A DNA stretch of 64,000 bases from an uncultured Halomonas sp. (GTDB lineage Bacteria; Pseudomonadota; Gammaproteobacteria; Pseudomonadales; Halomonadaceae), in the NCBI RefSeq assembly GCF_946887195.1, contig NZ_CAMPKE010000006.1:1-64000 (forward strand), given 5' to 3'. The translations under genes were made by a program, and so were the position numbers. The notes beneath the pieces were generated by a model. It was not told the origin of the DNA. It saw only the letters and a program-made list of their open reading frames with translations, and searched no databases. The stretch's first letter is position 1. The number at the start of each line of letters is the position of its first letter. Positions 1-64,000 of the stretch are shown piece after piece.

Positions 1-2
1 AG

Positions 3-311
3 TCAAGAATCAATCAGGCATGCAGCGAGGGTCGTGAGCGGGAATGCACGCGAGTTAAATATGTCGAGTATGGCGGGTTGGTCACAAGAACTGCTCTGTC
101 CGCAATAGGCGGTGGTGCAGGGGGAGTTTCCGGCACCAAAATTTGTCTTGCAGTATCTATCGCTCCGCAAGGGCGAATAGTGTGCAGTGTTATCGGGGCT
201 GTTGCAGGCGCAGTGGCTGGCGAGCAGGCAGGAGACAAGGCAGGAAAAGGGATAGGTACAATGTTGTTCAAAGGTATCTACGGATGGAGAGAAGCCCTTG
301 GAACAGATTAA
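3..311 (+). CDS. C-terminal end of a PAAR-type toxin, 5' end beyond the window
   Basis: The reading frame is open from the left edge to a TAA at 309-311, giving about 102 residues, so the gene begins outside the window. The visible part matches, position for position, the C-terminal third of the complete PAAR protein at 32342-33775: both have QACxxGRExxC, then a K-Y-x-E-x-G stretch, then a glycine/alanine-rich zipper (GGGAGG here, GGGAAGG there). Glycine zippers next to hydrophobic segments are common in membrane-inserting toxins, so this is probably the membrane-active tip of a type VI secretion cargo effector (inference). It overlaps the next gene by 14 bases, the arrangement also seen in the 32 kb module. 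A PAAR domain cannot be seen here, so its presence is inferred from the paralogue. Confidence 0.7.
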   Translation, partial: SRINQACSEGRERECTRVKYVEYGGLVTRTALSAIGGGAGGVSGTKICLAVSIAPQGRIVCSVIGAVAGAVAGEQAGDKAGKGIGTMLFKGIYGWREALGTD

Positions 312-690
312 ATTTGCCTTGGCCATTGGAGGGGCTTTTTTTGGAGTCCTTACGCTTGTGCTCCTCGCAATCGCCTGCATTGTCGCTCTGTTCAAGATCG
401 AGGAGGCCGATCGTTACTATGGCACCGGACCGATGGGAGGAGAGCGTCTTCAGCTAACTTTCTTGCCGTGGAGCATGTGGCGAATGACCGAGTACGGCAT
501 GATCATTGTGTTCGCTCGCACGCGCTTCGTGCAGCGATTCTGGAGAGAGGATCTGGAGGCGATTAAGACCAATAACCCGCCCAAACGCTTGGAGCGCCTA
601 CTGGTTTGGCTCTATGCCAGTTGGTTTCTGTCTGGTATCGCCCTGTCACTCCTAGGCGGCCTGTTACTGTTATTGCTTGAAATAACGTGA
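298..690 (+). CDS. Small membrane protein, probable immunity partner of the upstream toxin
   Basis: This 130-residue protein starts at a TTG inside the end of the upstream toxin frame. It has a hydrophobic segment at about residues 8-30, a central soluble loop with a YYGTGPMGGER stretch, and a second hydrophobic segment near residues 108-128. Length, topology and the loop motif resemble the 127-residue protein at 33772-34155, which has YIWGGGPIGR in the same place and also overlaps a PAAR toxin. Two-TM inner-membrane proteins encoded directly behind glycine-zipper toxins are typical immunity proteins, which is the proposed role. No named family was recognised. Confidence 0.6.
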   Translation: MEQIKFALAIGGAFFGVLTLVLLAIACIVALFKIEEADRYYGTGPMGGERLQLTFLPWSMWRMTEYGMIIVFARTRFVQRFWREDLEAIKTNNPPKRLERLLVWLYASWFLSGIALSLLGGLLLLLLEIT

Positions 691-725
691 ATCAATGATT
701 GTTCTGCGCTTGATTTCCACACTGA

Positions 726-768
726 GGTATATACGGCTAAAAGACTCATGGAACAAATTAAATTTGCC
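726..768 (+). repeat. Degenerate second copy of the toxin/immunity junction
   Basis: Positions 726-768 match 273-318 closely, starting at ggtat.tacgg and ending at GAACA.ATTAAATTTGCC, with a few substitutions and a three-base gap. In the first copy this stretch spans the last toxin codons and the first immunity codons. In the second copy it breaks off after the first immunity codons and runs into the ATG at 786. It looks like the leftover of a duplicated or replaced toxin-tip/immunity unit. Confidence 0.7.
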
Positions 769-785
769 ATGCGTCGGAGTGCACC

Positions 786-1829
786 ATGCCAGCGTTCGCC
801 AATACCCCCGAGCCGCCGTATTACGCGGTGATCTTTACTTCCGAGCTTACCCAAAGACACGATGGCTACGCCGAGATGGCCACACGCATGGTCGAGGTGG
901 CCGCCGGGCAGCCGGGCTTTCTCGGCGTCGAATCGGCCCGCGATGAATCGCTTGGCATCACCGTTTCCTATTGGCGCGACGAGGCGTCGATTCGCGCCTG
1001 GAAGGCCGAGATGGAGCACCGCGAAGCGCAGCGGCAGGGAAAAGAGCAGTGGTATCGCGGTTACCGGGTGCGCGTGGCCAAGGTCGCGCGGGATTACGCC
1101 TTCGCCCGAGCCGAGCCTGAGAGTCCGATTGCGGACGAAGGCGTGTTGCATCCCGCCGAGCGTCAGCGCACGAGCTGGGATCGCAATGCCCGGGCCTGGA
1201 CACAAGCGATACGCGAAGCGCGTATCGAGAGTCGCCGGGTGAGCGATGCCGCAATCGTCACGGCGGTGACGAGCCATACGCCTGGCCGCGTGCTGGATTT
1301 GGGTTGTGGCGAGGGCTGGCTGAGCCGTGCGCTGGCGGCGTGCGACATCGATGTCGTTGGCGTCGATGCTTGCCGGGCGCTGATCGAATCGGCTCGTGAG
1401 CAAGGAGGCGACTTCCACGCCCTGGATTACGCCACCCTGGCAAGCGCGCAACGCGCCGATCTACCCACCGCACTGCATGGCGATTTCGATATCGTCGTGG
1501 CCAATTTTTCGCTGCTCGACGAGGACATCGGCGCGTTGATGCGGCGCATCACCGAATGGCTGGCGCCGGGCGGGCGGTTGCTGATCCAGACCCTGCATCC
1601 CTGGACCGTGCTGGGTGATGAGCAATACCGCAGTGGCTGGCGTCGCGAGGATTTTCAGGCGTTCGGCGGCGACTTCGCGGCCTCGATGCCCTGGTATTAC
1701 CGCTCGCTCGGCGATTGGCTGACATTGTTGAGCGGCGCCGGCCTGTCGCTGGCGCGTCTGGAAGAGCCGCTAGAGCCCAGGACTCACCGGCCGCTATCGA
1801 TGCTGATGCATTACCGGTCGGCTGGTTGA
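786..1829 (+). CDS. ABM-domain / SAM-dependent methyltransferase fusion protein
   Basis: This is a 347-residue two-domain protein. Residues 1 to about 110 resemble the antibiotic biosynthesis monooxygenase (ABM) dimeric alpha-beta fold: YYAVIFTSEL at the start, a QPGFLGVES strand, then SYWRDEASIRAWK. Residues from about 120 on are a class I methyltransferase with motif I VLDLGCGEGWLSR, an acidic VGVD after strand 2 and a FDIVVANFSLLD segment. The single-gene fusion is continuous, with no stop or frameshift. A GGAG sequence lies 8 bases before the ATG. The substrate is unknown. The ABM half could be a catalytic monooxygenase or only a dimerisation or binding module. It follows the toxin/immunity remnant and has its own start, with dbpA convergent downstream. 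Confidence 0.8.
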   Translation: MPAFANTPEPPYYAVIFTSELTQRHDGYAEMATRMVEVAAGQPGFLGVESARDESLGITVSYWRDEASIRAWKAEMEHREAQRQGKEQWYRGYRVRVAKVARDYAFARAEPESPIADEGVLHPAERQRTSWDRNARAWTQAIREARIESRRVSDAAIVTAVTSHTPGRVLDLGCGEGWLSRALAACDIDVVGVDACRALIESAREQGGDFHALDYATLASAQRADLPTALHGDFDIVVANFSLLDEDIGALMRRITEWLAPGGRLLIQTLHPWTVLGDEQYRSGWRREDFQAFGGDFAASMPWYYRSLGDWLTLLSGAGLSLARLEEPLEPRTHRPLSMLMHYRSAG

Positions 1830-1875
1830 GCGCGATGCGAGCCGGCTCCAGCGCAACGACTTCAGCGCAGCGATT

Positions 1876-3267
<1,392 letters not shown>

Positions 3268-3366
3268 TGCGGCGCTCGAGGCTGAATCGAAAACGGGACA
3301 TGCAAACATGAACCCGCCATGATACCAGCAACGCGATTGTGACTGGTTCCCTAAAGAGGTATTGCT

Positions 3367-3867
3367 TTGGAAAAGCCATTGGAAAACGTGGCGATCCTGG
3401 TCGATGTGCAGAACATCTACTACACGACCAAGCAGATCCACGCTCGGCATTTCGATTACAACGCCTTCTGGGCCGAGGTAACGGCCAATCGCCAGGTGGT
3501 CGCGGCGATCGCCTATGCGGTGGATCGCGGCGACGAGAAACAGCACCAGTTCCAGAACATTCTTCGCGCGATCGGCTTTCAGGTGAAGCTCAAGGCATTC
3601 ATTCAGCGCAGCGATGGCTCCGCCAAGGGCGATTGGGATGTCGGTATCGCCCTCGATGGCATCGAACTCGCCGCGCGTGTCGATCGCCTGGTGCTGGCCT
3701 CCGGCGATGGCGATTTCGATCTGCTGGTGCGGCGAATCGGCGAGCGTTTCGGCATTCCGGTAACGGTGTATGGCGTCGAGCGCTTGACCGCCGAGTCGTT
3801 GAGGCGCGTGGCGTCGCCCTTCGTGCCGATCGAGAGCTCGCTACTGCTCGCGTCCAAGCGGCGTTGA
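3367..3867 (+). CDS. NYN-domain protein (LabA/DUF88 family, putative RNase)
   Basis: This 166-residue protein has the PIN-like NYN fold. Conserved acidic residues appear in VAILVDVQNIYY near the N-terminus, KGDWDVGIALD in the middle and LASGDGDFDLLVRR after it, as in LabA/DUF88 nucleases that bind a divalent metal. The start is a TTG at 3367, preceded by AAGAGG. Divergent from dbpA, so both transcripts would start in the 3268-3366 gap. A role in RNA processing is inferred from the fold; the substrate is unknown. Confidence 0.85.
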   Translation: MEKPLENVAILVDVQNIYYTTKQIHARHFDYNAFWAEVTANRQVVAAIAYAVDRGDEKQHQFQNILRAIGFQVKLKAFIQRSDGSAKGDWDVGIALDGIELAARVDRLVLASGDGDFDLLVRRIGERFGIPVTVYGVERLTAESLRRVASPFVPIESSLLLASKRR

Positions 3868-3968
3868 ATCGCTGAATGACCCCGCTATGTAAATATCATC
3901 GATTCAGAGGTTGATTAGACTAACGTTGCAGGCCGGGGTGGCTGACGCCGAGCGCGCTATCCTCTATC

Positions 3969-3983
3969 TTACGTTAACGTCAA
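3969..3983. promoter_or_regulatory. LiuR-like palindromic operator upstream of the branched-chain dehydrogenase operon
   Basis: The sequence TTACGTTAACGTCAA contains a perfect 10-base palindrome, ACGTTAACGT, 163 bases before the bkdA1 start. As I recall, LiuR, the MerR-type repressor of branched-chain amino acid catabolism in proteobacteria, binds palindromes of the TTACGTNNACGTAA kind. The match supports a branched-chain role for the operon. No liuR gene lies in the window. Confidence 0.45.
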
Positions 3984-4145
3984 CTTGCAGTGCCGCCATA
4001 CCCAGGCGGCGACACCACGGCGTGTCACCCAGGTAGGAAATGGCTGCCCATAAGGCACCAGCGTGGTCTAACGCGCACGCATCTCCGCCCACGCTTGCAT
4101 CTCCACCCACTACCCTTGGGATGAGAGACAAGGAAAAGAGAAACC

Positions 4146-5354
4146 ATGAGCACAACGACAAAAGCGCCCATCGTCCATACGCCGGATTTCATGAACGGCG
4201 ACGAGTTTCGCATCCCCGTCTTCAAGCTGCTCAAGCAGGACGGCTCGCCCTACAAGAACGCCAAACTGCCCGATCTCGACCGCGACAAGGCACTGCGCAT
4301 CTACCGCGCGATGCTGTTCACCCGTGTGCTCGACGAGCGCATGCTGGCCGCCCAGCGTCAGGGCCGGTTGAGTTTCTACATGCAGTGCATCGGCGAGGAG
4401 GCTTCGGTGATCGGAAGCACTGCGGCACTCGATGATGAAGACATGATCATGGCGCAATACCGCGAGCAGGGGGCGCTGGCCTATCGCGGTTTTGGCGTCG
4501 ATGAGTTCATGAATCAGCTGTTCGGCAACGAGCGCGATTATGGCAAGGGTCGCCAGATGCCGGTTCACTATGGCTCGAGCCAGTTGCATTACATGACCAT
4601 CTCGTCGCCGCTGGCCACGCAGATCCCCCAGGCCACCGGCTATGCCTATGGCCAGAAGATGTCGGGGCAGGGCCACTGCACGATCACCATCTTCGGCGAG
4701 GGCGCGGCATCGGAAGGCGACTTTCACGCCGCGCTGAATATGGCCTCGGTGCATCAGGTGCCGGTGATTTTCCTGTGTCGCAACAATGGCTATGCGATCT
4801 CCACGCCGGCTCACGAGCAGTTTTCCGCTGACGGCATCGCCCCGCGCGCCTTCGGCTATCACATGAAGGTGATTCGCGTCGATGGCAACGACATTCTCGC
4901 CGTCTACCAGGCCACCGTCGAGGCACGCAAGCTGGCGGTGGAGCATAACCAGCCGGTGCTGATCGAGGCGATGACCTATCGCCTGGCGGCGCACTCCTCC
5001 TCGGACGACCCCTCCGGTTATCGCAGCAAGAAAGAGGAGGAAGCCTGGCGCGACAAGGACCCGGTGCTGCGCATGAAGCTGTGGTTGCAGGGCAAGGGCT
5101 GGTGGAGCGATGACGACGAGAAACGCGAGCAGGAGAGCCTGCGCCGCGATGTGCTCGAGGCGATGAAGCGCGCCGAGAAGCGCGAACCGCCAGCACTCGA
5201 TACGCTGATCAGCGATGTGTTCGATGAGGTCACGCCTATCCTGGCCGGCCAGTTGGACGATCTCAAAGCGCATATTCGCAAATACCCGGATGCCTATCCC
5301 AAGGGCGCCAAAAGCCTGACCGACAAGAACGCCGGAGGTGCCCAGCATGCCTAA
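4146..5354 (+). CDS. bkdA1: 2-oxoisovalerate dehydrogenase E1 alpha subunit
   Basis: This is the thiamine-diphosphate-binding alpha chain of a branched-chain 2-oxoacid dehydrogenase, 402 residues. The ThDP signature is present as [15 protein letters not shown] followed by NNGYAIS, and phosphorylation-loop-type sequence [17 protein letters not shown] lies further on. The long N-terminus ([17 protein letters not shown]) is typical of BCKDH E1 alpha rather than of pyruvate dehydrogenase. The E1 beta and E2 genes follow directly; E3 (lipoamide dehydrogenase) is not in the cluster and must be supplied elsewhere. The ATG is preceded by an AAGGAAAAGAGAAACC purine-rich tract. The operon probably converts oxoacids from valine, leucine and isoleucine to acyl-CoAs. 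Confidence 0.92.
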
Positions 5355-6324
5355 GATGAACATGCTCCAGGCGATCAACAATGCGCTGGATATCGCCATG
5401 GCCGGCAACGACAAGGTGATCTGCTTCGGCGAGGATGTGGGTATCTTCGGCGGCGTGTTTCGCGCCACCAGTCACCTGCAGGAAAAATACGGGCGCGACC
5501 GCTGCTTCAATACGCCGCTGGTCGAGCAGGGCATCATCGGTTTCGCCAACGGCCTGGCCGCCCAGGGCTCGACGCCGGTGGCCGAGATCCAATTTGCCGA
5601 TTACATCTTTCCGGCGTTCGACCAGATCGTCAACGAGACCGCCAAGTTCCGCTATCGCTCCGGCGATCTGTTCAATGTCGGCGGGCTGACCATTCGTACC
5701 CCCTACGGCGGCGGCATTTCCGGCGGGCTCTATCATTCGCAATCGCCCGAGGCCTATTTCGCGCATACGCCGGGATTGAAGATCGTCGTGCCGCGCAACC
5801 CACATCAGGCCAAGGGGCTGCTGTTGGGGGCGATTCGCGACGCCAATCCGGTGCTGTTCTTCGAGCCCAAGCGGCTCTATCGCGCCTCCACCGGCGAGGT
5901 GCCCGAGGAGGACTATGAACTGCCGCTGGGCCAGGCCGAGGTGACCAAGCAGGGCGATGACATCACCCTGCTGGCCTGGGGCGCGCAGATGGAAATGGTC
6001 GAAAAGGCATCAGAACTCGCCGAGAAGGAGGGTATCTCCTGCGAGATCATCGACCTGCGTACCATCGCGCCGTGGGATGTCGAGACGGTCGTCGAGTCGG
6101 TGCTCAAGACCGGGCGGCTGGTCGTTACCCACGAGGCGCCGCTGACCGGCGGTTTCGCCGGCGAGATCGCCGCGACCATCCAGCAGCGCTGCTTTCTCTA
6201 TCTGGAATCGCCCATTGCCCGGGTGACCGGCCTGGATACGCCTTTTCCGCTCGCGCTGGAGAAGGAGTACATGCCCGATCATTTGAAGGTTTTCGAGGCG
6301 ATCAAGCACAGCATTAACTTTTGA
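5347..6324 (+). CDS. bkdA2: 2-oxoisovalerate dehydrogenase E1 beta subunit
   Basis: This 325-residue beta chain pairs with the E1 alpha product. Family hallmarks are [17 protein letters not shown] near the N-terminus, [41 protein letters not shown] and the C-terminal ITHEAP-like [16 protein letters not shown]. An in-frame GTG at 5338 exists, but the ATG at 5347 has a GGAGG 8 bases upstream and is preferred. It overlaps the end of E1 alpha by 8 bases, which suggests translational coupling for 1:1 subunit supply. Confidence 0.93.
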
Positions 6325-6343
6325 ATCGGGTCAGGAGCACATC

Positions 6344-7630
6344 ATGAGCGATTTCATTCTGCCCGACATCGGTGAAGGCATCGTCGAGTGCGAAGTGGTC
6401 AAGTGGCTGATCGCCGAAGGCGACGAGATCGCCGAAGACCAGCCGGTGGTCGAGGTGATGACCGACAAGGCACTGGTCGAGATCACCGCGCCCGAGGCCG
6501 GTCGGGTGACACGGCTGTATTGCAAACAGCAGGAAAATGCCCAGGTGCATGCGCCGCTATTTGCCTACACGCCGTTGAATCAGGGCGATACCGATGCAGC
6601 GGCTGGAAAAACGCAAGCGGTTGAAGAAAGCCAGCCAGAGCGTGAGCCGGGTAACCGGGACACCAACTCCCCGGCGCTCAGTGCCGCGCCACGACCGCCT
6701 GAGTCCGCAACGGAACCGGCGCTGGGCTCCGGGCCGCATGGGCGCATTCCCGCCAGCCCGGCGGTGCGCCGGCTGGTGCGTGAATTGGGCGTAACGCTTG
6801 CCGATGTGCCCGGCTCGGGCAAGGATGGCCGCGTGCTCAAGGAGGATATTCTCGCTTTCGAGAAGCGCGGCGGGGAGAGCCCCAGCGCGCGAACGGCTAC
6901 CGCCGACAAGCGTGAACCCGCCGGCGAAGTCCGCGTCGAACCCATCCGGGGCGTACAAGCGATCATGGCCAAGCGCATGGTGGAATCCGCCACGACCATC
7001 CCGCATTTCAGTTACGGCGATGAGATCGACGTCACCGAACTGCTGGCGCTGCGCGAACGCCTGAAACCCCAGGCCGAGGCGCAGGGCACCCGCTTGACGT
7101 TGATGGCGCTGATCATGAAGGCCATGGCGCTGGCGGTGCGGGCGCACCCGATTCTCAACAGCCGGGTCGCGGGCGATGGCAGCGAGATTCATTACCAGCC
7201 GCACTGCAACATCGGCATGGCGGTGGATAGCCAGGCGGGGCTGATCGTGCCCAACGTCAAACGCGTCGAGCAGCTGAGTGTGCTGGAAATCGCCGCCGAG
7301 GTGGAGCGGCTGACCAGGGCAGCGCGCGATGGGCGAGTCAGCCAGGCCGATCTCAAGGACGGCACCATCAGTATTTCCAACATCGGTGCGCTGGGCGGTA
7401 CCTACGCCGCGCCGATCATCAACCTGCCCGAGGTGGCGATCGTCGCGCTGGGACGTACCCAGCATTTGCCGCGCTTCGATGACACCGGCAACGTCGTATC
7501 GCGAGCGATCATGACGATCACCTGGTCGGGCGATCATCGCATCATCGATGGCGGCACCATCGCGCGCTTCTGCAATCTATGGAAAAGCTATCTGCAGGAA
7601 CCGCAAACCATGCTGTTAAACATGAGATAA
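6344..7630 (+). CDS. bkdB: Dihydrolipoyl acyltransferase (E2) of branched-chain 2-oxoacid dehydrogenase
   Basis: This 428-residue E2 core protein has a single lipoyl domain (residues 1 to about 77) with the lipoylated lysine K42 in MTDKALVEI. A linker rich in Glu, Pro and Ala follows, then a peripheral subunit-binding domain near residues 128-165 (IPASPAVRRLVRELG ... GKDGRVLKEDI). The catalytic acyltransferase domain ends with the active-site motif HRIIDGG (H398, D402). The gene lies 19 bases behind E1 beta with AGGAG before the ATG. One lipoyl domain is normal for BCKDH E2. It completes the E1 alpha/E1 beta/E2 operon. Confidence 0.93.
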   Translation: MSDFILPDIGEGIVECEVVKWLIAEGDEIAEDQPVVEVMTDKALVEITAPEAGRVTRLYCKQQENAQVHAPLFAYTPLNQGDTDAAAGKTQAVEESQPEREPGNRDTNSPALSAAPRPPESATEPALGSGPHGRIPASPAVRRLVRELGVTLADVPGSGKDGRVLKEDILAFEKRGGESPSARTATADKREPAGEVRVEPIRGVQAIMAKRMVESATTIPHFSYGDEIDVTELLALRERLKPQAEAQGTRLTLMALIMKAMALAVRAHPILNSRVAGDGSEIHYQPHCNIGMAVDSQAGLIVPNVKRVEQLSVLEIAAEVERLTRAARDGRVSQADLKDGTISISNIGALGGTYAAPIINLPEVAIVALGRTQHLPRFDDTGNVVSRAIMTITWSGDHRIIDGGTIARFCNLWKSYLQEPQTMLLNMR

Positions 7631-7668
7631 ATACCTGCACGGACGAACTGCTGTGTCACGCGGTGCTC

Positions 7669-7704
7669 GAAGAATAGCCTAACTACATGTTATGTCTATT
7701 CTTC
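7669..7704 (+). terminator. Inverted repeat after the bkd operon, possible terminator
   Basis: GAAGAATAG and CTATTCTTC are perfect 9-base inverted arms separated by 18 bases, 38 bases after the bkdB stop. The loop is long and the bases that follow are not a clean T tract, so this could equally be a regulatory site for the kinase gene downstream. Confidence 0.35.
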
Positions 7705-7778
7705 TGTGCTCCGGGCGCCTTGCATTTCATTCCGCTCGGTGATTTATCAGCGCTTTCTCATGCGAGTGGGCTGATCGT

Positions 7779-9611
7779 ATGTCCCAGGATACGCTGCAGC
7801 AGTTCTATATTCCCGAAGAGCAGTCGATCTATCTGCTCAGTCACAACGATGCCAAGAAGCTCAAGGATTGGGTTGCGCTGTGCCAGACCCAGCTCGAGCA
7901 GCTTGGTTACCGGAATATCGAACTGGTCGGCAAGGGCGCCTATGGCTTCGTATTCGCCGGGATAACGGCGCTTGATGACCGGTACGTGTTCAAGTTCACG
8001 CGGATCACCCTGGCACAGCAGTTTCAGGATCGCCTCGAGGAGGAGGCGTTCATGCTGGAGCAGGTCGATCACCCGCGCGTGCCGCGTCTGATCGCCTTTC
8101 AACGCGTGCGCAAGCAGTCGATCCTGGTCATGGAGCGCGCGCCGGGCAGCAATCTCGAGGAGTATTCGCTGCGCCATGGGCGACTCTCGCCGCGTCTGGT
8201 GGTGAGTATTGCAGCGCAACTGGCGGATATTCTACGTAGCCTGCGTCGCGAGGCCGGTCCGTCCGGCAAGCCCATCGTGCACGGCGATATCAAGCCCTCC
8301 AATCTGGTCTTCGACCCCGTTAGCGAACGTGTGGCGCTGATCGACTGGGGTTCGTCGGTTTTCGCTCAGCTCGATGCCAACCAGCAATTCGTCAATGCCA
8401 ACGTCATGGAGTTGATGTCCGACAACCTGCAACAGACCAATGCGCGATTGGGCGACGTCTACTTCATCGGCGAAGAGCAGTTGAACGGCGGCTTGTCGTC
8501 GCCACGCTTCGACGAGCAGGGCTGTGCGGCGACGCTTTATGCGCTGGCCTCGGCGCAGTCGTGCCGCTTCGGCCATCGGGCCATTCCCGCCACCGCGCTG
8601 GGCTTGCCGATGGAGTTCGCTCGCATGCTCGATGCGATGCTCGATCCCGACCCGGTGGTAAGGATGCGGGCCGGCGATTATTTCATCGAGCACATGCCGC
8701 GCCTGGCACGCACGGTGATGATCGACCTGCCGGCCAGGCCGGAGGTCGCTCTGGTCCCGGTGTGGGTACGCCCCAGCCAGCGTGAGATCGACACCGTGGT
8801 GTACAGCTCGCGCAAAGCGTTTCTACGTGAGGAGGATGGCCGCGATGCGCTGAATGCGATCAACGATGTGCAACTCGACCGCTATTACAAGAATTTCATG
8901 CAGGGCATGGGCGAAACCGAGAAGGCGTTTCTCGCCGCGGTCAGCCGATTAGGCAAGTATCCGGTGGTCGGTGGGTTGGCGGTGCGCTGGGAAACCGACG
9001 GCGTGTATATCGATACGGTGTTCAATCTGCATGACGCCGGGCTGAAGACGGCCTTCATCGCGGCCGTCAACAATATGGTCGATCTGGCGCGCGCCGTTTA
9101 TCGCCGTGGGGTCTTCAAGAGCTGCCTGTTCAATGCCCGCGATACGTTGCATATCGATCGCGATGGGCCGGAGTCACCCTTCATTCCCGAGCCAGGCATG
9201 ACACTGCCTTACGAAGTGAGTGCCGCCCCGGAACTCGAGGACCGGACCCGCGTCCACTCCTACTTCGAGGATGGTCCCGACCCCGAGGAGTTTCTGCAGC
9301 TGCCTGGCGAGATCATGCAGTGCCTGGAGGGGCTCAATGCGATTCACCATACCGGACTGATCATTTTCGAGGCATTGCCGACACACCTCAAGATCCACAG
9401 CTACTACCGGTTGCTGGATCCGGCCCGCGAGGCCGAGTTTCGCCAATGCCTGAGCGCGATGCTACGCGCGGTGCCGCTGATCCGCGGTCTCGGTGTCTCG
9501 GGCTATATGAAGATGCCCTACAAGGACACCAAGGCGTTCTCGCATATCGCGCATCTGCCCGAGCGCTACTATCCCAAGGATCCTCGTGCGGAGAGCGTCT
9601 TCCCATCCTGA
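7779..9611 (+). CDS. Serine/threonine protein kinase with a large C-terminal domain
   Basis: The first ~310 residues of this 610-residue protein form a Hanks-type kinase. A glycine-rich loop (GKGAYGFV, about residues 51-58) is followed by the lysine strand YVFKFTR, the catalytic loop HGDIKPSN (H168, D170, K172, N175), and a DWG replacing DFG at residues 189-191. The activation segment then reads GDVYFIGEEQL. The remaining ~300 residues match no domain I recognise and have no obvious TM segment or sensor repeats, so the protein is probably cytoplasmic. The nearest neighbours are the bkd operon and ectD. A link to osmoadaptation is possible only by position. The start ATG lies in 'gatcgtATG' with a weak ribosome site. 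Confidence 0.85.
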   Translation: MSQDTLQQFYIPEEQSIYLLSHNDAKKLKDWVALCQTQLEQLGYRNIELVGKGAYGFVFAGITALDDRYVFKFTRITLAQQFQDRLEEEAFMLEQVDHPRVPRLIAFQRVRKQSILVMERAPGSNLEEYSLRHGRLSPRLVVSIAAQLADILRSLRREAGPSGKPIVHGDIKPSNLVFDPVSERVALIDWGSSVFAQLDANQQFVNANVMELMSDNLQQTNARLGDVYFIGEEQLNGGLSSPRFDEQGCAATLYALASAQSCRFGHRAIPATALGLPMEFARMLDAMLDPDPVVRMRAGDYFIEHMPRLARTVMIDLPARPEVALVPVWVRPSQREIDTVVYSSRKAFLREEDGRDALNAINDVQLDRYYKNFMQGMGETEKAFLAAVSRLGKYPVVGGLAVRWETDGVYIDTVFNLHDAGLKTAFIAAVNNMVDLARAVYRRGVFKSCLFNARDTLHIDRDGPESPFIPEPGMTLPYEVSAAPELEDRTRVHSYFEDGPDPEEFLQLPGEIMQCLEGLNAIHHTGLIIFEALPTHLKIHSYYRLLDPAREAEFRQCLSAMLRAVPLIRGLGVSGYMKMPYKDTKAFSHIAHLPERYYPKDPRAESVFPS

Positions 9612-9621
9612 GGGATGGGAA
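9600..9621 (+). terminator. Hairpin overlapping the kinase stop codon
   Basis: TTCCCATCC and GGATGGGAA form a 9-base stem around a four-base loop that includes the TGA. It is followed by AATTAACCC, not a T tract, so termination is possible but unproven; an mRNA-stabilising 3' structure is the alternative. Confidence 0.4.
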
Positions 9622-9777
9622 AATTAACCCTTGATAACGCAGCCACACGACCTAACCCATACCCTTGGTTGGCATGAGGTTCGCCAGGACGACGAGCCGC
9701 GACAAGGCGGCGCTGTGCTTGGCGGTCTACCTTGTAGTGATGAGCGATGAAAAGTAGCAACCAAGGAGGAGTTCGCC

Positions 9778-10719
9778 ATGGAGGCGATGCAAGAGACTCA
9801 AGACCTGTTTCCGACCCGGCTGGAACGCAAGCTGGGCATGTTCGAGCGCATCGACCCGGTCGTGCACAGTGAAGGCTCGCAGCGCAGCGATGGGCCGCTT
9901 AGCGAATCGCAGGTCAACGAGTTCGAGGCCAAGGGCTTCCTCTCTTTCGAATCGTTCTTCGATAAGGAGGAAATGGACGCGTTTATCGAGGAGCTGCGGG
10001 ACTACGAAGACGACGACGATCTGAAGTCTTCCGAAGGCACCGTGCTGGAGCCGGGCAAGCAGGAGATCCGCTCCATTTTCGGCATTCATGAAGTCTCGCA
10101 GCGCTTCAGCCGCCTGACCCGCGACCCGCGTCTGCTCAAGATGGTCCAGCAGTTGCTCGGCGGCGATGCCTACATTCACCAGTCACGCATCAATTACAAG
10201 CCGGGCTTCAAGGGTAAGGGTTTCGACTGGCACTCCGATTTCGAAACCTGGCATAGCGAGGATGGCATGCCACGCATGCGTTCGTTGAGCTGTTCGATCA
10301 TTCTCACTGACAATGGCGAGTTCAACGGCCCATTGATGCTGATTCCCGGTTCGCACAATTTCTTCATCCCCTGTGTGGGTCGTACGCCCGAAAACAATTA
10401 CAAGGAATCGCTGAAGAGCCAGGAAATCGGTGTGCCGGATGCCAGAAGCCTGACTAAATTGATGACCGAGAACGGTATCGAAGCCCCCAAGGGGCCATCG
10501 GGCTCGCTGATCATGTTCGAATGCAACACTCTGCATGGCTCGAACGTGAACATGTCCTGCTGGCCGCGTAGCAATCTCTTCTTCGTCTACAACAGTGTCG
10601 AGAATACGCTGCACAATCCTTACTGCGGGAATCGGCCACGACCGGAGTTCCTGGCTAACCGGAAGGATTGGAGTCCGCTCAAGGCTTTCGAGAAGACGGA
10701 GGCAACGGAGAGCGCTTGA
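9778..10719 (+). CDS. ectD: Ectoine hydroxylase EctD
   Basis: EctD is a non-haem Fe(II)/2-oxoglutarate dioxygenase that converts ectoine to 5-hydroxyectoine. The 313-residue product carries the iron triad as FDWHSDFETWH (H152, D154) and TLHGSNVN (H253), in the spacing known for EctD. The family signature ISRINY-type strand (HQSRINYKPG) and MLIPGSHNFFIPCVG are also present. A strong AAGGAGGAG precedes the ATG. It stands alone, away from ectABC, as is usual in Halomonadaceae. This is one of the main clues to the organism's halophilic life. Expression would be expected to rise with salt or temperature, but no specific promoter could be assigned. Confidence 0.96.
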   Translation: MEAMQETQDLFPTRLERKLGMFERIDPVVHSEGSQRSDGPLSESQVNEFEAKGFLSFESFFDKEEMDAFIEELRDYEDDDDLKSSEGTVLEPGKQEIRSIFGIHEVSQRFSRLTRDPRLLKMVQQLLGGDAYIHQSRINYKPGFKGKGFDWHSDFETWHSEDGMPRMRSLSCSIILTDNGEFNGPLMLIPGSHNFFIPCVGRTPENNYKESLKSQEIGVPDARSLTKLMTENGIEAPKGPSGSLIMFECNTLHGSNVNMSCWPRSNLFFVYNSVENTLHNPYCGNRPRPEFLANRKDWSPLKAFEKTEATESA

Positions 10720-10746
10720 TTAGCGGTAAATCATCATGGGTAATCA

Positions 10747-10770
10747 CCGCCCCTGGCCTTACAGGGGCGG
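10747..10770. terminator. Hairpin between convergent ectD and DUF892 gene
   Basis: CCGCCCCTG and CAGGGGCGG form a perfect 9-base GC-rich stem with a six-base loop (GCCTTA), 27 bases after the ectD stop and just beyond the end of the convergent gene. A bidirectional terminator is likely although neither side has a strong T tract. Confidence 0.6.
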
Positions 10771-10781
10771 CGTAGGCGTCG

Positions 10782-11288
10782 CTAGCGTTTGGCGCTGGCG
10801 TCCGACTCTTCGCGCTGTAAATATTGATGAATGGTTCCTGGCATGTGTTCCGCTAGCCAGGAGGCCATCGCTTCCTCCTCCTGAAGTATCTCTTCACAGA
10901 CACGCTTGGTTTCCGAATCGCCAACCAGTTCCGCAGTTGCGATCAGCGTCTTGTAAGAAGCGATATCCATGTGCTCGAAGGTATAACTCGCTATCGTACC
11001 CTTGATGATCTCATCACCGGTGAACATGCCACCGAGTGCTTGCCCCATGGCCGTCATCTTGCCCGCGGTATCCTTCATCGATGAGGGCTCCTTATCGTAA
11101 CGGGCCATGCAACTTTCGATCCTCTTGGCCTGGTTGATGGTCTCCTCGATATGTTGCTCGATGCGTTGCTTGACCTCCGGATAGTGCTCGATGCGCTCGG
11201 CCTGGCCTTTCAGCATTTTCTCCGCCTGCTGTTCCATGGCATGGGCATCTCGTAGCCACTCGATCAACCGCTCTTTCGCAGCTTCCAT
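10782..11288 (-). CDS. Ferritin-like DUF892 protein (YciF family)
   Basis: This 168-residue all-helical protein starts MEAAKERLIEWLRDAHAMEQQAEKML. Glutamate/histidine pairs occur in each predicted helix (HAMEQQ, EQHIEETINQ, YTFEHMDIAS, CEEILQEEEAMASWL), the pattern of the ferritin-like DUF892/YciE-YciF family that can hold a di-iron site. An AAGGAG sits before the ATG. It lies next to Mn catalase on the same strand (77 bases apart), and this pairing is common in stress regions of soil and marine bacteria, suggesting a shared role against oxidative or osmotic stress (inference). Confidence 0.85.
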   Translation of the reverse strand: MEAAKERLIEWLRDAHAMEQQAEKMLKGQAERIEHYPEVKQRIEQHIEETINQAKRIESCMARYDKEPSSMKDTAGKMTAMGQALGGMFTGDEIIKGTIASYTFEHMDIASYKTLIATAELVGDSETKRVCEEILQEEEAMASWLAEHMPGTIHQYLQREESDASAKR

Positions 11289-11365
11289 TTCACACTCCTT
11301 GGGATCGCCGGCTTACAGGCTTCCTTAACGTGCTTACGCTATTAGCCCAGTTATAGAGACACGCT

Positions 11366-12301
11366 TCACCGATCGTAACGGCTCCACTGGTTTTGACCCT
11401 TCGGCACCGCATCCTTGATCTGCTTGCTACGCAGTTCGCTGACTTCCCGGCTCTTCCGGTCGGCTCCCTCCCGCGTCATGGCACTATCCATCGGCTCCTG
11501 ATCGGTTAGGCCATTGGTTTCCCTTACATGAGCGTCGGGATCGTCGATATACTGCCAAGGTTCGCCCATTTGCGGGCTATCGCCCTGATTCCAGGGACCC
11601 CTGGCTTCCTCACCGCGCGACAGATTGAAATAGAGATTGCTATAGCGAGGATCGCCCTGCATCACGCCCGGCGGGAAATTGGGTTCCAGCGTGGCTAGTG
11701 CGGCCTCGAACATTTGCTGGTGGGCGACTTCACGGGTCATCAGAAACGAGAGCGTCTCCTTGACATAAGGATCGTCGGTGAATTGCATCAGATACTCATA
11801 AACGATCTTGGCACGAGATTCCGCAGCGATATCCGAACGTAGATCGACGGTCAAATCGCCATTCGCATCGACATAGTAGCCGGACCAAGGAACCCCTTGG
11901 CTATTCGTCACGGTTGGGCCACCGCCGCTTACCGCCAGGAACATCGGATTGACGAGCGCCTCGTGAATCATGTTTTCCTTTTCGGCTTTTCCACCGACCA
12001 GTTGCATGATTTCCGATTGCTCGGAGATATCTTTCAATTCGCCGTTGACCCCATTCAGCAACATTTGAATGGTTGCGCCGACGATTTCCAAATGACTAAA
12101 TTCCTCAGTCGCAATATCCATCAACATGTCATACTTTTCAGGGTAGGGCTGACGTACGGCGAAAGCCTGGGTAAAGTACTGCATAGCCGCCTTGAGCTCG
12201 CCATTCATCCCTCCAAACTGCTCCAACAACAAACTGGCGAACCTGGGATCGGGTTTGGAGACGCGGGCGTTGAATTGCAATTCCTTGGCGTGGTGAAACA
12301 T
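11366..12301 (-). CDS. Manganese catalase
   Basis: The enzyme converts hydrogen peroxide to water and oxygen with a di-manganese centre. Candidate metal ligands in the 311-residue product are E35 in NGELKAAMQYF, E67 and H70 in TEEFSHLEIVG, a later glutamate in ESRAKIVYEYL and a histidine in TREVAHQQMFEAAL. The frame extends six codons upstream of 12301, but that extension encodes the AAGGAGG ribosome site of the ATG at 12301 and homology begins at MFHHAKELQF, so 12301 is preferred. The C-terminal ~60 residues are polar and probably flexible. It probably forms a stress unit with the downstream DUF892 gene. Confidence 0.93.
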   Translation of the reverse strand: MFHHAKELQFNARVSKPDPRFASLLLEQFGGMNGELKAAMQYFTQAFAVRQPYPEKYDMLMDIATEEFSHLEIVGATIQMLLNGVNGELKDISEQSEIMQLVGGKAEKENMIHEALVNPMFLAVSGGGPTVTNSQGVPWSGYYVDANGDLTVDLRSDIAAESRAKIVYEYLMQFTDDPYVKETLSFLMTREVAHQQMFEAALATLEPNFPPGVMQGDPRYSNLYFNLSRGEEARGPWNQGDSPQMGEPWQYIDDPDAHVRETNGLTDQEPMDSAMTREGADRKSREVSELRSKQIKDAVPKGQNQWSRYDR

Positions 12302-12637
12302 AACGACCTCCTTGTTCACGACTCAAACGGCACGCCGATTGGCGTGGTTCTCTCCAAGATAGGCAGCGCCTCCGTGTACTTCAAAGGCGCTGTGGGAAAA
12401 GTTTTTCCTCATACAGCTCATGTTTTATTCGCTGAATAAAAAATCAAAAGCTTATCAGTAATTAAGGCCATTTATTTTAAGTAATATGACATTTTTTCAC
12501 GTATTGTCACCGGAGCATGCTGAAAGCAATCGCCAATAAACTATGTTGATGGGAAACAACCTTTATAGAGATAGGATGACGCCGCTTGCTGTTTAATGAA
12601 AAACAGGAGGTAACAATCGACAAGGAGGAGAGAAGCA
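12302..12637. promoter_or_regulatory. AT-rich intergenic region upstream of catalase and a small plus-strand transcript
   Basis: This 336-base stretch has no convincing gene. It should hold the leftward promoter of the Mn catalase and a rightward promoter for the element at 12638. At its right end two strong ribosome-binding sequences occur in tandem, CAGGAGGTAAC near 12604 and AAGGAGGAG near 12621, only the second of which stands before an ATG. The middle, about 12440-12500, is markedly AT-rich. Confidence 0.4.
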
Positions 12638-12704
12638 ATGGCTAAACTTAACGAAGCGAGTGCCAGCCCGAGATGTCACCAAGGGTGTCGGCGAAGTCGA
12701 GTAA
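12638..12704 (+). other. Possible very small gene with a strong ribosome site, maybe frameshifted
   Basis: An ATG at 12638 follows AAGGAGGAGAGAAGCA, one of the best ribosome sites in the window. Its own frame (MAKLNEASASP...) runs on through a clear terminator, which is unusual. One base of frame shift after about codon 10 would instead end ...DVTKGVGEVE at a TAA (12702-12704), just before the terminator. It is either a ~22-residue peptide gene with an indel or the 5' end of a short regulatory RNA. Function unknown. Confidence 0.3.
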
Positions 12705-12724
12705 CGAAAATGAGTGATGAGTAT

Positions 12725-12756
12725 GGCTTGGCCACCGGCCAAGCCATATTATTCTT
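12725..12756 (+). terminator. Rho-independent terminator
   Basis: GGCTTGGCC-ACC-GGCCAAGCC is a perfect 9-base stem with a three-base loop, followed by the T-rich ATATTATTCTT. The orientation fits a short plus-strand transcript starting near 12600. The antiporter gene on the other strand ends 47 bases further right. Confidence 0.75.
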
Positions 12757-12791
12757 AACTTTCTTTCCTATGCTTGATCGTTTTCAAGTTA

Positions 12792-14015
12792 TTAAATTCC
12801 GCGCTTTCGGTCCAGCCAGCTCATCAGTGGGCTCGAAGCCATGCCATGAAAGACGATCGAGATCAACACGGTCAGCCCGATGAATGCCCATGCGGTATCG
12901 AGCCGAACGAAGTTGCCTTCGTTGGTGGCGTAGGCGAGATAGTAAAACGAGCCAATACCGCGTATGCCGAATAGGCTGACGATGGTTCGTTCGCTCAGGG
13001 ACATGCGCGATCCAGAAAGGCCGATCATGCCGGTGATGGGGCGCACGGCAAATAGCACGACGAGTACGCTCAGCACCAACTCCCAGGTTAAATGCTCGAA
13101 CACCGATCCGGCGAGACTACCGCCGAACAGGACCAGCAAGACCATCATCAAGAGGCGTTCGATCTGTTCCGTAAAGCTATGCAGGTGGCTATGGTAATCG
13201 TAGTGATTTTCATGTTCTCGTAGTATTAATGCACCGACAAAGACGGCGATGAAACCATAGCCCTGTATCATTTCGGCGCTTGCGTAAGCGACAAGCGTTC
13301 CTCCCAATGACGCAAAGCCCAGCCCGGAGCGGGCAATCGCCATATTGCCCATGCGAAAAATGACGATGCCGAACAGCCTACCGATCAGCCAGCCCGCACC
13401 GATGCCTGCCGCCACACGCCATATCACATCGACGGCCAACCAGTGCCATGACCACATGCCCGTAAACGAGCCGTGCGCGGCGATACCCAGCGCCAGATAA
13501 ACGAACGGGAAGGCCAGGCCATCGTTGAGCCCAGCCTCGGAGGTCAAGCTGAAGCGTACTTCGTCGCTTGGCCCCGCCTTGGGTGGGCCTACCCGAACAT
13601 CGGCGGCCAGTACCGGGTCGGTCGGCGCGATGACCGCCCCGATCAGTATGGCGGTTGCCCAGGGCAGACCCAGGCCAAAGGCGACCAGCACCGACACGAT
13701 GGCGATGGTCAGCGGCATGGTGATACCAAGTAATCGGATCGTGCTCATCCATTCACGCCAAACCAGGCGCTGATCGATACTCAAGCCGGCGCCAGCGAGA
13801 GAGACGATAACCGTCAACTCCGTCAGCAGTTCCAGCGTTCGCGGATAATCGCGGGGCTGTAAGCCCGTTTCGCCTATCAGTGAGAAGAAGCCGAAGCCGA
13901 TCAGCATGCAAACGATCGGCAGCGAGATCGGCAAGCCCTTGGTAAAAATTGGGAACCAAGCGACCAAAAGTATCAATAGGCCGAAACCGCCCAAAAAGAG
14001 AATGTGTGGCTCCAT
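12792..14015 (-). CDS. Na+/H+ antiporter of the CPA1/NhaP type
   Basis: This 407-residue integral membrane protein has about 11-12 hydrophobic segments. Ion-binding signature sequences of the CPA1 family are visible: GAVIAPTDPVLAADVRVGPP and, after it, the conserved SEAGLNDGLAFPFVY. It exports Na+ (or K+) in exchange for protons across the inner membrane, fitting a salt-loving host and the Na+-pumping Nqr complex at the far end of the window. The ATG at 14015 follows AAGGAGGTTGACCG. It lacks the long cytoplasmic C-terminal domain seen in some NhaP2/KefB-like members. Confidence 0.9.
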   Translation of the reverse strand: MEPHILFLGGFGLLILLVAWFPIFTKGLPISLPIVCMLIGFGFFSLIGETGLQPRDYPRTLELLTELTVIVSLAGAGLSIDQRLVWREWMSTIRLLGITMPLTIAIVSVLVAFGLGLPWATAILIGAVIAPTDPVLAADVRVGPPKAGPSDEVRFSLTSEAGLNDGLAFPFVYLALGIAAHGSFTGMWSWHWLAVDVIWRVAAGIGAGWLIGRLFGIVIFRMGNMAIARSGLGFASLGGTLVAYASAEMIQGYGFIAVFVGALILREHENHYDYHSHLHSFTEQIERLLMMVLLVLFGGSLAGSVFEHLTWELVLSVLVVLFAVRPITGMIGLSGSRMSLSERTIVSLFGIRGIGSFYYLAYATNEGNFVRLDTAWAFIGLTVLISIVFHGMASSPLMSWLDRKRGI

Positions 14016-14530
14016 CGGTCAACCTCCTTGTGACCTTTCAGTGTCTTTGCCTCGCTTTTAAGCACTGACATTTTAGGTTCGCTAAGGATGTGCCACATTA
14101 TTTTTTACATTAAGCACCTAAGGAGTTTGCATCGTTAGCAATCCCCAGCGTAATGAGATAGGCGATAATGCCGAGTAAGGCCCGCTTGGGAGCGAGGCCG
14201 GCCCTAACGGCCTATCCTTCGGCATTGCATAATAAATGCAGATTCATAGGATGCCACGCATCCATGCTCTCCGACCCCGCTAATGCAGCGTGGTATAAGC
14301 GGCCAGGAATACCACTAACATGGGTTAATTTTTTTGCGAATTCGACATAAATGCTCATTCAAAACTGACATTTAATTACAAACCGTGATTTGCCCGTTTG
14401 CCGTTTCGGTTCTAGCCTAATCAGTGTCACATGACAATGTGACTCAAAGTTGGTTAAGGCAAACGGATGATACTTCTCCTTAATCAAGGCCAAGTATCTG
14501 CTTAATTCCTGACTATGGATGGTGAAATCA
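14016..14530. promoter_or_regulatory. 515-base intergenic region with two inverted repeats
   Basis: No gene was found. Two structures stand out. AATGCCGA (14167-14174) and TCGGCATT (14219-14226) are perfect arms enclosing a GC-rich interior that can pair further (AGGCC/GGCCT), forming a long hairpin; a small RNA or a transcript end is possible. GTCACAT-GACA-ATGTGAC (14426-14443) is a perfect 7-base dyad about 90 bases before the KGG-repeat gene and looks like an operator for a dimeric regulator. Confidence 0.45.
14426..14443. promoter_or_regulatory. Dyad-symmetric operator candidate upstream of the KGG-repeat gene
   Basis: The arms GTCACAT and ATGTGAC are perfect inverted repeats around a four-base spacer. 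The size fits a site for a dimeric helix-turn-helix regulator. No regulator gene is adjacent, so its identity is unknown. Confidence 0.4.
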
Positions 14531-14749
14531 ATGGCTGAACATCGTGGTGGTTCCGGCAATTTTGCAGAAGATCCGAAACGTGCATCCCAAGCTGGCAAGA
14601 AAGGCGGCGAGCACAGTGGTGGCAATTTCGCCAACGACCCTCAGAAAGCATCCGAAGCGGGCAAGAAAGGTGGCCAGCACAGTGGCGGCAATTTCGCCAA
14701 CGATCCGAAAAAGGCATCCGAAGCGGGCAAGAAAGGCGGTCGCCATTAA
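14531..14749 (+). CDS. KGG-repeat stress protein (YciG/GsiB-like)
   Basis: This 72-residue hydrophilic protein is built from three near-identical repeats of about 23 residues with the pattern SGGNFANDPxKASEAGKKGG. That is the KGG (stress-induced) motif found in E. coli YciG and in repeat arrays in Bacillus GsiB. Such proteins are intrinsically disordered and accumulate under osmotic or general stress. An earlier in-frame ATG at 14519 would add four residues; the ATG at 14531 gives the family-type start MAEHRGGSGNF. The DNA repeats are also near-identical (14597-14665 and 14666-14734), so copy number could vary by recombination. Confidence 0.88.
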   Translation: MAEHRGGSGNFAEDPKRASQAGKKGGEHSGGNFANDPQKASEAGKKGGQHSGGNFANDPKKASEAGKKGGRH

Positions 14750-14884
14750 GGGACCGGCATGATTGCCTAGTTGGAAAATTGACGAGTCATTTAGGGACAG
14801 CGCATCCAGCCAAGGACGGCTCTAGAGATGCAACCTGTTATTCATTAGCGGACCGGCAGTAGAGAGCCGGGAAAATCCAAGGTT

Positions 14885-17157
14885 TCAGCTTCGATTCGGA
14901 TCGTTATCGAGTGTTTTTTCCAATAATTTCTCCGTCTCTTGGGGTGGCATGGGTGCGGCCAATAAATAGCCCTGTACGAAGGGGCACTGCATGGCCTTGA
15001 GCATATCGAGTTGTTCCTGCGTTTCGACACCTTCGGCGACGATTTTTACATCCAACGCGCGCCCAAGACTGAGTATGCTCTGCACGATTGCCATGGTGCG
15101 CTTATGCTTCAGCATGCGCAGAATGAACGAACTATCGATCTTGATCGCATCGATCGGATACTTATCGATATATCCCAGCGCGGAGTAGCCGGTGCCGAAA
15201 TCGTCCAGCGCGATTCTTACGCCCAGCGAGCGTACCTCTTCCAATACCCGGCCGACCGTTTCCGGCTCATGAAGAAAGACGTTTTCTGTGACTTCGATTT
15301 GCAACTGACTCGCTTTGAAGCCGCTGGTCTCGAGCAGGGTCTGAAGCTCAGCGATGAATTGATGACGCTTCAGTTCCTTGGCTGAAACATTCACGTTCAG
15401 ATGCAATTCCAACTCGGGATATCGCTTGGCCCATGCATGCAGCTGTGTACACGCTTCGTTCATGGCCCAACTGCCGATCTCGCCAATCACATTGATCTCT
15501 TCGGCGATGGGGATGAACACATCGGGCGATACGTCACCACGCTGCGGATGGTTCCAGCGTACCAGTGCCTCGAAACCCCACAGTTTGAGCGTCAGTGGAT
15601 CGTAGATGGGCTGATATCGAAGCGAGAACTCACGTTGAGCGATCGCGTGTTTCAAGTCGTTCTGTAGCGATAGCGCTTCGACGGTGTTGGCACGCATCGA
15701 GTTGGTGAAGAACATGTAGTGCCCGGCACCGTGGGCCTTGGCGGCATACATCGCCACATCGGCGTCTCGCAGCAGCTCCTCCGGGGCCGTGTAATCCTTG
15801 CTAATAGCGACGATACCGATGCTGCAGGAGGTGAAAATATTCTGCCCACTCAGCTTGAACGGGGTTTGCAGTCGATCGATGATTCGTTCGGCCAGGCTGG
15901 CCGCTGTCGTTTCGTGCTCTTCGCTCTCGATCAGTATCACGAACTCGTCGCCGCCGACGCGCGCTAGCGTATCGCCGGCGCGTAGGCAGCTTTCCAGACG
16001 GCGTGCCACTTCCATGAGCAGCAAATCGCCCGCCCGATGCCCCAGGCTATGTTGACGAGCTTGAAGCGATCCAGGTCCAGGAACAGCACGGCGGCTTGCG
16101 GCGGCTGGCCGCTGCGTCTCGGGGCGAGCACTTCATTGAGCCGCTCCATGAAGTAGGCGCGGTTGTACAATTGAGTCAGGTCGTCATGGAATGCGGCATG
16201 CGCCAGCGCTGCTTCGATGCGCTGGCGCTCGAGCAGTTTGGCCTCGAGCGCCATTTTTTCGGCCTGGGCGATACGGGCCTGATTGCTGATCTCCTCGGCC
16301 TGCTTGCGCTCGCTGATGTCGCGCTGCACCGAGACCCAATGCGTAAACCAGCCGCGCTCATCGGCCACTGGCACGATGCTGAGTTCGACCCAGAATTCGC
16401 TGCCATCCTGGCGGCTATTCAGCAACTCCACCTCGACGGGGCGCCACTTCTGAAGCGCCGCCTTGAGCCGGTCGAGCGCCTGACGGTTGGTCTGATCGTT
16501 CTGCAGTATGCGCGGTGTCTTTCCAAGCACGTCGGCTTCGCGGTAACCGATGGTTCGGGTGAAGGCCGCATTGCAATAGACGATGCGCGGGCCAGGCAAT
16601 TCGATAGGCTCGGCCTCGGTAATCAGCACGGCGTCATTGGCGTGAACCACCACCGATTCGAGCAACCGCAGGCGCTCCGAAACCACGCTGTTGGAGCCAG
16701 CCGTCTCATGAGCCTTTTGCCAATCGAGCCGAAACGCCAATTGCACGGCGTGCGTGCGCAATACGTAGCGTTGCGCCGTACTCAGGCCGGCATGGGGCTC
16801 ATGATCGGCAATCAGCAGCGTGCCGAGAACCTCATCATGCTGACCTTTGACCGGGATCATGGCCATGAACCTGACCGGCCATTGGTCCGATAGTTGCAGA
16901 TCCGGCAGCGCTACCGCCGTCTCCACACGGACGTCGTTGATTACCAATGGATCGCTCTGCTCGCGCGTATCGAGACACCCGACCTTGGCCGAGTCGAGTG
17001 GCACAAACCGATGTGGGCCGAAGCAGGCGAGCGGTAACCATTGCCGCCCGTGCTGCTGGTAGAACACGCCCCAGGGGCAGTCGGCCGAATGTGCCGCGCT
17101 GCGCACGAGCTGATTCAGGGCGGGCGATTGGTTCCGATCGGCTTCTGCGTTTTCCAT
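14885..17157 (-). pseudogene. GAF-PAS-GGDEF-EAL cyclic-di-GMP protein interrupted by a one-base frameshift
   Basis: Two minus-strand frames together make one ~757-residue protein. The first (from 17157) has an N-terminal GAF-like domain (PWGVFYQQHGRQW ... LGTLLIADHEPHAG), a PAS/PAC domain (VVHANDAVLITEAEP ... VSVQRDISERKQAEE) and the start of GGDEF (HDDLTQLYNRAYF, FLDLDRFKLVN). The second continues exactly where the first fails, with LLLMEVARRLESCLRAGDTLARVGGDEFV, then an EAL domain with EALVRWNHP, the metal ligand regions LNVNVSAKEL and EVTEN, and DDFGTGYSAL. Restoring one base between 16050 and 16051 turns AACATAGC into AACGATAGC and yields the canonical N-D-S-L-G-H. GGDEF keeps all active residues; the EAL motif proper reads EAL. 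As sequenced, only truncated products are made. Confidence 0.85.
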
Positions 17158-17429
17158 GTCATTTTGCCCTGAAAGGAGTGGGAGTCACGGTCGCTCGGCA
17201 ATATTTCCAAGCCGCGAATCGATTTGTAGCTTACTTGTTATAGCGGCGGATGCTAAGAAAACTTAATCTTATCCGATTTCGATGATGACGATTCCAGGCT
17301 CGGGCATGGTTTCGGTCAGTCCTCCCGGCGCTCTTGATTAGCCCTCCCGGTGCTGAGGGGGCTGCGCTGGCGCATCCGGGGGCTTACAATCGCACCCTCT
17401 TACTTTCCGCGCTTCAACTGGACCCGATT

Positions 17430-19000
<1,571 letters not shown>

Positions 19001-19019
<19 letters not shown>

Positions 19020-20044
19020 TCGTCTGCCCTGGCGCTCAGCGGCTCCCATACATGGCGCCATTCCCAGCCATCCATCCTGACGTAAGCGAGCAGGAGCCGC
19101 TGATGATCCAGCGATTGCAGATAGTCGCGCATTGCCTCGGGCGACTTATCGAAGCCCGGCAGCGCTGCGTACTCATCCAGTGGGGGTATCTCGGGTATAG
19201 CTGGCGCCGGATGGATGAAGGCACTGCCCAGCGTCCTGAGAAATTGATCGATCGTGTGCCGAGCGATGATCAGCTGTGTGCGTGACGCAGAGGGAAGGCC
19301 TGGGCAGGCGAAACAGACCAGGGCCAGCGCTTGATAGAGTCGCGCCAGAGCCAGGGGGAGCGCGTTATCGCTGTACTCGCCATGAAAATAGTGAAGGATG
19401 GGATAGGTCAGGTGCTGCTGGCCCGAGCTGTTGATAATGCTCTGGAGCGTGCGAAGCTGTGAACTGAAACTGTCGAATTCTCCATTGTCGGCGGTTGCCC
19501 GGATGATCGAATAGGGACAGTTTCCGAGCGCGCTGATGGAGAGCGCCAGCTGACGCTTCTGCATGACCGCCGACACGATGTTGGCGACGTATGTTATCGA
19601 CAGTGTGAAGAGGAAGAAGCCGTTGCCGGCTGCCAAAACCGGCGGTATTCGCCAGGCATCGCCACCGGGTACGAAGTCGCCATAGCCCAGCGTGGTGATG
19701 GTGTAACCGGTGAAATAGGCCCGCTCCATTAACGTGGCGCTGGCGGATGTGGTCGAATTGACCACGGCCTGGGGCGCGCTGCAAAACAGCAGAAACCAGC
19801 CTGCCCAGGCGAGAAGAAACCATAACAGAACCAGCGCCAAGGCGGACCATGGCCCGGCGGCGGAAAGTAGTCGATGACCATGATGCCTGCGGTGATAATG
19901 CAGGAGCAGTGTCCAGGCCAGGGAAACCAGACGATTGGTCAGCGGGCCGGATCTGGAGGCGGAAAGGGTCGTTTGAGCGGCGTCATAGATCGCTAGCGAA
20001 ATCAGCGCGACGCCGATGATCCCCACCAGGGGATTGCCAATCAT
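19001..20044 (-). CDS. Two-TM potassium channel-like protein
   Basis: The 347-residue protein begins with hydrophobic segments at about residues 5-25 and 68-92. A pore region of the K+ channel type follows, [20 protein letters not shown], whose selectivity filter reads TLGYGD, and then another TM segment ([20 protein letters not shown]). The C-terminal half is soluble and matches no domain I recognise; it is not an RCK domain by eye. Potassium flux is an expected part of osmoadaptation. GGGAGGGAAAC stands before the ATG. The end overlaps ybiT tail to tail. Confidence 0.85.
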
Positions 20045-20189
20045 GTCAGGTTTCCCTCCCCGAGATGAGTGAATGGCCGGCCTTCATTCCGGCATACGTG
20101 GATCGATGCGCTTCCTGGCATCGGATAGGGTTGGGTCACACGATAGTGCCATAGAGTAGTTTATGTATTCCCCAAGGGAGATAGCGATC

Positions 20190-20780
20190 ATGACCGAACC
20201 TGGCTCGCGTTTTCAAACCGCCATCGAGCGCCTGGATGCCCTGCACGGCGAGGATCCGCGCCAGGAGAACATCGATGGCCGGGAAATTCCTTACGAGTTG
20301 CTTTATGCCCGGCGCATGGGCGAGTGGCTCGCACGCGTGGCGCCAAATGCCGGCGAAGCATTGCGATTGGCAGTGTGCGCTCAGCACTTACAGCGCTGGC
20401 GTATCCCGCGTGACGACTATCCGCGAGACCGTCCCGGTTATCTGGCCTGGCGCCGCGAATTGGGTCGGCTGCAGGCCGAGCAGGCCAGTATCGTACTGCG
20501 CGAGGCGGGTTACGACGCCGACCTTCGCGAGCACGTGGCTGGCCTGATCCGCAAGGAGCGGCTGCGTAGCGATGCCGATGCCCAGGCGCTGGAAGACACC
20601 GCCTGCCTGGTGTTCCTGGAGCATTACCTGGATGACTTCGCCGCTGGCCACGACGACGCGAAACTCATGCGCATCGTGCGCAAGACCTGGAACAAGATGT
20701 CGCCGCGCGGCCAGGAGCTGGCCGCGACGATCCCCCTTTCCGCCGATACTCGAATATTGGTCCAGAGAGCGCTGGCCTGA
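20190..20780 (+). CDS. DUF4202 family protein
   Basis: This is a 196-residue soluble protein with histidine and aspartate residues spread through a helical fold (AVCAQHLQRWRIPRDDYPRDRPGYLAWR, then LEDTACLVFLEHYLDDF, HDDAKLMRIVRKTWNKMS). The sequence fits the DUF4202 family, whose members resemble HD-type metal-dependent proteins; no function is established. A frame extension starts at 20163, but MTEPGSRFQTAIERLD fits the family start and AAGGGAGA lies before it. Confidence 0.75.
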   Translation: MTEPGSRFQTAIERLDALHGEDPRQENIDGREIPYELLYARRMGEWLARVAPNAGEALRLAVCAQHLQRWRIPRDDYPRDRPGYLAWRRELGRLQAEQASIVLREAGYDADLREHVAGLIRKERLRSDADAQALEDTACLVFLEHYLDDFAAGHDDAKLMRIVRKTWNKMSPRGQELAATIPLSADTRILVQRALA

Positions 20781-20940
20781 TTGCTCCCGTATAGTCGAAG
20801 GAAGATCTCCCTTTGACACGTCCACCGCTGAGTCTAACTTGAGTAGTGCAGCCCACGGGCTGCGCAAAACGTGACGGCGGTGGGCGGTCGAGGCGAGGAC
20901 GATTCGCCGGCCCGCCAGGCTAATGATTACAGGAGGTAAC

Positions 20941-21396
20941 ATGCCGATGAACGCCATCGAGTTGCTCACGAAGGATCACGACAAGGTTCGCGATCTGCTC
21001 AAACAATTGGTGAACACCACGGAAAGGGCCGAGAAGAAGCGTACCGAACTGATTGCCAAGCTCGAGAAGGAAGTAAAGGTTCATACCCAGATCGAAGAGG
21101 AGATCTTCTATCCTGCCTTCAAGGAGAGCAATGGCAAGGATAACGACAAGATGTACTACGAGGCCTGCGAAGAGCATCGCGCCGTGGAGGATCTCGTCCT
21201 GCCGGATCTCAAGAAGGCGAACCCCGGGGGCACCGAATTCTCGGGCCGGGCGAAGGTACTCAAGGAACTTCTCGAGCATCACGCCGACGAAGAGGAAGAG
21301 GAGATGTTCGCTCAGGCGCGCAAGACGTTGTCCGAAAGCCAGCTCAATGAACTCGGCGACAAGATGGCGGCGCGCAAGAAGGAGCTGACGTCGTAG
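20941..21396 (+). CDS. Hemerythrin HHE-domain protein
   Basis: The 151-residue protein has the hemerythrin-like cation-binding pattern: LLTKDHDKVRDLLKQ, KVHTQIEEEIFYPAF, EACEEHRAVEDLV and LEHHADEEEEEMF supply the His and Glu ligands of a di-iron site across four helices. AGGAGGTAAC lies directly before the ATG at 20941; a longer frame from 20923 would put the ribosome site inside the gene. Roles for such proteins include oxygen or iron sensing and repair of iron centres; which applies here is unknown. Confidence 0.88.
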   Translation: MPMNAIELLTKDHDKVRDLLKQLVNTTERAEKKRTELIAKLEKEVKVHTQIEEEIFYPAFKESNGKDNDKMYYEACEEHRAVEDLVLPDLKKANPGGTEFSGRAKVLKELLEHHADEEEEEMFAQARKTLSESQLNELGDKMAARKKELTS

Positions 21397-21431
21397 TCGG
21401 CGACGCCGGCATGACTCCCACATAGGGCAGG

Positions 21432-21462
21432 GCGCCCCGGTCGCCATGCGGCTCCGGGGTGC
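21432..21462 (+). terminator. Possible terminator after the hemerythrin gene
   Basis: GCGCCCCGG and CCGGGGTGC pair as a 9-base stem (one G-T pair) around a 13-base loop, 36 bases beyond the hemerythrin stop. The following bases are only weakly T-rich. Confidence 0.4.
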
Positions 21463-21502
21463 GTTGCGTTCTGCCTGTTCATTCACCCGACAAGAGACAT
21501 CG

Positions 21503-23086
21503 ATGTTCGGTTATCCGCGGTTTCTCTACTTCTCGTATCTCGCCCTCATGCTCGTTGTCGGCATCCTGCTGGCGATCTGGGCGCCGCTCTGGCTGCTGGT
21601 ATGGTCGTTCTTCGCCCTGCTGGCCGTAATCGGTGCCCGGGATCTGCGCTCGCGCCACAACGTGCTGCGCAACTACCCGGTGCTGGGACATCTGCGCTAT
21701 ATGCTCGAGTTCATCCGGCCAGAGCTGCGCCAGTACTTCTTCGAAACCGAGCAGAGCGGCCGACCGTTCAATCGCGAGCAGCGTCGAATCGTGCATGCCC
21801 GGGCCAACGGCTTGCCGGATACCGCACCATTCGGCACGCGGCGGGATGTCGAGGACGCCGGCTTCAATTTCATCCAGCACTCCATCGCGCCTAAGAAGAT
21901 CGATCCGAGTTGGGCGCGCATTAAGGTCGGTGGACCGCAGTGCACGGCCCCCTATGATTCGTCCCGCCTGAACATTTCGGCGATGAGCTTTGGCGCGCTG
22001 TCGGGCAATGCGGTACTGGCGATGAACAAGGGCGCGAAACTCGGTAATTTCGCCCAGGATACCGGCGAGGGCGCGATCAGCCCCTACCATCGTGAACACG
22101 GCGGCGACATCATCTGGGAAATCGCCAGCGGTTACTTCGGATGTCGCCACGATGATGGCAATTTCGACCCCGACGAATTTGCCAGAAAAGCCTGCACCGA
22201 GCAGGTCAAGATGATCGAGATCAAGCTTTCGCAGGGCGCCAAACCCGGCCATGGTGGACTATTGCCAGGCTCCAAGGTCAACGCTGAAATTGCCTCGACC
22301 CGTGAAATCGAACCGGGCAAGGATTGCCTGTCGCCTGCCATGCATCCCGAGTTCGATTCCCCTATCGGGCTGCTGCGGTTCGTGCAACGGCTACGCGAGT
22401 TGTGTGGCGGCAAGCCGGTCGGCTTCAAGCTCTGCCTGGGTAAGCGCGATGAATTCATGGGCATCTGCAAGGCCATGCTCGAAACCGGCATTCAGCCGGA
22501 TTTCATCACCGTTGATGGTGCCGAAGGCGGCACTGGCGCGGCACCCGCGGAGTTTTCCGATTTCGTCGGTACGTATATCAATGAAGCGCTGCCATTCGTA
22601 CACAACTGCCTGATCGGTATCGGCAAGCGCGACGAAATACGCATTATCGCCAGCGGCAAGGTCGCCATGGGGTTCGATATGATCACCAAGATTTCGCTAG
22701 GCGCCGACATGTGCAACGCGGCGCGCGCCTTCATGTTTTCGGTGGGCTGTATTCAGGCACAACGTTGCCACACCAATACCTGCCCAACCGGTGTCGCGAC
22801 CCAGGACCCGGCCCGGACCAAGGCGCTGGATGTCGATTCCAAGGCGCAATGGGTGCGTAATTTCCACGACGCCACCATCGCATCGTTTCTGGATATCATG
22901 GGTGCGCTGGGTGTCGACAGCCCCGATGAACTGGGTCCGGAGCGTATTTATCACCGGCCCAGTCACGGCCCCGCGTGTACTTATCGCGATTTGCATCCCC
23001 AGGTGGGTGCCGGCGACTTCCTGGCTGGCAGAGTTCCCGACGCTTACGCCGAGGACTGGGCACACGCCAGCGCCCAGCGCTTTTAA
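21503..23086 (+). CDS. FMN-binding glutamate synthase family protein, copy 1
   Basis: Two hydrophobic segments at the N-terminus (residues ~8-48) anchor this 527-residue protein to the membrane. The rest is the glutamate-synthase central/FMN barrel: LNISAMSFGALSGNAV, DTGEGAISPYHR, KLSQGAKPGHGGLLPG, FITVDGAEGGTGAAP, and a cysteine cluster CIQAQRCHTNTCPTGVATQ like the 3Fe-4S loop of GltB. It has no glutaminase domain and no GltD-type partner beside it, so the amino donor and true reaction are unclear. A homologue of the same design lies at 29750-31429. The start MFGYPRFLYF at 21503 is preferred to the longer frame from 21446. Confidence 0.88.
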   Translation: MFGYPRFLYFSYLALMLVVGILLAIWAPLWLLVWSFFALLAVIGARDLRSRHNVLRNYPVLGHLRYMLEFIRPELRQYFFETEQSGRPFNREQRRIVHARANGLPDTAPFGTRRDVEDAGFNFIQHSIAPKKIDPSWARIKVGGPQCTAPYDSSRLNISAMSFGALSGNAVLAMNKGAKLGNFAQDTGEGAISPYHREHGGDIIWEIASGYFGCRHDDGNFDPDEFARKACTEQVKMIEIKLSQGAKPGHGGLLPGSKVNAEIASTREIEPGKDCLSPAMHPEFDSPIGLLRFVQRLRELCGGKPVGFKLCLGKRDEFMGICKAMLETGIQPDFITVDGAEGGTGAAPAEFSDFVGTYINEALPFVHNCLIGIGKRDEIRIIASGKVAMGFDMITKISLGADMCNAARAFMFSVGCIQAQRCHTNTCPTGVATQDPARTKALDVDSKAQWVRNFHDATIASFLDIMGALGVDSPDELGPERIYHRPSHGPACTYRDLHPQVGAGDFLAGRVPDAYAEDWAHASAQRF

Positions 23087-23103
23087 TGCCGCACCGCACT
23101 CCC

Positions 23104-23146
23104 GGGCGATAAGCGGCGCGAGGTTCGATCGCCCAGCGGCTTTTTT
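23104..23146 (+). terminator. Probable terminator after glutamate-synthase-like gene 1
   Basis: GGGCGAT and ATCGCCC are perfect 7-base arms around a 17-base interior, followed within six bases by a run of six Ts (23141-23146). It would separate this gene from the EctC-like operon. Confidence 0.55.
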
Positions 23147-23278
23147 CGGCGCGGAATCGATTGAAAGCCGGTACTAGCTGGCTAACGAAATTCCCGGGTA
23201 CTAGGCTGAAATAGACGGATAGCCAAGCAAGTCGCCGGCAGTCCGCTTGGCACGACATCGAAGCAAAAGGGAGGAAAC

Positions 23279-23680
23279 ATGATCATACGCGATCGCAAGG
23301 ACGCGGAAGCCAATGAAATCAACGAGGAAAAGTGGATCAGTCGTCGCTACACACTTCGTGCGGATGGCATGGGTCACTCGGTGCATGAAACCGTCATCAA
23401 GCCGGGTCAGGAAATCCATATGTGGTACAAGAACCACAAGGAGACCGTGCTGTGCATCGAAGGCGAGGGCCAGATCGAGGATCTCACCGAAGGTGGCAAA
23501 TGGAAGCTGACCCCGGGGGTGCTCTACGCGCTCGATAAGCACCAGCAACATATTCTCAGCAGCGAAAACGGCATGACCGTGATTTGCGTGTTTTCGCCCT
23601 CACTGGTGGGGCCGGAAGATCATGACGAGCAGGGCAGCTACCCCTTGCTCGACGACGATGGCACGGTGATCAAGAGATGA
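23279..23680 (+). CDS. Ectoine synthase-like (EctC family) cupin enzyme
   Basis: This 133-residue single-domain cupin aligns with EctC, which closes the ectoine ring by dehydration. Counting residues by hand against the Paenibacillus lautus enzyme, every known site is kept at a constant offset of two: iron ligands E55, Y83 and H91; substrate-site residues T38, Y50, H53, F105, E113 and H115. The segments WYKNHKETVLCIEGEG and CVFSPSLVGPEDH show this best. The protein is nevertheless clearly divergent from standard EctC, carries an extended C-terminus (PLLDDDGTVIKR), and is not next to ectA or ectB. The strong site GGGAGGAAAC precedes the ATG. It overlaps the aminotransferase gene by four bases (ATGA), so the two are probably co-translated and act in one pathway. 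Substrate unknown. Confidence 0.85.
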   Translation: MIIRDRKDAEANEINEEKWISRRYTLRADGMGHSVHETVIKPGQEIHMWYKNHKETVLCIEGEGQIEDLTEGGKWKLTPGVLYALDKHQQHILSSENGMTVICVFSPSLVGPEDHDEQGSYPLLDDDGTVIKR

Positions 23681-24885
23681 GTATCACACGTCACGACGAC
23701 TACCATTTTCGCATCGCGAGACGCGTGGAAGACATTTCCGCCTCGTCGATATTCCGCATCAATCGGCGCGCCCACGAGTTGATCGAGCAAGGGTACGATA
23801 TCATGCGCCTCGATGCCGGCGAGCCCGACTTCGATACGCCCGAGCCGATCATCGATGCCGCCAAGGCGGCACTCGATGCAGGATATACCCGCTACACGCC
23901 AATCGGTGGCTTGCCTGGCTTGAAGGAAGCGATCCGCCAAAAGTTCAAGCGCGACAATGCCCTGCATTACAACGAGGATGAAATCCTGGTGACCTGCGGT
24001 GCCAAGCAGGCATTGTTCGATGCTTGCATGACACTGTTGCAGCCCATGGACGAGGCCGTGATTCCGACGCCCCATTGGGGCAGCTATCCGGCCATGGTCA
24101 AGCTTACCTGGGCGCGGATCGTCGAAGCGCGCACCACCTATGACAATGGCTTCATACTGACCCCCGACGAACTCGATGCCAGCCTGAGTTCGCGGACCCG
24201 CGTGGTGTTTCTCAACACGCCCACCAATCCGACCGGTCAGGTCTACGACCGTGAAGCACTATCCGCGCTGGGCGATGTGCTGCTGGATTACCCGGATGTT
24301 TTCGTGCTCTCGGACGATATCTACGAGCACCTGCGCTACACCGGCGAGCCTTATTGCAACATTCTGAATGTATGCCCATCGCTGAAAGACCGCACACTGG
24401 CGATCAATGGGGTTTCCAAGGCCTATGCCATGACTGGCTGGCGCGTGGGTTTCGCCGCCGGGCCGGCCCACTTGATCGCCGAAATGCAGAAATTGCAGGG
24501 CCAGAGTACCTCGCACACCGCCGCGGTGTCGCAGAAGGCCGCCGAAGCGGCATTGAACGGCGGTCTGGATACGGTACACACCATGGTCGATCAATTCGCC
24601 GCACGCGCCCGCAAGGTCGAGCAAGGGCTGGCCAGGATCGATAGGATCGATTGTCTCCCGGCCCAGGGCAGCTTCTATTGCCTGCCGGACTTCTCCCGCG
24701 TGATCGAATCGCTCGACGGCGTCGATGACGATCAGCAACTCGGCGATTGGCTACTCGATGAGCTAGGCATTGCCATGGTGCCGGGGTCGAGCTTTGGCGC
24801 GCCGGGTCATATGCGCCTATCGTTCGCCGCCGCCGAAGAAACGCTCGACGAGGGACTGAAACGCTTACAGGATGCGTTCGGCTAG
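23677..24885 (+). CDS. Class I/II pyridoxal-phosphate aminotransferase
   Basis: This 402-residue fold-type I enzyme resembles aspartate/aromatic aminotransferases of the AspC-gamma group. The N-terminal glycine strand is LDAGEPDFDTPEP; PLP contacts lie in CGAKQALFDAC, NTPTNPTGQVYDREAL and SDDIYEHLRY; the Schiff-base lysine is K248 in NGVSKAYAMTGWRVG; and a C-terminal arginine in HMRLSFA would bind the substrate carboxylate. The ATG lies within the stop of the EctC-like gene (ATGA). Coupling suggests that it makes or uses the amino substrate of the EctC-like cyclase. It differs from EctB, the diaminobutyrate aminotransferase of the ectoine pathway, which belongs to the class III family. Confidence 0.9.
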   Translation: MSITRHDDYHFRIARRVEDISASSIFRINRRAHELIEQGYDIMRLDAGEPDFDTPEPIIDAAKAALDAGYTRYTPIGGLPGLKEAIRQKFKRDNALHYNEDEILVTCGAKQALFDACMTLLQPMDEAVIPTPHWGSYPAMVKLTWARIVEARTTYDNGFILTPDELDASLSSRTRVVFLNTPTNPTGQVYDREALSALGDVLLDYPDVFVLSDDIYEHLRYTGEPYCNILNVCPSLKDRTLAINGVSKAYAMTGWRVGFAAGPAHLIAEMQKLQGQSTSHTAAVSQKAAEAALNGGLDTVHTMVDQFAARARKVEQGLARIDRIDCLPAQGSFYCLPDFSRVIESLDGVDDDQQLGDWLLDELGIAMVPGSSFGAPGHMRLSFAAAEETLDEGLKRLQDAFG

Positions 24886-24998
24886 GCGCTCTCACGGTAT
24901 CGCAATTCGCCCCTCGATAATGCCGCGGCCAGCTCGGTGCCGATGTAACTGCCGGTTATGAGTTGGGCTTTCGTGCTATTGGTCGTATTCCGTCTTCC

Positions 24999-26249
24999 TC
25001 AATCGCGTGCCACGACGTTGCGAATGCGAAAACGATCCTTGGGCGCCGCCGGTAGGTCGGATAGATCCACCGCCAGGTTCTGCCGTGGCACGTCGTATGT
25101 CATCGCGGACGTGAGCTTGTCGATGGCGATCTCGATCAATGCGACGGCGACGCCTTCGCCGGGACAACGGTGACCGTTGTAGAGATCGCCGCCACCCTGG
25201 GGAATGAACGCATAGCCGGCATCGTTGCCGGAGGCGAAGCGTTCGGGGCGGAAGGCATCGGGCGCTTCCCAGCTTCGTGGATCGTGATTGGTGCCATAGA
25301 TGTCCAGCAGCACCCAGTCGCCATGCGCGAAGCGGTGATCGCGCCACTCGAACGGCTCGCGAACGCGGCCGCCAATCATCGGAAAGAACGGGTAGAAGCG
25401 GCGAACTTCCTGCGCGAATGCACGCCTGGCTGCCTCGCCCCCGCCATGTAGCGACTCGCGCGCCTGCGGGTAGTCATGAAGCGCCAGCGCGGCATAAGCG
25501 ATGAAACGGCCGACCGCCACGATCGGGCGCAGCACATTGAGCAACTCGACGGCGGCGTCGTTCTCATCCAGCCACCGGCCTTGCCTATCGCGATGATAGG
25601 CGATCAGCGCCGCCGGGCTGCCGTCGGCCGGTAATAGCTCGTCCTTGCGAATCTGCCGGATGATCTCCTCCGCCCAGCGCTCGGTGTGGCGGCGCAGCCA
25701 TAACCCGCGCCAGCTACGCGGGCCGACGGATGCCGCGCCATCCAGCATCGCGGCGAATTCACGCGTTCGTTTTTGTGCCTGCGTGGCGTTCAGCGGTACA
25801 TCGGCCCATGCGCAGGCGATGCGACAGAGCAGCTCGCGCGCGGCATTCATCAGCACGATCTCATCGTCGCGCTGCCACCGCTCGATGGCTTGCTGCCACT
25901 GGCTTGTTGCGATCGTGTGCAAACGCTGCATCTGCTCGGGGGTCATCATCTCCATGAACAGTTGCTTGCGATGACGATGTGCGTCGCCATCGAGTGGCTG
26001 CACGCTGCCTTTGTCCTGCAGTAGCCGCATCGTGATGGGCGGCATCGCCCCTTGCCGGGTGAATCGACCGGGATGGTAGAACATGCGCGCGGCATCTTCG
26101 CCGAGTACGCAATACGCCGTTTTCAGCATCAATCGGGTGGTGAAGATATCGGATCGATAACGCGCGCAACGGCTGGATATGAAGGTATAACCCTCCTTCA
26201 ATAGCGCCAGCGAATTATCCAGCCCAGGGTCGTGGGGAATGCCTGCCAT
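24999..26249 (-). CDS. Cytochrome P450 peroxygenase, CYP152 family
   Basis: CYP152 enzymes use hydrogen peroxide directly to hydroxylate fatty acids. The 416-residue product matches the Bacillus P450-BSbeta group in length and motifs: NVLRPIVAVGRF with the substrate-carboxylate-binding Arg-Pro, EVRRFYPFFP, and the haem loop IPQGGGDLYNGHRCPGEG with the axial Cys. At the position that is His85 in the decarboxylase OleT, this protein has Gln (GSVQPLDGDAHRHRK), as in the hydroxylases, so hydroxylation rather than alkene formation is predicted. The frame extends upstream, but AAGGAGG before the ATG at 26249 and the start MAGIPHDPGLDNSLALL fix the start. Confidence 0.9.
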   Translation of the reverse strand: MAGIPHDPGLDNSLALLKEGYTFISSRCARYRSDIFTTRLMLKTAYCVLGEDAARMFYHPGRFTRQGAMPPITMRLLQDKGSVQPLDGDAHRHRKQLFMEMMTPEQMQRLHTIATSQWQQAIERWQRDDEIVLMNAARELLCRIACAWADVPLNATQAQKRTREFAAMLDGAASVGPRSWRGLWLRRHTERWAEEIIRQIRKDELLPADGSPAALIAYHRDRQGRWLDENDAAVELLNVLRPIVAVGRFIAYAALALHDYPQARESLHGGGEAARRAFAQEVRRFYPFFPMIGGRVREPFEWRDHRFAHGDWVLLDIYGTNHDPRSWEAPDAFRPERFASGNDAGYAFIPQGGGDLYNGHRCPGEGVAVALIEIAIDKLTSAMTYDVPRQNLAVDLSDLPAAPKDRFRIRNVVARD

Positions 26250-26604
26250 GACGTCGGGCCTCCTTGTCCGAACGTAAAACGACCGATCACTCAGCACTCA
26301 GCACTCAGCACTCAGCGTAGATCAACGGCGGGGCTTACCGGTAATGGAAAGCAGCAAACGTAATGTCTTGTTGCCAGCGGCCAAAACGGCACCCTCATCG
26401 CCTGACGTCATAGCAACCCTGAACTATGGTGATTTCAGAAAGCTTCTAGGTCTCATCGCCGCTTTCGATATTCGCTAGGGCGGTGATGGCGTAACGGGCA
26501 GGGATGGTCCCGTTCTATCCTGATGGCGCTAGCATTACGGCATCTGGACTCCGATCAGGGCGCTTCCCTGGCATAGGGCTTGAATCGGCTACAAGGAGGT
26601 AGGT
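26250..26604. promoter_or_regulatory. Divergent promoter region between the P450 and alcohol dehydrogenase genes
   Basis: This 355-base gap contains no gene. It must carry the leftward P450 promoter (with the ACTCAGC repeat) and the rightward dehydrogenase promoter. No consensus sigma-70 pair was convincing on either side. Confidence 0.5.
26289..26316. repeat. Four perfect copies of a 7-base tandem repeat
   Basis: ACTCAGC is repeated four times without error, 40-67 bases upstream of the P450 ATG, in its promoter or leader. Such heptamer tracts can change length by slippage. Confidence 0.9.
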
Positions 26605-27774
26605 ATGAAAGCGCTCTGTTGGCACGGGAAGACGGACGTTCGCTACGACACGGTCCCCGATCCCACTATCGAGCACCCACGCGATGCGATCGTCAAAGTC
26701 AGTTGCTGCGCGATCTGCGGCTCCGATCTGCACCTTTACGATCACGTCATCCCGACCATGGAATCCGGCGATGTGCTCGGTCACGAATTCATGGGCGAGG
26801 TGGTCGAGGTCGGCGCTGAAAACAAGGCGCTCAAAGTCGGCGATCGCATCGTCGTACCGTTTACCATCATCTGCGGTGAATGCGATCAGTGCCGGCGTGG
26901 CAATTTCTCGGCTTGCGAACGTTCCAACCGCAATAAAGCCCTGGCCGACAAGGCCTTCGGCCACGCTGGCGCCGGCCTGTTCGGCTATTCCCATCTAACC
27001 GGGGGCTATGCGGGCGGACAGGCCGAATATGTGCGCGTTCCCTTCGCCGACGCGACGCACGTCAAAGTGCCGGACAGCCTGACCGATGAGCAGGTGCTGT
27101 TCCTCGGCGATATCTTCCCGACGGGCTGGCAGGCCGTCGTGCAGTGCGATATTCAGCCGACCGACACGGTGGTGATCTGGGGCGCGGGGCCGGTCGGCCA
27201 GTTCTGCGTGCGTAGCGCGGTGCTGCTCGGCGCACGCCAGATCATCGTGATCGACAACGTGCCGGAGCGCCTCTCGATGGCCGAAGCCGGTGGCGCGACG
27301 ACCATCAACTTCGATGACGAAAGCGTACTCGAACGGCTGAACGATCTGACTGCCGGCAAAGGGCCCGAGAAATGCATCGACGCGGTCGGTCTCGAGGCGC
27401 ATGCCACCCGCTCGCTCGACTCCATCTACGATCGCATCAAGCAGGCGGCGATGCTCGAAACCGACCGAGCGCACGTGCTTCGCGAGATGATTTACGTCTG
27501 TCGCCCCGCGGGCGTGCTATCGATTCCCGGCGTTTATGGTGGCTTGGCCGACAAGATCCCGGTTGGCGCGCTGATGAACAAGGGCCTGACGGTGCGCACC
27601 GGCCAGACCCACGTGAACCGCTGGACCAGCGATCTGCTACACCGCATCGAAGGCGGCCAGATCGACCCTTCGTTCGTCATCACCCACAGCGTCGGCCTCG
27701 ATCAAGGGCCTGAAATGTACAAGACCTTTCGCGACAAGCAGGACGGCTGCGTCAAGGTCATCCTGAAACCCTGA
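26605..27774 (+). CDS. Zinc-dependent alcohol dehydrogenase (formaldehyde dehydrogenase-like)
   Basis: This 389-residue medium-chain dehydrogenase has the catalytic zinc region [12 protein letters not shown] and [12 protein letters not shown], the structural zinc loop [15 protein letters not shown], and the NAD-binding [11 protein letters not shown]. The long insertion after the structural zinc ([31 protein letters not shown]) is typical of the glutathione-independent formaldehyde dehydrogenase-like group. AAGGAGGTAGGT precedes the ATG. The substrate cannot be told from sequence. The small membrane-like gene at 27796 follows after 21 bases with its own strong ribosome site, so an operon is likely. 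Confidence 0.9.
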
Positions 27775-27795
27775 GCATAGCGACAAGGAGGAGCT

Positions 27796-28320
27796 ATGAG
27801 CCATAACAGCATGAGTCATTCGATGAGCGCCAATGATCGGCTCGCTCGCGGACTTGGCTGGTTCAGCCTCGGTCTCGGTCTATTCGAATTGTTTGCGCCA
27901 CGCAAACTGACCGGCGCGCTCGGCATGCATGGCAAGGAAACGCTGGTGCGTGCCTACGGCGCGCGTGAAATCGTCGCGGGGATCGGTGCGCTCTCGGACA
28001 ATCCAACGCCGGCAATCTGGAGCCGGGTCGGCGGCGACGCGATGGATCTCGCGACGCTGACGCCCGCGCTCAGCAACGACAATCCCAAGAAGCGCAATGC
28101 CTGCATTGCGGTGGGCATCTTGCTCGGAGCAGCGGCGATCGATCTCTACTGTGCCCAGGCGCTCGGTCGCAGGCACGAGCGATTGGCGGGGCCCACGCCG
28201 GATTACAGCGACCGCAGCGGTTTCTCGCGCTCGGCCGCTGCCATGCGGGGTGCGGCGAGCGATTTCGAAACGCCCAGGGAGATGCGTCACGAGCTACCCA
28301 GTCCACGCTACGAAGGCTAA
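27796..28320 (+). CDS. Hypothetical protein with hydrophobic segments
   Basis: The 174-residue product has a Ser/His/Met-rich N-terminus, a hydrophobic segment at about 18-36 (GLGWFSLGLGLFELFAP), a conserved-looking REIVAGIGAL stretch, and another hydrophobic segment near 103-120 (CIAVGILLGAAAIDLYCAQAL), then a polar tail. The pattern (LGLFELFAP ... GAREIVAGIGAL) is shared with small membrane proteins often fused to, or encoded near, cyclase/dehydrase (SRPBCC) proteins. Function unknown. It is probably co-transcribed with the alcohol dehydrogenase. Confidence 0.7.
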   Translation: MSHNSMSHSMSANDRLARGLGWFSLGLGLFELFAPRKLTGALGMHGKETLVRAYGAREIVAGIGALSDNPTPAIWSRVGGDAMDLATLTPALSNDNPKKRNACIAVGILLGAAAIDLYCAQALGRRHERLAGPTPDYSDRSGFSRSAAAMRGAASDFETPREMRHELPSPRYEG

Positions 28321-28409
28321 ACGTATGGGCGGCGGCCAAGTTGATAGCGCGCTGCGAAGACCTGCCGCTGGGCACGTCCCTGCCGCTGGACAGGTTCTGG
28401 TGTGTGTCC

Positions 28410-29660
28410 TTACTTCGCGTATGACTCGGATACGGCTTGGCGTGAGCCGCGTTCGATATCGGGCAACCACAGCGCGACGATACCCAGCAGGGGCAGAAAC
28501 GCGCATAGCTGGTAAACGACGACGATGCTGGTCGTATCCGCCAGATAGCCGAGTACCGCGGCGCCGATGCCGCCCATGCCGAAGGCGAAACCGAAGAACA
28601 GCCCGGCGATCAGGCCGACCCTGCCCGGCACCAGTTCCTGCGCGTAGACCACGATGGCGGAAAACGCCGAAGCCAGTACCAGCCCGATGATCACCACCAG
28701 TACGCCGGTCCAGAACAGATCGGCATGGGGTAGTAGTAGCGTGAAAGGCGCTACGCCGAGAATCGAGCCCCAGATCACGACCTTGCGTCCGATACGATCG
28801 CCGATAGGGCCGCCAGCCACGGTTCCCACGGCTACTGAAGCCAGAAACAGGAACAGATAGAGCTGGGCGCTCTGTACCGATAACGCGAAGCGCTCGATGA
28901 GATAGAACGTGAAATAGCTGCTCAGGCTGGCCAGGTAGAAATACTTCGAAAAGATCAGCATGCCGAGGAGACCGAGGGTGACGAGCACCCGGCGACGGCT
29001 CAGCGCAACGAGATCGGCGCCCTGGCGCGGCTTGCGAACCAGCAGCGCCTGGTTGCCGGCATACCAGCGTCCGATCTGAAACAGCACCGCGATGCCGATC
29101 AGCGCCGCCAGCGAGAACCAGGCCACGCTGCCCTGGCCGTGAGGAATGATCAGCAGTGCCGCCAACAAAGGCCCGAGTGCCGAGCCGACATTGCCGCCCA
29201 CCTGAAACAGCGACTGCGCGAGCCCATGGCGGGAGCCCGATGCCATGCGTGCCACTCGCGACGCCTCGGGATGAAAGATCGACGAACCGGTGCCGACCAG
29301 CACGGCGGCGAGCAGCAGGTAGAGATAGGAGGGCGCTACCGACAGTAGCAACAGGCCGGTGAGTGTGAAGCCCATGCCAATGGCCAGCGAATACGGCAAC
29401 GGGCGTTTGTCGGTATACAGGCCGACCCAGGGCTGCAGCAGTGACGCGGCGAGCTGATAGGTCAGCGTGATCAACCCGATCTGCGCGAAACTCAGCTCGA
29501 AGGTGCCCTTCAGCATCGGATAGATGGCCAGCAGCACCGACTGGATCATGTCGTTCATCATGTGCGCGACACTGATGCCGCCGAGTACCTTGAACGAGGT
29601 CGTGGCGCCAGGGGAGCCTGCGGGGCTGGCAGTGGCCTGCGATGTCGGGGCGGTCTTCAT
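28410..29660 (-). CDS. fsr: MFS exporter, fosmidomycin-resistance (Fsr) type
   Basis: The 416-residue, 12-TM protein begins with a polar stretch and then VLGGISVAHMMNDMIQSVLLAIYPMLK, the signature start of the Fsr branch of the major facilitator family. Other family motifs are GLYTDKRPLPYSLAIGMG in loop 2-3, GTGSSIFHPEASRVARMASG and GPIGDRIGRKVV in loop 8-9. It is expected to pump small toxic compounds out of the cell; fosmidomycin is only the known substrate of the E. coli member. It faces gene 27796 tail to tail. Confidence 0.88.
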   Translation of the reverse strand: MKTAPTSQATASPAGSPGATTSFKVLGGISVAHMMNDMIQSVLLAIYPMLKGTFELSFAQIGLITLTYQLAASLLQPWVGLYTDKRPLPYSLAIGMGFTLTGLLLLSVAPSYLYLLLAAVLVGTGSSIFHPEASRVARMASGSRHGLAQSLFQVGGNVGSALGPLLAALLIIPHGQGSVAWFSLAALIGIAVLFQIGRWYAGNQALLVRKPRQGADLVALSRRRVLVTLGLLGMLIFSKYFYLASLSSYFTFYLIERFALSVQSAQLYLFLFLASVAVGTVAGGPIGDRIGRKVVIWGSILGVAPFTLLLPHADLFWTGVLVVIIGLVLASAFSAIVVYAQELVPGRVGLIAGLFFGFAFGMGGIGAAVLGYLADTTSIVVVYQLCAFLPLLGIVALWLPDIERGSRQAVSESYAK

Positions 29661-29749
29661 GAATTGGCGCCTGATGCAGCGATCGATGTTCCCATACTAG
29701 CGTGAATCGCGCTTGCGGGAACGCCGAACCTCATGCGCACGCCCTGTTT

Positions 29750-31429
29750 TCATATCAGCTTGCTCGCCTTGAGCGCGGTGACCGAGGCGGGGGCATGAAA
29801 GGAGTCGGCCCGCGCATTATGCCAATAATTGCGAAACACCACATGCGAGGGCGTGCCGTTCAATAGCTCGCCTGGCTCGAGGAATGCAAACAGCTCGGCA
29901 AAGGACTGTATCTCGGTTCTCGAAACACGTCGGAGGACATGCTCCGGCCCCAGTTCGGCGGTGCTCTTGAGTCCTGCCGCGGCGAGCATTTCGGCCAGCG
30001 CCTCGAGCGTATTGGCGTGGAAATGGTAGACGCGCTGGCTCTTGTCGGCGACATCGAGTTTCTTGCCGCGTCGCGTGTCCTGGGTTGCCACACCGCTAGG
30101 GCAGCGATCGGTATGACAGGTTCGCGCCTGGATGCAGCCCAACGCGAACATGTAACCCCGCGCGGCATTGCACCAATCGGCGCCTAGCGCAATGGTCCGT
30201 GCGATATCGTATGCCGTAACGATCTTGCCGGCGGCACCAATCAGGATCCGCTCGCGCAAATTAGTGCCTACCAGCGTGTTGTGAACCAGCAGTAGCGCTT
30301 CGGTCAGCGGCATGCCCAGCCGGTTGATGAACTCCAGCGGCGCGGCGCCGGTGCCACCCTCACCGCCATCGACGACGATAAAATCGGGCCGCTCATCGCT
30401 TTCGAGCATGGCCTTGACCAAGCCGAACCACTCCCAAGGGTGACCGATGGCCAGTTTGATACCCACCGGCTTGCCCCCCGATAGCTCGCGCAGCCGGGCG
30501 ATGAACGCCATCATCTCGAGCGGCGTCGTAAAGGCCGAATGCGCATAGGGCGAGATGACATCCTCGCCCACTGGCACGCCTCGCGTCATGGCAATCTCGG
30601 GGGTCACCTTGGCACCGGGCAGAATGCCGCCATGGCCGGGCTTGGCGCCCTGCGACAGTTTGATCTCGATCATCTTGACTTGCTCGAGCGTCGCCCCGGC
30701 GATGAAGCGCTCCTCGCTGAAAGAGCCATCCTCATTGCGGCAACCGAAATAGCCCGAACCGATCTCCCAGACCAGATCGCCACCTTGGCGATGGTAAGGG
30801 GAAATCGAGCCTTCTCCCGTGTCGTGATAGAAGTTGCCGAGCCTGGCGCCAGCGTTCAATGCGCTGATCGCGTTGGCCGATAGCGAGCCGAAGCTCATCG
30901 CCGAAATATTGAATACGCTAGCCGAATAGGGCTTGGCGCGGTCTGCGCCGATGGTGATGCGAAAGTCATGCGAGACGATACGTTCCGGCATCAGCGATGG
31001 GCTCAGCCATTCATAGCCTTCGGCGTACATATCGTGGATCGAGCCGAAGGGCTTCTTATCGAGCGTATTCTTGGCGCGCTGATAGATTATCGAACGCTGC
31101 TCCCGCGAAAACGGCCGCTCTTCGGTATCCGACTGGATGAAGTACTGGCGAATCTCCGGGCCGATCGACTCCAGACCATAGCGAAAGTGCGCCAGAATCG
31201 GGTAGTTGCGACTCACCGTGCGCCGGCGTTGCAGCATATCGTAAGTGCCCAGCGCCACCAGCAGGGCGAACCCCAACACTGCCCAGCCCCAATCGGCATC
31301 GAAAACCAGGCCCAGCAGCGATAGCGCAAGCCCAGCCAGGCTGGCGAAGTAGACGCAATAACGCAGCGGCACCCGCGATACACGAAGCGAGGCGGCGGAA
31401 AGTCTGGAAATGCCATGTAGATCGATCAT
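29750..31429 (-). CDS. FMN-binding glutamate synthase family protein, copy 2
   Basis: This is a 559-residue paralogue of the protein at 21503. It has the same two N-terminal hydrophobic segments (CVYFASLAGLALSLLGLVF and GWAVLGFALLVALGTYDML), then RNYPILAHFRYGLESIGPEIRQYF, FNISAMSFGSLSANAI, DTGEGSISPYHRQ, LSQGAKPGHGGILPG, FIVVDGGEGGTGAAP and the cysteine cluster CIQARTCHTDRCPSGVATQ. It differs mainly in a longer N-terminus and a longer tail. No glutaminase domain or reductase subunit is beside it. AGAGGCCTCC lies before the ATG. Physiological reaction unknown. Confidence 0.88.
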   Translation of the reverse strand: MIDLHGISRLSAASLRVSRVPLRYCVYFASLAGLALSLLGLVFDADWGWAVLGFALLVALGTYDMLQRRRTVSRNYPILAHFRYGLESIGPEIRQYFIQSDTEERPFSREQRSIIYQRAKNTLDKKPFGSIHDMYAEGYEWLSPSLMPERIVSHDFRITIGADRAKPYSASVFNISAMSFGSLSANAISALNAGARLGNFYHDTGEGSISPYHRQGGDLVWEIGSGYFGCRNEDGSFSEERFIAGATLEQVKMIEIKLSQGAKPGHGGILPGAKVTPEIAMTRGVPVGEDVISPYAHSAFTTPLEMMAFIARLRELSGGKPVGIKLAIGHPWEWFGLVKAMLESDERPDFIVVDGGEGGTGAAPLEFINRLGMPLTEALLLVHNTLVGTNLRERILIGAAGKIVTAYDIARTIALGADWCNAARGYMFALGCIQARTCHTDRCPSGVATQDTRRGKKLDVADKSQRVYHFHANTLEALAEMLAAAGLKSTAELGPEHVLRRVSRTEIQSFAELFAFLEPGELLNGTPSHVVFRNYWHNARADSFHAPASVTALKASKLI

Positions 31430-31700
31430 GGAGGCCTCTTTCAGATAGAGCGATCAGTCAAAAGGACATTCATGATCATTGCAAGCGGCGGCAAGGGGGC
31501 AGGCGCTGCCATAAGGCAGAAAGATGGTTTAGTCATAGTGTCATGAAGTGAGTGTTTACTGATTGTCGTCGCAAATCGAGACGAACCATGACCCACATTA
31601 ACGTAACGTTTGCCATTATCATTATAGATTGCCGGCTCAGGGTTGGGCCTCGTCACCGGATTCCTTCCGATCCGGCGCGTCATGTCAAAAGGAGACGACA

Positions 31701-32216
31701 ATGTCGCATGCACTCGATACCGCCAAGAATATCCTCTTGCCTCGTGAGCTTCTGGTGTTGGCAAGCTCGCACGAACAGCATGAAATGAATCGCTACCGGC
31801 GCCTGGCGCTGCGCTTTCTTCCCTTCAATGCCGGCATCGGCCGGCTGCTGGAAGCGCTGGCGATGGAGAGCGAACAGCGCCTGCGCGACATGAGACTGGC
31901 CTGCGATCGTTTGCGCCTGCCGAGGCCTGCGCTAACGGTATCGCCACTGCAAGAACGATATGCCGATGGCTCCGAGAGCCACTTTTTCATCGTCAACGAA
32001 GAAATGGCCGCCACGGCGCTGACCCAGGCACTGAGCGGCGAGCGTCAATCGCTGCGATTCTATCGCCAACTACTGACCTCCAGCGCGACGCTGGAATTGC
32101 ATGCGTTGATCGCTGCCTTCATCAAGCAGTCCCAGGCGCAGTGCCGTATTCTCGAAGAGAGCCAGGATCAATGGCTGGCGGGCGCGCAGGGCTTTCCCAA
32201 GCGGCGAATCGCCTGA
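31701..32216 (+). CDS. Ferritin-like helical protein, copy A
   Basis: The 171-residue product is predicted to be all helical. Glu and His residues recur in helix-like segments: SSHEQHEMNRYRRLALRFL, LEALAMESEQRL, LSGERQSLRFYRQLL and QAQCRILEESQDQW. This is a pattern like rubrerythrin/ferritin-like proteins, with two E..H or E..E helix pairs. The paralogue at 44077 keeps all four segments. The ATG at 31701 has AGGAGA 8 bases before it; the frame reads further upstream, but that part lacks homology to the paralogue. Function unknown; metal binding is inferred. Confidence 0.65.
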   Translation: MSHALDTAKNILLPRELLVLASSHEQHEMNRYRRLALRFLPFNAGIGRLLEALAMESEQRLRDMRLACDRLRLPRPALTVSPLQERYADGSESHFFIVNEEMAATALTQALSGERQSLRFYRQLLTSSATLELHALIAAFIKQSQAQCRILEESQDQWLAGAQGFPKRRIA

Positions 32217-32235
32217 GATATCGGTGCTCGGCTGA

Positions 32236-32270
32236 CTGATTTTGTAGTCAATCTCCTACACGAAAATCAG
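32236..32270 (+). terminator. Hairpin between the ferritin-like gene and the PAAR gene
   Basis: CTGATTTT-GTAG pairs with CTAC-(ACG)-AAAATCAG, giving 12 base pairs with a three-base bulge and an eight-base loop. It may end the upstream transcript or serve as an operator for the PAAR toxin gene 72 bases downstream. Confidence 0.4.
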
Positions 32271-32341
32271 CGATTGCCTACATTTCTTCGTGACTCCGTC
32301 TTATACATTGGAGAATCCAATCGTAGACGGAGATCTCGGCA

Positions 32342-33775
32342 GTGGATCTGGCTAAAATCGGCGACAAGGTCGTCTGCAAATGCAACGGCGGCCCGCACAA
32401 GATCGTCAGCGGCGCTCGTACGGTCTTCGTCGACGATGTCCCGGCGGCGCGTATCGGCGACAAAAGCTCCTGCGGCGCGACGATCGTCACCGGTGCCGAC
32501 TGGTTCGAGATAGAAGACAGCCCCGCTGCGATCAACGGCAGTAAAACCTCTTGCGGCGGTCAGGTGATTACCGGCTCTAGTGTGACCACCGGCTCGCCGA
32601 CGAGTATCGAGATCGGCGGGTTTCGCTTTCAGCAAATCGCGCCCGCCGATACCGACACGGCCGATGAAGCCGCCACCGCGCGCTCCGCTACGCCAGCCTC
32701 GTCAGTAGTGGCGAGCGATGCCCAGCCGGTCACGGCTGATTCGGCAACGGCAACTACGCCAATCGACGCTGATCATATCAGCAGCGTCGCGCCGGGCTTT
32801 CATATCGTCGAACGGCCAATGCTGGGTCCGGAGCTCGAAGCCGAACTACTCGGCCGGGCGAAGCCCGAGGCAATCGACAAATTTCGCACGCTGAATCCAC
32901 ATCTCGCCGAATGGGCCAAGCCTGGACAAATAGCCGTGCTCAGCGATCCCGACAACCTGCAATGCACGGTCGAAGATGCCCGGCTGCGCGACGCGGCGGC
33001 CCGGGTCGATGCCGCGCTAGCCTCGTTGAGCGATGAAGACGCCCAGTTCATGGTCGAGAATTACCACGCCATCACCGCGTTTCTCGACTATTCCTCGGCC
33101 GGCGTGGGCGCGGCTACCGCTATGGTCGGCAAACACCTGACCACGGTCGAACGCACGCTGCGCAGTATCGAGCAACTCCACCAGCGCAGCTTTGCCGAGC
33201 ATGGCAACCTCAACAACCCGGAGTTCCTTGCCCAACGACGCCGGCTCTTCACCCAACTGAACAGTGCGATGGGGCCGCTGGTGCGGCGGAGTGTCGGCTT
33301 TCCCGACCACCCCTCGCTGCGCCACGCGCTCGGCATTTCGACCCGCAGCCTGACGCACCACTGGCGCGATGGTGGCGTGAGTGGCATTCCCGGCTACGCG
33401 ACCCACATCGAAGGCGTGGCCAGGGCCGCCAAATACATCCGAGCCGGCGGCTGGATCGGCGTGGGGCTGGGTGGCGTGGCGTCGTATGCCAGGGTTCAGC
33501 AAGCCTGCGCCAGCGGGCGCGAAGAGCAATGTGAGCGGATCAAATACACCGAGGCCGGGAAGTTTGTTGGTGGAGTAGGTGGGGGTGCTGCTGGAGGCAT
33601 TATGGCCAGTAGTAGTGCAGCGGCAGTCTGTGGTGCTATGGGCTTAGCGACCGCTAGCGTGGGTACTCTTGTCTGCGGTCTGGTCGTAGTTGGGCTTGGG
33701 GGAATAATCGGCAGTAAAGTAGGTGAGGTATGGGGGGAGCAAGGAGGAGAGCTTATCTATAAGGTAACTGAATGA
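32342..33775 (+). CDS. PAAR-domain toxin with LysM-like segment and glycine-zipper tip
   Basis: This is a 477-residue probable type VI secretion cargo effector. Residues 1-95 are a PAAR-like spike tip (GDKVVCKCNGGPHKIVSGA, DDVPAARIGDKSSCGATIVTG, SPAAINGSKTSCGG). A Thr/Ala/Ser linker follows to about 140. Residues ~150-200 resemble a LysM-type segment (FRTLNPHLAEWAKPGQIAVLSDP). A helical middle part has HHWRDGGVSGIPGYATHIEGV. The last ~80 residues are a glycine zipper and hydrophobic stretch (GGVGGGAAGG ... LVCGLVVVGLGG), probably membrane-inserting. It starts at a GTG with GGAG upstream. The stop overlaps the partner gene. Base composition turns AT-rich after about 33540. No secretion-system genes are in the window. 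The homologue at 3-311 covers only the tip. Confidence 0.82.
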   Translation: MDLAKIGDKVVCKCNGGPHKIVSGARTVFVDDVPAARIGDKSSCGATIVTGADWFEIEDSPAAINGSKTSCGGQVITGSSVTTGSPTSIEIGGFRFQQIAPADTDTADEAATARSATPASSVVASDAQPVTADSATATTPIDADHISSVAPGFHIVERPMLGPELEAELLGRAKPEAIDKFRTLNPHLAEWAKPGQIAVLSDPDNLQCTVEDARLRDAAARVDAALASLSDEDAQFMVENYHAITAFLDYSSAGVGAATAMVGKHLTTVERTLRSIEQLHQRSFAEHGNLNNPEFLAQRRRLFTQLNSAMGPLVRRSVGFPDHPSLRHALGISTRSLTHHWRDGGVSGIPGYATHIEGVARAAKYIRAGGWIGVGLGGVASYARVQQACASGREEQCERIKYTEAGKFVGGVGGGAAGGIMASSSAAAVCGAMGLATASVGTLVCGLVVVGLGGIIGSKVGEVWGEQGGELIYKVTE

Positions 33776-34155
33776 TGATTGAATTTGATTTTAGGTGGCT
33801 GTCGGTATTTATCATCGTTGGCTTGTGGCTGCAAATTGCGCTATGGCTATACGTGGCCTATGCAAAACTTGAAGACATTGAAAACCATCTCGCTAACTGC
33901 AAAATTGTAAAGAATAACCGTTATATATGGGGAGGTGGGCCAATTGGACGAGCGCATCGACTTGCGCAAATTAATGGAATGCTTTGCTTTCCGAATATAA
34001 TAGTTAAAAACAGCGAGGCTGATTTGGAAGAAATCATGAGGTTGCCTGTTTCACTAAGGCGCTGGGTAAAAATTCCTTTCGGTACAGGGGCGGTATTGTT
34101 TATCGCAATGATTGTCTTATGGGCCTACGGAAAATATATTGGCTGGTTTAATTGA
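33772..34155 (+). CDS. Small membrane protein, probable immunity protein to the PAAR toxin
   Basis: The ATG overlaps the toxin stop (ATGATG), implying coupled translation. The 127-residue product has TM segments at about 9-30 and 103-122 and a soluble loop with YIWGGGPIGRAHRL. It resembles the 298-690 product in length, topology and the loop motif. The gene is much more AT-rich than the toxin's first two thirds, a mark of recent gain. A two-TM inner-membrane protein is a sensible antidote to a membrane-active toxin (inference). Confidence 0.68.
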   Translation: MMIEFDFRWLSVFIIVGLWLQIALWLYVAYAKLEDIENHLANCKIVKNNRYIWGGGPIGRAHRLAQINGMLCFPNIIVKNSEADLEEIMRLPVSLRRWVKIPFGTGAVLFIAMIVLWAYGKYIGWFN

Positions 34156-34188
34156 TGTGTTTACTATAAATAAAAAAGGAGCAATGTG

Positions 34189-34548
34189 ATGTGGCGAGTT
34201 GCAAGAGATACGCTTGTTGTAAAGTTCTTTGAACTGTTTGTCACTTATGACATTTTTTTGTACCTGGATAGGTATGGGATACCGCTACCTATTTTGTCGT
34301 CTAGTGTGCTGGCAATGTTGCTTGGTTTTTTAATTAGTGGCCTTCTTGTTCGACATGAGCTGTTTCCTCATTTTTGTAAGGTTGCTGTAGGGGTTTGCCT
34401 GATTGAAATTGCAAATTCCTTTTTTACTGATGTGAATGTTGATTATTTGAGAGGTTATGCGCTTGTCGTCGCTGTAACCACTGCGTTAGGATTTGTTTTA
34501 AGCATTTTTGTTATAAAGATAATGCAGAAATTTCCTACGGAGCGTTAA
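34189..34548 (+). CDS. AT-rich small membrane protein, possible second immunity gene
   Basis: This 119-residue product consists mostly of hydrophobic segments: about 38-55 (LSSSVLAMLLGFLISGLL), 64-78 (KVAVGVCLIEIANSF) and 90-110 (YALVVAVTTALGFVLSIFVI). AAGGAGC precedes the ATG at 34189; an overlapping GTG at 34186 is the alternative start. It lies 33 bases behind the first partner gene and shares its low GC content. It is probably part of the same transferred cassette. No family was recognised. Confidence 0.55.
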   Translation: MWRVARDTLVVKFFELFVTYDIFLYLDRYGIPLPILSSSVLAMLLGFLISGLLVRHELFPHFCKVAVGVCLIEIANSFFTDVNVDYLRGYALVVAVTTALGFVLSIFVIKIMQKFPTER

Positions 34549-34633
34549 CATTTAGGGCAGCCATCTGATGGCTGACATGAGGCATAGCAGCGACTGGTGG
34601 TTTCTGGCTACCAACCATCGATAAGGCAATCCC

Positions 34634-35158
34634 ATGATCCAGCTCCGCGAACATCGCACCGAAGCGTTCGGAATATCGCTTGGCATTTTTCTAACGCTGC
34701 TGATCGCCATGCTCGGCATCTGGTTGCTGCCGGATATCGCCGGGCCTTTCGATAATGCTAGCCGGCTCGCGTTGGCCGCAAAATGCCTGGTGGCGCCGGC
34801 AATAATGATGTTGCTAGGCGTGATCGTCGTCGGCCTGACCCGCTTGGGTAGCGACATGCTCGACCCCACGCGTGTGAATGCCTCGACTCAGGGGATGCGG
34901 GTAAGCCTTCGTTATCTTGGCAATACCCACGAGCAACTGACGCTATACATCGCCAATAGCCTGGCGCTCGCCGTGTTGCTGCCTGCAGCGTGGCTGAAAA
35001 TCGTCCCGCTGTATGCGCTGATGTTTTGCCTGGGCAGGGTGCTGTTCTGGGTCGGCTACCGCCTTGATCCGCTCTATCGCGCCCCTGGTTTCGCTCTCAC
35101 CATCCTGCCCACCATTGCAGCGATGCTGTTCAATTTCGGCGCGCTGATCTTTCTCTAG
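34634..35158 (+). CDS. MAPEG family membrane protein
   Basis: This 174-residue protein has four hydrophobic segments (about 14-32, 48-68, 103-122, 150-172). The pattern MIQLREHRTEAFGISLGI ... STQGMRVSLRYLGNTHEQLTLYIANSLALA is typical of bacterial MAPEG (membrane-associated eicosanoid/glutathione metabolism) proteins, in which the E-Q-x-x-x-Y-IA-N helix is conserved. Its GC content returns to the genome level, so it probably marks the right end of the AT-rich insert. Function unknown. Confidence 0.75.
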   Translation: MIQLREHRTEAFGISLGIFLTLLIAMLGIWLLPDIAGPFDNASRLALAAKCLVAPAIMMLLGVIVVGLTRLGSDMLDPTRVNASTQGMRVSLRYLGNTHEQLTLYIANSLALAVLLPAAWLKIVPLYALMFCLGRVLFWVGYRLDPLYRAPGFALTILPTIAAMLFNFGALIFL

Positions 35159-35196
35159 GCGTACCCGGGTGCATTCCTCATAACGCGACGTTTCAC

Positions 35197-35224
35197 TTGT
35201 CTCGGTATTTTTTGTTGTTACAAT
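35197..35224 (+). promoter_or_regulatory. Sigma-70 promoter of brnTA
   Basis: TTGTCT (35197-35202) and TACAAT (35219-35224) are separated by 16 bases and stand 25 bases before the brnT start. Just downstream, AAGCT.AAGG.AGCTT shows dyad symmetry that could be the site of BrnA autorepression. Confidence 0.55.
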
Positions 35225-35248
35225 AAAAATTAAGCTAAGGAAGCTTGT

Positions 35249-35521
35249 GTGGAGATCGAATACGACGCAGCAAAGGCTGCCAGAACCCTAGAGTTGCGCG
35301 GGTTGGATTTCGCTCGGGCAGGCGAAGTACTTAGTAGCGATACATTGGTGTATCCCGATACCCGTGAGGACTACGGTGAGGACCGCTATATCACTTACGG
35401 CGTACTCGATGGTCGGGTTGTCGTCCTGGTATGGACTCCGCGCGGCGCGGCTCGTCGCATCATTTCGCTGAGGAAGGCCAATGAACGCGAAACCCAAAGA
35501 TACTACCAGTACGTGGATTGA
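35249..35521 (+). CDS. brnT: BrnT family toxin
   Basis: BrnT is a RelE-like ribonuclease that halts growth when released. The 90-residue product has the family layout: EIEYDAAKAARTLELRGLDFARA, YPDTREDYGEDRYITYGVLDGRVVVLVWTPRG and RIISLRKANERETQRYYQ. The start is a GTG with TAAGGA upstream. The antitoxin gene overlaps its end by 41 bases, as in other brnTA operons where the toxin comes first. Confidence 0.88.
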   Translation: MEIEYDAAKAARTLELRGLDFARAGEVLSSDTLVYPDTREDYGEDRYITYGVLDGRVVVLVWTPRGAARRIISLRKANERETQRYYQYVD

Positions 35522-35765
35522 CCCGGATGACGCCCCGGAGTTAACCGATGAGCAGTTCGCCGAGGCCGACCACTACCGAGGTGAGCGTCTTATACGGCGT
35601 GGCCGTGGTAGACCACGCAAAGCGGAGCCGAAGGTGTCGGTCACAGCTCGTTATGATAAAGATGTGGTAGAGGCATTCAGAGAAACGGGGCCAGGCTGGC
35701 AAACACGCATGAACCAGGCGCTCAAGCAGTACATGCGCGAGCATGATCTACGCGAACTCGGCTGA
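35481..35765 (+). CDS. brnA: BrnA family antitoxin
   Basis: This 94-residue partner of BrnT has an acidic, toxin-binding N-terminal half (WIDPDDAPELTDEQFAEADHYRG) and a ribbon-helix-helix DNA-binding C-terminal half (KVSVTARYDKDVVEAFRETGPGWQTRMNQALKQYM), which would repress the brnTA promoter. GAGGAAGGCCA lies before the ATG, inside brnT. Confidence 0.88.
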   Translation: MNAKPKDTTSTWIDPDDAPELTDEQFAEADHYRGERLIRRGRGRPRKAEPKVSVTARYDKDVVEAFRETGPGWQTRMNQALKQYMREHDLRELG

Positions 35766-35825
35766 TCGTAGCCATTAACGCGGCAAAAACAGCACGTCAG
35801 AACACCAACGCAGGGATTTCACGCG

Positions 35826-37622
35826 ATGACTCAGGCCGTTGACGCCTTTATCGCCCGCTGGTGCGATGCCGGTGGCAGCGAGCGGGCCAATTATCAACTT
35901 TTTCTCACCGAACTCTGCGCGCTGTTGGAACTGCCCCAGCCCGACCCATCGGGCGACGACACCCGCGACAACGGCTATGTCTTCGAGCGTCGGGTAATTA
36001 TCCGTCATGCCGATGGCAGTGAGCGCAACGGCTATATCGACCTGTACCGCCGCGATAGCTTCGTCTGCGAGGCCAAGCAATCCGGCAAGACGCTGGATAG
36101 CTCCGGCTGGGACAAGGCGATGCTCGCGGCGCATAACCAGGCCGATCAGTACGTGCGCGCCTTGCCGGCTGGCGAAGGGCGTCCACCGTTCATTCTGGTC
36201 ACCGATGTGGGTCGCAATATCGAGTTGTATGCCGAGTTTTCGCGCTCCGGCGCAACCTATACGCCGTATCCCGATCCGCGCAGCCACCGCATCCGCCTGG
36301 AAGACCTGCACGACGAAGCCATTCGCCGTCGCCTCAAGGCGGTATGGCTCGACCCGCAGAGCCTCGACCCGGCTCGCCAATCAGCCCGCGTCACTCGCGA
36401 TATCGCCAATCAACTGGCCAGGCTCGCCAAGTCGCTGGAAGCCGGTGGGCATAGCGCCGAGCACGTCGCGGCCTTTCTGATGCGCTGTTTGTTCACCATG
36501 TTCGCCGAGGATGTCGGGCTGATTCCCCGGCGCGGCTTCACCGAACTGCTCGAAGGCCAGCGCGAGCGGTTGGATACGCTGGCGCCGATGCTCGAAAACC
36601 TTTGGCAAACCATGAACAGCGGCGGCTTCTCGCCGATTCTCGGTATCCAGGTGCTGCGTTTCAATGGTGGCCTGTTCGCCGATGCCTCGGCGATTGCACT
36701 CAACCGCGACCAGCTCGATCTGCTGATCGATGCCGCCAAGGCCGATTGGCGTTACGTCGAGCCGGCGATTTTCGGCACCCTGCTGGAACGCGCCCTCAAC
36801 CCGCGAGAGCGCCATAAACTGGGTGCTCACTACACGCCACGCGCCTATGTCGAACGGCTGGTACTGCCGACCATCATCGAACCGCTGCGCAGTGAGTTCA
36901 AGGAAGTACAGACCGCCGCGCTGGCCTTCGAGCAGCAGGGCAAGCACAAGCAGGCCATCGAGGAGGTGCGCGCCTATCATCGCCACCTGTGCGACGTGCG
37001 GGTGCTCGACCCGGCCTGCGGCAGCGGCAACTTCTTATATGTGACGCTGGAACACATGAAGCGCCTGGAAGGCGAGGTGCTCAATCTGCTGCATGATCTG
37101 GGTGAGTCCCAGGGGCTGTTGGAACTCGAAGGTGTGACCGTCGACCCGCACCAGTTTCTGGGCCTGGAAATCAATCCACGCGCCGCGCGCATCGCCGAAA
37201 TCGTGCTATGGATCGGCTATTTGCAATGGCACTTTCGCACCCATGGGCGCGTCAACCCGCCGGAGCCGGTGTTGCGCGATTTTCACAACATCGAGCATCG
37301 CGATGCACTGATCGCCTTCGATGCCCAGGAGATCATCAGCGAGGAAAGCGGCAAACCGATCACCCGCTGGGACGGTATTACCTACAAGCCAAGCCCGATT
37401 ACCGGCGAGATGATCCCCGATGAGACCGCCCAGGCGCTGCAATATCGTTATATCAACCCACGCAAGGCCGAGTGGCCCCGGGCCGATTATATTATCGGCA
37501 ACCCGCCGTTTATTGGTGGCTGGAAAATGCGCTCTGCTCTGGGTGATGGATATATTGAAGCAGTCTGGTCATGTTACCCCGGGCGAGGCAGCGCTTCCCT
37601 TGATTGCGGCTACATTCGGTAG
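35826..37622 (+). pseudogene. Truncated MmeI-like DNA methyltransferase/restriction protein
   Basis: The 598 residues present match the N-terminal part of type IIL (MmeI-like) enzymes, which are usually above 900 residues. Residues ~30-130 form a nuclease-type domain with [32 protein letters not shown], holding the D-(x)n-E-A-K catalytic pattern. A helical connector follows ([20 protein letters not shown]). The methyltransferase part has [14 protein letters not shown], motif [15 protein letters not shown] and motif IV NPPFIGG at about residues 560-566. Homology stops near GDGYIEAVW, about residue 580; the last ~18 codons read through foreign sequence to a stop. The whole target-recognition domain is missing, so neither specific methylation nor cutting is expected. 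Confidence 0.82.
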
Positions 37623-38048
37623 GCTAGCACCGCTACCGCTGCTGCTACCGAGACTTTTGGCGACAGATGCCAGTTCCTTGGCGATGCTCTTCAGTTCCTC
37701 AACGATTGCCTTGGCCTGCTCGGGAGAGGCGTAAAGAAGTAGCATTTTCAGCGCTTCAAGACGCTGTTGCAGGAAGCCGACCTTGTTCATTTTTGCCTGC
37801 ATCGGCATTTCTTGAAGACGCTCAAGGCTCTCCAGTTTTTCAGCAAAGCGCTCGTTCAGCGAATTTTCTGCGTCGTCGTCCTGGCGAGCCGTCGCCAGTT
37901 CACGGCCAAGAGCCGAAATCGTCTGCTGACTGCTGGGCAGCGCGCTAGCAATACCTGCTTCAACTGACGGGTTCGACGCCTGCCCCCTGGGTGCCAGGGG
38001 ATTGCCCTCCACCCGGGGCAGGAAATTAGGCGATAGCTCGATTGTCAT
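37569..38048 (-). CDS. Hypothetical coiled-coil-rich protein
   Basis: This 159-residue protein starts [22 protein letters not shown]. Its middle is rich in Glu, Lys, Leu and Ala and likely helical or coiled-coil ([18 protein letters not shown] ... [14 protein letters not shown] ... [21 protein letters not shown]). The tail is Ser/Gly-rich. No domain was recognised. Its 3' end overlaps the end of the truncated methyltransferase on the other strand, at the point where methyltransferase homology stops, so its own C-terminus may also have been altered by the rearrangement. Confidence 0.55.
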
Positions 38049-38249
38049 TATTATCCCCCATAGCGAGGAAGCTGAATTTAAACATTAAGCGCAGGCTGGC
38101 CGGTCATGCTTTCCAAGTTATTGTTTTTAATGTTTGCGACCGGCAAAGATGATTATGCTCAAACATCGGCTGAGGGTAGAAAATCTTTAATGCACGACAA
38201 GCTGGGGCCACGATAGGCAATAACAATTACTGGGGTAGGAAGCGATTCC

Positions 38250-38534
38250 TTAAGCGGGCATCAATTTCTCGACTGGGGGCTGCTGGCGATGCTGGGCTTG
38301 CCATAGGTCATGGGCCGATTGCAGGGCTAGCCAATGGCGAGCCGTTCCCACGCCGGCCGCTTCGAGCCTGACCGCGAGGTCCGACGAAATCGAGGCATGT
38401 TCGTGAATCACGCGGGAAAAAGCGACCCGCGACATACCGAGGCGCCGCGCGGCTTCCGTCACGCTGAGCCCCAGTGCTTCGATGACATCTTCGCGTAGCA
38501 ACTCGCCTGGGTGCGGCGGATTGAACATCGTCAT
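38250..38534 (-). CDS. higA: HigA family antitoxin (XRE)
   Basis: This 94-residue antitoxin starts MTMFNPPHPGELLREDVIEALGLSV, the hallmark of the HigA/VapI group, and has a helix-turn-helix (VTEAARRLGMSRVAFSRVIHEHASIS). A longer frame reaches 38636 but has no homology. The ATG at 38534 is used; an ATG two codons later (38528) is an alternative, with AAGGAGATCC upstream. It is encoded directly behind the toxin gene in the toxin-first order of hig operons and would repress the operon and neutralise HigB. Confidence 0.9.
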   Translation of the reverse strand: MTMFNPPHPGELLREDVIEALGLSVTEAARRLGMSRVAFSRVIHEHASISSDLAVRLEAAGVGTARHWLALQSAHDLWQAQHRQQPPVEKLMPA

Positions 38535-38545
38535 AATGGATCTCC

Positions 38546-38824
38546 TTAGTGATAATCCTGGTAATCGACTAGTTCCACATCGACGCCGACGAAGCGCCAA
38601 GTGACCCGCCAATTGCCGTTCACCCATACGGACCAATAGCCCGAATACCCTCCCTTCAGTGGATGTAGCCGGAAGCTAGGACGGTTCATGTCCTCTGGAC
38701 CCTGCGCCTCTTGAAGGGCGAAAAGAATCAGACGCAGTTTCTTTACGTGGTCGCGCTGTATGCCTTTGGTCGTTCCTCGCTCATAAAGTCCTTTAAGACC
38801 CTTGTGTCTGATACTGAGGATCAC
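38546..38824 (-). CDS. higB: HigB family toxin (RelE/ParE fold)
   Basis: The 92-residue ribosome-dependent mRNA nuclease has the HigB pattern IRHKGLKGLYERGTTKGI near its start, FRLHPLKGGYSGYWSVWVNGNWRVTWRF in the middle and a VELVDYQDYH tail, with the expected His, Lys, Arg and Tyr residues. The gene ends 11 bases before higA. Confidence 0.9.
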   Translation of the reverse strand: MILSIRHKGLKGLYERGTTKGIQRDHVKKLRLILFALQEAQGPEDMNRPSFRLHPLKGGYSGYWSVWVNGNWRVTWRFVGVDVELVDYQDYH

Positions 38825-39000
38825 CCCTTGGCTCCCGTCAGCGCTAGGTAGACTTAAGCGTATCTCGTATCGTTACGAGATACAATATAGGGCAAATAAA
38901 CAACCTCCGCGCTGCGTCGGCTAGGTATAGCCACCATTGGCGACACGCGTCTGCTTGACTAGGCTAATCGATAGCACTCCCACTCACGGAAGAGGGGTCT

Positions 39001-41577
39001 ATGGAGAAGCTCGAAGAGTATCGCCGCAAGCGCGACTTCAATCGCACGGCCGAGCCGGCGGGCGAGAACCGTGCCGACTCGACCCTCGGTAATTTGTATG
39101 TAATACACAAACACGCCGCCAGCCACGATCACTTCGATCTGCGTCTCGAACAGGACGGCGTTCTCAGAAGCTGGGCATTACCCAAGGGGCCAAGCCTGGC
39201 ACCCGGCGAAAAGCGTCTGGCCGTTCAGGTCGAGGATCACCCCCTCGAATACGCCGACTTCGAGGGAGTCATTCCCCAGAAAGCCTATGGCGGCGGCACG
39301 GTGATGTTATGGGATCGCGGGCGCTGGACATCGACCGGCAAACCCGGCAAGGACCGATTCGATATCGTGTTCGACGGCGAAAAGCTCCACGGCGCCTGGA
39401 CATTGACGCGCATGGGCGGGAAGAAGAACCAGAGCGGCAAGAACTGGCTGATGATCAAGCGCCACGACGATGGCAAACGCAAGGAGTCCACGGTCAGCGT
39501 GGATGACGATCGCAGCGTGATCAGCGGCCGCAGCATGGCGCAGATCGCCGAGGATCGTGACAACACCTGGACCAAAGAGGGTGCAACGGCAACCTTTCCC
39601 GATCCGCCCGACCCCTCGCAACTCGAAGGCGCCCATGAACGGCCCCTGGCCGATAGCGACGAGATTCGCCCGCAACTCGCCACCCTGGTTCGCGATGTAC
39701 CCAAAAGCGATGACTGGATTCACGAGATCAAGTTCGATGGCTATCGGATCATGGCCCGGCTGGAGCGCGGCGCGGCGCGGCTCATCACCCGTAACAGCAA
39801 GGATTGGACCCATCGCTTTCCCGATCTCGCCGCCGTGCTATCGCAACTGCCGGTCGAGCGCGCGCTGCTCGACGGTGAAGTGGTGGCGCTCGCCCGCGAT
39901 GGCACCAGTAGCTTCCGCCGCCTTCAGGAGGCGCTGAGCCAGGGCAATACTGCGGGGCTCGTCTACCAAGTCTTCGATCTGCTCTACCTGGATGGCTACG
40001 ATCTCACGCAAGTTCCGCTGCTCGAACGCAAACAGACACTCTCGCAACTGCTCGAGGCAGTGGGTTTCATCGGCACGCATACGCATAGCAGTGTGCGTTA
40101 TTCCGATCACATCGACTCACAGGGGCGGGCCTTCTTCGAGCAGTCCTGTCGCCTGAGTCTCGAAGGCATCATCTCCAAGCGCGGCGCCAGCGCCTATCAG
40201 TCGGGACGTAGCAAGCAGTGGGTGAAGGTGAAGTGCGTCAATCACGAGGAGTTCGTGGTCGGTGGCTATACCGATCCCGGCGGCTCGCGTAGCGGCTTCG
40301 GGTCGCTGCTGATGGGCGCCTTCGACGAGCACGGCGATTTCCAATACGGCGGCCGGGTGGGCACGGGTTTCAGCGCACGCCAGCTCGACAAGATACACGC
40401 CCGCGTGCGCGAGCTCGATGCGCAGGAGTCGCCGTTCAGTGGCCCGGTGCCGGATGCCCGCTCGGTGCATTGGGTGCATCCCGAGTTGGTGATCGAGGTG
40501 GAATTCACCGAGCGCACGCGAGACGGCCGGCTACGCCACCCGGCGTTTCGCGGCCTGCGCGAGGATCGCGAGCCACGGGAGATTCACATGAGTAGCGATA
40601 AGGACAAGCCGTCCTCGCAGCCTACCAAGGCTGCCAGGAAAACCGACAAGCCAGGTGCATCGACTTCGTCATCGAATCCCGCGCGCGCCGAGGTGCAGGG
40701 CGTGCGGCTCACTCATGCCGATCGCATTTTGTATCCCGAGCAGGGGCTGACCAAGCTCGATCTGGCCCGTTACTACGAGGACATACAGGATTGGATATTG
40801 CCGCGCCTGGCCAACCGACCGCTTTCGCTGGTGCGTTGCCCCGAAGGGCGAACCCATGAGTGTTTTTTCCAGAAGCATCCACGTGTCGCGATTCCCGCCA
40901 GCGTGCCGCGTATCGATATCGCCGAAAAAGAGGGCAAGACCGCGGAGTACGTCTATGTGCAATCGGCGGCGGATCTGGTGGCACTGGTACAGGCCGGCGC
41001 CCTGGAGATTCACCCTTGGGGCAGCCGAATCGATGACGTGGAGCGTCCCGATAATATCGTCTTCGATCTCGACCCGGCGCCGGGCGTGGGCTGGGAAGAG
41101 ATTCTGCGGGTCGCGGGGACGCTGCGCGAGCGGCTGACGTCGCTGGAACTGGAAAGCTTCGTGCGCACCACCGGTGGCAAGGGCCTGCATCTGGTCGTGC
41201 CACTCAAACCCAAGGCCGATTGGGACGAGGCCAAGGCCTTCGCCAAGGCTATCGCTCAACAGCACGCCCAGGACGAGCCTGAGCGGCTGACGACCAATAT
41301 GTCCAAGGCCAAGCGCCAAGGACGAATCTTCATCGATTACCTGCGTAACGGGCGCGGCGCCACGGCCATCGCGTCCTACGGCGTGCGTGCGCGTGAGGGC
41401 GCGCCGGTGGCGGTGCCGGTGCGCTGGGATGAGCTGAACGCCGCGCTGCGCTCCGATCGCTATACCGTTGAAAACCTGCGCCGCCGATTGGCGGCATTGC
41501 GTGAAGACCCCTGGCAGGGCTTCAGCGAAGCCAGCCGGGCGATTACCACCAAAATGAAGCGCGCCGTGGGGCTCTGA
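39001..41577 (+). CDS. ligD: Multifunctional DNA ligase D (non-homologous end joining)
   Basis: This 858-residue enzyme seals double-strand breaks held by Ku. Its domains run phosphoesterase (about 20-165: LGNLYVIHKHAASHDHFDLRLEQDG, HPLEYADFEGVIP), ATP-dependent ligase (about 215-530, nucleotidyl lysine K244 in HEIKFDGYR, then LLDGEVVAL and EGIISKR), and AEP-type polymerase (about 560-858: LTHADRILYPEQGLTKLDLARYY, FDLDPAPGVGWEE, RTTGGKGLHLVVPL, FIDYLRNGRGATAIASYGVRAR). All key motifs are present. This PE-LIG-POL order is that of Pseudomonas LigD. Three NHEJ-related genes follow on the same strand. Confidence 0.96.
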   Translation: MEKLEEYRRKRDFNRTAEPAGENRADSTLGNLYVIHKHAASHDHFDLRLEQDGVLRSWALPKGPSLAPGEKRLAVQVEDHPLEYADFEGVIPQKAYGGGTVMLWDRGRWTSTGKPGKDRFDIVFDGEKLHGAWTLTRMGGKKNQSGKNWLMIKRHDDGKRKESTVSVDDDRSVISGRSMAQIAEDRDNTWTKEGATATFPDPPDPSQLEGAHERPLADSDEIRPQLATLVRDVPKSDDWIHEIKFDGYRIMARLERGAARLITRNSKDWTHRFPDLAAVLSQLPVERALLDGEVVALARDGTSSFRRLQEALSQGNTAGLVYQVFDLLYLDGYDLTQVPLLERKQTLSQLLEAVGFIGTHTHSSVRYSDHIDSQGRAFFEQSCRLSLEGIISKRGASAYQSGRSKQWVKVKCVNHEEFVVGGYTDPGGSRSGFGSLLMGAFDEHGDFQYGGRVGTGFSARQLDKIHARVRELDAQESPFSGPVPDARSVHWVHPELVIEVEFTERTRDGRLRHPAFRGLREDREPREIHMSSDKDKPSSQPTKAARKTDKPGASTSSSNPARAEVQGVRLTHADRILYPEQGLTKLDLARYYEDIQDWILPRLANRPLSLVRCPEGRTHECFFQKHPRVAIPASVPRIDIAEKEGKTAEYVYVQSAADLVALVQAGALEIHPWGSRIDDVERPDNIVFDLDPAPGVGWEEILRVAGTLRERLTSLELESFVRTTGGKGLHLVVPLKPKADWDEAKAFAKAIAQQHAQDEPERLTTNMSKAKRQGRIFIDYLRNGRGATAIASYGVRAREGAPVAVPVRWDELNAALRSDRYTVENLRRRLAALREDPWQGFSEASRAITTKMKRAVGL

Positions 41578-41613
41578 GGAACCACGGGTTCCTTGGGCAT
41601 CGAGGAGTGACTT

Positions 41614-41814
41614 ATGAGCGACGAATCAGCGCAATCGACACCGTGGTGGCTGGAGCCCGGTGCGCAAACCTGCGATTTCTGCCAGCGCACCTTTCATTAC
41701 GAGGTGATTCATCACTGCGTGCATTGCGACCGGCCGATCTGCCCATTCTGCGTGACGGAAGTGAGGGAAACGCAGAGCATGGTATGCAGCGAGTGCGATG
41801 AGGAGGGCCGGTAA
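41614..41814 (+). CDS. Small eight-cysteine zinc-binding protein in the NHEJ operon
   Basis: This 66-residue protein has four C-x2-C pairs: C20/C23, C35/C38, C43/C46 and C58/C61, with H29, H33 and H34 between them. The spacing suggests two structural zinc sites, possibly in a cross-brace as in RING/B-box-type fingers. GAGGAGTGACTT precedes the ATG, and its TAA lies directly against the ATG of the first Ku gene. I know of no characterised member. By position it could be a DNA- or Ku/LigD-binding accessory factor (inference). Confidence 0.7.
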   Translation: MSDESAQSTPWWLEPGAQTCDFCQRTFHYEVIHHCVHCDRPICPFCVTEVRETQSMVCSECDEEGR

Positions 41815-42591
41815 ATGGCGGCACGAGCGATGTGGAAAGGCGTGATCCGCTTCGGCGATGCCCAGGTGCCGGTGAAGCTTTATTCCGCTGTGCGCGACCG
41901 CAGCGTGCATTTTCGGCTTCTGCACGACAAGGATCGCTCTCCCGTTCGGCAGGCCATGGTCAATCCCGAGACCGATCAAGTGGTTGCCTACCAGGATACG
42001 CGCCGGGCCTACGTCACCGACGAAGGTAGCTTGGTCGTGCTCGACAAGGATGAACTCGAGGCGCTCGAGCCCGAATCGTCGCGTGACATCGAGGTCATCG
42101 GCTTTTTGCCGGCGGGCCGGATCGATCATCGCTGGTACGACAGGCCCTATTATCTCGGCCCGGATGGCCATGAAGAGAGCTATTTCGCCTTGATCGAGGC
42201 GCTCAAGGGCGCGGATAAGGAGGGCCTGGCGCGCTGGGTCATGCGCAAGAAGGCCTATGTGGGTGCGCTGCGCCTGCATGAAGGCTATCCGATGCTGATG
42301 TCGCTGCGCCATGCCGAAGAAGTGGTTGCCGTCGATGCGCTCGAAGCGCCGCGCGGCGCGGAGCTCGACGCTAAGGAATTGGCCATGGCTGGGCAGCTCA
42401 TTTCGATGCTCGAGGCGTCCTTCGAACCCGAAGAGTATCGGGACGAGTACCGCGAGCGGGTCATGGAACTGATCGAGGCCAAGCAGCATGGCAAGAGTGT
42501 CAAGGTCACGCCGATTCGCCGCCGCAAGCCATCGGACGATCTTTCCAAGGCGCTGCAGGCGAGTCTGAAGAAGGAGCGCGAGCGTGCCTAG
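41815..42591 (+). CDS. ku: Ku protein, first copy
   Basis: Bacterial Ku binds broken DNA ends as a ring-shaped dimer and recruits LigD. The 258-residue product starts with the family pattern MWKGVIRFGDAQVPVKLYSAV, followed by FRLLHDKDRSPVRQAM, VVLDKDELEALEPESSRDIEVIGFLP and the AYVGALRLHEGYPMLMSLRHAEEV core. It has a short basic C-terminus (GKSVKVTPIRRRKPS), typical of single Ku of moderate length. It abuts the zinc gene and overlaps the second Ku gene by 8 bases. Confidence 0.95.
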   Translation: MAARAMWKGVIRFGDAQVPVKLYSAVRDRSVHFRLLHDKDRSPVRQAMVNPETDQVVAYQDTRRAYVTDEGSLVVLDKDELEALEPESSRDIEVIGFLPAGRIDHRWYDRPYYLGPDGHEESYFALIEALKGADKEGLARWVMRKKAYVGALRLHEGYPMLMSLRHAEEVVAVDALEAPRGAELDAKELAMAGQLISMLEASFEPEEYRDEYRERVMELIEAKQHGKSVKVTPIRRRKPSDDLSKALQASLKKERERA

Positions 42592-43735
42592 CAAGAAGAC
42601 GAAGGACAGTGAGCGGGCCGGCAAGAACAAACCAGCCGCAGAGCGGAAGCATCGCGACAGGAACGAGCGTAAGGACGATTCGCAGACCCAGGTTAGCGGG
42701 CCGCGACCGTTCTGGTCCGGCACCATCGCCTTCGGCCTGGTCAGCCTGCCGGTGGGGCTGTTCCCCGCCAATCGCTCCAAGCCGGTATCGCTGCGTATGG
42801 TCGATGACAGCGGCACGCCGTTGGCGCGGCGCTACTTTTGCGAGAAGGAGGAGCGCCCACTGACCCAGAACGATCTGGTGCGCGGTTTTGAGACCGAGAA
42901 GAACGCGTTCATCGTGATAAAGGATCGTGAGCTCGATGAGCTGGCACCGGAGAAATCCCAGGAGATCGACCTGAAGCGCTTCGTCTCACTCGATGAAATC
43001 GATCCCATGTATTTCGAGCGTGCTTATTTTCTGACACCCGAGAAGGGCGCCACCAAGGCCTATCGCTTGCTCGCCAGCAGCATGGAGGACGCTGGCCGTG
43101 CTGGCATTGCAACCTTCGTGATGCGTGGCAAGGAGTATCTTATCGCCATCGTCGCCGAAAAAGGCATCTTGCGCGCCGAAACTCTGCGTTTTTACGAGGA
43201 ACTGCGCACGCCAGAGGATGTCGGGCTACCCGACATCGCCGATCAAGAAGCCGACGGCGCTAAGGTGCGCACGTTCGAGAAAAGCATCAAGGCACTATCC
43301 AGGGAAGAGCTCGATCGCGATGCGCTCGAGGACCGCCATAGCCAGCAGGTGCTCGAACGCGTGCGTGAAAAACTCGACAAGGGCGAAGACATCATCGATG
43401 CACCGCAGGCAGCCGAAGACGAGGCCGAGCAGGGCGGTGAGGTCGTCGATCTGATGCAGGTTTTAAAGCAGAGTCTGGCCCAAGGCCATTCGCCGGTGAC
43501 CGGCAAGCCGCCCAAACGGAAAACGCCGGCACGAAAACCCTCTGAACAGCAGGCGAAACGCAAGCCCCGCTCTACGGCAAAGCACAAGTCGGCACCGAAA
43601 AGCCGGCCTGGCAATGCCAAACTCGCCGATAGCTCCAAAGGCGCACTATACGAACGCGCCCAGCAACTCGGCATCGCCGGGCGGAGTAGCATGAGCAAGG
43701 AGCAGCTTATGCAGGCCATTGGCGACGCTGAATAG
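42584..43735 (+). CDS. ku2: Ku protein, second copy with extended basic tail
   Basis: The 383-residue product has an additional lysine-rich N-terminus (~40 residues), a Ku core (FWSGTIAFGLVSLPVGLFPA ... IDPMYFERAYFLTPEK ... FVMRGKEYLIAIVAEKGILRAETLRFYEEL), and a ~90-residue tail rich in Lys, Pro and Ala. It ends in a SAP/Rho-N-like helix pair (LYERAQQLGIAGRSSMSKEQLMQAI). Sequence divergence from the first Ku suggests different roles, perhaps a heterodimer as proposed for rhizobial Ku pairs. The overlapping start (GTGCCTAGC) near the end of ku suggests coupled expression; codon 1 is GTG at 42584. Confidence 0.93.
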   Translation: MPSKKTKDSERAGKNKPAAERKHRDRNERKDDSQTQVSGPRPFWSGTIAFGLVSLPVGLFPANRSKPVSLRMVDDSGTPLARRYFCEKEERPLTQNDLVRGFETEKNAFIVIKDRELDELAPEKSQEIDLKRFVSLDEIDPMYFERAYFLTPEKGATKAYRLLASSMEDAGRAGIATFVMRGKEYLIAIVAEKGILRAETLRFYEELRTPEDVGLPDIADQEADGAKVRTFEKSIKALSREELDRDALEDRHSQQVLERVREKLDKGEDIIDAPQAAEDEAEQGGEVVDLMQVLKQSLAQGHSPVTGKPPKRKTPARKPSEQQAKRKPRSTAKHKSAPKSRPGNAKLADSSKGALYERAQQLGIAGRSSMSKEQLMQAIGDAE

Positions 43736-44076
43736 ACCCCGACAAGCTCACCGCTTCGGAAATCCGGAATAATGGATCAGGACGCCAGCTTTGTTGGGCT
43801 CGAGTGCATGAAAAACCTTGCGAAACGTAAATGAAGAGAAGTTTTTGTGGGTTTTTTTAACCTATGTTTTCTGCATCCTCCCCAACGTTAACTATCCTTC
43901 GATTACGAGATCAGGCGCGCCAGGGACAAGGCGCTAATTGTGGAGTCGATCATGAATGTGATCAGTCAGGAAGAATTCCGCAGCCTGACCTCGTCCCGAT
44001 TTGGAAGCTGAAATTCATGCATGGATACGAATGATTCGAAAAAAATCAGTCATGTCATAAGGGAGGTAAGGAGACA
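43736..44076. promoter_or_regulatory. 341-base AT-richer gap with a 19-codon mini-frame
   Basis: No ordinary gene is visible. A mini-frame at 43952-44011 (MNVISQEEFRSLTSSRFGS) has GTGGAG eight bases upstream and ends before the ferritin-like gene; it could be a leader peptide or chance. A T-rich tract (43842-43858) might end the ku2 transcript although no strong stem precedes it. Confidence 0.3.
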
Positions 44077-44586
44077 ATGCAGAAGAGTGCTAAAGGACTA
44101 ACCCTTTTGCCTGAAGATCTACTCATCATGGCCGGCAAGCACGAGCATTTTGAAATGAATCGTTATCGGTTGCTGTCGCTACGTTTTTTGGCCTTCAATA
44201 CGGGAATTAGCCGTCTTCTGGAAGTTCTGGCTAACGAGAGCGAGCAGAGAGTTCAATCGCTTACCGAAGCTTCCAGAAAGTTTCGCATGGTGGATAAACT
44301 GCCTGATTATATGCCGCCTCATCACTTGGGGATTGAAAAGGATTTTCTCCAATTTTTCGTTATCAATAATGGTGTCGCGGTGGATATCTTGATGTGTTCA
44401 TCGGCTTACGAACAGCGCTCTTTACAGTTTTATTGCCAACTTAGAGAAAGAAACATAACGCCGGAGCTAGATGAAATTATAGGTCTATTCATCGATCAGG
44501 CAAGAATCCAATGCCAAATCCTGCAGGAGATACAGGATCAATTGCTTTTCAATGAGCGAGCGTTACCTATGAGCCGAGTCGCATGA
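44077..44586 (+). CDS. Ferritin-like helical protein, copy B
   Basis: This is a 169-residue paralogue of the 31701 product. Shared segments are LLPEDLLIMAGKHEHFEMNRYRLLSLRFLAFNTGISRLLEVLANESEQR, FFVINNGVAVDIL, EQRSLQFYCQL and QARIQCQILQEIQDQ. Glu/His residues at helix positions suggest a di-metal four-helix bundle (inference). GGGAGGTAAGGAGACA lies before the ATG. It lies in AT-richer DNA than its paralogue, next to a divergent or convergent Crp/Fnr gene. Function unknown. Confidence 0.65.
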   Translation: MQKSAKGLTLLPEDLLIMAGKHEHFEMNRYRLLSLRFLAFNTGISRLLEVLANESEQRVQSLTEASRKFRMVDKLPDYMPPHHLGIEKDFLQFFVINNGVAVDILMCSSAYEQRSLQFYCQLRERNITPELDEIIGLFIDQARIQCQILQEIQDQLLFNERALPMSRVA

Positions 44587-44697
44587 GATGATCGCTCTTC
44601 ACTGCGGCACTGCCAGTACCTGTAATTGTATTTTTACTATATATAGTAATGCAGCTCCAGAACCGCTAAGAAGAGGGGCGTGGTCGTTAGTCACTAG

Positions 44698-45436
44698 TTA
44701 GAAATTCAACAAGTGCGATATATCGGAATCGAGATATTGGGCGGCAAATTCAGCCTCTTTCGCCAAGGCATCGTGATCGGGAAGCTCCACCCAGCAGCGC
44801 TTGCGCAGTATCAAGCCTTCTTCGCGAAATTCCCTGAAAGTACGGCTGACATGCACTGATGATAGGCCCAGGAAGTCGCCGATCTGCTGCTGCGACAAGG
44901 GGACACGAAACGTGTGTATCGGCAGTGACTGGAAGCGCTGAAGGCGTAGAAATATTTCATAAATCAAGTGAGCGATTTTTTGCCGCGCGCTGCGCTTGGC
45001 GAGATTGAGCAAGCGCTCGGTGAGCATTGCCTGCTGGTGCGAGGAAATGGATAGAAAAACGATGGCGAGTGTTGCCGATTTTTGAAATATATCGATCAAA
45101 TGCCGATGCGGAAAAGGGCAGATAACGCCATCATCGAGCATGACGACGGAGGTCAGGCGCTCCTTGAAGGCGAATTCCCGCAATCCAATGATGTCTCCAG
45201 GCAGGAAAATTTCGAATATTTGCTGTGAGCCATCTTCCAGCTGACGATGCGAGCATGCCCAGCCCTTGGAAAGAATGTATAACTCACGGGCTTTATCGCC
45301 TTCCGTCCACAACGTGGTTTTTTTTGCGTTTCTCGACAGGGCCGCGCTCCAGATAGAGCAGAAGATCACGATCCGTGGAGGTCAAATCGATATAATATCT
45401 GAAACGATCTACGAAGCAGCTCTCTAGCGTGCTCAT
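44698..45436 (-). pseudogene. Crp/Fnr family regulator with a frameshift in an A8 tract
   Basis: Two minus-strand frames join into one 245-residue Crp/Fnr protein. The ATG at 45436 gives MSTLESCFVDRFRYYIDLTSTDRDLLLYLERG..VEKRKK; the second frame carries TLWTEGDKARELYILSKGWACSH, the cyclic-nucleotide-type beta roll (GSQQIFEIFLPGDIIGLREFA) and a C-terminal HTH (VPLSQQQIGDFLGLSSVHVSRTFREF). The break is at a run of eight T on the plus strand (45318-45325, A8 in the mRNA); seven would restore the frame. It lacks the Fnr-type cysteine cluster. It may be a true frameshift, an assembly error or a slippage-controlled gene. Confidence 0.82.
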
Positions 45437-45762
45437 TGTGAGGTAGGCTCCATCCAATCGCCCGCGCGGATTCCCCCATTGCCGGGCTTCTGCTTAGGTT
45501 TTTCTCTCCTTGAGACAGGCCTATCTTGACATACTCCAGGGGCAATCGCAGCGTTTTATTTGGCTATTGGTGTCTATGTTCGAAAGCGAATATTTAACCC
45601 AGTTTATTGATAGTTTACGGCTTAATTCGACTGGCCGGTCAAAAATGACGGAACTAGAACGCTGAGCTACTGTGAATTACGAAGGTAGGAAATTGCTGTT
45701 TTCATTATTGATGGTTCGAGAACGGATAGCGCAAGCCGTTTTAATATCAGTGGGATAGGAAT
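45437..45762. promoter_or_regulatory. Divergent promoter region between the Crp/Fnr gene and the type III PKS cluster
   Basis: This 326-base region contains no gene. A TTGACA (near 45523) is present on the plus strand, but no good -10 box stands 16-18 bases after it. The region should contain start sites for both neighbours. Confidence 0.4.
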
Positions 45763-45771
45763 ATGACTTCT

Positions 45772-45783
45772 TCGCTCGCTCGC
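45772..45783 (+). repeat. TCGC tetranucleotide repeat at the methyltransferase N-terminus
   Basis: Three copies of TCGC follow an ATG at 45763 (ribosome site GGGATAGGA). With three copies the frame from this ATG stops at 45831. With two copies it would read MTSSLARRRLEGEL and continue into the MDEPDVD start of the methyltransferase. It is a possible contingency repeat, short but frame-deciding. Confidence 0.6.
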
Positions 45784-45808
45784 ACGACGTCGACTCGAAG
45801 GCGAACTG

Positions 45809-46477
45809 ATGGACGAGCCCGACGTCGATAGGCAGGCGCATTTCACGGCGCTGCGCGGCTTGGGCCGCATCAATCGGGTAAGCCGAACGGCAAAGACATT
45901 ATGGCCGTCGATTGCGAGAATCGCTCGTTGTCATCAAGGGGATTCGGTTTCGGTGCTGGATATCGCCACGGGCGGTGGCGATGTGGCCATTGCCCTGGCC
46001 GATCGCGCACAGCGTGAGGGCCTTGCGCTGAATGTCGAAGCCTGCGATATCAGCCGGACGGTGTTGCATTTCGCTACCCAGGAAGCCGAGCGGGCTAGGG
46101 CATCCGTGCGGTTCTTCCGTTTGGATGCGTTATCCGAGGCGCCCGCGGCTCGATACGATATCGTTACCTGCACGCTATTTCTCCATCACCTCAGCGATGC
46201 TCGAATCGTCGCGCTGTTGAAGACGCTTGCCGCGCGAACCAATCACCTCCTTGTCAGCGACCTGCTTCGCAGCCGCAGCGGCTATGGTCTGGCGTATCTT
46301 GGCACGCGGCTGCTGTCGGCCTCGCGAATCGTGCACGTGGATGGCATGAGATCGGTACGTGCCGCGCTGACGCTTGCCGAAGCGCGCACGCTTGCCGATG
46401 AGGCCGGCTTGGGCGATGCGACGTTCAAGCGTCATTGGCCAAGCCGATTCTTGATGACCTGGGACGCATCGTCATGA
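45809..46477 (+). CDS. SAM-dependent methyltransferase of the type III PKS cluster
   Basis: The 222-residue class I methyltransferase has motif I VLDIATGGGDVAIALA, an acidic strand-2 end VEACDIS, and FDIVT-type YDIVTCTLFLHHLSD. The ATG at 45809 gives the shortest product. The preceding in-frame codons encode LARRRLEGEL, which looks like the natural N-terminus but is out of frame with the upstream ATG at 45763 (see the TCGC repeat). Its stop overlaps the ATG of the FAD oxidoreductase (ATGA). By analogy with alkylresorcinol clusters it may O-methylate a phenolic polyketide (inference). Confidence 0.85.
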   Translation: MDEPDVDRQAHFTALRGLGRINRVSRTAKTLWPSIARIARCHQGDSVSVLDIATGGGDVAIALADRAQREGLALNVEACDISRTVLHFATQEAERARASVRFFRLDALSEAPAARYDIVTCTLFLHHLSDARIVALLKTLAARTNHLLVSDLLRSRSGYGLAYLGTRLLSASRIVHVDGMRSVRAALTLAEARTLADEAGLGDATFKRHWPSRFLMTWDASS

Positions 46478-47628
46478 ATCTCGATGCGTTGCCACGCGAG
46501 TGGGATGTGATCGTCGTCGGCGCGGGGGTTGCCGGTGCGATATCGGCCTATCGGCTGGCACGTGGTGGGCTGCGTGTGCTGCTGGTCGAAAAATCGCCGT
46601 GGCCGCGCGATAAAGTCTGTGGTGGCTGCGTCAATGCGGCGGCATTGCAGGCGCTTGCAAGGGCGGGCCTTGGAGATATTTCCCAGACCGGCGCCGCCTA
46701 TTCACAGTTGCGGCTCGCCTGCGGCCAGCGTCAAGTCCTGCTGCCGCTGCCGGCTGGTATGGCAGTCAGCCGACGGCGGCTCGATGCGATATTGGCGGAG
46801 CGTGCCGTCGATGCCGGCGCCGAGTTTCTGCCGGCGACCCAGGCCTTGCTCGGTGAGACGCAGGGTCATGGCCGTCGCGTCACGCTCCGCCAGCATCATC
46901 GGCGGGTAGCGGTAACGGCAAAGCTGGTGCTCGGCTGCGATGGTCTTGCCAGTCGTCTGCTACGCGAGGAATCGCCCGGGGACATGAACGTCGCGCGTGG
47001 TTCGCACATCGGCGTGGGAACCGTCGTCACCGCCCCGCCCGGCGCCTATGAGCCGGGCATGATTCACATGGCCTGCGGATCGCATGGCTATGTTGGGTTG
47101 GTAAGCGTGGAGAACGGCGAGCTCAATATCGGCGCGGCGCTGGACCCTGCCTGGGTGAAGCGGCGGGGTGGGCCAGCCGCCGCGGTGGCGGAGGTGCTCC
47201 GCACCACGGCGTTTCCGCTATTCGATGCGCTGCATGACGCGAATTGGCAAGGCACGCCGTATCTGACGCGTCGCCGTCATCGGTTGGGGGGTGAGCGCGT
47301 ATTGATCGTCGGCGATGCAGCCGGTTACGTAGAGCCATTTACCGGCGAGGGCATGGGCTGGGCGTTGGCCGGCGCGGCGGCAGTCGAGCCGTTCGCACTC
47401 AAGTCGGTGGATGGTTGGCGGGATGATTTGGTGGCCCGCTGGACCGCGCGACACAACGAATGGATACGCGCTCGTCAGCGTGGCTGCCGAGGCATTTCGA
47501 TGCTGCTGCGGCGCCCCCGCCTGATCGCGTCGCTGCTGCCTTTGATCAATGCCGTGCCGGGCACGATCGTGCCATTGACGATGCGGCTCAACCGCGATTA
47601 TGGGCTCGACGCCATGGAGGCCAAATGA
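46474..47628 (+). CDS. FAD-dependent oxidoreductase (geranylgeranyl-reductase/aromatic hydroxylase type)
   Basis: The 384-residue flavoprotein begins MNLDALPREWDVIVVGAGVAGAISAYRLARGG with the GxGxxG FAD-binding loop, followed by VLLVEKSPWPRDKVCGGCVN, a DG motif region CDGLASRLL, and VLIVGDAAGYVEPFTGEGMGWAL for the second FAD contact. The ATG at 46474 overlaps the methyltransferase stop, and its own stop overlaps the PKS start, so the three genes are translationally coupled. It could hydroxylate the aromatic ring or reduce an unsaturated chain; sequence alone does not decide. Confidence 0.88.
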   Translation: MNLDALPREWDVIVVGAGVAGAISAYRLARGGLRVLLVEKSPWPRDKVCGGCVNAAALQALARAGLGDISQTGAAYSQLRLACGQRQVLLPLPAGMAVSRRRLDAILAERAVDAGAEFLPATQALLGETQGHGRRVTLRQHHRRVAVTAKLVLGCDGLASRLLREESPGDMNVARGSHIGVGTVVTAPPGAYEPGMIHMACGSHGYVGLVSVENGELNIGAALDPAWVKRRGGPAAAVAEVLRTTAFPLFDALHDANWQGTPYLTRRRHRLGGERVLIVGDAAGYVEPFTGEGMGWALAGAAAVEPFALKSVDGWRDDLVARWTARHNEWIRARQRGCRGISMLLRRPRLIASLLPLINAVPGTIVPLTMRLNRDYGLDAMEAK

Positions 47629-48734
47629 CACCGGCACGCGCAAGATTGCAGGGCATTGGCGTCGCCGCGCCCGCCGGTACGCTGGATCAGGAGACGGCAG
47701 CCGAACTTGCCGAGGCGCGTTGTTGCACCACGGAGAGGCAGCGGTCGTGGCTGCGGCGCATCTATCGGCATAGCGAAGTACACAAGCGCGGGAGTGTCCT
47801 GTTTCAGCCCGACGACGGCATCATTGGCAAGGCGGCCGGCTTCGAGGCGTTCTATCCCTTGGCGGCCTCGCCGCAGGATCGCGGGCCGACGACCGCCGTT
47901 CGGCTCGAGCGTTATGTCGAGGAGGCCGGCCCGCTGGCACAAGCGGCTTGCCGCGCGGCGCTGACGGATGCCACGCTCGAGCCGGCCGAGATCACTCATG
48001 TGGTGACGGTCTCCTGCACTGGACTGGTATCGCCGGGGCTCGATGTCGAAATGATTCAGCGGCTAGGACTTTCGCCGAACATAGGGCGGCTCAACCTGGG
48101 GTTCATGGGCTGCCACGGTGCGCTCAACGGCCTGCGCGCGTCGAGCGGGCTGGCCCAGAGCTTGCCCGATGCCAGGGTGCTCTTGTGCTGTGTCGAGCTA
48201 TGCAGCCTGCATTTCCAATACGGCTGGGAGGCGCAGAAAATCGTCGCCAACGGTCTGTTCGCGGACGGGGCCGGCGCGGCGATCCTCGGCCCGGGCGACA
48301 AGCGGGCCGAGGGCTGGCAACTGATCGACACGGCCAGTCGATTGGCGCACGCATCGAGCGATGCGATGACATGGAAGATCGGCGATCATGGTTTCGAAAT
48401 GACCTTGTCGAACACGGTGCCGAAACTGATTCGCGGCTCGGCGCGCGCTTGGATGGAGAATTGGTTGGCTCATTATGGGCTGACCATCAGCGATGTCGCG
48501 CATTGGGCGATCCATCCGGGTGGCCCCGAAATTCTTCGCTCGGTGACAGAAGCGCTGGCGCTACCGCAAGAGGCAAGCCATGCCTCGGCCTCGATATTGG
48601 CGGAACACGGCAACATGTCATCGCCGACCGTATTGTTCGTTCTGGATCGCCTCCGCCAGCAGGGAGCGACCGGACCTTGCGTGATGATGGGCTTCGGCCC
48701 GGGATTGTCATTCGAGGCCGCGTTGCTATGTTGA
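47625..48734 (+). CDS. Type III polyketide synthase (chalcone synthase-like)
   Basis: This 369-residue homodimer-type enzyme condenses a starter CoA with malonyl-CoA. The catalytic triad is complete: C163 in GFMGCHGALNG, H297 in IHPGGPEIL and N330 in HGNMSSPT. The C-terminal CoA-binding signature GFGPGLSFEAALL is also present. The start ATG lies in the stop of the oxidoreductase gene. The products of bacterial relatives are alkylresorcinols, alkylpyrones or tetrahydroxynaphthalene; which applies here is unknown. The gene trio forms a complete small biosynthetic cluster. Confidence 0.95.
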   Translation: MTPARARLQGIGVAAPAGTLDQETAAELAEARCCTTERQRSWLRRIYRHSEVHKRGSVLFQPDDGIIGKAAGFEAFYPLAASPQDRGPTTAVRLERYVEEAGPLAQAACRAALTDATLEPAEITHVVTVSCTGLVSPGLDVEMIQRLGLSPNIGRLNLGFMGCHGALNGLRASSGLAQSLPDARVLLCCVELCSLHFQYGWEAQKIVANGLFADGAGAAILGPGDKRAEGWQLIDTASRLAHASSDAMTWKIGDHGFEMTLSNTVPKLIRGSARAWMENWLAHYGLTISDVAHWAIHPGGPEILRSVTEALALPQEASHASASILAEHGNMSSPTVLFVLDRLRQQGATGPCVMMGFGPGLSFEAALLC

Positions 48735-48750
48735 GGCAATGCGGCGACAC

Positions 48751-49302
48751 TCACTCCGCGACGTTACTGGCCGGGTAGGTCAGCAGCCCGCCCCGAACGC
48801 TGGCGAAATCGGTCAGCGTATGCAGCGTCACCTTGTTGATGGCCATGATGTCGCAGACCTTCCAGCCTCTCACCGTGAGTGCGTCGGCGACCAGCCGCCG
48901 ATGGCAGCGCCAGGGCACGGCTTCGGAACACATCATCGCGCTGCGGCGCGTGGCGGCAATCAGCATCAGCGCTTCAAGCCCCCGGTCGAACTCCTCGGAT
49001 TGCATGTGATCGGCATAGGCGGCGAACTGGGCTACACGCCAGCCGGTATTGGGTGAGTCGCTCGCCGGTTTCCCACGGCGCCCGCCAAGTTCCGGCAGGT
49101 GCCGGTAAAGAATACCGCGTTGCGCGAACGCATCCGCTAGGGCATCGCGGGCGAATTGCGGCTGACGGCGCGAGCCCGGAAAGCGCCGAATATCGACGAC
49201 CTGTTCGATGGATGCGCTATCGAGCAGCGCCAGCAACTCCTCCTGGCTGCGATTGGAGTGGCCGATCGTCCAGATCGCCGGTGGCTCGCTATCCCTTGGC
49301 AT
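48751..49302 (-). CDS. DUF488 family protein
   Basis: The 183-residue protein has the DUF488 pattern: IWTIGHSNRSQEELLALL, VVDIRRFPGSRRQPQF, YRHLPELGGRR and a central MCSEAVPWRCHRRLVADAL segment with cysteine. The frame extends upstream to 49338, but AAGGAGATCGAT directly before the ATG at 49302 supports the shorter form. Its function is not established in the family. It is convergent with the PKS gene, 16 bases apart. Confidence 0.85.
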   Translation of the reverse strand: MPRDSEPPAIWTIGHSNRSQEELLALLDSASIEQVVDIRRFPGSRRQPQFARDALADAFAQRGILYRHLPELGGRRGKPASDSPNTGWRVAQFAAYADHMQSEEFDRGLEALMLIAATRRSAMMCSEAVPWRCHRRLVADALTVRGWKVCDIMAINKVTLHTLTDFASVRGGLLTYPASNVAE

Positions 49303-49496
49303 ATCGATCTCCTTGCCGGCGGTTTGCCGGTTCGCCATCGTTCTCCGTCAGATCCCTTCGCTCACGGAGGTTTTCATGGCTCGTACTAGTACCCGAGCTT
49401 CGTTCCTGGCTTCTCTACTGTTAACGTCTCAAGAGCGGCTGGCAAGTGGCCGATGTAGTAGTAAGGAAATACGCAAGGGGAGCCGAGGAAGCATCG

Positions 49497-50060
49497 ATGA
49501 AGCGAATCAAACGAGGGTTGCTGCTGTGTCTATGGCTGCTGTTGCCCATGCTTGGCACGTCAGCCAACGCTACTCAGGGAGAAATCTGGCTATTGGTCGA
49601 TGGCGCGAGTTCCACACTGCATGTCTATCGCGGTGAGCGGGAGATCGAGCGATTCCATCCGATTGCCTTGGGGCGGGCGGGCATGACCGAGCTGCACTTG
49701 CGTGGCGACAGCAAGACGCCGACCGGAGAGTTTCGTATCAACTGGATCAATTACGACAGCGACTTCGATATTTTTCTGGGGCTGGACTACCCCACGCTCG
49801 AGCATGCGCGCGAAGCCGAGAAGCGGGGGCTTTTCAGCACCGAAGCGTTCAACGATTATTTGTCCTATTATCGTCGACACGGCAACCCGCCGCAGAATAC
49901 GGTGCTGGGAGGCAGCATCGGCATTCATGGCCTAGGCGAGGGCGACCCGAGGATTCATGCCCAATTCAACTGGACCGAGGGCTGTGTGGCGGTGACCAAT
50001 CCTCAAATCGAGAAGCTGGCGAGTTGGGTGGAACTTGGCACGAAAGTCATCATCCGCTAG
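49497..50060 (+). CDS. L,D-transpeptidase family protein (YkuD), exported
   Basis: The 187-residue product has a signal peptide (MKRIKRGLLLCLWLLLPMLGTSANA) and a YkuD domain: IWLLVDGASSTLHVYRGEREIERF, KTPTGEFRINW, then IGIHGLGEG and the active-site region NWTEGCVAVTNPQIEKL containing the catalytic cysteine and the preceding histidine. It probably cross-links peptidoglycan or attaches the OprI-like lipoprotein encoded 150 bases downstream (inference from position). The start at 49497 is chosen because the signal peptide begins there. Confidence 0.85.
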   Translation: MKRIKRGLLLCLWLLLPMLGTSANATQGEIWLLVDGASSTLHVYRGEREIERFHPIALGRAGMTELHLRGDSKTPTGEFRINWINYDSDFDIFLGLDYPTLEHAREAEKRGLFSTEAFNDYLSYYRRHGNPPQNTVLGGSIGIHGLGEGDPRIHAQFNWTEGCVAVTNPQIEKLASWVELGTKVIIR

Positions 50061-50207
50061 TTTCTAATAAGAGACGGTAGCGCTTGCCGTGGGTTTGTCG
50101 TGAAACGATGCCATGGGAAGTGATATTGAAAGAAAAATTTGTTTTGATGTAAGGCGCCTGCTTAGCAGGAAACCAAAACCAAGGAATGTCCCTCAAGGAG
50201 AATACCA

Positions 50208-50447
50208 ATGACGAATGCACTCAAGCTGGCAGCTCTCGGTTTGTCCGTTATGGTCATGGCCGGCTGTGCCGCGAACGGTGGCGAAATGGAAGGCGACATG
50301 CACCACGACATGGAGGCGCGCAGCACGGCTCAACAGGCGATGTCCACCGCCGAGCAGGCGCAAATGACTGCCGATCAGGCGCTGCAGATGGCTCAGGAAA
50401 ATCGCCAGGCGATGGATCGTATGTTCCAGAGCTCCATGCAGAAGTGA
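50208..50447 (+). CDS. Lpp/OprI-like outer membrane lipoprotein
   Basis: The 79-residue product has a lipoprotein signal peptide with lipobox VMAGC (cysteine at residue 20) and, after a short acidic region, a helical heptad pattern (TAQQAMSTAEQAQMTADQALQMAQENRQAMDRMF) typical of Lpp/OprI coiled-coil trimers. The C-terminal residue is Lys (SSMQK), the residue by which Lpp is linked to peptidoglycan by L,D-transpeptidases. Two such enzymes flank it. AAGGAGAATACC precedes the ATG. Confidence 0.88.
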   Translation: MTNALKLAALGLSVMVMAGCAANGGEMEGDMHHDMEARSTAQQAMSTAEQAQMTADQALQMAQENRQAMDRMFQSSMQK

Positions 50448-50519
50448 TCGCCTGTCGCGATACCCGCACTCGCCTGCCTAGCAGGTCATGACAGCGGTGC
50501 GGGTTTCGTAATGGCTGGT

Positions 50520-51587
50520 TCAGGAAGGCCCTGTCATCGACAGGGCTTTCTTGGTTTCGTACCACCAGGCGGGATCGATCACTAACTCCAATTGCTCGTA
50601 CAGCGGCTTGGGTGGTGGCTCGACGACATGCTGCCGGGAAAACAGGCGTAGTGGCTCCGGCTGCCCGTTGGGGTTCTCGACGAGATGACGCAGGCGTGCG
50701 TAGTTGACCGGATACTCGCGGCCTTCGATTGCCGTGGAAACGGCCTTGACCGCTTCGCTGACACGATCGATCGGCTGCTCGTCCTGCTTGGCTTGCAGGG
50801 TAGGATAGGACTGTACGTACAGAATGCCATCCGCCGACCAGCCGAGTTTGAGAGGCTCGTTGATCAAACGCACCGGGGTGCCGACCGGCAAGCGAGGAAA
50901 CAGGCGCTCGATATCCTCGGGCAGCATACGGATGCAGCCGTGGGTGACCCGCATGCCGACACCTTGCGGGCGATTGGTGCCATGAATCAGGTAGCCGGGG
51001 ATATCCAGCAGCATGGCGTATTCGCCAAGCGGATTGTCGGGGCCGGGCGGCACGACCTGAGGAAGTATGTCGCCGCGTGCCGCATGTTCCTCGATGATCG
51101 ATTGGGGCGGATACCAGGCGGGATCCACGACCTTGGCCTTGATGTGTGTCGTGCCGAGCGGCGTGGACCAGTCCATGCGGCCCACGCTGATCGGGTAGGT
51201 TTCGACGCGTGGCGTTTCGCCCTCGGCGCTCGGCGGATAGTAGTAAAGGCGCATCTCGGCGACATTGACCACCACGCCTTCGCGTGGCCCCGGCGGTAAA
51301 ATGAACCGCGTGGGTATGGTGACTTCGGTGCCCTCACCAGGTACCCACATGCTCGTCCCGGGGTTGGCGCGCTGCATCTCTTCGTAGCCAACGCCGTAAC
51401 GATGGCCGATCTCCAGCAGGGTGTCCTCGTGTTCGGCAATCACCGTCTGGATCTCGCCGACGATATTGCCCGCTTCCGGCAAGGGATAATGGCCCACTGG
51501 CCGCTGCCCCTCGGCCGCGTGAAGCGTTAGCGGAAACGACAGCGCAAGAAGTATCAGTAGCAATCTACGTCGAACGGTGGACGGCAT
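50520..51587 (-). CDS. L,D-transpeptidase, ErfK/YbiS/YnhG type
   Basis: This 355-residue periplasmic enzyme has a signal peptide (MPSTVRRRLLLILLALSFPLTLHA), a LysM-like peptidoglycan-binding region (TVIAEHEDTLLEIGHRYGVGYEEMQRANPG), and the YkuD catalytic domain with IHGTNRPQGVGMRVTHGCIRMLPEDIERL, which holds the catalytic H-x-C-I-R motif. The C-terminal ~120 residues form the extended tail usual in the ErfK group. These enzymes attach Lpp to peptidoglycan; the neighbouring OprI-like gene makes this likely. The alternative start at 51635 adds 16 residues; neither start has a strong ribosome site. Confidence 0.9.
   Translation of the reverse strand: MPSTVRRRLLLILLALSFPLTLHAAEGQRPVGHYPLPEAGNIVGEIQTVIAEHEDTLLEIGHRYGVGYEEMQRANPGTSMWVPGEGTEVTIPTRFILPPGPREGVVVNVAEMRLYYYPPSAEGETPRVETYPISVGRMDWSTPLGTTHIKAKVVDPAWYPPQSIIEEHAARGDILPQVVPPGPDNPLGEYAMLLDIPGYLIHGTNRPQGVGMRVTHGCIRMLPEDIERLFPRLPVGTPVRLINEPLKLGWSADGILYVQSYPTLQAKQDEQPIDRVSEAVKAVSTAIEGREYPVNYARLRHLVENPNGQPEPLRLFSRQHVVEPPPKPLYEQLELVIDPAWWYETKKALSMTGPS
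50528..50552 (+). terminator. Terminator of the lipoprotein gene, embedded in the opposite gene's end
   Basis: GCCCTGTC-ATC-GACAGGGC is a perfect 8-base stem with a three-base loop followed by TTTCTT on the plus strand, 81 bases after the lipoprotein stop. It lies inside the last codons of the convergent L,D-transpeptidase gene. Confidence 0.8.
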
Positions 51588-51672
51588 GGAGATGAACCCT
51601 GTCAGTCTAGTGGCGAAAGCCGCTGGAGCTTTCATTCTGATGCATTTGCACGCCGGCGCAAGCGCCTGATGC

Positions 51673-54600
51673 CTAGGCCGCCTGCGCCTTGCGATTCAGC
51701 GTTTCGAGCAATTGCTCCACGCTGGTGAAGCGGGCCTCCTCATTGGCCATGTCGGCCTCGAAGCGCAGGGTGTCGGCGCCATCGAGCCGATAATGGCCGG
51801 GGTTGCGCTGGATCAGCGAGACCAGCGTCATCGGATCGACCGCCGGATTGGCGCCGAAGATCACCCGACCGCGCTCATCGCCGGCTTCCAGCCGGACGAC
51901 GCCCAGACGCTCGGCGCGCTGGCGCAGCCGAGTCTGGCGGAACAGCGTCTTGACCGGCGCGGGCAGCAGGCCGAAGCGGTCGATCATCTCGACCTGAAGC
52001 TCCTTGAGATCGGCCTCGTGCTCGGCGTTGCTGATGCGCTTGTACATGATCAGCCGCTGCTGCACGTCGTGCAGGTAATCGTCGGGAATCAGTGCCGGCA
52101 GGTTGAGGCTGACTTCCACGCCCTCGTCCAGCGGCGCTTCGATATTCGGCGTCTTGCCGGCCTTGATCGCCTTCACCGCACGATCGAGCATCTGCATGTA
52201 CAGGCTGTAGCCGATGGTTTCCATTTGCCCGCTCTGCTCGTCGCCGAGCAATTCGCCGGCGCCGCGGATTTCCATGTCGTGGCTGGCCAGCGTGAAGCCG
52301 GCGCCGAGATCCTCGGCCTGGCCGATCGCTTCGAGACGCTTCATGGCGTCCTTGGTGATCGCCTTGGGCGGCGGTGTGAGCAGGTAGGCATAGGCCTGAT
52401 GGTGGCTGCGGCCGACGCGCCCGCGCAGCTGATGCAGCTGGGCCAGGCCGAACTTGTCGGCGCGCTCGATGAGAATGGTATTGGCGCTGGGCACGTCGAT
52501 GCCGGTTTCGATGATCGTCGAGCACACCAGCACATTGAAGCGCTTGTGGTAGAAGTCCGACATGATGCGCTCCAGCGAGCGCTCGGGAAGCTGGCCGTGG
52601 GCCACGCCGACGCGCGCCTCGGGGACCAAGTCGCGAACCTTCTGCGCGCTGAGTTCGATGCTCTTGACTTCGTTGTGCAGGAAGTAGACCTGCCCACCGC
52701 GCAGGATCTCGCGCAGGATGGCTTCCTTGATGACCGGCTCGTTGCGCTGCTGAATGAAGGTTTTCACCGACAGGCGGCGCGCCGGTGGGGTGGCGATGAT
52801 CGACAGATCGCGCATGCCGCTCATCGCCATGTTCAGCGTGCGCGGGATCGGCGTGGCGGTCAGGGTGAGAATGTCGACCTCGGAGCGCAGGCTTTTCAGC
52901 CGTTCTTTTTGTGCGACGCCGAAGCGATGCTCCTCGTCGATGATCAACAATCCCATGTTGGGAAACGTTATCGATTTCGACAGCAGCTTGTGGGTGCCGA
53001 TGACGATATCGGCGCGGCCCTCTTCGATACGCTTGAGTGCTTCGCTCTGGCCTTTGCCGGCGGTGAAGCGCGAGATCAGTTCGACCTGCACGGCGGTGTC
53101 GGCGAAGCGATCGCGGAAATTGTCGTAATGCTGCTGGGCGAGCAGCGTAGTCGGCACCAGCACCACCACCTGGCGACCGGAGTGCACGGCGAGAAACGCC
53201 GCACGCATGGCGACTTCGGTCTTGCCGAAGCCGACATCGCCGCACACCACGCGATCCATCGGTTGCGATGCGGTCATGTCACCGATCACCGCATGAATGG
53301 CGGCGCGCTGATCGGGGGTCTCCTCGAATGGGAAACTGGCGGCGAAACGCAGGTACTCCTCGCCTGGCTCCTCGCAGGCAAAACCCTCGCGGGCCTCGCG
53401 TCGGGCATAAACGTCGAGCAGCTCGGCGGCGGTATCGCGAATCTTTTCGGCGGCTTTCTTCTTGGCCTTGTCCCAGGTATCCGAGCCGAGTTTGTGCAGC
53501 GGTGCCAGTTCATCGGAGGCGCCGGCATAGCGCGAGATCAAATGCAGGCTATCCACCGGCACGTAGAGCTTGGCGCCGTTGGCGTATTCGAGCGCCACGA
53601 ATTCGGCGGCCTGGCCGCCGGCTTCGAGCGTCTCGAGACCCTGATAGCGACCCACGCCGTGCGTCTGGTGAACCACCGGCGAGCCGGGTTTGAGTTCCGA
53701 CAGGTGGCGAATGGCGAGTTCGTTGTCGTCGGTGGCCCTTTCGCGGCGCCGGGTCTGGCGCACGATCTCGCCGAACAGCTCGGTCTCGGTGATCACTGCG
53801 AGCGCGGAATCGTCGCCCGACCCACCTAGCCCTGAATCATGTAACCAAAGCCCTTCGTCGAGTTCGCCTTCGGTGATCGCCAGCCGCGTGTCGGTATTCA
53901 GAAACGCCTGCCAGCCATCGACATGCGGCATCGTCAAATGCATTACGCCGAGCGTTTCTTCCAGCGCTTCGCGGCGGCCGCGCGATTCGGCGACGAACAG
54001 CAGGCGCAGATCGCGGTGTGCGCCAAGAAATGCCTCCAGGCGGGCCAGTGGTTTCTGTGCGCGGGCGTTGATCGCGACCTGCGGCGGGGGCTGGGTCGAG
54101 GGCCGATAGGCGTGTGGGTGATCGTCGTCCTCGATGAGCTCGACGCGAGGCTTGGCCTTGATCGCGGCGAACACATCGGGCACCGGGATGAATGCCTGGG
54201 CCGGCGGCAGCAGCGGCCGTGTGGGGTCGACACCGAGATTCTCATAGCGGCTGGCGATGGCTGCCCAGTGGTGTTCGGCGGCGTCGTGCACGCCGGGCAG
54301 CAGGGCGATCTGCGTACCTTCGGCCAGATGATCGAATAGCGTCGCGGTCTCTTCGAAGAACAGCGGCAAGTATTGCTCGAGTCCCGGCGAGGGGATGCCC
54401 TTGAGCGCATCGTTGTACAACGGGCATTGGCGCGGGTCGACGTCGAACAGCGTCTCGAAGCCCTCGCGAAAGCAGGCGATGGCCGAGGGCGACAGCGAGT
54501 ACTCGTGGGCCGGCAACAGTTCGACGCGCTCGACCTTGTCGGCGCTGCGCTGGGTATCGGGATCGAAGTGACGCAGGGAGTCGATTTCGTCATCGAACAG

Positions 54601-55149
54601 ATCGATACGCAGCGGCGATTCGTTACCCATCGGGAACAGGTCGATCAGTGCCCCGCGCAGGGCGTATTCGCCGGGCTCGTAGACCGTCTCGACCGCACGG
54701 TAGCCGGCTCGCGAGAGCTGTTTGCGGAGACCCTCGCGATCGAGCGTCATGCCGACGTTCAGGGTCAGCACGCGTCCGGCGATGTAATCGCTGGGCGGCA
54801 GGCGCTGCATCAGCGTATTGATCGGCACCAGTACGATGCCATCTCTGGCGCTCTGCAGGCGACGCAGGGTGCGCAGGCGTTCGGAGACGATGTCCTGATG
54901 TGGCGAAAAGCTGTCGTAGGGCAGCGTCTCCCAATCGGGAAAGGGCAGCACCGGCACGCGGGCGAAGAAGCGCAGCGTGCTCTCGAGCCGCTGGGCGCTG
55001 GCGGTATCCGGTGTGATGACCAGTAGTGGCGCTTCATCGGCCAGGCGCGCCAGGGCCAGGGCGCTGGCGGCACCCTGAGGGGCTTGCCAGAAGCGCGTTT
55101 CGCGAACGCCCGCTGGGCCTGGCGGTGCTAAGGGAGAGAAATTCGGCAT
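51673..55149 (-). CDS. mfd: Transcription-repair coupling factor Mfd
   Basis: This 1158-residue ATPase removes stalled RNA polymerase and recruits UvrA. Domains in order: UvrB-like N-terminal region (LPFPDWETLPYDSFSPHQDIVSERL ... LYNDALKGIPSPGLEQYLPLFF), RNA-polymerase-interacting domain (LKPGSPVVHQTHGVGRYQGLE), and the translocase with Walker A GDVGFGKTEVAMRAAF, DEEHRFGVAQKE and TATPIPRTLNMAMSGMRDLSII. Motifs ETGIDVPSANTILIERADKFGLAQLHQLRGRVGRS and the C-terminal D7 domain follow. Full family length. No frameshift was seen. Confidence 0.97.
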   Translation of the reverse strand: MPNFSPLAPPGPAGVRETRFWQAPQGAASALALARLADEAPLLVITPDTASAQRLESTLRFFARVPVLPFPDWETLPYDSFSPHQDIVSERLRTLRRLQSARDGIVLVPINTLMQRLPPSDYIAGRVLTLNVGMTLDREGLRKQLSRAGYRAVETVYEPGEYALRGALIDLFPMGNESPLRIDLFDDEIDSLRHFDPDTQRSADKVERVELLPAHEYSLSPSAIACFREGFETLFDVDPRQCPLYNDALKGIPSPGLEQYLPLFFEETATLFDHLAEGTQIALLPGVHDAAEHHWAAIASRYENLGVDPTRPLLPPAQAFIPVPDVFAAIKAKPRVELIEDDDHPHAYRPSTQPPPQVAINARAQKPLARLEAFLGAHRDLRLLFVAESRGRREALEETLGVMHLTMPHVDGWQAFLNTDTRLAITEGELDEGLWLHDSGLGGSGDDSALAVITETELFGEIVRQTRRRERATDDNELAIRHLSELKPGSPVVHQTHGVGRYQGLETLEAGGQAAEFVALEYANGAKLYVPVDSLHLISRYAGASDELAPLHKLGSDTWDKAKKKAAEKIRDTAAELLDVYARREAREGFACEEPGEEYLRFAASFPFEETPDQRAAIHAVIGDMTASQPMDRVVCGDVGFGKTEVAMRAAFLAVHSGRQVVVLVPTTLLAQQHYDNFRDRFADTAVQVELISRFTAGKGQSEALKRIEEGRADIVIGTHKLLSKSITFPNMGLLIIDEEHRFGVAQKERLKSLRSEVDILTLTATPIPRTLNMAMSGMRDLSIIATPPARRLSVKTFIQQRNEPVIKEAILREILRGGQVYFLHNEVKSIELSAQKVRDLVPEARVGVAHGQLPERSLERIMSDFYHKRFNVLVCSTIIETGIDVPSANTILIERADKFGLAQLHQLRGRVGRSHHQAYAYLLTPPPKAITKDAMKRLEAIGQAEDLGAGFTLASHDMEIRGAGELLGDEQSGQMETIGYSLYMQMLDRAVKAIKAGKTPNIEAPLDEGVEVSLNLPALIPDDYLHDVQQRLIMYKRISNAEHEADLKELQVEMIDRFGLLPAPVKTLFRQTRLRQRAERLGVVRLEAGDERGRVIFGANPAVDPMTLVSLIQRNPGHYRLDGADTLRFEADMANEEARFTSVEQLLETLNRKAQAA

Positions 55150-55313
55150 GGAAAAGGCACGCGCAGCTTGGTTTACGTTGCGTCAGATCATAACAGGCTC
55201 GGCATGTCGGGTGAGTGGCCGTCTGCATTCACGTCCGTTCATGCCTGCATTCGCGTTTGTAGTCAACCCCGCATTTGTGTAGTGCGCTTACAGCGCCTGC
55301 GACCATACAGCAA

Positions 55314-55343
55314 TTGCGGTAATCGACGATTGGCAAGGATAAT
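55314..55343 (+). promoter_or_regulatory. Candidate promoter of the GAPDH gene
   Basis: TTGCGG (55314-55319) and GATAAT (55338-55343) are 18 bases apart, about 46 bases before the GTG start. It is a moderate sigma-70 match only. Confidence 0.35.
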
Positions 55344-55389
55344 GGCCGCCATTCATACACCATTCGCGATTGTGTAAAGGGGCCTCTAC

Positions 55390-56841
55390 GTGAGTCAGGA
55401 CAAGCTCGAAACCACCTTTCAGGAATGGCAGAACAACGAGGCGACCGCCGAGGAGATGATTCCGCTGCTCGGCGTGCTTTACCGCAAGTATAACGTGGTG
55501 CCCTCGCTGTACGGCCGTTCGCTGATCAACCGCTCGGTGATCCGGATCATCAAGAACCATCGCTATGTGAAGAAGGTCGAGGGTACCGAGCTGTCGGTGT
55601 GCGATACCTTCCCGATGGTCAAGGCGATGACCGAACTCGACCTGGGGCCGGCGCACATCGATCTGGGCAAGCTCGCGGTGACCTTCAAGCGCAGCGGTCG
55701 CAGCGATGTCGAGGCCTTCCTGCGTGAAGAACTCGCCGAGATCGTCGGTGGCCATGCCGAGAACGGCATGGGCGGCGAGCCCAAGGACGTGGTGCTTTAC
55801 GGCTTCGGGCGTATCGGTCGCATTCTGGCGCGCATCCTGATCGAGAAGGCCGGCGGCGGCAATCTGCTGCGCCTGCGCGCCATCGTCGTGCGCGGCACTG
55901 GCGGGGATCTCGAAAAGCGTGCCAGCCTGCTGCGTCGCGATTCGGTGCATGGCCCGTTCGCCGGCTCGATCAGCATCGACCATGAAAACGATGCACTGAT
56001 CGCCAACGGCAACTATATCAAGGTCATTTACGCCGACTCGCCCAGCGAGATCGATTACACGGCGCATGGCATCGATAACGCCATCGTCGTCGACAACACC
56101 GGCAAGTGGCGCGACGAAGAGGGGCTCTCTCAGCACCTGGCCTGCAAGGGCGTGTCCAAGGCACTGTTGACCGCGCCGGGCAAGGGCAGCGTCAAGAATA
56201 TCGTCTATGGCATCAATCATGGCGATATCGGCGACGACGATCGCATCGTCTCGGCCGCGTCGTGTACCACCAATGCCATCGTGCCGGTACTCAAGGCGAT
56301 GAACGACGAATACGGCATCACTCACGGTCACGTCGAGACGGTGCACTCCTATACCAACGACCAGAACCTGATCGACAACTACCACAAGGGCGATCGCCGT
56401 GGGCGCAGCGCGCCACTCAACATGGTGCTGACCGAGACCGGCGCCGCCAAGGCGGTGGCCAAGGCGCTGCCCGAGCTATCCGGCAAGTTGACCGGTAACG
56501 CGATTCGCGTGCCGACACCCAACGTATCGATGGCGATTCTCAATCTGAATCTGGAGCGCGGTGCCGATACCGATAGCGTCAACGACTATCTGCGCCAGGT
56601 CGCGCTCAGCTCGCCGATGCAAAAGCAGATCGACTATGTCGATTCGCCCGAGATCGTCTCCTCCGATTTCGTCGGCAATCGTCATGCCGGTATCGTCGAT
56701 GCCAAGGCGACCATCATCGATGGCACCAACGCCGTACTGTACGTGTGGTATGACAACGAATTCGGCTACAGCTGCCAGGTCGTGCGCATTCTGCAGTACA
56801 TGTCCAACGTGAATTTTCTCTACCTGCCCCGCATCCGCTGA
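55390..56841 (+). CDS. gap: Glyceraldehyde-3-phosphate dehydrogenase, long form
   Basis: This 483-residue protein has a ~125-residue N-terminal extension before the NAD-binding domain (VLYGFGRIGRILARILIEKAG) that ordinary 330-residue GapA lacks. The same layout is known from Pseudomonas and related gammaproteobacteria. The catalytic cysteine is C292 in SAASCTTNAIVPVLKAM; WYDNEFGYSCQVVRIL marks the C-terminal end of the catalytic domain. The start is GTG after AAAGGGG. It may work in the gluconeogenic direction (inference). It is divergent from mfd. Confidence 0.93.
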   Translation: MSQDKLETTFQEWQNNEATAEEMIPLLGVLYRKYNVVPSLYGRSLINRSVIRIIKNHRYVKKVEGTELSVCDTFPMVKAMTELDLGPAHIDLGKLAVTFKRSGRSDVEAFLREELAEIVGGHAENGMGGEPKDVVLYGFGRIGRILARILIEKAGGGNLLRLRAIVVRGTGGDLEKRASLLRRDSVHGPFAGSISIDHENDALIANGNYIKVIYADSPSEIDYTAHGIDNAIVVDNTGKWRDEEGLSQHLACKGVSKALLTAPGKGSVKNIVYGINHGDIGDDDRIVSAASCTTNAIVPVLKAMNDEYGITHGHVETVHSYTNDQNLIDNYHKGDRRGRSAPLNMVLTETGAAKAVAKALPELSGKLTGNAIRVPTPNVSMAILNLNLERGADTDSVNDYLRQVALSSPMQKQIDYVDSPEIVSSDFVGNRHAGIVDAKATIIDGTNAVLYVWYDNEFGYSCQVVRILQYMSNVNFLYLPRIR

Positions 56842-56850
56842 CTCGGCGAG

Positions 56851-56881
56851 CGCCCCCGCAGGCACCGTCGCGGGGGCGTTT
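56851..56881 (+). terminator. Terminator after the GAPDH gene
   Basis: CGCCCCCGC and GCGGGGGCG form a perfect 9-base stem with a 10-base loop followed by TTTCACG, 10 bases beyond the gap stop codon. Confidence 0.8.
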
Positions 56882-57191
56882 CACGTTCATGCAACTGGCT
56901 GTTCCACTCGGCGAAAGCGATCGCCAACCCGCCTGATACCTAAGCCGAAGTGGCCTTTCGTTACTCTTCTATTTATAATGCTGTGGATTTTTTCGGACGG
57001 TTTGGACAACATTTCCATAAAAACCAGACTGGACAGTCAATCTTCTGATAAGTAAAGAATTCGAACATCGTGACGTCGAATCGGGCTAGGTCGGGCCGCG
57101 CCGGTCCGCATGGGTTGGCCAATCCGATACGCTGCCGACGTCTCTCGAACTCCTTTCCTGGCAACATCAGATTCGATAACTGGGCGAGATT
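56882..57191 (+). promoter_or_regulatory. Leader region of the nqr operon
   Basis: This 310-base gap before nqrA has no gene. A perfect TATAAT at 56974-56979 is the best -10 candidate, although the -35 region (around 56951) is poor. That would leave a ~200-base untranslated leader. No ribosome-bound riboswitch class was recognised. Confidence 0.4.
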
Positions 57192-58544
57192 ATGATCGAA
57201 GTCAAACGAGGCCTGGATCTCCCCATCGTCGGAGCGCCTGAACAGCGTATCGACGATGTACGGCCGGTGCGCCACGTGGCCGTCCTGGGCACCGATTATG
57301 TCGGTATGAAGCCGACCATGGAGGTCCGGGAAGGGGATAGGGTGAAACTGGGGGAGCTCCTGTTCACCGACAAGAAAAACCCCGGGGTACGCTTCACCGC
57401 ACCGGCCGCCGGTGAGATAACGGCGATCAACCGTGGCGAAAAGCGCCGACTGCTGTCGGTGGTCATCAAGGTCGATGACCAGGAAGAGAGCGTCGAGATG
57501 ACTGCCCATGGCACCGACAAGCTGGAGAGCCTGGAGCGTCAGGTGGTGGTCGATCAACTGGTCGAGTCCGGCTTGTGGACCGCACTGCGCATGCGCCCTT
57601 ACTCGCGCTCTCCGGCGCTCGATGCGATTCCCGCCAGCATCTTCGTCACCGCTATCGATACCCATCCGCTATCCGCCGATCCGGCGCTGATCATCAACGA
57701 GCAGCCCGAGGCCTTCGCCAACGGCCTCAAGGTGTTGACGCGCCTGACCGAAGGCCAGGTATTCCTATGCCATGCACCGGATGCCAGCCTGCCTGGCACC
57801 GAGGTCGCTGGCGTACAGGCCGAGAGCTTCAAGGGGCCGCATCCGGCGGGTCTGGTTGGCACGCATATTCATTTTCTATCGCCGGTCAGCCTGCGCCGTC
57901 AGGTCTGGCATGTCGGTTACCAGGACGTCATCGCCATCGGCACGCTGTTCGCCGAGGGCCGACTCGATACCCGCCGGGTGGTCGCCGTGGGCGGCCCGCG
58001 CGCCAGCCAGCCGCGTCTGCTGCGCACCCGACTCGGCGCCAGCAGCAGCGAGCTGCTCGAGGGTGAAATCACCGGTGCCGATGACGATACCCGGGTAATC
58101 TCCGGTTCGGTGTTCGGTGGCACCACGGCCGAGGGAGCACTCAGTTATCTGGGCCGCTTCGATAACCAGTTCAGCTTGCTGGAAGAGGGCCACCAGCGCA
58201 TTTTCATGGGCTGGTTGTCGCCGGGTCGCCAGCGGCATTCGGTGTTGGGCATCTATCTGTCGCGTTTGACCGGGCTATCCAGCTTTGCACCGACCACCAC
58301 GACCAACGGCTCGGAGCGGGCCATGGTGCCGGTGGGTAGTTACGAAACCGTGATGCCTCTGGATATTCTGCCCACCCAACTGCTGCGCTCGTTGATCGTC
58401 GGCGATATCGAAATGGCGATGCAGCTGGGTTGTCTCGAGCTGGATGAGGAGGACCTTGCATTGTGTACCTACGTCTGCCCCGGCAAGTACGAGTACGGTC
58501 CCATCCTGCGTGACAATCTCACCATGATCGAGAAAGAGGTTTGA
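57192..58544 (+). CDS. nqrA: Na+-translocating NADH:quinone reductase subunit A
   Basis: NqrA is a cytoplasmic/peripheral subunit of the six-subunit respiratory sodium pump. The 450-residue product starts [22 protein letters not shown] and contains [48 protein letters not shown], a sequence diagnostic of Nqr[22 protein letters not shown] and the C-terminal [19 protein letters not shown] are also as in the family. It is the first gene of nqrABCDEF-apbE, and its stop overlaps the nqrB start. The pump's sodium gradient fits the antiporter gene at 12.8 kb. Confidence 0.97.
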
Positions 58545-59776
58545 TGATGGGTATTCGACAGACACTCGACAGTCTCGAACCGCACTTCCACAAGGGCGGC
58601 AAGTACGAGAAGTACTACGCGCTTTATGAGGCCGTCGATACCATCTTCTACTCGCCCCCCGACGTGACCCGGGGCACGGCGCACGTGCGTGACGGCATCG
58701 ACCTGAAGCGCATCATGATTACCGTGTGGGCCTGTACGTTCCCGGCGATGTTCTTCGGCATGTACAACGTCGGGCTGCAGGCCAACCTGGCGATCGTCGA
58801 CGGTTTCGGCACCATGGATGGCTGGCGCGAAGCGGTTACCCTGCTATTGGCCGGTGGACACGACCCGGACAGCATCTGGGCCAATTTCGTGCTCGGTGCG
58901 ACCTACTTCCTGCCGATCTATCTGGTGACCTTCGTCGTCGGTGGCTTCTGGGAAGTGCTGTTCGCGATGAAGCGCGGCCACGAGGTCAACGAGGGCTTCT
59001 TCGTGACCTCGGTGCTTTATGCGCTGATCCTGCCGGCGACCATTCCGCTATGGCAGGTGGCGCTGGGCATCACTTTCGGTGTGGTGATCGGCAAGGAGAT
59101 CTTCGGCGGCACCGGCAAGAACTTCCTCAATCCGGCGCTGACCGGCCGCGCCTTTCTGTATTTCGCCTATCCGGCGCAGATTTCGGGCGATGCGGTGTGG
59201 GTCGCAGCCGACGGTTACACCGGCGCGACGGCGTTGTCTACCGCGTTCTCCGGTGGCATGCAGGCGCTGACCGATCAACTGACCTGGCTCGAGGCGTTCT
59301 TCGGCTTCATGCCCGGCTCGGTAGGCGAGGTCTCGACCCTGGCGATTCTGCTGGGCGCGGCGGTACTGCTGTGGACCGGCATCGCCTCGTGGCGAATCAT
59401 GCTCGGCGTGATGCTGGGCATGGTGGCGACCAGCGCGCTGTTCAATGCGATCGGCTCCGATACCAACTCGATGTTCGCGATGCCCTGGTATTGGCATCTG
59501 GTGGTTGGCGGGTTCGCCTTCGGCATGGTGTTCATGGCGACCGATCCGGTCTCGGCATCCATGACCGATAAGGGCAAACTGGTCTTCGGCGCCCTGATCG
59601 GCGTGATGACGGTACTGATCCGCGTGGTCAACCCGGCTTTCCCGGAAGGCATCATGCTGGCGATCCTGTTTGCCAATCTGTTCGCGCCGTTGATCGATCA
59701 CTTCGTCATACAGGCCAATATCAAACGTCGCCAGAAGCGTGACATCGCCGGCACGATGACCGAGGAGGCCCCCTGA
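58544..59776 (+). CDS. nqrB: Na+-NQR subunit B
   Basis: This 410-residue membrane subunit has about ten TM segments and carries covalently bound FMN. The ApbE attachment motif [10 protein letters not shown] is visible, with T229 as the FMN-bearing threonine. The soluble N-terminus [23 protein letters not shown] and [15 protein letters not shown] are typical. Two ATGs (58544 and 58547) are possible starts; both overlap or touch the nqrA stop. It forms the quinone-reactive and sodium-conducting part with NqrD and NqrE. Confidence 0.96.
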
Positions 59777-60561
59777 TGGCGAGTAACGATTCCGTCAAGA
59801 AGACCCTGGCGGTCGCTTTCGTATTGTGTATCGTCTGCTCGGTGGTGGTATCCACCGCCGCCGTGGTGCTGCGCCCGGCGCAGGAGGCGAATGAAGAGCG
59901 CGACCGCAAGTTCAATGTGCTGCAAGTCTCCGAGCTCTATGAGCCGGGCGTGAGTATCAATCAGCAGTTCGCTGAGCAGATCACCGCGCGCGTGGTCAAC
60001 CTCGAGACCGGCGAGTATGCCGAGAACAAGAATCCCGATACGTATAACCAGTTCGAGGCAGCCAAGGATCCCTCTCAATCGCGTACGCTATCCGGCACTC
60101 AGGACTTGGCGGGTATCGGTCGTCAGGAAAACTACGCTACGGTGTATCTAGTCGGTGATCCCGACGATCCCGAGCAGATCATCCTGCCAGTGCGGGGCCA
60201 GGGCCTATGGTCGCTGATGTCGGGCTACCTGGCGTTGCGCGGCGATGGCAATACCGTGGTGGGGCTGTCGTTCTACGATCAGGGTGAAACGCCGGGGCTG
60301 GGTGGCGAGGTCGACAATCCCGACTGGAAGGCACTCTGGGACGGCAAGAAGATCTATCCCGAAGACAGCATGGATCCGGCGATCCGGCTGGTGAAGGGTG
60401 GGGTGGGTCCACAGACGTCGAATGCCGAGTACAAGGTGGATGCCTTGTCCGGGGCGACGTTGACCAGCAATGGTGTGACCAACTTGCTTCAATTCTGGCT
60501 GAGCGATAGCGGTTTCGCTGAATACTTGGCCCGGTTCCGTGACACGACGCAAGGAGCGTAA
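59776..60561 (+). CDS. nqrC: Na+-NQR subunit C
   Basis: The 261-residue subunit has one N-terminal TM segment ([23 protein letters not shown]) and a periplasmic domain that holds the second covalent FMN at T228 in the motif [12 protein letters not shown]. Other NqrC signatures are [18 protein letters not shown] and [17 protein letters not shown]. The ATG overlaps the nqrB stop (ccctgATGgc). Confidence 0.96.
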
Positions 60562-60563
60562 GC

Positions 60564-61232
60564 ATGACTGCCTATACGCCCAAAGGCGTGCTGACCACGC
60601 CGATCTTCAAGAACAACCCGATTGCCCTGCAGATACTGGGTATCTGCTCCGCGCTGGCGGTCACCAACTCCATGAGCACATCGTTGGTCATGGGGCTGGC
60701 GGTTACCGCGGTCACTGCATTTTCGAGCTTTTTCGTTTCCCTGGTGCGTAGCCAGATTCCTTCGTCGATCCGCATCATCGTACAGATGACGATCATCGCC
60801 TCCCTGGTCATCGTGGTCGATCAGGTGCTCAAGGCGTATGCCTATGAGATATCCAAATCGTTGTCCGTGTTCGTCGGTCTGATCATTACCAACTGCATCG
60901 TCATGGGGCGTGCCGAGGCCTTCGCCATGCAGAACGGTCCGGTGATCAGCTTTCTCGACGGTATCGGCAATGGTCTGGGTTACTCGGTCATTCTGCTGGT
61001 GGTGGGGTTCTTCCGCGAGCTGTTCGGCTCCGGTTCGGTGTTTGGCTTCACCGTATTGCTGCCGGCCAACGAGGGAGGCTGGTACGTGACCAATGGCCTA
61101 CTGTTGCTGCCGCCATCGGCGTTCTTCGTCATCGGCCTGATCATTTGGGGGCTGCGTAGTCTCAACCCCGACCAGACCGAAGAGAACGAATTCCGGATCA
61201 CCGCCAACACTCAGTCCAGGGAGGCCGTGTAA
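60564..61232 (+). CDS. nqrD: Na+-NQR subunit D
   Basis: The 222-residue, six-TM protein starts [35 protein letters not shown]. It contains the symmetry-related motifs that hold an iron-sulfur centre with NqrE ([15 protein letters not shown] first half and [18 protein letters not shown] second half, each with a cysteine in the membrane). It lies two bases behind nqrC and abuts nqrE. Confidence 0.96.
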
Positions 61233-61852
61233 TGCTCGAACAATACCTGAGTCTCTTCATCAAGGCGGTCTTCGTCGAGAACATGGCGCTGGCCTTCTTC
61301 CTCGGCATGTGTACCTTCATGGCGGTCTCCAAGAAGGTATCGTCGGCGATTGGGCTTGGCGTGGCGGTGGTCGTGGTGCTGGCCATCACCGTGCCGGTCA
61401 ACAACCTGTTGCTTCACTATCTGCTCGAGGAAGGCGCACTGACCTGGACCGGCATCGAAGGTGCCGAAAACATCGACCTGACCTTTCTCGGTCTGCTCAG
61501 CTATATCGGGGTCATTGCGGCTATCGTGCAGATCCTCGAGATGTTTCTCGATAAGTTCGTGCCGTCGCTCTACAACACTCTGGGTGTCTATCTGCCGCTG
61601 ATCACGGTGAACTGCGCGATTCTCGGCGCGGCCCTGTTCATGGTGCAGCGCGATTACAGTTTCGGCGAGTCGGTGATTTACGGCTTCGGTGCGGGTGTCG
61701 GCTGGGCATTGGCGATTGCCGCGCTGGCTGGCATTCGAGAGAAGCTCAAATACAGCGATGTGCCTGCCGGGCTTCAGGGGCTGGGCATCACCTTCATTAC
61801 CGTCGGGCTGATGTCGTTGGGCTTCATGTCCTTCTCCGGCATCCAGTTGTAA
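61232..61852 (+). CDS. nqrE: Na+-NQR subunit E
   Basis: The 206-residue, six-TM partner of NqrD starts [35 protein letters not shown] and has the mirrored motif [17 protein letters not shown]. The two cysteines (C26 region and VNCAI) form the membrane iron-sulfur site together with NqrD. Its first base overlaps the nqrD stop. Confidence 0.96.
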
Positions 61853-61875
61853 GCTAAAGAGAACAGGAACTCGAC

Positions 61876-63108
61876 ATGGTCGATACATCCATCATCGTGC
61901 TCGGCGTGGTCATGTTCACCGTGGTCGTCATTGGCCTGGTGGGCATCATTCTCGCCGCACGGAGCCGCCTGGTCAGTAGCGGTAGCGTCTCCATCCAGAT
62001 CAACGACGATCCCGGTAACGTGGTGACCACCCAGGCCGGTGGCAAGCTGCTTCAGACTCTGGCATCCAACGGCATCTTTCTCTCATCGGCCTGTGGTGGC
62101 GGCGGCTCCTGCGCGCAGTGCAAGTGCCGTATCGCCGAGGGCGGCGGCTCGATCCTGCCGACCGAGGAGTCCCACTTCACCATGCGCGAGAAGAAGGAGG
62201 GCTGGCGTCTCTCCTGCCAGGTGCCGGTGAAGCAGGATATGAAGATCCAGGTACCGGAAGAGGTCTTCGGTGTCCGGAAGTGGGAGTGCGAGGTCATCGG
62301 CAATCCCAATGTCGCGACGTTCATCAAGGAACTCAACCTCAAGTTACCCGAAGGCGAGAACGTCGATTTCCGTGCCGGCGGCTATGTGCAGCTCGAGGCG
62401 CCGGCCTATGACATCAAGTTCTCCGATTTCGATATCGATGAGGAGTATCGCGGCGACTGGGAGAAGTTCGGGTTCTTCGACATTTCCCACAAGAATACCG
62501 AAGAGGTGATCCGCGCCTATTCGATGGCCAACTACCCCGAAGAGAAGGGCATTCTCAAGTTCAACATTCGCATCGCCACGCCGCCGCCCAATAGCGATCA
62601 TGCGCCGGGCCTGATGTCGACATACGTCTTCTCGCTCAAGCCGGGCGACAAGGTCACGGTGATGGGGCCATTCGGCGAGTTCTTCGCCAAGGATACCGAT
62701 GCCGAAATGGTCTTCGTGGGTGGCGGCGCCGGCATGGCGCCGATGCGCAGCCATATCTTCGACCAGCTCAAGCGCTTGAATTCCTCGCGTAAGATGACCT
62801 TCTGGTATGGTGCGCGTTCATGGCGCGAAACCTTTTACAACGACGAGTACGACCAGTTGGCCGAGGAGTTCGATAACTTCGAATGGCACCTGGCGCTTTC
62901 GGATCCTCAGCCCGAGGACAATTGGCAGGGGCCCACCGGGTTCATTCACAACGTGCTCTATGAGAATTACCTCAAGGATCATCCGGCGCCCGAGGATTGC
63001 GAGTACTACATGTGCGGCCCGCCGATGATGAACGCCTCGGTCATCAAGATGCTGACCGATATGGGAGTCGAGCCCGAGAACATCATGCTGGACGATTTTG
63101 GCGGATGA
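61876..63108 (+). CDS. nqrF: Na+-NQR subunit F (NADH-oxidising)
   Basis: The 410-residue subunit takes electrons from NADH. One TM segment (residues ~5-27) is followed by a plant-type 2Fe-2S ferredoxin domain with [12 protein letters not shown] and the distant cysteine in RLSCQVPVK. The reductase part has the FAD motif [11 protein letters not shown], the NADH-binding [26 protein letters not shown] and the C-terminal [30 protein letters not shown] precedes the ATG. Its stop overlaps apbE. Confidence 0.97.
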
Positions 63109-64000
63109 TCGAAAGGGTAGCGATCGGGCCGGCCCTCAAGGGGCTGGCCTCGTTTTTATTGCTGACGATGCTGGTGTCGCTTGCGGGCTGCGAGAGTCGG
63201 CCAGAGGCGCATCGCTTTCACGGACCCATCTTCGGTACCGGCTATCACGTTACGATATATGCGGATCTGAACGAGGCCGCTCATGACGAGCTTGGCGTGG
63301 GCATCCTCGCCGAACTCGAGCGCATCGATGCATTGATGTCCACCTACCGCGACGATTCCGAACTGTCGCGCCTCAATCGGTTCCCGGTGGGTGCGCCGTT
63401 CTTTCTATCGCCGACGACCGCCGAGGTGCTACGCGAGTCGCTGCGCATCGCGAGGCTATCCGCAGGCGCTTTCGATGTCACGGTAGGCCCGGCGGTCAAT
63501 CTATGGGGTTTCGGGCCACGAGAGCGCCCAGACAAGGTGCCTGATGACGCAGCGCTGGCCGCTGCGCTGGCGCGTATCGATTTTCATGCATTGCATCTGG
63601 ATAATGGCCGACTGACCAAGAGCAAGCCGGTGTATATCGATCTATCGGGCATCGCCAAGGGCTACGCGACCGACCAGGTCGCCGATTATCTGAAAGACCA
63701 GGGCATCGAAAATTATCTGGTGGAAGTTGGCGGGGAGATCCGCACGCATGGCGAAAAACCCGATGGCTCGCCATGGCGTATTGCCGTGGAGAAACCGATA
63801 TCCACCGAACGTAGCGTGCAACGGGTCATCGATCTCGGTAACGCCGCCGTGGCGACATCCGGTGATTATCGCAACTATTTCGAAAGCGATGGCATACGTT
63901 ATTCGCATACCATCGACCCGCGTACCGGGCGACCGATCGTCAATCGTGTCGCTTCGGTAACGGTCATTGCCAAACGCTGCGCGACGGCCGATGCGTTGGC
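63105..64000 (+). CDS. apbE: FAD:protein FMN transferase ApbE, cut by the window's right end
   Basis: The ATG at 63105 lies in the nqrF stop (ATGA) and the frame is open to the last base, about 298 residues. A lipoprotein signal with lipobox SLAGC is followed by [72 protein letters not shown] and [13 protein letters not shown], the full ApbE pattern with the magnesium-binding region. It transfers FMN from FAD onto the threonines T229 of NqrB and T228 of NqrC. About 50 residues should be missing. Confidence 0.95.

Follow-up and report, generated by a model that had tools for sequence, protein, structure and literature searches.

An EctC-family cupin encoded with a class I/II aminotransferase outside ectABC belongs to a separate lineage most often accompanied by an amidase

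The locus described here raises the question of what an ectoine-synthase-type cupin does when it is encoded apart from ectABC and overlaps the gene of an aminotransferase. Enzymes of the EctC family use a bound metal to close or open a cyclic amidine (PMC6344544), and the function of solitary EctCs is called unresolved in the accessible text of both PMC5924519 and PMC6344544. The former, a review, listed 11 genomes in which a full ect set is joined by one orphan ectC, and warns against taking ectC by itself as a marker of ectoine synthesis. The window (the whole 64 kb stretch of DNA that was analysed) probably comes from a salt-tolerant bacterium. Its cupin and the relatives of this cupin are referred to as EctC2, the aminotransferase as AT, and positions are collected in table 1.

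Both open reading frames of the original prediction were recovered at their positions, as was the 4-nt ATGA in which the stop codon of EctC2 overlaps the start codon of AT, an arrangement by which the two are likely to be translationally coupled. Assignment of the cupin to the EctC family was borne out by PF06339 (157.4 bits, cut-off 27) and by the ectoine synthase model PRK13290 (154.3, cut-off 128), and the protein has an EctC-type cupin fold. On alignment with P. lautus EctC, all nine metal- and substrate-site residues compared earlier were found to be kept (T38, Y50, H53, E55, Y83, H91, F105, E113 and H115), and W19, S21 and R23 were retained likewise. The constant offset of two given for these residues holds up to a one-residue gap near position 70 and drops to one beyond it, where Y83, H91, F105, E113 and H115 correspond to Y84, H92, F106, E114 and H116. 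The P. lautus metal ligands Glu57, Tyr84 and His92 are E55, Y83 and H91 in the window protein, and five of the six P. lautus substrate residues (Trp21, Arg25, Asn38, Thr40, Tyr52 and Glu57) are identical. The sixth, Asn38, absent from the earlier list, is His36 here; His is likewise found at this position in 89% of 83 ectB-linked EctCs. As judged from the alignment, the active site of the window protein is apparently intact.

Table 1. Positions and strands of the features (window coordinates; for Salinisphaera, those of the loci named).
Feature	Position	Strand	Basis
EctD ectoine hydroxylase, other ectoine gene of the window	9778..10719	+	TIGR02408 358.9 bits, cut-off 336.5; signature motif
FMN glutamate-synthase-like protein, stand-alone PF01645 domain, 546 aa	21446..23086	+	PF01645 280 bits
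GGGAGG, Shine-Dalgarno-like, 4 nt before first ATG of EctC2	23269..23274	+	read directly
EctC2, EctC-family cupin (Fe-dependent cyclic-amidine synthase type), 133 aa	23279..23680	+	
ATGA overlap, EctC2 stop/AT start, 4 nt	23677..23680	+	read directly
AT, class I/II PLP aminotransferase, aspartate-aminotransferase type, 402 aa	23677..24885	+	PF00155 228.9 bits, cut-off 19.7
Salinisphaera third EctC copy, L111	3696-5375	minus	
Salinisphaera third EctC copy, L112	5001-6683	plus	
Salinisphaera third EctC copy, L113	3693-5375	minus	

AT was confirmed as a class I/II aminotransferase of a family other than EctB by its PF00155 score, and an EctB query gave no match in the whole window. EctB resembles AT in being a PLP aminotransferase encoded beside an EctC gene, and differs from it in being a class III aminotransferase. 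The best NCBIfam model for AT was PRK06107 aspartate transaminase (399.4 bits, short of the equivalog cut-off of 617), and its closest solved relatives were 8wkj and the Rhizobium enzymes AatA/AatB (6f77 and 6f35), to which it is alike in family and overall sequence. K248, which we take to be the PLP lysine, lies in an SKAYAMTGWR motif common to these three structures. Among the matches listed, 52 proteins at 59% identity or more make up a subfamily, the next match being at 53%. AT differs from class I/II aspartate aminotransferases in its score below the equivalog cut-off, in its own subfamily and in its coupling to EctC2.

Nine proteins were scanned from 20163 to 31429, and neither EctA nor EctB was among them, in line with the prediction that no ectA or ectB is adjacent. 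The glutamate-synthase-like gene was located just upstream of EctC2 as described (gap 192 nt), and ectD was located elsewhere in the window. A second stand-alone FMN glutamate-synthase-like gene (29750-31429, minus) is ~50% identical to the copy preceding EctC2. The P450 at 24999-26297 (minus), directly after AT on the opposite strand, is near the CYP152 fatty-acid peroxygenase CypC (522 bits, cut-off 600), and a dehydrogenase is also encoded in the region around EctC2. The hemerythrin-domain protein at 20923-21396 was placed in the PA2171 family of ribosome-binding persister proteins (222 over a cut-off of 190), which points to a stress-gene region in the window.

Relatives were collected by protein search (56) and by a genome scan taking the best 80 of 132 relatives. 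Besides the window, 33 EctC2 loci were obtained (L001-L033), with an identity to the window protein of 74-84% in L001-L032 and 58% in L033. In a tree of 112 EctC sequences (135 columns, quick method with SH-aLRT and no bootstrap), 32 EctC2 rows made up one side of a branch with support of 92 (94 with the more distant L035), and the 32 rows labelled ectABC, one of them (L088) without ectB nearby, fell outside it. The earlier view that the protein is set apart from ectABC EctCs (PF06339; P. lautus 5onm, S. alaskensis 5bxx) was upheld for those sampled, EctC2 lying on a separate branch and, in the window, outside an ect cluster. A larger branch of 42 rows (SH-aLRT 88) united EctC2 and L035 with nine solitary EctC rows, mostly amidase-linked, from Rhizobium, Brucella tritici, Komagataeibacter, Shinella, P. 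protegens, Burkholderia and Methylocapsa.

Residues were compared across 32 EctC2, 9 solitary and 83 ectB-linked rows. R25, T40, Y52, H55, E57, Y84, H92, F106, E114 and H116 (P. lautus numbering) were invariant in the EctC2 rows. Unlike ectABC EctC, 78% of the EctC2 rows carry Phe for Trp21 (the window protein keeps Trp), and all carry His for Phe35. Trp21 is needed for normal activity of the P. lautus enzyme, whose W21A variant had 9.7% activity (PMC6344544).

EctC2 occurs in marine and halophilic Gamma- and Alphaproteobacteria. In the set of 34 genomes (33 with EctC2 loci and one with L035), at least two EctC genes were present in 33, and another, ectB-linked EctC copy in 32. The exceptions were the Marinimicrobium genome (G001), whose other EctC copy had no ectB within about 4 kb, and a MAG (G033) with a single EctC in the order AT-EctC2-TPP enzyme, which as a MAG may be incomplete. 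Since a separate ectB-linked EctC is nearly always present, EctC2 is an extra enzyme and not a displaced ectC. Like the solitary EctCs of Czech et al. 2018, it is encoded outside ectAB and has a conserved active site; unlike them, it mostly accompanies an ectB-linked EctC in the same genome, and it is unassigned among the six groups of the review. Between alpha- and gammaproteobacterial hosts (20 genomes), identity was 81% for EctC2, 73% for the amidase described below and 50% for ectABC EctC; the first against the last points to horizontal spread or stronger constraint. Within the GTDB family of Modicisalibacter, EctC2 was found in 16 of 275 genomes (E below 1e-60). One genome (G342) had four EctC matches, two of them EctC2-like (L181 and L182); one EctC2-like copy lies by the amidase with a stop reported in frame, and L181 is without any usual partner.

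The commonest gene partner of EctC2 among its relatives is an amidase, which was not found within the 64 kb window. It was present in 22 of the 33 EctC2 loci (L003 being cut off upstream) and adjacent in 20 of the 32 close loci, 17-135 nt before EctC2; in L035 it overlaps EctC by 4 nt. The one copy scanned (L002) belongs to PRK06169 of the amidase signature family (611.8 bits over 506). An orthologue at 72% identity or more was found in 31 of 35 genomes, with one at 61% in G034; the genomes without a close orthologue were G001 (best 42%), G033 and the MAG G003. Within the Modicisalibacter family the amidase, at 72% or more, was present in each of the 16 EctC2 genomes vs 91 of the 259 others (Fisher p 1.3e-7, uncorrected for kinship). 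Among these 16 genomes, an EctC2 copy was next to the amidase in 14 and to the glutamate-synthase-like gene in two (G005 and G012), and to AT in none, by which a conserved EctC-aminotransferase pair across Halomonadaceae was ruled out in the 275-genome family search.

Co-divergence of EctC2 and the amidase was considered and set aside: the Mantel r was 0.65, yet the amidase tracked ectABC EctC more closely (r 0.84), so a single shared history of transfer is unsupported. The amidase of Halomonas litopenaei and H. salina is grouped with gabD and gabT, which looks catabolic; of the two pairs, the one scanned (L192) exceeded the NCBI cut-offs and that of L185 shares 99% identity with it. A general tie of the amidase to GABA catabolism appears weak, gabD and gabT being adjacent in two close species and a gabD-like gene in a third. 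Neither gene was found beside the amidase in 18 amidase loci from one family's genomes without EctC2, and the amidase neighbours in these 18 loci differed between groups.

AT was adjacent to EctC2 in two of the 33 other loci, those of Marinimicrobium (L001), with an identical 4-nt overlap, and of a Planctomycetota MAG (L033), in reversed order. That MAG differs from the Planctomycetota surveyed in PMC13342039, where ectA and ectB lay beside ectC in 23/23 ectC-bearing genomes. A relative of the glutamate-synthase-like gene was present in seven of the 33 loci (with a 4-nt overlap with EctC2 in L005 and L012) and a TPP enzyme in five, PRK08273 scoring above its cut-off in L001 and L033, both of which were scanned with NCBIfam. 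Across the 35 genomes, an AT orthologue at 52% identity or more was found only in G001 (73%) and G033 (52%), all others having 49% or less. Both AT-bearing genomes are without a close amidase orthologue (p 0.0018 with G003 left out), an exclusion that rests on two genomes. Two further AT-EctC2 pairs are likely, the EctC2 and AT matches sharing the same longest-contig sizes (113,158 and 7,824 bases).

The AT lineage also occurs by itself. It was found (E up to 1e-145) in two genomes of a 390-genome order search, G001 itself and G804, and in 8 of 163 genomes of the family of G804. In these eight loci AT follows the TPP enzyme in four and the glutamate-synthase-like gene in one, and no intact EctC2 was found within 1.5 kb of AT. 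AT may therefore serve those enzymes and belong first to that set, with EctC2 optional. At L231 (near 2721-2780, minus), an in-frame internal deletion has left nothing of EctC2 but the first and last codons, and the remnant still ends at the AT start; there the coupling has outlived the enzyme. The EctC-aminotransferase pair consequently did not survive as a general rule, given its two other loci in 33, the amidase as the usual partner and the eight AT loci without intact EctC2.

In the solitary clade allied to EctC2, seven of nine genes are preceded by an amidase of a second lineage, and transporter parts accompany six of these seven. The order on the Rhizobium plasmid is a divergent gene of the PLP-aminotransferase family, which we read as a MocR-type regulator, followed by ehuBCDA, amidase, EctC (4-nt overlap), oxidoreductase and RidA. 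Pseudomonas-type and Rhizobiaceae-type searches, kept outside the tree, gave 43 loci from 51 matches listed. The amidase was directly upstream in two, both of them seeds (L237 and L250), ectB was present in 20, and 21 had neither, one of these solitary loci having an amidase-like frame downstream. The 21 loci rule out the amidase as partner of all solitary EctCs. Solitary Pseudomonas-type loci (L239-L249) had an acyl-CoA-dehydrogenase/HsaA-like flavoprotein upstream in 7/11 and an MFS transporter downstream in 10/11, both family names being taken from one locus (L245), and the arrangement resembles that of a small natural-product cluster. A solitary EctC of a Sinorhizobium mexicanum plasmid (L135, 4501-6908) is flanked by a purD-annotated gene and a GNAT gene in the vicinity of a polyketide synthase, and an ectB gene follows about 6 kb further on.

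A search of published titles and abstracts, covering sources other than subscription journals and preprints, found none linking ectC to an amidase or a class I/II aminotransferase, and the word 'amidase' has 0 occurrences in the accessible text of PMC6344544 and PMC5924519.

As to function, the original prediction had taken cyclisation of glutamine to ADPC by solitary EctCs as established. The enzyme described in the accessible text of PMC5924519 is instead H. elongata EctC, which carries out this reaction with very low efficiency and with the equilibrium far toward glutamine, and ADPC formation was discarded as an established solitary-EctC reaction. The reading preferred here, tentatively, is that EctC2 is an intact sister lineage of ectoine synthase for accessory or salvage ring closure, served by the amidase or by AT. 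The sequence comparisons behind it are the apparently intact site, the separate lineage, the co-presence of an ectB-linked EctC, the conserved amidase and the occurrence of AT in two genomes without a close amidase. EctC2 would have spread horizontally, mostly into bacteria that already had an ectB-linked EctC. A metal ion held by Glu55, Tyr83 and His91 would polarise the amide carbonyl of the substrate, probably an amino-amide near N-gamma-acetyl-diaminobutyrate, and the alpha-amine of the same molecule would attack this carbonyl to give a cyclic amidine. The partner would free that alpha-amine, the amidase of most relatives by acyl removal and the window AT by transaminating a 2-oxo acid. 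The two may fill one step: in the open amino-amide, either enzyme could act on the alpha-amine or on the acyl group, exposing or removing it. EctC2 and its partner would supply ectoine or a near analogue under stress, by an accessory or salvage path. The forward direction is preferred because ring closure is favoured, the equilibrium of the N-gamma-ADABA reaction lying on the ectoine side (PMC6344544), and because most hosts have an ectB-linked EctC. Against this salvage reading stand the replacement of Trp21 by Phe in most EctC2 rows, the eight AT loci without intact EctC2, the amidase in genomes without EctC2 (91 of 259), the gabD/gabT-linked amidase, and L231, which keeps AT and not EctC2. 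Of the interpretation proposed for this locus, the apparently intact site, the separation from the ectABC EctCs sampled and the extra enzyme are supported, and the AT pair as a rule is not; a new compatible solute or signal from EctC2 is possible.

The transporter- and gabDT-linked relatives leave room for the reverse direction, which we consider rather unlikely. EctC2 would then open a cyclic amidine, either ectoine or a five-membered analogue for which hydrolysis is favoured, and the amidase or AT would pull the reaction by destroying the open amino-amide, which would make the set a route of degradation or metabolite repair alongside DoeA/DoeB. This is in keeping with the Rhizobium plasmid, where the EhuBCDA-annotated transporter, the putative regulator and RidA surround an EctC overlapping the amidase, with the amidase and transporter parts of the allied clade, and with the gabD- and gabT-linked orthologues of the two Halomonas species. 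The TPP enzyme with AT likewise resembles transaminase-decarboxylase catabolism, as in AruH/AruI. H. elongata EctC hydrolyses homoectoine (PMC6344544), but its hydrolysis of ectoine is reported as negligible (PMC5924519); moreover, no Ehu-type transporter part lay beside EctC2 in the 16-genome family sample (at least 1.5 kb on each side), and standing ring opening would waste ectoine in ectoine-making cells. Also rather doubtful is that EctC2 defines a second cyclic-amidine pathway distinct in substrate and product, with amidase and AT as interchangeable partners, and that the transporter-amidase-EctC logic makes one solitary clade of plant and soil bacteria an uptake-and-conversion system for an amide-containing compound; the 43 loci, which did not enlarge the amidase-linked solitary clade, make this slightly less likely.

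It is unlikely that EctC2 serves as a second ectoine synthase for the product of EctA, perhaps at another salt concentration, with AT supplying aspartate for precursors. All catalytic residues are retained, an ectB-linked EctC is nearly always at hand, AT is nearest to aspartate aminotransferases, and a solitary EctC of P. syringae yielded ectoine in an H. elongata ectC mutant (PMC5924519). Such a synthase would however leave the amidase unexplained, the changes at Trp21 and Phe35 suggest an altered pocket, AT falls short of the PRK06107 cut-off, and in the possibly incomplete MAG G033 EctC2 is the sole EctC. More improbable still is that the neighbours are a shuffling set of stress genes without joint action, EctC2 and AT sharing a transcript by chance. 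EctC2, the glutamate-synthase-like gene, the TPP enzyme, AT and the amidase do recur in varied combinations and chromosomal sites, and the window region has the persister-type protein, the CYP152-like P450 and the dehydrogenase; yet AT and EctC2 are adjacent again in Marinimicrobium and, reversed, in the Planctomycetota MAG, and the amidase is adjacent at unrelated sites in two EctC lineages.

A conserved lineage beside a normal EctC, with an amidase or AT, gives a testable lead, namely which amide these partners have in common. The swap between an amide-cutting enzyme and an aminotransferase hints at an unstudied side route in salt-protectant chemistry. A product of EctC2 other than ectoine would be a new protectant; a backward-running EctC2 would mean a new route of ectoine turnover, useful to industrial producers of ectoine, which are related to Halomonas. 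The lineage also supports the warning of the review against ectC as a lone marker (PMC5924519).

Third EctC copies in three Salinisphaera genomes were about 560-aa proteins starting with an EctC domain (table 1). The one scanned (L112) has an ATP-grasp domain (PF13535) after the EctC domain, and the metal ligand His92 appears to be replaced in these copies.
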